NCBI RefSeq assembly: GCF_023806565.1
Contig: NZ_JAMTDV010000021.1
Span: 1-41,182 of the forward strand
DNA: 41,182 bases
Direction of reading: 5' to 3'
DNA from: Accumulibacter sp.
GTDB lineage: Bacteria; Pseudomonadota; Gammaproteobacteria; Burkholderiales; Rhodocyclaceae
Part shown: positions 1 through 41,182 of the stretch, one piece after another
Layout of the letters: each line of letters begins with the position of its first letter
How positions within the stretch are numbered: position 1 is the stretch's first letter
Notes under the pieces: model-generated
Database searches by the model: none
What the model was told of the DNA's origin: nothing
Seen by the model: the letters and a program-made list of their open reading frames with translations, nothing else
Position numbers and translations under genes: made by a program

Positions 1-171
1 AACTCCGTCCGTCTCATCTCGCTCCTCCTCTGGAGCAACATAAACCGGACAGACCCTTTGCTACAAACCCGGACAGGTTACGTGTTCCCTACAGCAGACG
101 ACCGGACTGTTGCCGATGCCGCCTGCCACGTGCTACGGTACCGCTTTGACCCGCCTCCGATGAGGATCGCA

Positions 172-1392
172 ATGGGTTTCAATCCGGCGTCTCGAGTTCA
201 GGATTACCTGGTGTTCGGCGAGTTCGGGGACGTCAATCCATCGATCACCGACTCCTCCACCTACACATTTCTCAGCCCGGAGAGAATGGCGGAGTTGTTC
301 GAGCACGAGATCGAAGGCTGCTTCCTGTATTCGCGTCACTTCAATCCAACCAACAAGTACCTTGCCAGTGCGCTGGCGCGGATGGAAGATGGCGAAGCCG
401 CGCAAGTCATGGCGTCCGGGATGGGAGCGATCAGCACCACGCTGATGACCCTCTGCAGTGCCGGCGACGAGATCGTCTGCGGCCGCACCATCTATGGCGG
501 CACCTACGCCCTGCTCAAGAATCTGTTGCCACGCTTCGGTGTCAATGCCCGTTTCGTCGACCTTTGCGATCACGATGCGCTGCGTGCCGCCATGACGCCA
601 CGCACACGAGTGCTCTACTGCGAATCGCTCAGCAACCCGCTGCTCGAAGTCAGCGACCTGCCGGCGCTAGCCGCCATCGCGCACGAGAACGGGGCACGAT
701 TGGTCGTGGACAACACGTTCACGCCGATGATCGTGTCGCCGCTTCGCCATGGTGCCGACGTCGTCGTGCATAGCCTGACCAAGTTCGTCAACGGCACCAG
801 TGACTGTGTTGCCGGCTGCGTCGTGTCGTCGCGCGAGTTCATTGCCCGACTGAACGACATCAATGCGGGTCCGAGCATGCTCCTTGGCCCCGTGCTCGAC
901 AGCACGCGCGCAGCGAGCATTCTGAAGAATCTGCACAGTCTGCACATCCGCCTGCGTCAGCATGGCGCGAATGCGCTCTATCTGGCTTCCCGGCTTGAGG
1001 GTCTGGGCTACACCGTACACTACCCGGGGCTGGCGAGTCATCCACAGCACGGACTGCTGGGACGTTTGATGAATCCGGGGTATGGTTGGGGGGGAATGTT
1101 GACCCTTGATGCCGGCGATCTTGCCACAGCCAACCGCCTGATGACGCTGATGCAACGCGAGCAGGTCGGCTATCTGGCGGTCAGCCTCGGCTACTTCAAG
1201 ACACTGTTTACCACGCCCGGCCACAGCACTTCATCCGAGATTCCGCTGGAGGAACGCGAGGCAGCAGGTCTGCACGAAGGATTGATCCGCTTTTCGATCG
1301 GCCTCGACGAAGACATCGCGGAAACCATGGCGCGCATCGATCGCTGTCTGGTCGAGGCTGGAGCCAGGCCGGTTGGCCGCGCTCGTACCTGA
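172..1392 (+). CDS. Cys/Met-metabolism PLP-dependent enzyme (cystathionine gamma-synthase / methionine gamma-lyase family)
   Basis: A full-length (406 aa) fold-type I PLP enzyme of the trans-sulfuration family, cytosolic. The PLP lysine lies in HSLTKFVNGTSD, preceded by the cofactor-binding VVDNTFTPM segment; the phosphate-loop region MASGMGAIS and the GRTIYGGTYALL region are intact. The family eliminates or replaces the gamma substituent of homocysteine, methionine or O-acyl-homoserine derivatives; the exact substrate cannot be read from sequence. The frame is open upstream to a TTG at 58, but family-like sequence begins at MGFNPASRVQDYLVF and an AGGA box at 163-166 sits 5 nt before the ATG at 172, so I chose that start. 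It stands alone, with no sulfur-assimilation gene next to it. Confident of the family, not of the reaction. Confidence 0.88.
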   Translation: MGFNPASRVQDYLVFGEFGDVNPSITDSSTYTFLSPERMAELFEHEIEGCFLYSRHFNPTNKYLASALARMEDGEAAQVMASGMGAISTTLMTLCSAGDEIVCGRTIYGGTYALLKNLLPRFGVNARFVDLCDHDALRAAMTPRTRVLYCESLSNPLLEVSDLPALAAIAHENGARLVVDNTFTPMIVSPLRHGADVVVHSLTKFVNGTSDCVAGCVVSSREFIARLNDINAGPSMLLGPVLDSTRAASILKNLHSLHIRLRQHGANALYLASRLEGLGYTVHYPGLASHPQHGLLGRLMNPGYGWGGMLTLDAGDLATANRLMTLMQREQVGYLAVSLGYFKTLFTTPGHSTSSEIPLEEREAAGLHEGLIRFSIGLDEDIAETMARIDRCLVEAGARPVGRART

Positions 1393-1500
1393 GGTGATTT
1401 CTGTTGTCGGGAAAGACGCGAACGCGACTCGCGAACCTCCGGTCGCCCATCTGGCCGACTCCGCGGACGACTGTTGCCATCGGGATCCGCGGTCTGTCTG

Positions 1501-1528
1501 TGGTCAGCGTGTGGGAACCCTGTAAAAT
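1501..1528 (+). promoter_or_regulatory. Probable sigma70 promoter of the split tRNA-Ile gene
   Basis: TGGTCA (1501-1506) and TAAAAT (1523-1528) are separated by 16 bp and lie just upstream of the tRNA 5' end at 1537. The fit to consensus is moderate; the position supports the call. Confidence 0.45.
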
Positions 1529-1536
1529 ACTGCCCC

Positions 1537-1862
1537 GGGCCTGTAGCTCAGTCGGTCAGAGCAGAGGACTTAGCGAGGCCAACCTGAGCACTCTCCGGTG
1601 CATGGTTGTTCTCATGGGTTGTCCGTCGCCAGATTGCCTCTGGCGGTGGGTAGAACTGGTCAAATTCGGTGGAAGCTAACTTCTTCGGGACAAGCCAATA
1701 CCGAGCCAAGTCTCCGAGCAGAACGGGGAAAGGTGTAGAGACTAGACGGCCAGCCTGTAACGGGAAGGTATAGTCCAGACCACAAACTCGAAAGGGGCGG
1801 CGAAAGTCGTAGTGGCAAGCATAATCCTTTGGTCCAGGGTTCAAGTCCCTGCGGGCCCACCA
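1537..1862 (+). tRNA. tRNA-Ile(CAU), interrupted by a group I intron
   Basis: Two exons, 1537-1570 and 1820-1862, join into a 77-nt tRNA. The acceptor stem GGGCCTG pairs with CGGGCCC, the D stem is GCTC/GAGC, the anticodon stem is GAGGA/TCCTT, the T stem is CAGGG/CCCTG with loop TTCAAGT, the discriminator base is A, and CCA is encoded. The joined anticodon loop is CT-CAT-AA. The tRNA body matches my recollection of bacterial tRNA-Ile2, whose C34 is modified to lysidine by TilS to read AUA, rather than elongator tRNA-Met. Splice sites are inferred as the only cut that restores a 7-nt loop with a terminal intron G. A rho-independent terminator follows directly. Confidence 0.88.
1571..1819 (+). 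ncRNA. Group I self-splicing intron in the tRNA anticodon loop
   Basis: About 249 nt lie between U33 and C34. The catalytic core is recognisable: CAAATTCGGTGGAAGCTAA (1661-1679, P3/P4 region), AGGTGTAGAGACTAGACGG (1731-1749, P6/P7 5' side), GAAGGTATAGTCCAG (P7 3' side, about 1764-1778) and GGCGAAAGTC (P9 region, about 1799-1808). The last intron base is G, as required for the omega position, and the 5' exon ends in U. These elements closely resemble the ~205-nt Azoarcus tRNA-Ile(CAU) intron as I recall it. The extra length is in the 5' part, which holds a strong hairpin (CGCCAGA/TCTGGCG around 1626-1645). There is no room for a homing endonuclease. The P1 pairing is not obvious; ACT with a GGT near 1597-1600 is one option. 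Confidence 0.87.
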
Positions 1863-1868
1863 AACAAG

Positions 1869-1899
1869 AAGCCCCGGCCGTTCTCGGTCGGGGCTTTTT
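1869..1899 (+). terminator. Rho-independent terminator of the tRNA gene
   Basis: AAGCCCCGGCCG, loop TTCT, CGGTCGGGGCTT, then a T-tract. The stem is nearly perfect and starts 7 nt after the encoded CCA. Confidence 0.9.
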
Positions 1900-2258
1900 C
1901 TTGGTACTCCCGCGTCCTGGCGCGGGTTCGTGCGGGTTCCTGTGGACTTCGGGGTTTCCCGCGGGCGCCCGGATTTGGCCGTTTTCACTCTCTCCTGGCC
2001 ATTTTTCTCTCCGGCCTCGCTTCCCTTGGAGACTTGAAGTCCACGAAGGTCCCAATTTACGATTCCTAAAATCAACGTGTTACGCGTGGTCCGATCAGGC
2101 GGTTGATTCGTAGCATTGGTAGGCGGTGGAAACAGTAGCTCCATTCCAGCGAACGCAAAATGCTGGAAAGATTGCCGTTGGCGGGCCGTTCCCGGCCACA
2201 AACTGCCACACAAGTGAGCGCTTCCAATGACAGTTGTTCTTCGGAGACCAGCCAGTTG
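1900..2258. other. Non-coding stretch between tRNA terminator and lysR
   Basis: About 360 bp without a recognisable gene. Short open frames run through it on both strands but none has a credible start, ribosome site or family motif. It marks the left edge of the accessory region. I saw no copy of the tRNA 3' end that would define an attachment site. Confidence 0.5.
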
Positions 2259-3149
2259 TTATGCCCACTTCCATGTCGAAAGCGCCAGTTGTAGGGCCGG
2301 GTTGAATGAATTGCGGCGCCAGGCAACGGCTGTCGTAACCACTTCGATTTCTTCTTTCAGTGGCTTCACCAAAACATTTTCTGGTGCAAGACGCTTCAAT
2401 CCCGATGGAATCAACGCCACGCCCTGACCGCATCCTACGAGTGCAATCTGCGCAGCCACTGAGCGTACATCGTGTAGCACCCTGGGAGAAAATCCATGCG
2501 CCTGACAGCCGGCGATGATGCTGTCGAAATACACCGGACTTACTTGGCGCATGAACATCACAAAAGGCTCATCGACAAGCTGGCCAAGTCGAATAGACTG
2601 ACTGCCAGCCAATCGGTGCTTGGACGGTAAAGCAACTGCCATGCGGTCCTGAGCAAGCAGCTTTGTGGATATATCTGAACCAAGTTCACCCTGAAGCCTT
2701 GCAAAAGCAAGATCAAGCTCCCCGGCCTGCAAGGCCGGTATGGCTTCAGCGCTATCGATCTCGCGCACCGATACAGAAACGTCTGGGTGCGCCTGCTTAA
2801 ATTGATCGACCAAAGGCGGAATTGCGTCAACCAGTGCCGACGAAATGGCGCCTATGGTCAAGGTTCCGCTCTGTCCAGCCGTGGCCTCGCGCACGGTCAG
2901 TTCGAGTTGTTCCATTTGTGATGCAAACCGTTGGACGGCGGGCAGGATGGCACGCCCTACCGGGGTGAGTTGCGTTCCCTGCCGTGAGCGTTCAAAGAGC
3001 TTGACCTTCAGGGCTTGCTCAAGGACCTGAATCTGTTCCGTCAACGGCGGTTGCGACATGCCCAGTCGCCGGGCTGCTCGGCCGAAGTGTTGCTCCTCAG
3101 CCACCGCGAGAAACATCCATAGATGGCGCATGAGACGAAAGTTAATCAT
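2259..3149 (-). CDS. LysR-type transcriptional regulator
   Basis: A 296-aa full-length LTTR. The N-terminal winged HTH (residues about 5-65) shows the hallmark EQHFGRAARRLGMSQPPLTEQI, followed by the linker helix and a periplasmic-binding-protein-like effector domain (about 90-290). The start at 3149 is preceded by an AAGGTG box 7 nt upstream; an ATG at 3131 is the alternative. It is divergent from the aldolase/aminotransferase operon across a 108-bp gap with an AT-rich palindrome, the classic arrangement of an LTTR that controls its neighbour in response to a pathway intermediate. The effector is unknown. Control of 3258-7253 is inferred from position only. Confidence 0.93.
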   Translation of the reverse strand: MINFRLMRHLWMFLAVAEEQHFGRAARRLGMSQPPLTEQIQVLEQALKVKLFERSRQGTQLTPVGRAILPAVQRFASQMEQLELTVREATAGQSGTLTIGAISSALVDAIPPLVDQFKQAHPDVSVSVREIDSAEAIPALQAGELDLAFARLQGELGSDISTKLLAQDRMAVALPSKHRLAGSQSIRLGQLVDEPFVMFMRQVSPVYFDSIIAGCQAHGFSPRVLHDVRSVAAQIALVGCGQGVALIPSGLKRLAPENVLVKPLKEEIEVVTTAVAWRRNSFNPALQLALSTWKWA

Positions 3150-3189
3150 GTACAGACACCTTCATATCTATTTCGTATCACAAGCTTAC

Positions 3190-3204
3190 TAAATTTGGAA
3201 TTTA
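3190..3204. promoter_or_regulatory. Candidate LysR operator palindrome
   Basis: TAAATT-TGG-AATTTA is a perfect 6+3+6 inverted repeat in the divergent intergenic region, 54 bp before the first operon gene. Its symmetry and AT content suit an LTTR recognition site. No defined LysR consensus match is claimed. Confidence 0.4.
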
Positions 3205-3257
3205 CAGATCATCCGTTTTCAGGAACAGTTGCATTCATTCCATCGAAGGATGCAAAC

Positions 3258-3926
3258 ATGACCACTTCCCAAGCACTAAGCCGGTTTTCACAACTCGACA
3301 CCACGACGGTGTCCGATGCCCTCGACTTTCTCGCCATGCCGGGTGCCACTGTAGGCGTACTACCTCTTTGGAATTGCCCGCGTATCGTGGGCCGTGCCAG
3401 TACGGTTCAGCTTGGCCCCAAACGCGAGGCCGCGCCAACCGTGCACCTGATATCGCCCGTCATTGCTGCCATCAACAGTGCCGACCGTGTACTTGTCATT
3501 GCAGGTGGCACAGATGGTGTGTCGTGTTGGGGGGATATCTTGGCCAATGCAGCCAGCGTCAAAGGTATTCGGGGCACCGTCATCGACGGTTACGCCCGCG
3601 ACATTGAAGCCAACGAAGCGCTTGGCTACCCGCTCTATGGCCGTGGCGCCACCATGGTTAGTGCCCGAAACCGGGTCATCCAGGTTGCATCGGGTACGCC
3701 GATCGCATTTGGCGGCGTCACGGTGAGTGAAGGGGACTACGTCATCGCAGACCGGTGCGGGACCGTGTTCGTTGCGCAGGAGCGCATTGACGAAGTACTG
3801 GATCTCGCAGAGCGCATCCAGCGCCGCCAGGATGGCATGGTGAAAGCCGTACGGTCTGGCCGGTCCGTCGAAGCGGTCATGCACGACAAGGAATTTGAAG
3901 CCATTAAGGTGGGACAGACACAATGA
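3258..3926 (+). CDS. RraA / HMG-CHA aldolase family protein, paralog 1
   Basis: A 222-aa cytosolic protein of the RraA-like fold, which includes class II 4-hydroxy-4-methyl-2-oxoglutarate/4-carboxy-4-hydroxy-2-oxoadipate aldolases and the RNase E inhibitor RraA. Seen here: VSDALDFL near residue 18, VIAGGTDGVSCWGD, then exactly 20 residues to the ARD of VIDGYARDIEAN, giving D-X20-R-D, the signature reported for true aldolases rather than RNase E regulators; DRCGTVFV lies near the end. The ATG at 3258 has an AAGGA box 7 nt upstream, and residues upstream of it are unlike the family. It is first in a five-gene operon and its stop overlaps the next start (ATGA). Probable metal-dependent retro-aldolase or oxaloacetate decarboxylase; substrate unknown. 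Confidence 0.88.
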   Translation: MTTSQALSRFSQLDTTTVSDALDFLAMPGATVGVLPLWNCPRIVGRASTVQLGPKREAAPTVHLISPVIAAINSADRVLVIAGGTDGVSCWGDILANAASVKGIRGTVIDGYARDIEANEALGYPLYGRGATMVSARNRVIQVASGTPIAFGGVTVSEGDYVIADRCGTVFVAQERIDEVLDLAERIQRRQDGMVKAVRSGRSVEAVMHDKEFEAIKVGQTQ

Positions 3927-4588
3927 ACACCACCGATGCAGAATTGGTAGCCCTTTTCGATGGGCTGGATACCCCCGGCGTGTCCGACGCCATGGACAAA
4001 CTGGGAATTCGAGGCCAGTGCCTGGGAATCTCCCCTCTGGATAACTACGCTCACACCGTTGTCGGTCCAGCTTTCACGGTACGGTACGTTCCTTGTGGTC
4101 AACCGGCTGGAACGGTCGGCGACTTCATCGACGACGTGACACCGGGTGATGTGGTGGTCATTGATAACGGAAGCCGCACGGACTGTACGGTGTGGGGCGA
4201 CATCATGACCCAGTACGCGGGACTGCGTGGGATTGCCGCAACGGTGATTGATGGTGTTTGCCGCGATGTAGCCAAGGCACTGGGTGGTGGCTACCCGATG
4301 TTCACGCGGGGACGTTTCATGCGAACAGGCAAGGATCGTGTGGAAGTGGCGGCGGTCAATCAACCTGTTTCCATCGGTACTGCGCGGGTGTGCTCCCGCG
4401 ACATTGTTGTGGCCGATGCCAACGGTGTGGTCGTGGTCCCCCGCGCTCGTGCCAGAGAGGTTGCCCAGACCGCACGACACATTGAGGATGCGGAATCCCG
4501 CATCCGCGAGTTGATCTCCAGCGGCATGACCTTGGGCGATGCCCGCAAGTCCATGGGCTACCACCAACTACAAACGAGATCTTCATGA
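3923..4588 (+). CDS. RraA / HMG-CHA aldolase family protein, paralog 2
   Basis: 221 aa, same fold as the gene before it but clearly diverged. It has TPGVSDAMDKLG near residue 15, DVVVIDNGSR, and WGD followed by 20 residues and RD (VIDGVCRDVAKA), so D-X20-R-D is kept. ADANGVVVVPR is the usual C-terminal strand motif. It starts by ATGA overlap with paralog 1 and ends by ATGA overlap with paralog 3, so translation is coupled along the run. Members assemble as trimers or hexamers with active sites at subunit interfaces (family knowledge), which makes a mixed oligomer with its neighbours plausible. An RNase E regulator role is unlikely given the intact aldolase signature. Confidence 0.88.
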   Translation: MNTTDAELVALFDGLDTPGVSDAMDKLGIRGQCLGISPLDNYAHTVVGPAFTVRYVPCGQPAGTVGDFIDDVTPGDVVVIDNGSRTDCTVWGDIMTQYAGLRGIAATVIDGVCRDVAKALGGGYPMFTRGRFMRTGKDRVEVAAVNQPVSIGTARVCSRDIVVADANGVVVVPRARAREVAQTARHIEDAESRIRELISSGMTLGDARKSMGYHQLQTRSS

Positions 4589-5211
4589 ATACCGAGTTGA
4601 TGTCGGAACGAGCGCTATCGCTGGGCACATCCACGCTGTATGAGGCTTCGGGGCTCGCCTGTGCGGTTGATCCGGCCATCCGTCCGGTATGGCAGGGGGC
4701 TGCTATCGCTGCACTTGTCTATCCCGTGCAATGTGCGCCGGGCGACAACTTGGCTATCCATTTGGCGCTTGAAAGAGCACCCAAAGGTAGTGTGCTCTTG
4801 GTTGCCACGGGCGGCTATCTGGCAGGCTACTGGGGTGAAGTGCTAACGGTCGCAGCCGAGGCCGTTGGAATCGTGGGACTCGTGACTGACGGGGGCGTGC
4901 GAGACATTGCCGCGCTACAGCGGCGGCGGTTTCCGGTTTTCAGTCGAGGGATCTCCGTTTGCGGCACAGTGAAGGCGACAGCGCCCTCCGTAGGAAAACC
5001 CATGCGCTTTAGCGGTGTGCCCGTTCAGCAGGGCGATTGGCTGGTTGCCGACGACGATGGCGTGGTCATCTTGCCCGCCGCCGACATATCTCGAGTAATA
5101 GTGGCTGGGGATGCAAGAGCTGCCAAGGAAGCGGCCATGATGGAACAACTGGCCAAGGGCGCCACAACGGTTGAGCTCATGGGTTTACAAGCTTCGAGGG
5201 AGCGTGCATGA
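4585..5211 (+). CDS. RraA / HMG-CHA aldolase family protein, paralog 3 (Glu variant)
   Basis: 208 aa. Closest in style to proteobacterial HMG/CHA aldolases (PGDNLAIHLALE, KGSVLLVATGGYLAGYWGE, VTDGGVRDIAAL, FPVFSRG, QQGDWLVADDDGVVILP). The signature residue 21 before the conserved Arg is Glu instead of the usual Asp, so it reads E-X20-R-D. The N-terminus is short: STLYEASGL takes the place of the usual VSDA-like opening. It is coupled by ATGA overlaps to paralog 2 and to the aminotransferase. It could be the main catalytic member, or a partner with altered metal binding. Family confident, substrate unknown. Confidence 0.86.
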   Translation: MNTELMSERALSLGTSTLYEASGLACAVDPAIRPVWQGAAIAALVYPVQCAPGDNLAIHLALERAPKGSVLLVATGGYLAGYWGEVLTVAAEAVGIVGLVTDGGVRDIAALQRRRFPVFSRGISVCGTVKATAPSVGKPMRFSGVPVQQGDWLVADDDGVVILPAADISRVIVAGDARAAKEAAMMEQLAKGATTVELMGLQASRERA

Positions 5212-6425
5212 ACGCCAGGCTTCAACGACTCAACGTGCATTTGGCCGCGGCAAAGCCGTCCGCAACCTACAAGATGATTGACCGCGTGGCCGAATTGAGG
5301 ACGGCCGGACGCAGCATCATTTCCTTGACGGCTGGAGAGCCCGATTTCAACACACCATCTCACGTCAGGCAGGCCGCCATCGCTGCCATCGAGGCTGGCA
5401 AGACGCGATACACTCAAGTAGCTGGATTGCGTGAGCTGCGTGAAGCAGTGGCTCGCAAGTTCCAGCGCGAGAACGGGCTGGACGTCACTTGGCAGGACAC
5501 GATTGTCTGCAGTGGTGGAAAGCAGGTCTTGTACAACGCCTTGGCCGCGACTTTGAACATTGGTGATGAGGTCATCATCCCGGCGCCCTACTGGGTCAGT
5601 TACCCCGAAATGGTGCAACTCAGTGGTGCGGCGGCCGTCCTTGTTTCGTGTCGTGAATCTGATGGCTTCAAGCTCACGGCTGATACCCTGGCAAGCGCAA
5701 TTACGCCTCGCACACGCTGGTTGATCCTGAATTCGCCATCCAATCCAACGGGCGCGGTGTACTCGGCTGCGGAATTGCGGACTTTCGCCGATGTGCTGCT
5801 AAGCCATCCGCAAGTGTTGATCCTCTGCGACGACATCTACGAACATTTGATCTATGACGGCGCGCTGTTCCAGACCTTGGCCCAAGTGGAGCCACGCCTG
5901 CGTGATCGAACATTGACCATGAATGGCGTGTCCAAGGCCTATGCAATGACCGGATGGCGCATCGGCTTTGGCACGGGGCCTCGATGGCTGTTGCAGGCCA
6001 TGGAGACCCTGCAAGGTCAGCAGACGTCAGGGGCGTGTTCGATTTCGCAGTACGCTGCGTTGGCGGCTCTCAATGGACCGCAGGATTTTGTGCGGGAGAC
6101 ACGAGCAGTCTTTCAGCGAAGGCGTGACGTAGTGGTGGCAAGCATCAACCGCATCCCAGGCTTGCATTGCTCGCCCCCCGCCGGGGCGTTCTATGCATTC
6201 GTGTCCTGTGAATCATTGATTGGCCGCGTCACGGCTGCCGGTTCGCCACTGCAAAGCGATGAAGAGGTCGCCCTGGCGCTGCTCAATGAACAGGGTGTGG
6301 GGACTGTTCACGGTAGTGCATTTGGCTTGGGGTCGTATCTGCGTATTGCTTACGCGCTGGACGACGCGTCGCTCCAAAAAGCATGCCGTGCATTGGAGAC
6401 TTTTGTCAGAGGTTGCGACAGGTAG
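5208..6425 (+). CDS. Class I/II PLP-dependent aminotransferase (AspC/AspB-like)
   Basis: 405 aa, full length, cytosolic. Motifs in order: SLTAGEPDFNTPSHV near residue 40, NSPSNPTGAVYSA near 180 (cofactor Asn), DDIYEHLIYDGA near 210 (Asp and Tyr), NGVSKAYAMTGWRIGFG near 240 with the PLP lysine, and YLRIAYALDD near the end with the carboxylate-binding Arg. This is the subgroup that transaminates aspartate, prephenate or similar dicarboxylic and aromatic amino acids. Within this operon it would supply the 2-oxo acid that the aldolase paralogs cleave, for example 4-hydroxy-4-methylglutamate to 4-hydroxy-4-methyl-2-oxoglutarate. That pairing is inference. Start overlaps the previous stop (ATGA). 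Confidence 0.92.
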   Translation: MNARLQRLNVHLAAAKPSATYKMIDRVAELRTAGRSIISLTAGEPDFNTPSHVRQAAIAAIEAGKTRYTQVAGLRELREAVARKFQRENGLDVTWQDTIVCSGGKQVLYNALAATLNIGDEVIIPAPYWVSYPEMVQLSGAAAVLVSCRESDGFKLTADTLASAITPRTRWLILNSPSNPTGAVYSAAELRTFADVLLSHPQVLILCDDIYEHLIYDGALFQTLAQVEPRLRDRTLTMNGVSKAYAMTGWRIGFGTGPRWLLQAMETLQGQQTSGACSISQYAALAALNGPQDFVRETRAVFQRRRDVVVASINRIPGLHCSPPAGAFYAFVSCESLIGRVTAAGSPLQSDEEVALALLNEQGVGTVHGSAFGLGSYLRIAYALDDASLQKACRALETFVRGCDR

Positions 6426-6431
6426 ACGGAC

Positions 6432-7253
6432 ATGACGCCTCTTGCATTTTCACGTCGCACATTGCGGATTCATGAAACGGATCTGGATGTGGCTACTTTG
6501 CAGCGCGATGGCAATGCCGAGCCCATTGTGTTTCTGCATGGGTTCGGTTCGACCAAGGAAGACTACGCAGATATTTCCTTACACTCCAGATTCGATGACC
6601 ATCCAGTTCTGGCGTGGGATGCACCCGGCTGCGGGGTGACAGAGTGCTCTCGCTTGGACCGCATATCCATTGGATTGTTGATTGATACGGCCGTGGCCAT
6701 GGTGGACGCTGCGGGATATGAGCGCTTTCACCTTGTAGGGCACTCGATGGGTGGGCTGACGTCGCTGATGTTGGCAGATCGAATCCCGGAGAGGGTCTTG
6801 AGTTTCACGAATATTGAAGGCAACGTCGCCTCCGAGGACTGCTTCTTGAGCCGGCAGATCGATCAATTCCCAGACGATGACTGTGAGCGATTCTTGCAGC
6901 GCTTCATCAAGCGGGTACGACAGTCCCCAGCATTCGCCAGCTCGCTATATGCTGCAAGCTTGCCTCATAAAGTGCGGGCCCAAGCAGTGCCTGGCATTTT
7001 TCGGTCGATGGTTGACTTGTCTGACAATGGCGACTTGATGCACCGATTTCTGAAGCTGCGTTGCCCAAAGATGTTCATGTACGGTGAGCAGAACCAGCAC
7101 CTTAGCTATCTGCCGCACCTTGCCCGTCACAGCGTTCGTCTAGCCTGTATCACGCAATGCGGACATTTCCCGATGTATTCCAATCCTCCGGGCATGTGGA
7201 ATGCGATTGCGAAATTCTTGCAATTCTCGAAGTCACAGGCAATGTCTTTATAG
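6432..7253 (+). CDS. Alpha/beta hydrolase
   Basis: 273 aa with the alpha/beta hydrolase fold: oxyanion-hole HGFGSTKEDY near residue 35, WDAPGCGVTE near 65, nucleophile elbow GHSMGG near 100 (Ser), an acid in the strand around FMYGEQNQ, and the catalytic His in QCGHFPMYSNP near 250. No signal peptide. It starts 6 nt after the aminotransferase stop and is the last gene of the operon. Likely an ester, lactone or C-C hydrolase acting in the same pathway, but this family cannot be assigned a substrate from sequence. Codon use in this operon looks less GC-biased than in the housekeeping genes further right, consistent with acquisition. Confidence 0.85.
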   Translation: MTPLAFSRRTLRIHETDLDVATLQRDGNAEPIVFLHGFGSTKEDYADISLHSRFDDHPVLAWDAPGCGVTECSRLDRISIGLLIDTAVAMVDAAGYERFHLVGHSMGGLTSLMLADRIPERVLSFTNIEGNVASEDCFLSRQIDQFPDDDCERFLQRFIKRVRQSPAFASSLYAASLPHKVRAQAVPGIFRSMVDLSDNGDLMHRFLKLRCPKMFMYGEQNQHLSYLPHLARHSVRLACITQCGHFPMYSNPPGMWNAIAKFLQFSKSQAMSL

Positions 7254-7478
7254 AGCTGTTGCCTTCCGACATTGGGTTTCGAAATAGGCAAGCTGACAGA
7301 TTTCTTAGGTCGCCTGTTGAGCGGATACCTGTCTTTGAATGAGCTACGTCAACGGCAGCATAGGGCAGTAACGGCCGGTGGACTTCTCATTGTCCTATGT
7401 CGGCAAAGGGTCGCTACTGTCCCTTTGGCTGATAGGCGGTTTCCGAACAGCGACGGGCTTTGCGCCCACTTCTACGTA

Positions 7479-7775
7479 CTATTTCAACTCCAGCACCACC
7501 GGGCCCGAGACCGGATCGGTGACGCCAAGACCGCCACCCAAATCTTCCAGTGTGTCGCGGAACGAATCGAGCGTGGCGATCATGTTTGGTCGAGCGTTGG
7601 CAAGCGAGTCCATGCCGTCCCATTCGGCAATGATGCAGTAGCTTCTGTCGCCGGTCTGCAGCATGTTGACCCGCCTGAGGCCAGGCCAATCGCGCGAGAC
7701 CTTCTGATGTGCATCCAGGAATTCTTGCTCGCGCCCCGGCTTCACCCGGAAGCGCACGACGTTGAAGGCGGTCAT
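7479..7775 (-). CDS. ABM-domain (antibiotic biosynthesis monooxygenase-like) small protein
   Basis: 98 aa, about the size of one ferredoxin-like ABM domain. Typical features are NVVRFRVKPGREQEFLDAH at the N-terminus, YCIIAEWDGMDSLANARP in the middle, and an acidic C-terminal strand. A strong AAGGAGAAAG ribosome site lies before the ATG at 7775. ABM proteins act as cofactor-free monooxygenases or heme-handling enzymes, but many are of unknown role. It lies between the hydrolase operon and mobile-element debris, on the opposite strand to the operon. Function not assignable. Confidence 0.82.
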   Translation of the reverse strand: MTAFNVVRFRVKPGREQEFLDAHQKVSRDWPGLRRVNMLQTGDRSYCIIAEWDGMDSLANARPNMIATLDSFRDTLEDLGGGLGVTDPVSGPVVLELK

Positions 7776-7904
7776 GAGGCTTTCTCCTTGTTATCGGTAG
7801 GCGGAATGGGGTGCCATGCGTCGTCGATCGGCGGACCGCAGATCCAGCGTTTCCGCTCTGCGTTGCGCGAGGCGGCCACATTGCATAGACCGAGGGATGG
7901 CCCA

Positions 7905-8360
7905 TCAGTTCGTCGATGGGCGGTCGCCTACCGCATTGATCCGCAACCGTTGCTCGTCCCACAACACCGGCGGATTGATCGCCAGAGCAAGCACGGTGAC
8001 GTGGGGAGGCAAGGTGTCATCCAGAATCGCCGCCACGATATCGGGCGCGAGCGTGGTCAGGTTGAGCAGCCGGCCGACGTAACTGTTGTCGATCTTCTCC
8101 CGTGCGGCGAGTGCCTTGATGGATTTCGCTTCGCCGGATTCGAGCATGGCCAGCCAGCGGTGACCTTTGGCCAGTGCCAGTTGCATCGGCGTTGCCGCCT
8201 GATCCCACGGTCTTGGGGTTGCCGTTTCGCCGTTCGGCAACGTGACCAGCTTTCTGCCACCGCGTCGTTTGATCCGGATCGGCACCGACAGCGTCAATCT
8301 CCCGTCACTGGCTGCGATGACCTCCGGCGCGCCGGCCTTGGCGATCCGAATCCCGTTCAT
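7905..8360 (-). CDS. Recombinase-associated small protein with HTH-like segment (unknown function)
   Basis: 151 aa. The ATG at 8360 overlaps the recombinase stop (ATGA), so the two were translationally coupled. The N-terminal half is basic (RIKRRGGRKLVTL). The middle, SIKALAAREKIDNSYVGRLL near residue 88, looks like a helix-turn-helix of the ParB/sigma-like kind, followed by LAPDIVAAILDD. I recall small ORFs of this type downstream of large serine recombinases, but no function is established. The frame looks intact although its partner is truncated. Confidence 0.65.
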   Translation of the reverse strand: MNGIRIAKAGAPEVIAASDGRLTLSVPIRIKRRGGRKLVTLPNGETATPRPWDQAATPMQLALAKGHRWLAMLESGEAKSIKALAAREKIDNSYVGRLLNLTTLAPDIVAAILDDTLPPHVTVLALAINPPVLWDEQRLRINAVGDRPSTN

Positions 8361-8875
8361 GCCAGGGCCTCCTCGCACCGTTCGGTTTGATCCGAACGCA
8401 GTTCCAGTGCCAGTTGCTCGATCCCGTTGGCGCGCAGACGCACTTCCAGGTGGTCGGGCGACACGATTACCTTCTCGACCAGCAGCCGGACGATGCGGGT
8501 TTGCTCCGCCGGGAACAGTTGATCCCAGATCGCCTCGATCCGCGTCATCGCCACGGTGACCTTGGCTTCATCCAGCGTCGGATCCAGCTCGATCGCTTCG
8601 GTCAGCAAGTCGCCGAGCAACGCCGGAGCGCGCAGAATCGCACGCAAATGATCCAACACGGCGGATTCGAGTTCTGCCGCCGGAAATCGCGGCAGCCCCG
8701 AAGCACCGGCGTGCTCCTTCGTATCGCGCATCGGGATGTAATAACGATGGCGCCGCCCGCTCGCCTTCTTGATGCTGTGCCAGGGTGACAAGGCACGCCC
8801 ATCGTTCCCGAACACGATACCCTTGAGCAGGAACGGCACGGTGGAGCGCGTCGCGCCGCCACGGTTGCGGCAGTG
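8357..8875 (-). pseudogene. C-terminal fragment of a large serine recombinase
   Basis: Only the C-terminal part of a site-specific serine recombinase remains: a zinc-ribbon/recombinase region (FLLKGIVFGNDGRALSP, RHRYYIPMRDTKEHAG) and the coiled-coil tail (IWDQLFPAEQTRIVRLLVEKV near the end). The catalytic resolvase domain is absent. Upstream of about 8875 the frame stays open but encodes the antisense of istB, so the gene was cut by the IS-derived segment. It cannot be catalytically active. Confidence 0.78.
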
Positions 8876-9493
8876 GATCACCAGGATATCGTGCACGCCT
8901 TGCCACAACGCTGGATCGACGATCGCCGGGTGAAGGCGGCCCGCCTGCCGGGGATCAAGACGCTCGACGGCTTCGATTGGAGTTGGCCAAAGAAGATCAA
9001 CCGGGCGCTGCTGCAGCAGGTGTTTCGGCTGGACTTCCTGCCGCAGCACGGCAATGTGATCCTGCTCGGCGGCGTCGGTGTCGGCAAGACGCACCTGGCG
9101 ATCGCCCTGGCCCATACCGCTTGCCTCCAGGGCAAGACGACGCTCTTCACCAGTGCCGTCGATAACGTCAACGCGCTGGCCGCCGCTCAGGCCACCGGCG
9201 GCATCAAGCGCGAGATGGCCCGGCTGCTCAAGCCTTCGCTGCTCGTCGTCGACGAACTCGGCTACCTGCCCATCGACAAGTTCGGCGCCGATGTGCTCTT
9301 CCAGGGGATCAGCCAGCGTTATGAGCGCGGCTCGACGGTGATCACCACCAACCGTGCCTTCAAGCACTGGCCGGAGATCTTCCACAACGACAGCACGCTG
9401 ACTTCGGCATTGCTCGACCGCTTGCTCCATCACGCCGAGTCCATCGTCATCGAGGGCCCCTGCTACCGCATGCGCGATCAGTCCGACGCCTGA
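8873..9493 (+). pseudogene. istB: IS21-family IstB ATPase, 5'-truncated
   Basis: IstB is the AAA+ helper of the IS21 transposase IstA. Seen: KTLDGFDWSWPKKIN, Walker A GGVGVGKTHLAIALA near residue 65, Walker B LLVVDELGYLPID near 125, and sensor-like STVITTNRAFKHW. The frame is intact from about 8873 to the stop, but the first ~40 residues of a normal IstB are missing and istA is absent. The left breakpoint coincides with the truncated recombinase. This is a remnant that cannot transpose on its own. Confidence 0.8.
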
Positions 9494-9739
9494 ACTTCTT
9501 CTCGCCAGGAGCCGCCGGCTTCCTGCTTCGCAGGGCCGGCCGCTTGTGTCTCGCTCGCTCACCGTCCCTCGATGCTCAATGCCCAATCAACATCCAGTTT
9601 CAAGCCGTCAGATCCGCACCAGTTTCTGGCCGGCGCGGACAGCGCCACACCGAAAACCCGCTACCCAATCGCCTTGGACCCTCCCTCTCCGGCTGCCGCA
9701 ATGGGCTAACGGAGGAAACCATGTTGAAATGCGCCGCGC

Positions 9740-10375
9740 ATGAAACCAGAGCAGATACGCGATCTTCGAAGGTCGATGAGCTCGACCCAACAGCAAACTG
9801 CCGATCTGCTGGGGGTCTCGTTCGTCACGCTCGACCGACGGGAGAACGAGCAGTCCAAGCCGTCGGCGATCGGGCTTTCCAGGCTCAGGGCGCTCGCTTG
9901 TGGTGGATCGGGTGTGGGCAACTACAGCCGTAGAAGCGGCGCCGATGTCGATAGCCGCTTCGGTCGAGGAGCATCGGCTGGACTTTTCCCCGGGGACGCA
10001 AACGCGCTGCGCGTTCTCTTCGAGGGCGAACGGCTGTCCGACGGGCATCTGTTCGATCCGGCGTTTGCGATCGAGATCGGCGAGATCGATCCGCCGCCGC
10101 ATCAGCGAATCGCGGTCTACCAGCGTACCCTGCTCCAGCATCGCCTGCGCCTCCTGCTGGCCGATGAGGCGGGTGCCGGCAAGACGATCATGACCGGCCT
10201 GGCCTCTACGTCCGCAAGAGCCTGTCGCGCAGGAGGATCCGCCGCGTCCTGGTGGGCAACTGGTACCGCGAACTGCACAAGCTGCTCCAGCTGCAGTTCA
10301 GGATCGTGACCGCCGGCGACACCAAGAACGGAAGCCCGTTCGTCGGCGCCGGCAGGGATCTCGTCATTGTTTTTT
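9740..10375 (+). pseudogene. Frameshifted XRE-HTH / SNF2-type helicase remnant
   Basis: An N-terminal XRE HTH (MKPEQIRDLRR, QQQTADLLGVSFVTLDRREN) is followed by sequence typical of large SNF2-type helicases: ALRVLFEGERLSDGHLFDP, EIDPPPHQRIAVYQRTLL and Walker A LLADEAGAGKTIMTGL. The frame then breaks at a tandem GGCCT duplication (10196-10205). Removing one copy restores LYVRKSLSRRRIRRVLV, GNWYRELHKLLQLQFRIV and NGSPFVGAGRDLVIV in the next frame. An apparent pair of compensating shifts also lies at about 9890-9985, and the helicase ends abruptly near 10375. The layout recalls the DISARM helicase DrmD, but only a small fraction of the gene survives. Confidence 0.68.
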
Positions 10376-10418
10376 CCCTTTTGTCCTTGAAGGGCCTTCT
10401 ACTCTGCGAGTGCGGGCT

Positions 10419-10468
10419 AACGGGCATGACGGTCCCAGACACCCCCAATAATGAAAGTCATGCCCGTT
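10419..10468. repeat. 12-bp inverted repeat (AACGGGCATGAC)
   Basis: AACGGGCATGAC (10419-10430) and its exact reverse complement (10457-10468) flank a 26-nt spacer just after the helicase remnant. It may be a mobile-element end or a transcriptional hairpin. There is no T-tract. Confidence 0.6.
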
Positions 10469-10487
10469 TCCCTCCCTTGCAGGGCGC

Positions 10488-10611
10488 ATTCCGGCTTGCA
10501 CGCCGGAATCGCTCGATGGGCACGGAGCATGCTCCGTGAATTCCCCATCTCGCCCCCCAACCCCTCTCCCGCAAGCGGGCGAGGGGAGGTTCGTGAGTCG
10601 CTGAGGCGACT
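10488..10611. repeat. Cluster of four perfect or near-perfect palindromes
   Basis: Four hairpins in 124 bp: ATTCCGGC/GCCGGAAT (10488-10509), an 18-bp palindrome CACGGAGCATGCTCCGTG (10521-10538), CCCCTC-CCCGC with GCGGG-GAGGGG (10561-10586), and AGTCGC/GCGACT with loop TGAG (10596-10611). No gene lies here. The arrangement resembles REP/BIME-type or repeat-derived extragenic DNA. The surrounding gap 10376-10706 holds nothing else I can identify. Confidence 0.6.
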
Positions 10612-10706
10612 TTCACATTAAGACAGAAAAGGGCGAACTACGTGGGCTTGGGTTACGGGTCGACCGGCTGCCGGCGGAAATCATCGTTCAGCAACAGGAT
10701 AAGAAA

Positions 10707-11003
10707 TCACCTGCGATCTACGACGATCAGTTCGGCGGCAGTCGTGCCCGGCGGGAATCGGACAGTCCGCTGGCGCGGTGCCAGCCGTCGCCCGCTCCAT
10801 TGCAGAAGCCCAGCGGCACGTAGCGCGGCGAAACGCCTGTCCAGATCCCGTTCGATCGGCACGACCCGGCCGACCGGTGCGTCACGGTCGGTGATGACGA
10901 CCGAATTGCCCCCGCAGGCCAGTCTCAGGTAATGGCGCAAGCGGCTCCTGAGCTCGCGGAATCGGACAATGGATTCGGTCACGGTGCTTTCCACGGGGAG
11001 CAC
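10707..11003 (-). CDS. Phd/YefM-like antitoxin, apparently orphan
   Basis: 98 aa. The core RLRHYLRLACGGNSVVITDRDAPVGRVVPI matches the Phd/YefM antitoxin N-terminal fold (a helix that binds DNA, then the VVITDRDAPVGRVVP strand pair). The C-terminus, which would neutralise the toxin, is short and basic. The start is a GTG at 11003; GTG at 10982 is an alternative. No PIN/VapC, Doc or RelE-like toxin frame follows on the minus strand, where only about 100 bp separate it from the palindrome cluster. It may be a decayed toxin-antitoxin locus. Confidence 0.65.
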   Translation of the reverse strand: MLPVESTVTESIVRFRELRSRLRHYLRLACGGNSVVITDRDAPVGRVVPIERDLDRRFAALRAAGLLQWSGRRLAPRQRTVRFPPGTTAAELIVVDRR

Positions 11004-11040
11004 GCGTCCGCAGTGGCCTGCTGGCCAGGAGAACGCTTCT

Positions 11041-11517
11041 TCAGGATGGCGTCTTGTGGCGTTCGCCAGAACTCCTCATCGCACTGGCACGTTCGCCACG
11101 ATGCGGGCATTCCGGCTTGCTGCATTCCGCATAAAGGTGGAGTGCGTGTTCGCGAATGGTGAAGCCGCGCTCCCTGGCAATCCTGGTCTGTCGTCGTTCG
11201 ATCTCGGCATCGTAGAATTCCTCGACACGGCCGCAATCGATACAGACGAGATGGTCGTGATGCTGTCCGTGACTCAGTTCGAATACCGCCTTGCCGGTTT
11301 CGAAGTAGTGGCGTTCGAGCAGACCGGCCTGCTCGAACTGGGTGAGAACGCGATAGACGGTGGCGAGGCCGATGTCCAGGTTTTCGGCGAGCAACAGCCG
11401 GTACACGTCCTCGGCCGAGAGATGGCGCACTTCCGTCCGTTCGAACAGGGCAAGGATGTGGAGGCGAGGACTGGTGGCTTTCAGCCCGATGTTCTTGAGG
11501 TCTTCGGAGTTGCTCAT
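11041..11517 (-). CDS. fur: Ferric uptake regulator Fur
   Basis: 158 aa. N-terminal winged helix ([43 protein letters not shown]), then the dimerisation and metal-binding domain with [19 protein letters not shown] and a second cysteine pair CSKPEC. The His/Cys pattern matches iron-sensing Fur. ATG at 11517 chosen because [18 protein letters not shown] matches the family N-terminus. The C-terminal tail after CPHR is about 15 residues and variable. It is divergent from bamE, a very common gammaproteobacterial and betaproteobacterial arrangement. An imperfect palindrome around 11556-11570 may be part of its promoter. Confidence 0.95.
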
Positions 11518-11694
11518 CGGCTTACCTTGGTCGGGTACGAGGGGTGGGTTTCGGTTATGATATACCCTCGCTGCCGGGCGTGCGGTCCCGAAGCTGGCTT
11601 CCCGTCCGGACGATCGACGCTCCGACCATAGTGGGGCCCGGGCATACGCCATTGCCCGTTTGTTATCGACCACGGAAGACGGTTCGACCTGAAG

Positions 11695-13499
<1,805 letters not shown>

Positions 13500-13519
13500 C
13501 ACGGTGCATTCGGTCCAGG

Positions 13520-14506
13520 TTATTTGTCCTCGAATCCGATATCGCGTTCCATCAGGGCGGCGACTCCCTGGATCGGCGTTACCGTGCCGTCGAGTACTGC
13601 GCATACCCAGTCGGTAATCGGCATTGCGACTCCCAGTGCCGCAGCACGGCGTTGCACCTCGTGGGCGGCGGGAACGCCTTCGGCGACGTGACCGAGTTCC
13701 CGGGTAATCTGATCGAGCGGTTTGCCGGTCGCCAGGAGAAGGCCGACCCGCCGGTTGCGCGAAAGATCGCCGGTACAGGTCAGAAACAGGTCGCCCATTC
13801 CGGTCAGGCCCATGAAGGTATCGGCGCGTCCTCCCAGGGCTTTGCCAAAGCGGGTGATTTCGTGCAATCCACGTGTCAGCAGCGCCGCGCGCGCGTTCAT
13901 GCCGAGTCCGAGGCCGTCACAAACGCCGGTGGCGATGGCCATGACATTTTTCACGGCGCCCCCCACTTCGGCGCCGATCACGTCGTCGCTGGCATAGATT
14001 CGTAGGCGCGGCCCATGCAGGTCTTCCGCACAACGCAGCGCAAATGTGGCGTCGTCAGATGCAATGGTCACTGCGGTTGGCAGCTCGCGTGCCACCTCGT
14101 CCGCAAAACTCGGCCCGGTAAGCACTCCGCATACCCGTCGGCCGAGGACGTCGTGCACCACTTGGTGTGGCAACAGTCCGCTGCCTTTTTCCAGTCCCTT
14201 GCACACCCACAGGAAAGGCGCAGAGATTCGCGCCTCGCGCAAGGACTGCAGCGCCGTGCGCAGGCCGGCCAGCGGGGCGGCAAGCAGCAGCAGTTCCGCG
14301 CCATCGGTGGCTCCTTCGAAGTCTCCGGTCGGATCGAGTGAGGCGGGAAACGCGTGGCCTGGCAAGTAGCGGCTGTTTTCGCGGGCGGCCTGCATGCTTG
14401 CCACTCTTGCGGGATCGCGCGCCCACAGGACGACCGAATGGCGATGGGCGAAGGAGATGGCCAGCGCGGTGCCCCACGCGCCGGCGCCCAGTACGGCGAT
14501 TCGCAT
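13520..14506 (-). CDS. gpsA: NAD(P)H-dependent glycerol-3-phosphate dehydrogenase
   Basis: 328 aa. Reduces dihydroxyacetone phosphate to sn-glycerol-3-phosphate for phospholipid synthesis, cytosolic. N-terminal Rossmann motif VLGAGAWGTALA, LTGPSFADEVAREL, catalytic-Lys region GAVKNVMAIATG, and LTGMGDLFLTCTGDLSRNRRVG. The ATG at 14506 has GGGAGG upstream and is preceded by a CCAACGTTGG palindrome. The open frame continues upstream but without family similarity. It is convergent with trmL. With glpK nearby, both synthesis and salvage of glycerol-3-phosphate map here. Confidence 0.96.
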   Translation of the reverse strand: MRIAVLGAGAWGTALAISFAHRHSVVLWARDPARVASMQAARENSRYLPGHAFPASLDPTGDFEGATDGAELLLLAAPLAGLRTALQSLREARISAPFLWVCKGLEKGSGLLPHQVVHDVLGRRVCGVLTGPSFADEVARELPTAVTIASDDATFALRCAEDLHGPRLRIYASDDVIGAEVGGAVKNVMAIATGVCDGLGLGMNARAALLTRGLHEITRFGKALGGRADTFMGLTGMGDLFLTCTGDLSRNRRVGLLLATGKPLDQITRELGHVAEGVPAAHEVQRRAAALGVAMPITDWVCAVLDGTVTPIQGVAALMERDIGFEDK

Positions 14507-14865
14507 CGATTTGCCTCCCTTCCAACGTTGGTCAACGCTGCGCCGCGAGCCAGCGCGGCAGCGACCGCGACCAGGAGTCCATTGCTCTGGCGCCTTCGAC
14601 ACCTGCCAGCGGGTCGCGGGAGCATATCCGGCGGTCGCGGCAGTCGTCAATCCGCATGACGCGTGGTGGCGGAGAGCCTGGTCATGCGCAAGTGATCCCG
14701 GCGACGCGCAGGCGAAGGGAATGAGAATGTTCGTCCGGTATCTTTCCCCCTCTTCGCGGGGTGAGGAGCGAAAATCGGGGGGGGTTTCTTTTTTTCCGTT
14801 GCGACAGCAGAATGTTGCCACCTCGCAGCGTCAGTTCGGCGCTGCCGTTCTCCGGAGACTGAAAG
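14507..14865. other. Divergent intergenic region between gpsA and the OmpA-like gene
   Basis: 359 bp. Holds the gpsA promoter (14621-14650), a 10-bp palindrome CCAACGTTGG (about 14522-14531) and, next to the OmpA-like gene, a G8 run followed by a T-rich stretch near 14786-14798. I see no gene. Confidence 0.5.
14621..14650 (-). promoter_or_regulatory. Probable sigma70 promoter for gpsA
   Basis: On the minus strand TTGACG (14650-14645) and TATGCT (14626-14621) are separated by 18 bp, about 115 bp upstream of the gpsA start. Confidence 0.5.
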
Positions 14866-15534
14866 ATGAAAAGAACGATAGCCTTGGTCACCTCGGTGAG
14901 CATGATCGTCGGGATTCTTCCCGGTTGTGCCGAAATGAGTGAAACGCAACGCGATACTGCGACGGGGGCGGCCATTGGCGCTGCCGCCGGTGCGATCATC
15001 GGTCGTGCCACGGCAGGTGGCAACAAGGGAAGAAGCACGGCGACCGGTGCATTGATCGGCGCGGCTATCGGGGCGGGTGGTGGCTACCTGTGGTCGAAGC
15101 ACATGCAGGAGCAGAAACTTGCGATGCAGCAGGCGGCGGCAGGCACCGGAGTAGAAGTTTCGCAGACGGCGGACAACCAGCTGAAGATCGACATTCCGAG
15201 CGACGTCTCCTTCGCCACGGGCCGCTATGACATCAAACCGGAGATGCGTCCGGTGCTCGATCGTCTCGCGGCACAACTCAACCAGTATCCGGTGACTACG
15301 GTCACCATCGTCGGTCATACCGACAACAGTGGTTCCGACGCGGTCAACAATCCGCTGTCGGTGAACCGTGCGGCCGCGACACGAGACTATCTGGTCTCAC
15401 GTGGAGTTTCGGCGTCACGCATCGCCATCGACGGCCGCGGATCGAGCCAGCCAATTGCCGACAACGCCACGGCCGCCGGTCGAGCAAAGAACCGTCGTGT
15501 GGAAATCTTCGTCGCCGAGCCTCCTGCGAAATGA
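14866..15534 (+). CDS. OmpA-family peptidoglycan-associated lipoprotein (YiaD-like)
   Basis: 222 aa. A lipoprotein signal peptide ends at LPGC (Cys about residue 21). Next is a glycine/alanine-rich segment (ATGAAIGAAAGAIIGRA and a second copy GALIGAAIGAGGGYLW), typical of glycine-zipper domains. The C-terminal OmpA-like domain (about 95-220) shows FATGRYDIKPEMRPVLDRLA and VGHTDNSGSDAVNNPLSVN, with the Asp and Arg residues that bind diaminopimelate in peptidoglycan. It probably anchors the outer membrane to the cell wall. Monocistronic; a weak inverted repeat (15578-15599) follows. Confidence 0.92.
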   Translation: MKRTIALVTSVSMIVGILPGCAEMSETQRDTATGAAIGAAAGAIIGRATAGGNKGRSTATGALIGAAIGAGGGYLWSKHMQEQKLAMQQAAAGTGVEVSQTADNQLKIDIPSDVSFATGRYDIKPEMRPVLDRLAAQLNQYPVTTVTIVGHTDNSGSDAVNNPLSVNRAAATRDYLVSRGVSASRIAIDGRGSSQPIADNATAAGRAKNRRVEIFVAEPPAK

Positions 15535-15678
15535 CGAGCAGCGGAAGACGGGCACGCTCCGGTGAGATAGTCGCAACCCGATTGCCCGCGGGTATCGGGC
15601 TTGTCTGCGGATCAGAATGCAGGTAGTCGAACCGGAAGGATCCACCCGGTGCGCTGTGGCAGCCGCAAGCGAAGCCCG

Positions 15679-16176
15679 TCACATCGTTGCGGCGAGCGGC
15701 GCCTCCGCTTCGACCTGGAGGGACATATTGCTCGTGTGCCCGCGCGGCAGAGCCGCGCGGGCGCGGCCGACCTTCAGCGATTCCTTGTGCGCGGAGAGCA
15801 GCGCGAGGCTCCTTTCCACATAATCGTGCGAAGAAAGCTCGCTCGCCGCGTAGCTGCGCAAGAGTCTCAGCCAGCGGGAATGGATTGCACAGGGAGTGTT
15901 CCTGTCGCCGCCCATGATCGGGCAGTCCGGACATCTCTTGCTCGCCAGGGCGTCGAGCGCCACCTGCTTCTGCCACTGCTGCCGGTATAGTCGGGCGTTC
16001 GCTTCGATCCACGCCGCCGCCCTCGACTCTCTCTCGGTGGACGGAAAACCCGCCACATACTCCTCGATCGCAGCAAGTTGCTGACGAAAGAATTCAGCAC
16101 CCGCAATCTCCGGGTCCGACGAATCGCCAACAAACCGGATAATCAGCGCGAGAGTGGGATCATCTACGATGTACAT
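15679..16176 (-). CDS. Hypothetical protein with a CPDCP motif
   Basis: 165 aa, not recognised. Starts MYIVDDPTLALIIRFVG, with an AGGAAA ribosome site 4-5 nt before the ATG at 16176 and a good promoter further upstream. Mostly charged and helical. A cysteine-containing centre (KRCPDCPIMGGDRNTPC) with a following His (AIHSRWLRLL) could bind metal or form disulfides. No signal peptide or membrane segment. Base composition and the ribosome site suggest a real gene, but I can give no function. Confidence 0.7.
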   Translation of the reverse strand: MYIVDDPTLALIIRFVGDSSDPEIAGAEFFRQQLAAIEEYVAGFPSTERESRAAAWIEANARLYRQQWQKQVALDALASKRCPDCPIMGGDRNTPCAIHSRWLRLLRSYAASELSSHDYVERSLALLSAHKESLKVGRARAALPRGHTSNMSLQVEAEAPLAATM

Positions 16177-16531
16177 GCGTTTCCTGCCGTAGCACAACCG
16201 CGAGCCGAGAACGTAATCAATATAGCAGAGATTGCTGCAGCGCAGCAAATGTTTCTTGTAGGGTTCGACCGCTGCTGCTGGGATTCCCGAGCGACATCAG
16301 GCACGCGGTCAGGTCGCGAGAATGCAAGCAGTGAGGCGCCACTCCTGCCTGTCCCGTGCCGTCAATGCCGATGGCGACGGTCCCCTTGGTTGTGCACCGG
16401 AAGTGAAATTCGGCGGCACTGCCTATTGCTCCGCATGGCGAGCTCGCGTATGGCACGAGCCGCATCGACGTTGCTTGCGGGCGCTGGCGAGCGCTTCTCC
16501 GTGCCAGCGCAGCCGTGCAGCGGCAAACCGT
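16177..16531. other. Intergenic region, hypothetical gene to glpK end
   Basis: 355 bp. Contains the promoter of the minus-strand hypothetical gene at 16219-16248. A short minus-strand frame (16217-16465) has no family features. I see nothing else. Confidence 0.45.
16219..16248 (-). promoter_or_regulatory. Probable sigma70 promoter of the hypothetical gene
   Basis: TTGCTG (16248-16243) and TATATT (16224-16219) on the minus strand with an 18-bp spacer, about 45 bp upstream of the ATG at 16176. Confidence 0.5.
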
Positions 16532-18043
16532 TCATTCCTCGTCGAGCGCCCAGCCCTTGCAACGTTCGACTGCCTGGTGCCAGCGCCTGAACAAACGCTG
16601 CCGCTCGGCTTGATCGAGACGCGGCGTATAGCGGTGGTCGAGCTGCCATTTGTCTGCCAGCTCGCGGCGATCACTCCAGAAATCGGTGGCCAGACCGGCG
16701 AGGTACGCGGCGCCGAGGGCTGTGGTTTCGACGATGCGTGGTACCTCGACCGGCACCCCGAGGATGTCGGCCTGCAGCTGCATCAACAGGCTGTTGACCG
16801 AGGCGCCGCCATCACAGCGCAACTCCCTCAATGTGATACCGGAGTCGCGCTGCATCGCCTCGATCACGTCGCGCGTCTGGTACGCCATGCTTTCGAGGAC
16901 TGCCCGGGCCACGTGCGCCTGCGTCGTACCGCGTGTGAGGCCGATCAGCAGGCCACGGGCATAGGGGTCCCAATGCGGTGCGCCGAGCCCAACCAGCGCT
17001 GGCACGAAGTAGACGCCCTCGTTGTCTGCCACGGAGCGCGCCAGCGCTTCGCATTCGGCAGCCGACTGGATGATCTGCAGTCCGTCGCGAAGCCACTGCA
17101 CTGCTGCGCCGGTAACGAAGATGGCGCCCTCCAGCGCGTATTCGACCGGTTCGTCGCCGATTCCCCAGGCGATCGTGGTGAGCAGTCTTTCGTTGCTGAA
17201 AACGAGCTTGTTGCCGGTGTTCATGAGAACAAAGGAACCGGTGCCGTACGTGTTCTTGGCAAGACCGGGGCCGTGGCAGGCCTGGCCGAAAAGCGCTGCC
17301 TGCTGATCGCCGGCGACCCCGGCCACCGGAATAGCGGGCGTACCGAAAAAGCGCTCCGGACCGGTCGCCCCGAAAATGCATGCGGAGGGCTTCACTTCCG
17401 GCAGGATCGCCTTCGGGATATCGAGCAGTCCGAGAATCTCTTCGTCCCAACAAAGATCCTGGATGTTGTAAAGCAGCGTACGCGCGGCGTTGGAATAGTC
17501 CGTCGCGTGCGTCCGGCCGCCCGTCAGTTTCCAGATCAACCAGCAATCGATCGTGCCGAAAGCAATTTCGCCTCGCTCGGCGCGAGCACGCAGGCCATCC
17601 TCCTGATCGAGCAACCACTTGACCTTGGTCCCAGAAAAATACGGATCGATCACCAGCCCGGTCTTACGGCGGAAGAGTTCTTCCAGCCCGCGCTCCTTCA
17701 GCTCGTCGCAATGGTGAGCCGTGCGGCGATCCTGCCAGACGATTGCCCGGGCCACGGGCTTCCCGCTGGCCCGATCCCAGAGCACCGTCGTTTCCCGCTG
17801 GTTGGTGATGCCAATCGCGCGCAGATCGCTGGCCCGGATCCGCGCTGCGGCGAGCGCTTCGCCGATCACCTTGACGGTCACCAGCCAGATCTCGTCGGCA
17901 TCGTGTTCCACCCAGCCGGGCTTCGGGTAGTATTGCGCAAACTCCGAATAGGCGCGGCCCCTGACCTGACCGTCATGGTCGAAAATCAGCACTGTCGAAC
18001 CGGTGGTGCCCTGGTCTATTGCCAGCACATAGCCATTTTTCAC
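16532..18043 (-). CDS. glpK: Glycerol kinase
   Basis: 503 aa, full length, cytosolic. Phosphorylates glycerol to sn-glycerol-3-phosphate. FGGY-family sugar kinase with the N-terminal phosphate loop [57 protein letters not shown], the ATP-site [10 protein letters not shown] and [15 protein letters not shown] in the second domain. Start is GTG at 18043 with a near-perfect AGGAGGA box. No glpF or glpD beside it, so uptake and oxidation genes must lie elsewhere. It is divergent from the phosphatase gene. Confidence 0.97.
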
Positions 18044-18197
18044 GACTGTTCCTCCTACGTGGCTGTTGCGGAGATTTGCCCCGCAGTCGATGGAGATATC
18101 CGTTCAGACTGCGGCACTGGGCGACGCGTCTTCGCCAGATGGCTTAGAATGGCCGTTGGCCAATTGCTCACCTCCGCTCGCGGAATACCGACACGAT

Positions 18198-18839
18198 ATG
18201 CAGGAAGCAACCCGAGTGTGCCTCGTTCGCCATGGTGAAACCACCTGGAACGCGGAAAAGCGTATCCAGGGCCAGATCGACGTCGGTCTCAATGCCGTTG
18301 GATTGTCACAGGCCGAGGCAGTGGCACGCTGGCTGTCCCGCTTGGCGGTGACGGTGCTGTACAGCAGCGACCTGCTACGCACGCGACAGACAGCCGATCG
18401 AATCGCGGCCGGCCTGAGGTTGGTTCCGACCCTGCGCGCAGAGTTTCGAGAACGGCGCTACGGGCTGTTCGAGGGGCTGACCTACGAAGAATCTCGTGCC
18501 AGATACCCGGCCGAATACCTGTCGTTCGAAAGGCGCGAGCCGGAATTCGTGATTCCTTCGGGCGGAGAGAGCCTGCAGCAACTGCACGAGCGAGTCAGCG
18601 GCGGTCTGCGACGGATTGCCATCGATCATCCCGGCGAGACGATCGTCGTCGTCACCCATGGCGGGGTGCTCGACATCGTGAATCGCCTGGTTCGTGGCAA
18701 TCCCTTGAGCAAACCACGCGATTTCCTGATTCCTAATGCTGGGATCAACTGGGTACGGTTTCAGGACGACCGCTGGCTGTTGGAAGCCTGGGGAGAAACC
18801 GGACATCTCGCGATGGTCGGCCTCGACGAACTGCCATAA
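18198..18839 (+). CDS. Histidine phosphatase family protein (phosphoglycerate mutase-like, GpmB type)
   Basis: 213 aa. Branch-1 histidine phosphatase: catalytic LVRHGETTWNAEKRIQG at the N-terminus with the nucleophilic His, YSSDLLRTRQTAD, the acid in EFRERRYGLFEGLTY, and the second catalytic His in VVVTHGGVLDIV. ATG at 18198 fits the family start; the frame is open back to 18066 without similarity. Members include GpmB/CobC-like phosphatases, so true mutase activity is doubtful. Cytosolic. Confidence 0.88.
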   Translation: MQEATRVCLVRHGETTWNAEKRIQGQIDVGLNAVGLSQAEAVARWLSRLAVTVLYSSDLLRTRQTADRIAAGLRLVPTLRAEFRERRYGLFEGLTYEESRARYPAEYLSFERREPEFVIPSGGESLQQLHERVSGGLRRIAIDHPGETIVVVTHGGVLDIVNRLVRGNPLSKPRDFLIPNAGINWVRFQDDRWLLEAWGETGHLAMVGLDELP

Positions 18840-18918
18840 CTTGGCCTCCGTGCCATCATGACCGGCCACGCCAAATCTCGTCGGAAGTAGGCACTGGGCG
18901 GACCCAGGTGCACGGTGG

Positions 18919-19350
18919 TCAACCCGTGATGTATTTCTCCATTTGCTGGATGATGAACTGCTGCGCGCAGATCGTTTCCTTGACCACGTCACCGATCGAA
19001 ATGACCCCGAGCACCTTGCCCTTGTCGTCGAGAACCGGGAGATGGCGGAAGTGCTTTTCGGTCATGATTGCCATGCACTCATCGACCGTGCGGTCCGGAG
19101 TGACGTACAGCACCTTGTCGGACATGATCTCGCGAACCAGCGTATCCTTCGACGCCTTGCCGAAAAGGATCACCTTGCGCGCGTAGTCCCGCTCCGAGAA
19201 GATGCCCACCAGTTGCTCACCGTCAAGCACGAGGAGTGCACCGACATTGGCATCGGCCATCAGCTGGAGCGCGTGAAAAACCTGATCGTCCGGCGAGACA
19301 GTCACCAGCTGCCCACTCTTGCCGGCGAGGATTTGCCTGAGTGTCTTCAT
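18919..19350 (-). CDS. CBS-domain pair protein
   Basis: 143 aa made of two CBS motifs and little else: VTVSPDDQVFHALQLMADANVGALLV, then GIFSERDYARKVI, and the second copy YVTPDRTVDECMAIMTEKHFRHLPVL with GVISIGDVVKE. Such stand-alone pairs bind adenine nucleotides and are thought to act as energy sensors; the partner is unknown. ATG at 19350. It is convergent with the phosphatase and in tandem with, but about 150 bp downstream of, the cytochrome gene. Confidence 0.92.
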   Translation of the reverse strand: MKTLRQILAGKSGQLVTVSPDDQVFHALQLMADANVGALLVLDGEQLVGIFSERDYARKVILFGKASKDTLVREIMSDKVLYVTPDRTVDECMAIMTEKHFRHLPVLDDKGKVLGVISIGDVVKETICAQQFIIQQMEKYITG

Positions 19351-19501
19351 GAAGCGTCCTTTCTGGTCGGGGGGGTCAGCTCATACTAGACTGTCAGACA
19401 CTTCTTGCCAAGAGGGCGAGCACAGAGGGCGACCACCCCGTGGGGCACGACCAAGCGCGGCGGAAATTACTCCGGCGCGCCCTGCCTCTTCGCGCGACGC
19501 T

Positions 19502-20137
19502 CTAGCGCAGACCGGCGGCGTACTCGGCGACCGCGGCGATTTGGTGGTCCGAGAGCTTGCCTGCAATCATTCGCATCACTCTTTCCGAATCGTTGACGCG
19601 TTCCTCACTCCGGAAACTCTTCAACTGGGCGGCGGTATAGTCTGCGTACTGCCCGGCCAGTCGCGGGTACTGTGCCGGCAATCCGGCGCCCGCCGGACCA
19701 TGACAACCGGCGCATGCCGGTACGCCCTTGGCAAAGTCTCCCTGTCGCCATAGCGTCTTGCCTTCAGCCAAGAGCTTCTCTTCCTTGGCCAGCGAAGGCT
19801 TCATTTTTTGCTGCGAGAAATACACTGCCAGGCTCTTCATGTCTCCGTCCGACAGCGTGGCGACCATGCCGCCCATGATCGGATTGTTGCGCATCGCCGG
19901 TTTCCCATCTGTGGACTTGAAATCGCCCAGCTGCTTGTAGAGATAGCCGGGGATCTGGCCGGCGAGGATCGGGTTGGCAGCGACCTGGCTGTTACCATCG
20001 GCCCCGTGGCAGCCGACACAAACGCTCTCGGCGATTTCCTTGGCCTTCGCCAGGTCGACCGGTGTGTTCGCCTGCTCGTTTGCGATTGCGGGATAACTGG
20101 CGGCCAGGAGAACCGCGAGTGCCGTAGTACGAATCAT
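19502..20137 (-). CDS. Di-heme cytochrome c4-type protein
   Basis: 211 aa. A Sec signal peptide (MIRTTALAVLLAASYPAIA) exports it to the periplasm. Two c-type heme sites, CVGCHGADG near residue 40 and CAGCHGPAG near 140, sit in two homologous domains, each followed by downstream Met candidates for the axial ligand (PIMGGMVATLSD, RVMRMIAGKLSD). It carries electrons between the bc1 complex and terminal oxidases or denitrification enzymes. ATG at 20137 chosen for the signal peptide. Divergent from engB, an arrangement frequent in betaproteobacteria. Confidence 0.93.
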   Translation of the reverse strand: MIRTTALAVLLAASYPAIANEQANTPVDLAKAKEIAESVCVGCHGADGNSQVAANPILAGQIPGYLYKQLGDFKSTDGKPAMRNNPIMGGMVATLSDGDMKSLAVYFSQQKMKPSLAKEEKLLAEGKTLWRQGDFAKGVPACAGCHGPAGAGLPAQYPRLAGQYADYTAAQLKSFRSEERVNDSERVMRMIAGKLSDHQIAAVAEYAAGLR

Positions 20138-20271
20138 GTCCAAACTCCCATTGCCAACAGTGACTAATCCGAAGCCCGAGAAGCGATGCAGCAAAGCTGG
20201 TATTCTATATCAGATTGACGCCCCGGGGCGCGCGTCCCCTCGATCCGCACATAGTCTTCCAGGGTTCCTTC

Positions 20272-21087
20272 ATGCCCCTGTTCCAGAACGCCGCCTTTCA
20301 CACGACCGTTGCCCGCCTGCGCGACCTGCCGAGCGATTCTCGCTGCGAAATCGCCTTCGCCGGACGCTCGAACTCCGGCAAATCCTCGGCAATCAACACA
20401 CTGGCGAATCATTCGCGTCTTGCCTTCGTTTCCAAGACGCCGGGAAGAACCCAGCATCTGAATTACTTCCGGCTTGCTGATGGGAAATATTTCGTCGATT
20501 TGCCAGGCTATGGATTTGCCAGGGCGCCGGAGGAGGTTCGCGCGCGATGGGAAGGTTTGCTTGCTCCCTATCTGCAGCAGCGTGCGCCTCTTTGCGGACT
20601 GGTGCTGATCATGGACAGCCGCCACCCGCTCACCGAGCTCGACCGAAAGATGCTGGGCTGGTTTGCGCCGACCGGGAAGCCGATTCACGTGCTCCTGTCC
20701 AAGGCCGACAAGCTCACTCGCCAGGAACAGATCGTGACGTTTCGCGACGTGCGAAGGGAGCTTGTGGAACTCTGCGGCAATTGCTCTCTGCAGCTGTTTT
20801 CGAGCCTGAAGAAATCGGGGGTTGCTGAGGCGGAGAGTGTTCTCGGCGCCTGGCTTGGCCTGGAAGCGAAAGCAGAGCTGCGAGCTTCCGGTTCTGCGGG
20901 CGAGGGCGGAGCAGAACCGAGAAGGGGTGCGGCGACTGGCCGTGACGTCCCCACTGCCGACGGCGTCGCAGGCGATCGGGAAAAAGAAACCCCCGGCAAA
21001 GGGGGGGGCCGGGGGCAAGACATGCCTTACGGGAATAAGGCACCCGCTCAGGGAGGTGAAGCGGGAGATGGTCAAACCATCCGATAA
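20272..21087 (+). CDS. engB: Ribosome biogenesis GTP-binding protein EngB/YsxC, with C-terminal extension
   Basis: 271 aa. TRAFAC-class GTPase for 50S assembly. G1 [15 protein letters not shown]2/G3 [11 protein letters not shown] and [13 protein letters not shown]4 [13 protein letters not shown]5 FSSLKKSG. The family normally ends near 200 residues; here about 65 extra low-complexity Gly/Pro/Arg-rich residues follow. Those codons overlap a string of hairpins and a minus-strand terminator (20981-21081), so the tail looks like read-through of a structured non-coding element after loss of an earlier stop. ATG at 20272 fits the family N-terminus [16 protein letters not shown]. Cytosolic. Confidence 0.93.
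20981..21081 (-). ncRNA. Candidate structured small RNA (hemB-upstream element), antisense to engB 3' end
   Basis: Read on the minus strand: hairpin GATGGT/ACCATC (21081-21067), hairpin CCCGCT/AGCGGG with an 11-nt loop containing CACCTCC (21065-21043), hairpin TGCCTTA/TAAGGCA (21042-21023), then a strong rho-independent terminator, CCCCCGGC/GCCGGGGG (21015-20990) followed by TTTCTTTTT. No minus-strand gene upstream would need this terminator. The loop is identical to the core of the 16S rRNA anti-Shine-Dalgarno. I recall a hemB RNA motif described from Burkholderia hemB leaders; whether this is the same family I cannot check. Promoter not convincing. Confidence 0.55.
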
Positions 21088-21090
21088 TGA

Positions 21091-23263
<2,173 letters not shown>

Positions 23264-23546
23264 CTAAGAAGTGCCTTTCGTATTGAGCAAAGGGCAGCGG
23301 TTGGCTAGGTCGGAAAGCTGGGCCGAGAAATTCCCGCGGCCGACCACCGGTGGAAATGCCGGGCGCCCGGTGGCCGGCAGGCTGTCGCAGCCGCTCGCCA
23401 ATCGGCACGACTACGGGCATGCGGCATGTCGATGCACAGGGCTCGATCATGGCAGCGGGCGATCTGCAGACGGAGTCTACCCGACTCCACGGGCTTGAGG
23501 TATCGCTTGGGGCGGCGGTGCTTTGTGCTCGCAGGCTGCGTCACGG

Positions 23547-24197
23547 CTAGAGACGGTGAACATGGCGGGGCAAGTCGAGGATCGACGCCAGACGCAGGTC
23601 GACAAACGGCGGCTGGCGGGTACTGCCGCTGATCCACACGGTCTTCATGCCGAGTCGCTTGGCTGTCTGCAGATTGGCCAACGAGTCTTCGACCAGGATG
23701 CAGCGACGGGCGGCCAGCCGCTCTCTGTGCAGCAGGTGGCGGAAGCCGCCGACGGCCGGTTTCGGCTGAAAGCGGAGACGCTCGACCGAGTAGACGGCAG
23801 CGAAGCTGCCCCTGATCCCGGCGAGTGCGAGTACCGCCTCGCTGTAATGCAGCGGCGCATTCGAGAAGACGATCTTGCGTCCGGGCAAGCAGCGCAGCAT
23901 GGCCTTGAGCCCGCGCTCGAATACCAGCATGCGCCTGAGATTGGGGAACTGGTGGGTGTGCCAGAGAAAGTGTCGGGGATCGGTACCATGATGCCGCATC
24001 AGACCGAGCAGCGTGGCTCCGTAGCGTTGCCAGTAGTGCTGGCGTATGCGGGTCGCCTCGTTCTCGTCCACACCGAGGTGATCGCGGATATACTCGACCA
24101 TCGCACGATTGATGTGCGGGAAGATGTGCGGGCGGGCGTCGTGCAGCGTGTTGTCGAGATCGAACAACCAAACCAATGACGCGGATCGCTGCGCCAC
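23547..24197 (-). CDS. HAD-superfamily hydrolase, pyrimidine 5'-nucleotidase-like
   Basis: 216 aa. HAD motif I LFDLDNTLHDA (nucleophile Asp, then acid/base Asp), motif II IVFSNAP, motif III lysine in FQPKPAVGGF and motif IV ILVEDSLANLQTAKRLG. The small helical cap and HDARPHIFPHINRAM match the SDT1/YjjG-like nucleotidases often placed beside argB in betaproteobacteria. GTG start at 24197, 7 nt after the argB stop, so it is probably co-transcribed. Removes phosphate from pyrimidine or modified nucleotides; exact substrate uncertain. Confidence 0.88.
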   Translation of the reverse strand: MAQRSASLVWLFDLDNTLHDARPHIFPHINRAMVEYIRDHLGVDENEATRIRQHYWQRYGATLLGLMRHHGTDPRHFLWHTHQFPNLRRMLVFERGLKAMLRCLPGRKIVFSNAPLHYSEAVLALAGIRGSFAAVYSVERLRFQPKPAVGGFRHLLHRERLAARRCILVEDSLANLQTAKRLGMKTVWISGSTRQPPFVDLRLASILDLPRHVHRL

Positions 24198-24204
24198 CTC
24201 GCAG

Positions 24205-25122
<918 letters not shown>

Positions 25123-25202
25123 TTACCCGGCGTGTCGGCAAATACAAAGGCGACCGACGCCGCTGCGAGAGGAATGTCTGCTGGCTCAGACCACGAAAGA
25201 GC

Positions 25203-26168
25203 ATGAGACTTTTCGATTCGATCGACCGTCCGCTCCGCTATCGTGGCCGCTTCGCGCCTTCACCAACCGGTCCGCTGCATTTCGGTTCGCTGGTCGCAGC
25301 CATCGGCAGCTACCTGGACGCCCGCGCCAATGGCGGCGACTGGTTGCTGCGAATCGAAGACGTGGACCAGCCGCGGACGGCACGAGGTGCGGCAGACGAC
25401 ATTCTGCGCACGCTCGACGCGTTCGGCTTCGAGTGGGACGGTGTGGTGCTGCTGCAGAGCCGGCGTCTCGATGTCTATCGCGCAGCGCTCCGAAGGCTGC
25501 AGGCCGACGGTCGGGCGTACCCTTGTGCCTGTTCGCGGAGCGAGATTGCCGCCCGTTCGCCGCCCCCCTCGGTGGACGGCGGGCTGGTGTATCCCGGGAA
25601 CTGCCGCACCGGTCTGGCGGCGGGAAGGACGGCACGTGCCTGGCGACTACGGGTGGAGAACTGCGACATTGCCTTTGACGACCGGGTGCAGGGTTCGCAG
25701 CAGCAGAATCTCGCGCGTGCCGTCGGCGATTTTGTTCTGTTGCGTGCCGACGGACAGTATGCCTATCAACTCGCTGTGGTTGTAGACGATGCGGCCCAGG
25801 GGGTCAACGCGGTGGTTCGCGGCGTCGATCTGCTCGACTCGACGGCGCGCCAGATCTGGTTGCAGCGCAGCCTGGAACTGCCGACGCCCAGCTACGCCCA
25901 CCTGCCGCTGGTTACCAACGCGGCCGGGGAAAAGCTCTCCAAACAGACGCGTGCGGAGGCGGCCGATGCGGCGGGCGGCAGCGGCGTGCTGGCCGAGGCG
26001 CTGCGCTTTCTCGGGCATGCGGTACCGGAGGAAATCAGCCGCGGTTCGCTACGCGATTTCTGGCGCTGGGCGATTGCCCACTGGTCGATCGAGCGAGTGC
26101 CGGTACGGCGCGGTGCCTCCCTCGCCCGGATAGACCGTTTCACGAGTGTTCAGTGCCTGCCACCGTAG
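25203..26168 (+). CDS. gluQ: Glutamyl-Q tRNA(Asp) synthetase
   Basis: 321 aa. A GluRS paralog lacking the anticodon-binding domain; glutamylates the queuosine base of tRNA-Asp. [20 protein letters not shown] is the HIGH-type motif, [14 protein letters not shown] follows, a zinc-binding Cys set lies in [10 protein letters not shown] and PGNCR, and [11 protein letters not shown] replaces KMSKS. Length fits YadB/GluQ, not GluRS. ATG at 25203. Its last 19 bp overlap the convergent clsB. Confidence 0.95.
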
Positions 26169-27304
26169 CCGACGAACCCGACGAACATGCGCACCAGGTT
26201 GTAGCTTGCCCAGCGCAGCAGACGCGAATGCCACGGCAGGCGTATCCAGCGATCGGCGCGCAACTCCCGTGCGTCATCGCGCATCGCTTGCTTGAGACTG
26301 CGCCGCAGTTCTTCGGCGAAGGACCTGTCCTGGACTACGATGTTGGCTTCCCTGGCCAGCAGCAGGCTGAACGGGTCGATGTTCGACGAGCCGACCGTCG
26401 CCCAGTGGTCGTCGACGACCGCCACCTTGGCATGCAGGAAGCCGCGCCGATATTCGAAGATGTGGATGCCAGCACGCAGCATCCGGCCGTACAGGGCCTG
26501 CGTGGCGTAATGCAGCAATCGGTATTCGACTCGCCCCTGCAGCAGGATGACCACCCTCACGCCACGTCGGGCGGCGCGATACAGCGCTCGCCGAAAGCGG
26601 CGACCCGGCAGGAAATATGCGTTGGCGAGGAGAATGTTTTCGCGGGCGGTGGCGATCGCCGCCAGGTACGCCTCCTCGATGTCTCGCCGATGACGGATAT
26701 TGTCACGCACGAGGAAGGCTGCCGTTTGCTGACCGCGTGCCTTCGGCTGCTCGTGCAGGGTCCTGGGGAGCCGGAAGCGTCGATTCAGTCGCGCCCACAC
26801 GACCAACTCCCACACGCGGCGCAACGCGAACTGTATCGGCCCCAGCAACGGGCCTTCGATACGCACCGCGTAGTCGTGGCGCGTCGGAAACTGCGGCGTC
26901 CGGTCATCAATGACGTTGATGCCGCCGACAAAGGCGATTTCGCCGTCGATCGCTACCAGTTTGCGGTGCAGCCGGCGCAGGCGATGGCGGCGCAGCCGGA
27001 AGCGCGCGATCTCGGGCCGATAGACCAGTGCCTGCACGCCGGCGGCTGCTAGCTGCGGCTGGAACTGATCGGCAAAGCCGGAAGCACCGAAGCCATCGAC
27101 CAGGACTCGCACCGCCACGCCACGGCGCGCGGCGCTCGCCAGGGCATCGGCGATGGCGCGGCCGGTATCGTCGTTCTCGAAAATGTAGCTTTCGAGATGA
27201 ACTTCACGCCGCGCGTCGTGGATCGCGCCGAGCAGCGCCGGGAAATACTCGGCGCCGCTGTTGAGCAAGGTCAGTCGGTTGCCGGGAAGGAACTTGACAG
27301 CCAT
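26150..27304 (-). CDS. clsB: Cardiolipin synthase ClsB (phospholipase D family)
   Basis: 384 aa. Two HKD active-site motifs: [18 protein letters not shown] near residue 113 and [20 protein letters not shown] near 295. Starts directly in the catalytic fold ([21 protein letters not shown]) with no N-terminal transmembrane pair, which marks ClsB rather than ClsA. It joins phosphatidyl groups at the inner membrane to make cardiolipin and may also make phosphatidylglycerol. Overlaps gluQ by 19 bp. The 129 bp upstream to mscS hold no gene. Confidence 0.92.
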
Positions 27305-27433
27305 CGCGGCACAGGTGAGCCGGAAAATGGGTACGAGCGCCGTCCACGCGACCCGGCGTCGTTCGGCGGCGGACGCATCACCAGCGTCGTCGGCCTTCTC
27401 GGCAGGCGCATCTGGTGACGCGGCGTCGTCGCT

Positions 27434-28258
27434 CTACGGCTGCTGATTGACGATCACCACCTGCGCCGGCATCGGCGCCGGGAAGCCGGCCGCGGCAAGG
27501 GCTTCACGAATTGTCCGGTTGGTGTCGAAATAGACTTGCCAGTAGTGGTCGTTGTGGCAGTAAGGGCGTACTGCCAGGACCGGACCGACGAGATTGAATT
27601 CGAGAATCTCGACATCGACTGCAGGATTCGACAACACGTTCGGAATCAGCGCGATCTTTTCCTTGAGCAGAGCCATCGCGGCTGCATGATCCGCAGCGCC
27701 GGCAAGCTGCGCCTTCAGCTCGACTCGACGGTGGGGATTGGCCGAGAAATTCTGGATGGTGTCGCCAAAGATCTTGCTGTTGCCGACGAGGGTAAGGACG
27801 TTGTCCGGGGTGTTCAGTGAGGTGGTGAACAGTCCAATTTCCGTGACCGTACCGGTGATGCCGCCGACCGTCACGAAATCGTCGACCTTGATCGGTCGCA
27901 GGATGATCAGGAACACGCCGCCGGCAAAATTGGCCAGCAGCCCGGACCAGGCCAGTCCGATGGCAACACCGGCAGCGGCAAAGAGCGCCGCGAAGGTGGT
28001 CGTCTGGATGCCGAAATAGCCCAGGATGCCGATCACCAGCAGGATGTTGAGGGTGACGTGAATCACCGTGCCGAGGTAGCGCATCAGGGTGGCATCGACC
28101 TTCTGGCGCCCCAGAGTACTCTGGATCATGCGCCCAACGAGGCCGATCAGCCAGCGACCAATGATCCAGAAGGCGATCGCGGCCAGCACCTTGACGCCCA
28201 GCTCCGAGACGTACTGGACTGCGATCCCCTGCCAGCGCGAGATGTCTTCCGTGTTCAT
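27434..28258 (-). CDS. mscS: Small-conductance mechanosensitive channel MscS
   Basis: 274 aa, inner membrane. Three membrane segments (about residues 20-40, 65-85 and 90-125); the pore helix FAALFAAAGVAIGLAWSGLLANFAGG has the Ala/Gly packing pattern of MscS. The beta domain follows (RPIKVDDFVTVGGITGTVTEIGLFTT, DNVLTLVGNSKIFGDTIQNFS). Length is close to E. coli MscS. Opens under hypo-osmotic shock to release solutes. ATG at 28258 with an AGGAGA box. Confidence 0.95.
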   Translation of the reverse strand: MNTEDISRWQGIAVQYVSELGVKVLAAIAFWIIGRWLIGLVGRMIQSTLGRQKVDATLMRYLGTVIHVTLNILLVIGILGYFGIQTTTFAALFAAAGVAIGLAWSGLLANFAGGVFLIILRPIKVDDFVTVGGITGTVTEIGLFTTSLNTPDNVLTLVGNSKIFGDTIQNFSANPHRRVELKAQLAGAADHAAAMALLKEKIALIPNVLSNPAVDVEILEFNLVGPVLAVRPYCHNDHYWQVYFDTNRTIREALAAAGFPAPMPAQVVIVNQQP

Positions 28259-28303
28259 GAGTTTCTCCTAAGTGTTGATACACGATCAGTTTCCCATTGT
28301 CGT

Positions 28304-28334
28304 GCGGGCTACGCAAGCCCGCGGGCATGCCCGC
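28304..28334. repeat. Overlapping palindromes in the mscS-nirJ gap
   Basis: GCGGGCT/AGCCCGC (28304-28322, loop ACGCA) abuts the perfect 14-bp palindrome GCGGGCATGCCCGC (28321-28334). The two share bases, so they are mutually exclusive folds. No T-tract. Confidence 0.5.
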
Positions 28335-28486
28335 AGGCATGTCGGTTTGCGCCACGGATCGCTGACGATACGTGCCGAGTGGCTGCCGAGCAAGATGAGC
28401 GGAGCGAGCGTCGGCGGCTTCCTTCGACACCTTCTCGCCCGGGACGATGCGTGCAAGAATAGTCGGCAATCGGCCATCGGTCTCGC

Positions 28487-28528
28487 TTGATGCACGTCAA
28501 TGCCGGCGCGTCGATGCGCTCTTCTAAT
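28487..28528 (+). promoter_or_regulatory. FNR/Dnr-type class II promoter of nirJ-nirN
   Basis: TTGATGCACGTCAA (28487-28500) matches TTGAT-N4-ATCAA with one change; TTGATNNNNGTCAA forms are common for Dnr/Anr regulators. TCTAAT (28523-28528) is a -10 box. A start at 28535 would put the site centre at -41.5, exactly the class II activator position. The nirJ ATG is at 28551. Confidence 0.68.
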
Positions 28529-28550
28529 ACCTGGTTTTGGGGACGGTACG

Positions 28551-29747
28551 ATGTTTCGAATCTCGCAGTACATGCAGGAACTCGCGGTGCCCAAGCCGGC
28601 CGGACCCAAACAGAATCCGCCGGCGCCCGTCGTCATCTGGAATCTGATCCGCCGTTGCAACCTGACCTGCAAGCACTGCTATTCCATTTCGGCCGACAAG
28701 GATTTCCCTGGTGAGCTGACAACCGAAGAAATCTACGTGGTGCTGGACGACCTCAGGGGTTTTCGGGTGCCGGTGCTGATCCTTTCCGGCGGCGAACCTT
28801 TGTTGCGTCCGGACATCTTCGACATCGCGCGACGTGCCAAGGCGCTGGGTTTTTACGTCGGCCTGTCGTCCAACGGCACCTTGATTGACGAAGCGAACAT
28901 CGATCGCATCGCCGGCTGCGAATTCGATTACGTCGGCGTTTCACTCGATGGCATCGGTGCGACCCATGACAGGTTCCGCCGAATGCAGGGAGCATTCGCT
29001 GCATCGCTCCGGGGAATTCGCCTGTGCCGTGACCGCGGACTGAAAATCGGCGTCCGCTTCACGCTGACCCAGGACAATGCGCAGGATCTGCCGGCGCTGC
29101 TCGAACTCGTCGAAAACGAAGGCATCGACCGCTTCTATTTCTCCCATCTCAATTACGCGGGTCGCGGCAACACGAACCGCAAGGACGATGCGCAGCATCG
29201 GCTGACCCGCTGGGCGATGGATCTGCTCTTCGAGACCTGCTGGGCCTATCAGCAGCGCGGCCTGCACAAGGAGTTCACCAGCGGCAACAACGATGCCGAT
29301 GGAGTGTACTTCCTGCACTGGGTGGAGAAACGCTTCCCAGACCGCGTCGACAACATTCGGGCACGCCTGATTCAGTGGGGAGGCAATTCGTCTGGCGTCA
29401 ATGTGGCCAACATCGACAACCTGGGCAATGTGCATCCCGACACCATGTGGTGGCATTACAGCCTGGGAAACGTTCGCCAACGGCCCTTCTCGGAAATCTG
29501 GATGGACGTTTCCGATTCGCTGATGGCGGGACTCAAGCAGTTTCCACGCAAGGTCTCGGGGCGCTGTGGCGAGTGCCGGCATTTCGCGATCTGCAACGGC
29601 AATACCCGAGTGCGAGCCCAGCAGCTGACTGGCGACCCCTGGGCCGAAGATCCGGGTTGTTATCTCGACGATGACGAAATCGGCATCCTTCCCGGTCGCG
29701 AGCGGAGTGCCTCGATGCCTCGTTTCAGCATCGGGAGGGCGCCATGA
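28551..29747 (+). CDS. nirJ: Heme d1 biosynthesis radical SAM protein NirJ
   Basis: 398 aa. Radical-SAM cluster RRCNLTCKHCYSIS (CxxxCxxC) near residue 40, LILSGGEPLLRPDIF near 80, VGVSLDGIGATHDRFR near 130, and a C-terminal SPASM/twitch-type cysteine group GRCGECRHFAICNGNTRVR with a further Cys in DPGCYL. NirJ replaces propionate side chains with oxo groups during heme d1 synthesis for cytochrome cd1 nitrite reductase. ATG at 28551 gives the family start MFRISQYMQEL. Coupled to nirN by ATGA overlap and preceded by an FNR/Dnr-like site. Confidence 0.93.
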   Translation: MFRISQYMQELAVPKPAGPKQNPPAPVVIWNLIRRCNLTCKHCYSISADKDFPGELTTEEIYVVLDDLRGFRVPVLILSGGEPLLRPDIFDIARRAKALGFYVGLSSNGTLIDEANIDRIAGCEFDYVGVSLDGIGATHDRFRRMQGAFAASLRGIRLCRDRGLKIGVRFTLTQDNAQDLPALLELVENEGIDRFYFSHLNYAGRGNTNRKDDAQHRLTRWAMDLLFETCWAYQQRGLHKEFTSGNNDADGVYFLHWVEKRFPDRVDNIRARLIQWGGNSSGVNVANIDNLGNVHPDTMWWHYSLGNVRQRPFSEIWMDVSDSLMAGLKQFPRKVSGRCGECRHFAICNGNTRVRAQQLTGDPWAEDPGCYLDDDEIGILPGRERSASMPRFSIGRAP

Positions 29748-31327
29748 CCCGGCGAACCGGCCGTTTGGCCTGTGCTCTCGTGGCCGTACTCGCGACTGCG
29801 TCGTTGCCAGCCGCTGCTGCCGAAGTCCAGTCGCTGTACCAGGAGCACTGCATGGCCTGTCATGGCGAATCCCGCCTGGGTGGCATCGGTCCGGCACTCC
29901 TCCCGGAGAGCCTGGAACGCCTGCGCCGGGGGGACGCGGTGAAAGTCATCCGCGAGGGACGGGTGGCGACGCAGATGCCGCCTTTTGGTGACAAGCTCGG
30001 TATGGACGAGGTGGAAAAACTGGTGGAATGGATCTACACACCGCTGGAGCCGCCCCCCGCCTGGGGTGAGGCGGAGATCCGCGCTTCGCACCTGTTCGAT
30101 CCGGTCGCTGCCAAGCTGCCGGCGCAGCCCGGCCCAGGATTGCGGGGCGCCGACCCATTGAATCTGTTCGTCGTGGTCGAGGCCGGCGACCATCATGTTT
30201 CGCTGCTCGACGGCGACAGGCTGGAGCGCCTGCACCGTTTTCCGAGCCGTTACGCGCTGCACGGCGGACCGAAGTTTTCGCCGGACGGGCGCTTCGTCTA
30301 CTTTGCTTCGCGTGACGGCTGGATCACGAAATATGATCTCTACAACCTGGTGGTCGTCGCCGAAATTCGTGCCGGCCTGAACACGCGCAATGCCGCGGTT
30401 TCGGGGGACGGAAAGTGGGTGATGGTCGGCAACTACCTGCCGCACAACCTGGTCGTGCTCGATGCCGCCGACCTCTCGCTGGTGAAAATCATTCCGACCG
30501 TGACGAAGGCCGGCAGCTCGCGCGTATCCGCAGTCTACGATGCGGCGCCACGCAAGAGTTTCGTCGCCGCCCTCAAGGACGTGCCGGAAGTCTGGGAGAT
30601 CAGCTATGATCCGGATGCCAGGCCGATCGCTGAAGGCTTGGTGCACGACTATCAGTACCAGGAAGGGCACTTCAAAGAGGCGATGTTCTCCCCACGCCGG
30701 ACCAGGCTCGTAGACTGTCTCGATGACTTCTTCTTTACTCAGGGCTACGACACGATTCTCGGCTCGTCACGTTCGGCGACCCGAGGACAGGTGATTCAAC
30801 TCGATGTACGGCAGAAAATCGCCGATCTCGATCTGCCTGGAATGCCGCATCTTGGCTCCGGAATCACCTGGAAGTGGAAGGACCCGTCCGGACGCGAACG
30901 AACGGTCATGGCTTCTCCCAACCTCAACGAGGGACTGGTGACCGTGATCGACCTGAATACCTACCAGACCATCCGGCAGATCAGAACGCTCGGACCAGGC
31001 TTTTTCCTGCGCAGCCACGAAAAGAGCCGATATGCTTTTACCGACTCGATGATGAGCAGGGATTACCGGAACACCTTGCAGGTGATCGACAAACAGAACC
31101 TCGAAGTCGTCGCGCAGATCGAAGCGGATCGCGGCCAGACCCTGGCGCATGTCGAGTTCACGCGGGACGGCCGCTACGCGCTCGCCAGTCTGTGGGAACT
31201 GGATGGTGCACTGCTGGTGATCGATGCGCAGACACTCAAGGAAGTCAAACGCATTCCGGCGAACAAACCGGTCGGCAAGTACAACGTTTGGAATAAAATA
31301 TCGCGTTCCGAGGGCACCAGTCACTGA
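29744..31327 (+). CDS. nirN: NirN: c-type cytochrome with heme d1 beta-propeller (dihydro-heme d1 dehydrogenase)
   Basis: 527 aa, periplasmic. Signal peptide ending near AAAAEV, a cytochrome c domain with the single heme site CMACHGESRLGGIGPALLP and Met candidate VATQMPPFGD, then an eight-bladed d1-type propeller (about residues 130-527): KFSPDGRFVYFASRDGW, GLNTRNAAVSGDGKWVM, DVPEVWEISYD, LPGMPHLGSGITWKW. The propeller resembles NirF/NirN rather than NirS, and the fused cytochrome c domain excludes NirF. NirN performs the last oxidation of heme d1 and hands it to NirS. No nirS or other d1 gene lies in this window. Confidence 0.9.
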   Translation: MTRRTGRLACALVAVLATASLPAAAAEVQSLYQEHCMACHGESRLGGIGPALLPESLERLRRGDAVKVIREGRVATQMPPFGDKLGMDEVEKLVEWIYTPLEPPPAWGEAEIRASHLFDPVAAKLPAQPGPGLRGADPLNLFVVVEAGDHHVSLLDGDRLERLHRFPSRYALHGGPKFSPDGRFVYFASRDGWITKYDLYNLVVVAEIRAGLNTRNAAVSGDGKWVMVGNYLPHNLVVLDAADLSLVKIIPTVTKAGSSRVSAVYDAAPRKSFVAALKDVPEVWEISYDPDARPIAEGLVHDYQYQEGHFKEAMFSPRRTRLVDCLDDFFFTQGYDTILGSSRSATRGQVIQLDVRQKIADLDLPGMPHLGSGITWKWKDPSGRERTVMASPNLNEGLVTVIDLNTYQTIRQIRTLGPGFFLRSHEKSRYAFTDSMMSRDYRNTLQVIDKQNLEVVAQIEADRGQTLAHVEFTRDGRYALASLWELDGALLVIDAQTLKEVKRIPANKPVGKYNVWNKISRSEGTSH

Positions 31328-31359
31328 GCGGGTGCCCGGCGAGGTTGAAAGAATTGGTC

Positions 31360-31809
31360 ATGAGCAAGTTCGTCGTCCGGCTGTCGCACGTTCTCTTGGC
31401 GACAGCCTTTTTCTTCCCTGCTGCGGTGGCACTGGCCGTACCGAAAGCTGCCGAGAGCGAGGAAGAAGCGGTGACCTTCGGCGAGGCAGGCGCCCCGCCC
31501 AAACCGGTGGCAAAGCACGTGGCGTCGGCAGCGAAGCCGCCCGCAGGTACGGTCGAAAGGCGCTCGGCAGGCAAACCCGTGAAGCATCCGGGAAGCAAGC
31601 CCTCGGCCAGCACCGGCACACGATCGGCAGGCGCGGCGGCCAAGCCGGCAAAGCAGGCGGTTCCACGAGCGCAGAGTGGGAAACCGCCGCTGGCCAGGAA
31701 GGAAGCCCGGTCGACAAACTCCACAGGCAAGCACTCGGCAGCGACCGCCAAGGCATCGCCGGCGCAGCAGGCTTCCGCGAAGAAGAATGGTTCGGCACGG
31801 AAGAAATAG
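31360..31809 (+). CDS. Exported Ala/Lys/Pro-rich low-complexity protein
   Basis: 149 aa, not recognised. A clear Sec signal peptide (SHVLLATAFFFPAAVALA) is followed by about 120 residues of disordered, highly basic sequence built on Ala, Lys, Ser, Pro and Gly (KPVKHPGSKPSAS, AAAKPAKQAV, KHSAATAKASPAQQA). It resembles histone-H1/AlgP-like tails but exported. ATG at 31360 chosen over the upstream TTG because it opens the signal peptide. It lies 32 bp downstream of nirN and could be co-transcribed. Could bind polyphosphate, nucleic acid or cell wall; this is speculation. Confidence 0.65.
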   Translation: MSKFVVRLSHVLLATAFFFPAAVALAVPKAAESEEEAVTFGEAGAPPKPVAKHVASAAKPPAGTVERRSAGKPVKHPGSKPSASTGTRSAGAAAKPAKQAVPRAQSGKPPLARKEARSTNSTGKHSAATAKASPAQQASAKKNGSARKK

Positions 31810-31881
31810 CGGCGGTATCTTCCCGCTGCGGCGCGGTGCCGAAGATTGCCGGGCGAGTCGCCGGTTCCCTGATCGTCGTCC

Positions 31882-32328
31882 ATGCCGGAGATTCCGATGC
31901 CCATTGCCTTCTTGATTGCCTTGCTGTCGGCCGCCTTGCCGGTCATGGCGCAAGTGCCGCGCATCGAGCTGACCGCCGGTTTCTACCGAATCGAAGCGGA
32001 AGTGGCCGCGGACGACCAGACTCGTATGCAGGGCCTGATGCATCGCCGTAGCATGCCTGCCAACCAGGGCATGCTGTTCGTTTTTCCACAAGCCGCCGTG
32101 CACTGCATGTGGATGCGAAATACCCTTCTCCCTCTGTCGGTAGCCTTTCTCGACGAAAGCGGACGAATCCTGAACATCGAGGAGATGCAGCCGCAGACGG
32201 AAGACAATCATTGCGCTGCCAAGCCTGCGCGCTATGCGCTGGAAATGAACCAGGGCTGGTTTTCCAGCAAGAGCATCAAACCGGGGAGTCGGGTCAATGG
32301 CCTCGAAAAGTCTCCAGTCCCGCACTAG
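31882..32328 (+). CDS. DUF192 family exported protein
   Basis: 148 aa. A signal peptide (MPIAFLIALLSAALPVMAQ; ATG at 31882 or 31897) leads to one DUF192 domain: AEVAADDQTRMQGLMHR, GMLFVFPQAAVHCMWMRNTLLPL, VAFLDESGRILNIEEM and ALEMNQGWF. The conserved WMRNT..PL core is complete. Periplasmic; role unknown despite wide distribution. It stands just before ubiC, whose start is close to its stop. Confidence 0.87.
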   Translation: MPEIPMPIAFLIALLSAALPVMAQVPRIELTAGFYRIEAEVAADDQTRMQGLMHRRSMPANQGMLFVFPQAAVHCMWMRNTLLPLSVAFLDESGRILNIEEMQPQTEDNHCAAKPARYALEMNQGWFSSKSIKPGSRVNGLEKSPVPH

Positions 32329-32342
32329 TTGACGATGCCACG

Positions 32343-32942
32343 GTGCGGCTTGCGCCAGTGATTCATGGAGACAGCCTCAGATGGCGTCAGAGTCTGTTGC
32401 GCACTGCCGAGAACGCACCGTTCCTGCACTGGCTGCGTGACCGAGGTTCCCTGACGGCGCGCATCGAGGAGCGAGGGCGTTTCGCGGTACGGGTGCTACG
32501 CCAGGGCCTGCAGCGGACGACGCCCGACGAAGCGTCCGCGCTCGGGCTTCCGTGCGGGGTGCATGCCTGGGTACGGGAGGTGGCGTTGTCCTGTGACGAC
32601 CGGATCGTCGTCTTCGCGCATACGGTTCTGCCCTATCGGCCGCGCGGTCCGTTGACGCTTTGGCTGGCCCGCCTCGGCAGTCGCTCCCTTGGCGCGCTGC
32701 TCTTCGCACACGTCGGTTTCACGCGTGGCCCGATGGCTTTCAAGCGGATCGATCGACGCGACGCGTTGTTTTCGTCGGCAATCGGCGGTCTGCAACTTGG
32801 TGACCGGGTACCAGTTGCCCTTTGCGCTCGTCGCTCGCGCTTCGGTTTCGGTGCGCAATCCGTGCTGGTGACCGAGGTTTTCTCGCCGACCCTGTTGCAG
32901 TTCGATCGATGCCGCGCGCCGGCGGCGGTGCGCGGCAATTGA
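32343..32942 (+). CDS. ubiC: Chorismate pyruvate-lyase UbiC
   Basis: About 199 aa. Converts chorismate to 4-hydroxybenzoate and pyruvate, the first committed ubiquinone step. Family features: NAPFLHWLRDRGSLTARIE near residue 25, CGVHAWVREVALSCDDRIVVFAHTV near 75 (the arginine and the buried product site), SLGALLFAHVGFTRGPMAF near 125 and SVLVTEVFSPTLL near the end with the catalytic Glu. No ATG is available; GTG at 32343 or 32358 are the likely starts, and neither has a good ribosome site, so translation may depend on the DUF192 gene upstream. Confidence 0.85.
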   Translation: MRLAPVIHGDSLRWRQSLLRTAENAPFLHWLRDRGSLTARIEERGRFAVRVLRQGLQRTTPDEASALGLPCGVHAWVREVALSCDDRIVVFAHTVLPYRPRGPLTLWLARLGSRSLGALLFAHVGFTRGPMAFKRIDRRDALFSSAIGGLQLGDRVPVALCARRSRFGFGAQSVLVTEVFSPTLLQFDRCRAPAAVRGN

Positions 32943-32960
32943 TTCGTGCCGGAGCAGAGT

Positions 32961-33860
32961 TCAGATCACGCGCTGCAAGTGAATCAGAACGGAAATCCTC
33001 GCTCCCAGCCAGCCCAGCACCCCGCCGATCACGGTCAGGACGACGACGTCCGTTGCCGAAGGCCCCTGCAGGGCGAAACTGGATCCGTACAGGCGGGCGA
33101 GTTCCGCCACACCCGGCGTCAGCAGATGGAAGCCTGCGCTTGCCAGCAGGGCCGCTACCAGGCCACCCAGGGCGCCCTGCAGCATTCCGAAATAATGCAG
33201 GGGACGCTGGATGTAGCTGTCGGTGGCACCGATCAGTTTGGCCACCTCGATTTCGGCCGCCTGGGCAAGGATTTGCAGGCGAATCGTGTTGAAGGTGATG
33301 GTCACCATGGCTCCGGCGAAAAGCGCGCCAAGCAGCATGATCACCAGCTTGCCGAGACGCAAGAGAGCGTCCAAACGTTTGACCCAGGCTGAATCGAGCT
33401 GGACGTGTGCCACCTTTGGCCAGGTCGAGAAGTTTCTTGCCAATTGCTCGAGTGCTTCCGGTCGCACATCGGTCGGAGTCACGATGAAAGCGTCGGGCAA
33501 CGGGTTGCGCGGCAGACTGCCAATGATCTCGGCCATTCCTTCTGCCGCCTGCAGTCGCTTCAATGCCTCCTCACGCGGTACAAAGCGCCAGTTTCCGGCG
33601 CGCGCCTCCCGGAGCCGCGAATCAATGTCGTTGAACTCGCGTTTGCCTGCTTCGACGGTGAGGAAGATGCTGATCTGTTGCACGCCCGGCGCGTCGCCCG
33701 CAAGCTGGCGAAGGTTGTCGAGTGTCAGCCATCCGGCGGTCGGCAGGGTCAGCGCGACTCCGATCACCAGCAGCGAGAGCAGCGAATTGAGCGGAGCCGC
33801 CGTCATCCGACGCACGGCGTCGCGCAGTGCCGCCTGGTGCTGGGCGAGCCATCCGATCAC
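32961..33860 (-). CDS. ftsX: Cell division protein FtsX
   Basis: 299 aa, inner membrane. Four membrane segments: one near residues 22-45, then a periplasmic domain (about 46-165), then three near 172-195, 222-245 and 270-292. VAKLIGATDSYIQRPLHYFGMLQGALGG is the usual cytoplasmic signature. Pairs with FtsE to activate peptidoglycan amidases through EnvC-type partners at the septum. GTG start overlaps the ftsE stop (GTGA), so the two are translated as a coupled pair. Confidence 0.94.
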   Translation of the reverse strand: MIGWLAQHQAALRDAVRRMTAAPLNSLLSLLVIGVALTLPTAGWLTLDNLRQLAGDAPGVQQISIFLTVEAGKREFNDIDSRLREARAGNWRFVPREEALKRLQAAEGMAEIIGSLPRNPLPDAFIVTPTDVRPEALEQLARNFSTWPKVAHVQLDSAWVKRLDALLRLGKLVIMLLGALFAGAMVTITFNTIRLQILAQAAEIEVAKLIGATDSYIQRPLHYFGMLQGALGGLVAALLASAGFHLLTPGVAELARLYGSSFALQGPSATDVVVLTVIGGVLGWLGARISVLIHLQRVI

Positions 33861-34546
33861 GGTGCGCTCGTGTCCGGGACTGGACGCTGTTCGGATTCGC
33901 TCAAATCTCCCCGTTCGAGGAGCAGGACACGCGCTCGCATATTGGGCAGCAGGAGTGGATCGTGCGTAGCAATGAGGACGGTTACTCCCACTTGCTGAAA
34001 GGCGCGAAAGATTTCAAAGATGTCGCCTGCCGAAGCGCTATCGAGATTGGCCGTCGGTTCGTCGGCAAGGATGATCGCCGGTCTATTGACCACGGCGCGC
34101 GCAATTGCCAGCCGTTGTTGCTCACCCCCCGAGAGCGCGATCGGGAAAGTCCGTTCCCGACCGGGGAGGCCGACCCTGGCCAGCGCTGCCTGTGCCCGGC
34201 GGCGCGCGTCCTTCGCGGGATGGCCGACGATTGCCAATGGCAACAGTACGTTGTCGAGAACGTTTCGATCGAACAACAATTTGCGGTCCTGGAAGATCAG
34301 TCCGAGTTTACGGCGCAGGAAGGGGATCGCATTTCTGCGCAGCGAAGCGAGATTCTGACCGTTGATCACGATGCTGCCCGAAGTCGGACGTTCGATCGCG
34401 GCCAAGAGCCTGAACAGCGTCGACTTGCCTGCGCCGGAGTGGCCGGTGAGGAAGACCATCTCCCCGGTGGTGATCTCGAAGCTTACATTGCGCAGCGCTT
34501 CGCGGCCTTCGGGGTAGCGTTTGCAGACGTCGCTGGCGGTGATCAC
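33857..34546 (-). CDS. ftsE: Cell division ATP-binding protein FtsE
   Basis: 229 aa ABC ATPase. Walker A LTGHSGAGKSTLFRLL near residue 35, Q-loop LIFQDRKLLFD, signature LSGGEQQRLAIARAVV, Walker B IILADEPTANLD, and the switch His in VLIATHDPLLL. Starts with GTG overlapping the ftsY stop; order ftsY-ftsE-ftsX on the minus strand is the classic fts arrangement. Energises FtsX at the divisome. Confidence 0.96.
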   Translation of the reverse strand: MITASDVCKRYPEGREALRNVSFEITTGEMVFLTGHSGAGKSTLFRLLAAIERPTSGSIVINGQNLASLRRNAIPFLRRKLGLIFQDRKLLFDRNVLDNVLLPLAIVGHPAKDARRRAQAALARVGLPGRERTFPIALSGGEQQRLAIARAVVNRPAIILADEPTANLDSASAGDIFEIFRAFQQVGVTVLIATHDPLLLPNMRARVLLLERGDLSESEQRPVPDTSAP

Positions 34547-35535
34547 GCGAACAGCGCGTCTACGAAATCGCGGGCGACGAATGGCCGGAGATCGTCGATA
34601 CCTTCACCGACGCCGATGAAACGTACCGGCTTCGGGCACTGGCGGGCGATGGCGGCGACCACCCCGCCTTTCGCCGAACCGTCGAGCTTGGTCAGCACCA
34701 GACCGCTGACCTGGATTGCCTTGTCGAAGGCCATCACTTGCTGCAGGGTATTCTGGCCAAAGGTCGCGTCGAGTACCAGCAAGGTTTCGTGCGGGCCCGA
34801 CGGGTCAGCCTTCTGGATGACGCGGCGGACTTTGGCGATCTCGTCCATCAGGTGTAGCTGCGTCGGCAGGCGGCCGGCGGTGTCGGCCAGCACGATGTCG
34901 ATGCCCCGCGCCCTGGCTGCAGCGATGGCGTCGAAAATCACCGCCGCCGGATCACCGGACTGCTGTGCGATAACCGTCACATTGTTGCGCTCACCCCAGG
35001 TCTGCAACTGCTCGCGCGCAGCGGCGCGGAAAGTGTCGCCGGCTGCCAGCAAGACGGATAGACCCTGCCCCTGAAAATGCCTGGCCAGCTTGCCGATCGA
35101 AGTGGTCTTGCCGGCGCCGTTGACTCCGGCAATCATGATCACGAAGGGACGATGCGAGGCAAGATCGAGCGGTTCCTCGAGCGGCCGCAGGAGTTCGTAG
35201 AAGACTTCCGTTAGCGCCTGCTGAATGGCTTCCGGCGTATCGAGCTTGTCGCGCCTGGCACGCATCTTCAGTTGATAGAGCAGGTGCTCGGTCGCATCGA
35301 GCCCGACGTCGCTGCTCAACAGCAGAGTTTCGAGATCCTCGAGCAGTTCGTCGTCTACCTTGCCACGTGCGAACAGCGATTTCAGCTTGCCGCCGAACTG
35401 CGCTCGAGTACGCGCCAAGCCGGCCTTGAGGCGCTGTCGCCAAGGTACGGCAACAACCGTCTCGGGGTATTCAGAGACGGCTGGACTGCCTGTCGCGGGC
35501 TGCTCGCCAGGGGATTTCTTGAGGAAACCAAACAT
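34543..35535 (-). CDS. ftsY: Signal recognition particle receptor FtsY
   Basis: 330 aa. N-terminal acidic linker is short; the NG domain follows: MIAGVNGAGKTTSIGKLA (G1), AAGDTFRAAAREQL, VLADTAGRLPTQLHLMDEI (G3), LVLTKLDGSAKGGVVAAI (G4/G5) and FIGVGEGIDDLRPF. SRP-type GTPase that docks ribosome-nascent-chain complexes to the inner membrane. ATG at 35535 chosen because MFGFLKK is the family start; the open frame extends further without similarity. Divergent from the M16 pair across about 95 bp. Confidence 0.96.
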   Translation of the reverse strand: MFGFLKKSPGEQPATGSPAVSEYPETVVAVPWRQRLKAGLARTRAQFGGKLKSLFARGKVDDELLEDLETLLLSSDVGLDATEHLLYQLKMRARRDKLDTPEAIQQALTEVFYELLRPLEEPLDLASHRPFVIMIAGVNGAGKTTSIGKLARHFQGQGLSVLLAAGDTFRAAAREQLQTWGERNNVTVIAQQSGDPAAVIFDAIAAARARGIDIVLADTAGRLPTQLHLMDEIAKVRRVIQKADPSGPHETLLVLDATFGQNTLQQVMAFDKAIQVSGLVLTKLDGSAKGGVVAAIARQCPKPVRFIGVGEGIDDLRPFVARDFVDALFA

Positions 35536-35630
35536 GATGCTTCCGTCTATCAAAGGCGCCTGGCGGCAGCGGCAATGGTAAGATGCCGCCGCAGCTACCT
35601 GACAACCGCAAATTCTATCAGAAGCGACGA

Positions 35631-36989
35631 ATGCCGATGCCTTACCCGCGATTGATTCTGCTGGTTCTTGCAGCGCCGTTGCTGGCGCTGGCCAATCCTT
35701 ACGAGCAGCAGCTGGCGAATGGCCTGCGAGTGATCGTCCGTGAGGATAGCCGTGCACCGACGGTAGTGCATATGGTCTGGTACCGGGCAGGCAGCATGGA
35801 CGAGACGAATGGCCGTACCGGGGTGGCGCACGTCCTCGAACACATGATGTTCAAGGGGACGCCGACCACTGGCCCCGGGGAGTTCAACCGTCGCGTGGCG
35901 GCCGCGGGTGGGCGGGACAATGCGTTTACCAGCCGGGACTATACGGCCTACTTTCAACAGGTGCCGAAGCAGAACCTCTCCGAGATGATGCAACTGGAAG
36001 CCGATCGCATGCGGCATCTGAACCTCGACGTGCGCGAGTTTGGGCAGGAAATCAGGGTGGTCATGGAAGAGCGGCGGCTGCGTACCGAAGACCAACCGCA
36101 GTCGCTGCTCCTGGAACAACTGACCGCCGTGGCCTTGCAGGTGCACCCGTATCGGGTGCCGATCATCGGCTGGATGAACGATCTCGAGAACATGACGGCA
36201 AGTGACGCGCGTTTGTGGTACGACAACTGGTACGCGCCGAACAACGCCTATGTTGTGGTCGTCGGGGACGTCGACCACGACGCTGTCTTCCAGCTGGCCG
36301 AAAAGCATTACGGCGCCCTGTCGGCGCGCAGCTTGCCAGTGCGCAAACCGCAGGACGAGCCACCACAGGTCGGAGTTCGCCGGTTGACGGTGAAAGCCCC
36401 GGCCGAGTTGCCGGTGGTGATGATGGCCTACAAGGTGCCGGTGATCCGCGGCGTCGAGAGCGATGTCGATCCCTACGCGCTGGAAATGCTTTCGGCCGTA
36501 CTTGCGGGGCACGAAGCGGCGCGCTTCTCCCGGCACCTGGTACGTGAGCAGCGTCTGGCGGTGAATGCGACGGCCAGCTACGATTCGGTGGCGCGTGGCC
36601 CCGGCCTGTTCTACCTCTATGGTTCGCCGAGCGAAGGAAGGACCCGCGGTGAGCTCGAAGCGGGTCTGCGCGCCGAACTCGCGCGTGTGCAGGAGCAGGG
36701 AGTGGCTGCCGACGAATTGAGGCGGGCGAAGGCGCAGCTCATTGCCGGGCAGATCTACAAGCTCGACTCGATGTTCGCCCAGGCCATGGAAATCGGACAA
36801 CTCGAATCCGCCGGGATTTCGTACACGATGAACCGGCGCATGATCGAAAAGCTGCAGGCGGTCACCGCCGAACAGGTGCAGGCGGTGGCCAGGAAATACT
36901 TTCGCGAAGAGCTGTTGACCGTCGCCGAACTCGATCCGCAACCCTTGCCGCCGCCGCGCGCGCGCTCGCCGTTTGTTTTTCGCCATTGA
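35631..36989 (+). CDS. M16 zinc metallopeptidase, catalytic subunit
   Basis: About 452 aa. Signal peptide (LILLVLAAPLLALA) for periplasmic export. Inverse zinc motif HVLEHMMFKGT (HxxEH) near residue 67, with the distal Glu in the following helix (QEIRVVMEERRL). Two M16 domains, as in YmxG/PqqL-type proteins. ATG at 35631 or 35637. It precedes a second M16 protein without the motif, forming the usual active/inactive pair. Substrates unknown, probably misfolded or surface peptides. Confidence 0.93.
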   Translation: MPMPYPRLILLVLAAPLLALANPYEQQLANGLRVIVREDSRAPTVVHMVWYRAGSMDETNGRTGVAHVLEHMMFKGTPTTGPGEFNRRVAAAGGRDNAFTSRDYTAYFQQVPKQNLSEMMQLEADRMRHLNLDVREFGQEIRVVMEERRLRTEDQPQSLLLEQLTAVALQVHPYRVPIIGWMNDLENMTASDARLWYDNWYAPNNAYVVVVGDVDHDAVFQLAEKHYGALSARSLPVRKPQDEPPQVGVRRLTVKAPAELPVVMMAYKVPVIRGVESDVDPYALEMLSAVLAGHEAARFSRHLVREQRLAVNATASYDSVARGPGLFYLYGSPSEGRTRGELEAGLRAELARVQEQGVAADELRRAKAQLIAGQIYKLDSMFAQAMEIGQLESAGISYTMNRRMIEKLQAVTAEQVQAVARKYFREELLTVAELDPQPLPPPRARSPFVFRH

Positions 36990-37000
36990 GAGTCACGTTC

Positions 37001-38296
37001 ATGATCCCGTTCCGGTTGCTGACTTGCCTGTTTCTTGCGCTTGCCATGCAGATGGCGCAGGCGGGTCCGAAGATCGAGCGCTGGCAGACGACGGGGGGCG
37101 CCACAGTTCTCTTTGTCGAGAATCACAGTCTGCCGATCGTCGATGTACAAGTCGATTTCGCCGCCGGTACGGCGCGTGAGGCCGCAGGCAAGGCGGGCGT
37201 CGCCTCCCTGACCCGATCACTGCTCGATCTGGGCGCCGCCGGGATGGACGAGATGCAGATTGCCAGCCGGATGGCCGACCTTGGCGCCAAGCTCTCGGGT
37301 GGTGTCGATATGGATCGCGCCTCGGTCACCCTGCGGACGCTATCGATGCCCGACAAGCGTGAACCGGCGCTGGCCATGCTACGGGCCATCCTGAGCAGTC
37401 CACAGTTCGCTGCTGACGTTTTCGATCGCGAAAGGGCGCGTTCGATTGCCAGTCTCAAGGAAGCGTTGACGCGCCCCGACGCGATTGCCAGCCGGGCTTT
37501 CTGGGCGGCAATGTATGGCGCGCATCCCTATGGACGTTATGCCACGCCCGAATCGGTGGGTGCCCTCACGCGCGCCGACGTGCTTGCCTTCCATGCGGGC
37601 AACTACACGGCGCAGCGGGCCAGCCTGGCCATTGTCGGCGACCTGTCGCGCGCGCAGGCCAAGGCAGTGGCGGAAGAGCTGACTGCCGGTCTGCCTTCGG
37701 GTCCGGGTGGACTGGCCATCGCCGTACCCGAAATGCCGGCGGCCGGCGAGCAGCGCATTTCTCATCCGGCGGCACAGGCGCATCTGCTGCTCGGACTGCC
37801 GGCGCTCAAGCGCGGCGATCCCGACTTTTTTCCCTTGTCGGTCGGAAACTATTCGCTCGGCGGCGGCGGTTTTGTTTCGCGCCTGATGAAGGAAGTCCGC
37901 GACAAGCGCGGGCTGGCCTACAGCGTACACAGCTACTTCTTGCCGCTGCAGCAGTTGGGACCCTTTCAGCTTGGCCTGCAGACCAAGAAGGCGCAGGTCA
38001 ACGACGCATTGCAGGTCGCCAGGGAAGTGCTGGCCAACTTCCTGGATCAGGGACCGAGCGAAGCGGAGCTGAAGGCCGCCAAGCAGAATCTGATCGGCAG
38101 CTTTCCCTTGCGACTCGACAGCAATCGAAAGCTTCTGGAAAATGTCGCGATGATTGGTTTCTACGGCCTGCCGCTCGATTATCTCGATCACTATCCCGAA
38201 AACATCGAAAAGGTGACGGTGGCCGATGTCAAGGCAGCGTTCTCGCGACACGTACGCCCGGAGCATCTGGTGACCGTGGTGGTCGGTGGGGAGTAG
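37001..38296 (+). CDS. M16 peptidase-like protein, non-catalytic partner
   Basis: 431 aa. Signal peptide (LLTCLFLALAMQMAQA). M16 fold clear (VDVQVDFAAGTAREAAGKAGVA, YTAQRASLAIVGDLS, GGGGFVSRLMKEVRDKRGLAYSV), but the zinc site is lost: the position of HxxEH reads SLTRSLLDLG. The R..GLAYSV element that binds substrate in M16 partners is kept. It starts 12 nt after the first M16 stop, so the two likely form a heterodimer. Confidence 0.92.
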   Translation: MIPFRLLTCLFLALAMQMAQAGPKIERWQTTGGATVLFVENHSLPIVDVQVDFAAGTAREAAGKAGVASLTRSLLDLGAAGMDEMQIASRMADLGAKLSGGVDMDRASVTLRTLSMPDKREPALAMLRAILSSPQFAADVFDRERARSIASLKEALTRPDAIASRAFWAAMYGAHPYGRYATPESVGALTRADVLAFHAGNYTAQRASLAIVGDLSRAQAKAVAEELTAGLPSGPGGLAIAVPEMPAAGEQRISHPAAQAHLLLGLPALKRGDPDFFPLSVGNYSLGGGGFVSRLMKEVRDKRGLAYSVHSYFLPLQQLGPFQLGLQTKKAQVNDALQVAREVLANFLDQGPSEAELKAAKQNLIGSFPLRLDSNRKLLENVAMIGFYGLPLDYLDHYPENIEKVTVADVKAAFSRHVRPEHLVTVVVGGE

Positions 38297-38841
38297 CGTC
38301 CTGAATTCGTTGCGCATCATTGGTGGTGAATGGCGCCGGCGGACCTTGCGCTTCCCCGATTCGCCGACGCTGCGACCGACGCCCGACCGGGTGCGCGAGA
38401 CGCTGTTCAACTGGCTCGGGCAGGAACTGACCGGCCTGCGCTGCCTGGACCTGTTTGCCGGCAGTGGAGCCCTGGGTTTCGAGGCGGCCTCGCGTGGCGC
38501 GGCCGAGGTGGTGATGGTCGATCACTCGCCAAAGATCCTGGCAGCGCTCGCCATTAGCGCGCAAGCCCTCGATACGGGTCCGCGTGTCCGTATTGTGCAT
38601 TCGGATGCGGTAAGATTTCTTTCTTCCGTGGGATCGCGTTTCGACGTATTGTTTCTCGATCCGCCGTTTCACGACGCCTGGATGGATCGGTTGGCGCCTC
38701 TGCTGCCGCGTGTTCTGGCGGACGATGGCGCGATTTATGCCGAGGCGGAAAAATTCCTGACGGGCCTGGGCAACTGGCGCACGGTGCGTCACGGCCGGGC
38801 GGGCCAGGTGTTCTATCACTTGATGCGGCGAGGGGAAGCGG

Positions 38842-38855
<14 letters not shown>
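38286..38855 (+). CDS. rsmD: 16S rRNA m2G966 methyltransferase RsmD
   Basis: 189 aa. Class I SAM methyltransferase: [15 protein letters not shown] and [17 protein letters not shown] at the N-terminus, SAM-binding [25 protein letters not shown], and catalytic motif [10 protein letters not shown]. Methylates guanine 966 of 16S rRNA during small-subunit assembly. GTG start at 38286 overlaps the previous gene by 11 bp; coaD overlaps its end by 14 bp. rsmD-coaD is a widely conserved pair. Confidence 0.95.
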
Positions 38856-39620
<765 letters not shown>

Positions 39621-39651
39621 CAGAAGCCCTCCAGCTACGGAAGATTCTTGT

Positions 39652-40851
39652 ATGCGAGCCATTGAGGAAGAAATCGAGCAGATCGAGCGCGGGTCGGAAG
39701 AACTGCTGATCCGAGCCGAACTGCTCGAAAAACTGAAGGCCGGTCGGCCTCTGCGGATCAAGGCAGGATTTGATCCCACGGCGCCCGATCTGCATCTCGG
39801 GCACACGGTCCTGATCAACAAACTCCGGCATTTTCAGGATCTCGGTCATCACGTGATGTTCCTGATCGGGGATTTCACCGGAATGATTGGGGATCCGACC
39901 GGCAAGAACGTGACGCGACCGCCCTTGTCACGCGAGCAGATCGTCGTCAATGCCCGGACTTATCAGGAGCAGGTGTTCAAGATTCTCGACCCGCAAAAAA
40001 CGGAAATCTGCTTCAATTCACGCTGGTTCGAGCCGCTGGGAGCGTCCGGAATGATCCGGCTGGCCGCTCTGCACACGGTGGCGAGGATGCTGGAACGCGA
40101 CGATTTTGCCAAGCGCCATCGCAATGGTCAGCCGATCGCGATCCACGAACTGCTCTATCCGCTATGCCAGGGGTATGACTCCGTTGCGATGAGGGCCGAC
40201 GTCGAACTCGGTGGTACCGATCAGAAGTTCAACCTCCTCGTTGGACGAGAGTTGCAGAAGCACTACGGGCAGGCGCCGCAGTGCATTCTGACCATGCCAC
40301 TGCTCGAAGGACTGGACGGCATCAACAAGATGTCAAAGTCGCTCGGAAATTACGTGGGAATCAACGAGCCGCCCGCTGAGATGTTCGGCAAATTGATGTC
40401 GATTTCCGATGACTTGATGTGGCGATACTTCGAGCTGCTTTCGTTCCGAAGCATGCAGGCCATCAATGACTTGCAACAGGAGGCGGCGGGCGGCCGCAAT
40501 CCGCGTGACATCAAGGTCCTGCTGGCGCACGAAATCGTCGAGCGCTTTCATGGAACGGTTGCCGCCGCGCAGGCGCAGGCCGACTTCGATGCGCGCTTTC
40601 GGCAGGGGGTCATTCCCGAAGACATCCCGCAGGTGAACCTGCTGGCTGGCGAGTCACCCCCTGCCATCGCGCAGGTCCTCAAGCAGGCGGGCCTTACTGG
40701 CAGCACCTCGGAGGCTTTGCGCATGATCGAGCAAGGTGGCGTCAGAGTGGACGGCATCCGGATAGACGACAAACAGTTTGTGCTTCCGAGCAAAGGGAGC
40801 TTCGTCCTGCAGGTCGGCAAGCGCAAGTACGCCCGAGTCAGCATCGCCTGA
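39652..40851 (+). CDS. tyrS: Tyrosyl-tRNA synthetase
   Basis: 399 aa. Class I synthetase of the TyrZ/TyrS2 subgroup: [20 protein letters not shown] (HIGH motif), [56 protein letters not shown] and a C-terminal S4 RNA-binding domain (about residues 335-399). Start ATG at 39652, 31 nt after the ferredoxin. An inverted repeat near 40879-40904 without a T-tract may end the transcript. Confidence 0.97.
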
Positions 40852-41046
40852 GCGAGGATCAGACGGTCCCGCCTTCGCCACGGGGCAAGAGAGGCTTGCC
40901 GTGCCATCAACACCGCGCAGGTTCGCAGTTTCGTTGCTCGGAACGATAGATCCTTTTTAAATTGGCCGCTTATGTGCTTTCGGTGAGCCCTGCCGGAGAG
41001 TGTCAGGGCATCGGGGGGCGATTGGCGGGTTCTGCAAGTCCAGGTG
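40852..41046. other. Spacer between tyrS and the rrn promoter
   Basis: No gene seen. Contains a bulged inverted repeat CACGG/CTTGCCGTG near 40879-40904, an AT-rich patch around 40950-40962 and a GCCCTG/CAGGGC hairpin near 40987-41010. Confidence 0.4.
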
Positions 41047-41074
41047 TTGACGTCGCAGGAAACGTCTGTATAAT
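41047..41074 (+). promoter_or_regulatory. rRNA operon promoter (P1-like)
   Basis: TTGACG (41047-41052), 16-bp spacer, consensus TATAAT (41069-41074), followed by the GC-rich discriminator GCGCCC typical of growth-rate and ppGpp-controlled rRNA promoters. boxA follows downstream. Confidence 0.85.
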
Positions 41075-41129
41075 GCGCCCCTCTCGCTGCTCGGGCAGCA
41101 AGGCGGAGCGGCCGAACAACCGCGCTGCA

Positions 41130-41140
41130 GCTCTTTAACA
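41130..41140 (+). promoter_or_regulatory. boxA antitermination element of an rrn leader
   Basis: GCTCTTTAACA is the boxA consensus for NusB/NusE-dependent antitermination. The following leader (ACTGGACAACCGATAGGTGT) is typical of sequence just before 16S rRNA, so the 16S gene should begin soon after the window ends. Confidence 0.82.
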
Positions 41141-41182
41141 ACTGGACAACCGATAGGTGTGGGTTCTGGATTTGGTGGTGAT

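Follow-up and report, generated by a model that had tools for sequence, protein, structure and literature searches.

Three consecutive genes for RraA-like proteins lead into an aminotransferase gene and a hydrolase gene in a 41,182-nucleotide stretch of an Accumulibacter sp. genome (contig NZ_JAMTDV010000021.1; hereafter, the window). The question raised by this locus is whether the three paralogs are equivalent aldolases, as the original prediction held, or whether they differ in function.

Layout and conservation of the operon

The predicted gene order (LysR, A, B, C, AT, HYD) agrees with the open reading frames, found at the expected positions, and with their Pfam domains.

2259..3149, reverse strand: divergent LysR-type regulator (PF00126 + PF03466, HTH_1 + LysR_substrate)
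3164..3178, forward strand: putative LysR box (ATA-N9-TAT) between LysR and A, function predicted
3197..3205, forward strand: GGAATTTAC between LysR and A, unchanged in all 9 aligned relatives
3258..3926, forward strand: paralog A, 222 aa, RraA-like (PF03737, 107 bits)
3923..4588, forward strand: paralog B, 221 aa, RraA-like, 3K4I/PRK08245 type (PF03737, 122 bits)
4585..5211, forward strand: paralog C, 208 aa, LigK/HMG-CHA-aldolase-like (PF03737, 123 bits)
5208..6425, forward strand: aminotransferase AT, class I, aspartate type (PF00155, 262 bits)
6432..7253, forward strand: alpha/beta hydrolase HYD (PF12697/PF00561, Abhydrolase_6/1)

All three paralogs score far above the Pfam cut-off for PF03737 (24.5 bits). 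Although the list of open reading frames begins A at 3123, its start is placed at 3258 here, as the protein beginning there aligns with its relatives from its first residue. The ATGA overlaps claimed for the aldolase-family genes are present at 3923 (A/B), 4585 (B/C) and 5208 (C/AT), and AT and HYD are separated by 6 bp with no overlap. In the intergenic region, the right half of the putative LysR box (C-G/A-TAT) has its C, T, A and T invariant in 9 of 9 relatives, with CGTAT in 8, and the left ATA occurs in every aligned row reaching that far. To judge from its conservation, GGAATTTAC probably belongs to the operator or promoter of A.

Conservation was assessed in the best 80 of 181 relatives of A, of which 69 loci are uncut (at least 1.5 kb upstream and at least 4.5 kb downstream of A). 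Orthologues had to exceed 100 bits at identity floors of 65% (B, AT), 55% (C, LysR) or 45% (HYD); genes of the relatives were called with a codon-scored gene caller, and some starts are still cut short. Of these 69 uncut loci, 60 have B after A, 46 have C and 49 have AT, while HYD lies near A in 43 and LysR in 57; the whole set of five partners occurs in 32 of 69 and none of them in 6 of 69. The triplet A-B-C is thus kept in 46 of 69 uncut loci, and the non-conservation that the original prediction had named as evidence against itself was not seen. Because relatives of A repeatedly carry the same partners, the arrangement is not due to chance. The distance matrices of the six genes also correlate (r 0.74-0.93 over 25 complete loci, values that include shared species history), and 0 of 999 permutations gave correlations as high.

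The distribution of the operon is patchy, and mobile-element debris lies downstream of it; the operon is apparently accessory and horizontally moved between species. A 16S comparison of the host gave no match; with DapB as the marker, the host resembles Candidatus Accumulibacter. A class-wide survey (E up to 1e-50), with few listed rows of the same order, returned the genome of the window only (1 of 369). AT is missing from 20 of the 69 uncut loci, and at L007 the AT match is limited to the first 53 residues. An obligate partnership of A and B was considered and ruled out: eight genomes with a solitary A (L024, L027, L031, L040, L050, L064, L070, L073), most of them draft metagenome bins of unknown completeness, have no B above 34%, and the same was seen for C (L045 and L076 were left out of this search). 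In the genome of L028, which carries LysR-A-AT-HYD, identities do not exceed 32% for B or 38% for C. Conversely, L098 has a B-like/C-like pair without A.

Lineages and active sites of the three paralogs

In a 90-row tree, A falls in a group of 23 rows (86/85, not starred), B groups with 3K4I and B-like genes in 31 rows (93/99, not starred), and the rows near C form a group of 17 (100/97, starred); L097_A, whose annotated C-terminal part could not be aligned, was left out. The separation of these lineages rules out three recent duplicates. The closest PDB entry by sequence is 3K4I for both A and B (B: E 3e-47), while C matches 3NOJ with E 8e-31. The AlphaFold model of A (mean pLDDT 89.7) has 3K4I as its closest PDB fold (TM 0.80-0.83 by query), with 3NOJ at TM 0.75 by query.

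C lies under the NCBIfam HMG/CHA-aldolase cut-offs, with 151.4 bits vs 304.5 for TIGR02798 and 159.9 vs 179 for NF006731; on the same two models A scores 55 and 60 bits and B 78.3 and 82.9. For RraA, TIGR02998 (cut-off 241.25) gives 37.3 for A and 22.6 for C, with B not listed, and NF006875 (cut-off 136) gives 34, 35.8 and 47.4 for the paralogs. The earlier claim that these proteins are not RNase E regulators holds in the sense that A, B and C are not typical ones, their RraA-model scores of 22.6-47.4 bits standing against cut-offs of 136 and 241.25. That they are RraA proper is highly improbable: the fold is shared with RraA, but the scores are far under the cut-offs and the setting is that of a catabolic operon.

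Active-site residues were compared in 3NOJ numbering, with 11 RraA rows outside 190-265 aa left out of the counts. The (D/E)-X20-R-D motif predicted for all three is present, with D in A and B and E in C. In A the residues are H75, D102 (which we take, from the motif, to be part of the metal site), R123, D124, an ARNR loop and Q199, the last found in 75 of 76 near rows. A lacks one acidic residue in either of two ways, as D102/Q199 in the lineage with AT and as G102/E199 in distant cassettes. B has G75, D102, R123, D124, a GKDR loop and E199; 12 of the 13 columns compared are identical in 71 of 71 rows, including E199, and column 71 alone varies. C has N71, H75, E102, R123, D124, GTxK, R195 and E199, and it keeps N71, T145, K147, R123, D124, R195 and E199 of 3NOJ in 50 of 50 rows. 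Among the three paralogs only C has the full residue set of the P. putida HMG/CHA aldolase, which makes D-X20-R-D a weak test of aldolase function. In HMG/CHA aldolase, D124 and E199 are named for the metal site, and kcat falls 1114-fold in the N71A variant and likewise in K147A (PMC5065237). N71, T145 and K147 are absent from A and B in both alignments. Relative to 3NOJ, A and B have one extra residue in this loop, so that K147 aligns with N/D or Arg depending on gap placement; since this placement is ambiguous and Arg would be a mild change, the argument from K147 is weaker than those from positions 71, 102 and 199. The claim of three equivalent aldolases is therefore not supported, as A and B lack N71, T145 and K147, near relatives of A have Q199, and only C is complete. 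By their sequences, the paralogs form distinct lineages, each with its own fixed active site.

The aminotransferase is of the aspartate type. Its best PDB match, at 495 bits over 392 residues, is aspartate aminotransferase A (6F77), with which it has in common the PLP lysine of SKAYAMTGWR (K243) and the lysine of GGK (K105), each kept in 56 of 56 rows. It differs in scoring beneath the cut-off of the aspartate-aminotransferase model NF004769 (536.2 vs 617). In HYD, at least 95% of the 49 rows retain S105 (GHSMGG) and H245.

Genomic settings and proposed pathway

Some relatives adjoin genes for an L-asparagine permease, an alanine/glycine symporter and branched-chain ABC transport, and some adjoin genes for 5-oxoprolinase or a Glu/Leu/Phe/Val dehydrogenase. 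Such surroundings fit an acidic or glutamate-like amino acid. PxpA occurs in 7 of 80 loci (1.186 Mb), where about 0.39 would be expected given the 24 copies that 11 genomes carry in about 73.5 Mb; neighbour counts here are uncorrected for kinship. A sulfonate (cysteate) route using AT and a sulfopyruvate-decarboxylase-like pair was rejected, as the TPP pair is below cut-offs and near only 12 of 80 loci.

The A-B(-C) order with short overlaps recurs from Proteobacteria to Streptosporangium (Actinomycetota), and the distant cassettes mostly lie beside LigB dioxygenase and amidohydrolase (Amidohydro_2) genes. No ring-cleavage dioxygenase is found among the operon genes of the window, unlike in the distant cassettes. 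The C slot is sometimes taken by other LigK-like enzymes, as in Aminobacter, whose C groups with 3NOJ (100/99), and in L029, L048, L072 and L077, which have C-like genes of 38-41% identity at most 2.7 kb downstream of A. Because A-B(-C) recurs in order while its C slot is filled by other LigK-like enzymes, it looks less like one aldolase in triplicate than like a portable end module. In L069 and L080 the C-like genes adjoin other B-like genes.

From the observed gene content, conservation, lineages, residue sets and settings, we infer each reaction and substrate of the following pathway, to which we assign a probability of about 0.43. Under control of the LysR regulator, HYD would release an acidic (dicarboxylic) amino acid bound as an ester, amide or lactone, and AT would remove its amino group to give a 2-oxo acid. 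C, as a LigK-type metal-dependent pyruvate aldolase, would then cleave the (4-hydroxy-)2-oxo acid to pyruvate and a second product. A and B, as specialised relatives, would act on acids of this kind too, in an accompanying step that most likely decarboxylates an oxaloacetate-like product or brings about a dehydration/tautomerisation. Other bacteria keep A-B(-C) beside extradiol aromatic cleavage genes in place of AT. A more speculative extension, which we regard as doubtful, is that A gave up one acidic position of the presumed metal site, D102 or E199, and is now a non-aldolase partner of B and C, possibly in a mixed oligomer, within a module that bacteria use in at least two unrelated routes, amino-acid degradation (AT) and extradiol aromatic cleavage (LigB).

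The original interpretation is retained in part: the proteins are not typical RNase E regulators, the triplet is conserved and AT is aspartate-type, but equivalence of the three as aldolases is not supported and AT is missing from some loci. Its pathway, in which transamination of a 4-hydroxy-4-substituted glutamate would be followed by retro-aldol cleavage to pyruvate and a 2-oxo acid by all three proteins, is unlikely. The shared D/E-X20-R-D motif, the aspartate-type AT, the 5-oxoprolinase and amino-acid transport neighbours and a possible replacement of K147 by Arg only are consistent with it. Against it, the lack of N71 in A and B and the Q199 of near A are fixed by lineage, and redundancy alone would give little reason for three lineages to stay apart. 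Sites near subunit contacts are a feature of RraA-fold trimers, and the three paralogs, or A with B alone, could form one hetero-oligomer, with sites between unlike subunits doing different jobs. The fixed gene order and overlaps across phyla, the similar branching of A and B among distant cassettes and the alternative losses of an acidic residue in A point in this direction; genomes with A and no close B, together with the exchangeable C slot, make such an assembly improbable.

Two further proposals, neither of them probable, concern the chemistry itself. By pathway logic a tautomerase or hydratase step is expected beside LigB and amidohydrolase genes, where A-B is found, and A and B might be dehydratases or hydratase/tautomerases feeding C. 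FlDet offers a precedent, tempered by its identity of 26% and 20% to the two RraA-fold proteins named in that work (PMC8563752). The other proposal has an aspartate-like input converted by AT to oxaloacetate or a 3-substituted oxaloacetate, which A, B and C would decarboxylate with no retro-aldol step. It draws on the similarity of AT to aspartate aminotransferase A, on the L-asparagine permease neighbour and on the decarboxylation of oxaloacetate by HMG/CHA aldolases, which needs no general base (PMC5065237); three lineages for a single decarboxylation seem excessive, and C keeps the aldolase residue set.

Comparison with known systems

One close counterpart is HMG/CHA aldolase (LigK, GalC; 3NOJ, P. 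putida). C shares its fold family and N71, H75, T145, K147, R123, D124, R195 and E199, but differs in having E at 102, sub-cut-off scores, AT/HYD neighbours and two further paralogs; several of its residues are missing from A and B. The PRK08245-type RraA-like protein PSPTO_3204 (3K4I; function unknown according to its PDB title) is the best PDB match of A and B and falls inside the B clade, whereas A differs by its own loop and Q199. Clusters for protocatechuate 4,5- or gallate-type cleavage include LigB, amidohydrolase and LigK. The distant A-B(-C) cassettes resemble them in adjoining LigB and Amidohydro_2 genes, and the operon of the window differs in having no ring-cleavage gene.

FlDet, an RraA-like KDGR dehydratase/decarboxylase that belongs to an alginate pathway, resembles by description the role proposed for A/B, that of an RraA-like protein performing a non-aldolase step (PMC8563752). 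In the DDVA pathway of Paenibacillus sp. B2, an RraA-family HMG aldolase is proposed to act after a C-C (alpha/beta) hydrolase; as outlined in the excerpted account, that pathway has one aldolase, a ring-cleaving dioxygenase and no aminotransferase, unlike the operon of the window (PMC12673573). Among the matches listed from open-licence literature (CC0/CC BY/CC BY-SA), titles and abstract beginnings contain no RraA triplet or RraA-aminotransferase operon. Homologues of HMG/CHA aldolase are common in species without matching aromatic clusters, where their role is described as unknown (PMC5065237). The present operon, which is conserved and combines three differently equipped paralogs with a regulator and an aminotransferase, makes the role of such homologues testable: it indicates which proteins to combine, which residues to exchange and which class of substrate to supply. 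It may also lead to an as yet undescribed route for acidic amino acids.

Layout and distribution of the operon

Open reading frames and Pfam assignments in the window bear out the original prediction of five co-directional genes with a divergent LysR gene:

2259-3149, minus strand: LysR gene, divergent from the operon
3258-3926, plus strand: A (PF03737)
3923-4588, plus strand: B (PF03737)
4585-5211, plus strand: C (PF03737)
5208-6425, plus strand: class I aminotransferase, AT (PF00155)
6432-7253, plus strand: alpha/beta hydrolase, HYD
8873-9493, plus strand: IS21 IstB gene, downstream of the operon

ATGA overlaps are present at the A/B, B/C and C/AT junctions, and HYD begins after a 6 bp gap. 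Between LysR and A, an ATA-N9-TAT element is conserved; its right half (C, T, A, T) is invariant in 9/9 relatives, as is GGAATTTAC in the same intergenic region. The GC content of the operon is 0.56-0.59, compared to 0.59-0.65 in the rest of the window (2-kb steps). The IstB gene is overlapped by an opposite-strand ORF with a below-cut-off recombinase zinc-ribbon match, and positions 8357-9586 are mobile-element debris bordering the operon. Core genes including bamE and dapB lie farther downstream. The window DapB shares 78% identity with its counterpart in Accumulibacter sp. UW9-POB, compared to 43-67% for the ten other genomes examined, making a relative of Candidatus Accumulibacter the probable host. 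A near copy of A is found in only 2 of 28 same-genus genomes searched (own genome counted) and, at E up to 1e-50, in the own genome alone among 369 genomes drawn from the class; consequently, the operon is best viewed as an accessory element that was probably acquired. One further PF03737 gene lies on a different contig of the own genome, which totals 3.71 Mb in 139 contigs.

A contig scan with A as query provided 181 relatives, the best 80 of which were used; betaproteobacteria account for 70 of these, alphaproteobacteria for 6 and gammaproteobacteria for 4. Neighbors were counted at the 69 of these 80 loci with at least 1.5 kb upstream and at least 4.5 kb downstream of A, excluding 11 cut-short loci. 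Within this set, B follows A at 60/69 loci and C is present at 46/69, as is the complete A-B-C triplet, demonstrating that the triplet is conserved elsewhere. AT is present at 49/69 loci, HYD is nearby at 43/69, and a matching LysR at 57/69; all five partner genes occur at 32/69 and none at 6/69. Of the 49 loci with AT, 46 contain B and 36 contain C; of the 20 lacking AT, 14 contain B and 10 contain C. Pairwise distance correlations among the six genes, which include shared species history, are 0.74-0.93 across 25 complete loci, with 0/999 permutations as high. One partnerless locus (L007:8001-8812) appears decayed, as A is directly followed by a match restricted to the first 53 AT residues; additional B-like and C-like genes lie in this locus between TctC genes.

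Solitary A genes without a close B or C occur in eight genomes, mostly draft bins, and locus L028 pairs A with AT and HYD (best B match in that genome 32%, best C match 38%), ruling out an obligatory mixed oligomer. Solitary A is seen near another alpha/beta hydrolase, an SDR and mostly TctC (L031, L045, L050, L070, L073, L076; the L031 hydrolase is 22% identical to HYD and its end overlaps A), and adjoining cytochrome bd oxidase subunit genes (L024:1734-4838, L040:8001-11131).

Metabolic neighbors and distant cassettes

Genes beside near relatives encode an L-asparagine permease, a branched-chain-type binding protein, an alanine/glycine symporter, and 5-oxoprolinase subunits with biotin carboxylase parts; two Rhizobium plasmids carry a Glu/Leu/Phe/Val dehydrogenase gene near the operon. 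The 5-oxoprolinase subunit and biotin carrier genes are close to the operon at L013:12942-15932, L086, L087 and L088, joined by biotin carboxylase genes in annotated plasmids. This gene set could represent a biotin-dependent lactam opener feeding the operon. Among the best 80 of 181 relatives (1.186 Mb), PxpA occurs at 7 loci versus about 0.39 expected from 24 copies in about 73.5 Mb of 11 genomes, an expectation that ignores kinship and is raised by picking genomes to include the seven PxpA loci.

The same 80 loci include TctC receptors (27), aldehyde dehydrogenase (12), split AcnX (8), and a two-subunit TPP enzyme that resembles sulfopyruvate decarboxylase, scoring below its cut-offs (12). 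The TPP enzyme (L012:3196-5901, L013, L029, L032, L034, L037, L042, L047, L051, L069, L072, L079, L086) is mostly accompanied by aldehyde dehydrogenase and LysR, in varying arrangements near the operon. Large and small AcnX subunits lie beside A-B(-C) at L029, L037, L041, L043, L051, L068, L074 and L082, and AT is absent from 7 of these 8 loci. The PMC5144071 passages on split aconitase X types give these no functional assignment.

Eight plasmid records drawn from the lower-identity A or B matches listed contain more distant cassettes, which repeat this gene order outside the operon:

Streptosporangium: LysR-A-B-C
Polymorphobacter: amidohydrolase-LigB-A-B-C-dehydrogenase-hydrolase, then opposite-strand LysR
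Aminobacter: amidohydrolase-LigB-A-B-C
Rhodococcus: C-LigB-A-B, with RidA and amidohydrolase farther along
Novosphingobium (two): RidA-A-B, with amidohydrolase ahead in one and the record end in the other
Bradyrhizobium (two): amidohydrolase-RidA-A-B, with an opposite-strand extradiol dioxygenase gene

By BLAST bit score, in the seven cassettes compared (L090-L096) the first gene is closest to A, at 36-41%, and the second gene to B, at 44-56%, while the third (a separate gene in L096) is closest to C (42-48%); the L093 A gene has a higher percentage but a lower score against B. Pfam confirms LigB and Amidohydro_2 in L090, L092, L094 and L096, and Amidohydro_2 in L091; both are by annotation only in L097, and neither was found in L093 or L095. 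A counter-example, L098, has B-like and C-like genes separated by a TctC gene with no adjoining A. The Streptosporangium cassette (L093:5021-7942) lies on a small plasmid of 28 kb, and the 12.7 kb around it that was inspected contains no further gene annotated as catabolic. Two Novosphingobium B genes (L091:6655-7311, L095:1128-1796) match B at 44-45%, making their diguanylate cyclase annotation a probable error.

Lineages and active-site residues

The closest PDB sequence to both A and B is 3K4I, a structure without assigned function, while that closest to C is the HMG/CHA aldolase 3NOJ. Modeled with AlphaFold (mean pLDDT 89.7), A again matches 3K4I best (TM 0.80-0.83 by query; 3NOJ 0.75). 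In an RraA-type tree (90 rows, midpoint root only), all near and distant A form a single 23-row group (support 86/85), a 31-row group (93/99) contains every B along with 3K4I plus some single B-like genes, and near C forms a 17-row group (100/97), the only one of the three that is starred. The Aminobacter C slot holds a 3NOJ relative (100/99), and those of L029, L048, L072 and L077 hold C-like genes (38-41%) at most 2.7 kb from A.

By 3NOJ numbering, with 11 rows of odd length excluded, near A has H75, D102, R123, D124 and Q199 (the last in 75/76 sequences, exception L016), B has G75, D102, R123, D124 and E199 in 71/71, and C has N71, H75, E102, R123, D124, G144, T145, K147, R195 and E199 in 50/50. 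Position 102 is, judging from the motif, presumably a metal-site position. Distant A has G102 and E199 in 7/7 (L090-L096); L097 also has G at 102, and its annotated end fails to align. Given the D102/Q199 and G102/E199 pairs, lineage A keeps D124 and one of two other acidic positions, differing by branch. The A and B loop is one residue longer than that of 3NOJ, and the K147 column reads Asn (A) or Asp (B) in a first alignment and Arg in both in a second; this Arg might substitute for Lys. Residue loss is firmest at 71 and, for A, at 199.

Proposed function and comparison with known aldolases

AT is an aspartate-type enzyme (495-bit match to 6F77), and the lysines of SKAYAMTGWR and GGK, which in such enzymes bind PLP and the distal carboxylate, respectively, are kept in 56/56 sequences. 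Consequently, the likeliest AT substrate is a dicarboxylic amino acid. HYD would free this amino acid, AT would convert it to the 2-oxo acid, and the 2-oxo acid would pass to C, while the altered sites of A and B may suit them to a different step on the 2-oxo acid. Oxaloacetate decarboxylation requires no general base (PMC5065237), and the RraA-like protein FlDet is capable of dehydration and decarboxylation (PMC8563752). Alternatively, HYD could attack a carbon-carbon bond, by analogy with a proposed lignin route, as outlined in PMC12673573, in which an RraA-family HMG aldolase acts downstream of a C-C hydrolase. Against the proposed function stand the A genes lacking a close B or C, the scores of C below curated model cut-offs, and the absence of AT from 20/69 loci among the best 80 of 181 relatives.

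The component families are already known. A conserved module of three paralogs, each with its own fixed active site, in two metabolic settings was not found among the matches listed from an open-licence literature library, the largest result sets of which were covered in part. The original prediction held that (D/E)-X20-R-D makes all three paralogs enzymes; the motif is present in each, but the data do not support equivalent aldolase roles for A, B and C. Of the three, only C retains the full residue set of the P. putida HMG/CHA aldolase, whereas N71, T145 and K147 are all absent from A and B in both alignments, and so D-X20-R-D by itself does not predict equal activity. In the P. putida enzyme, according to PMC5065237, kcat decreases 1114-fold with N71A, 1114-fold with K147A and 181-fold with R123K.
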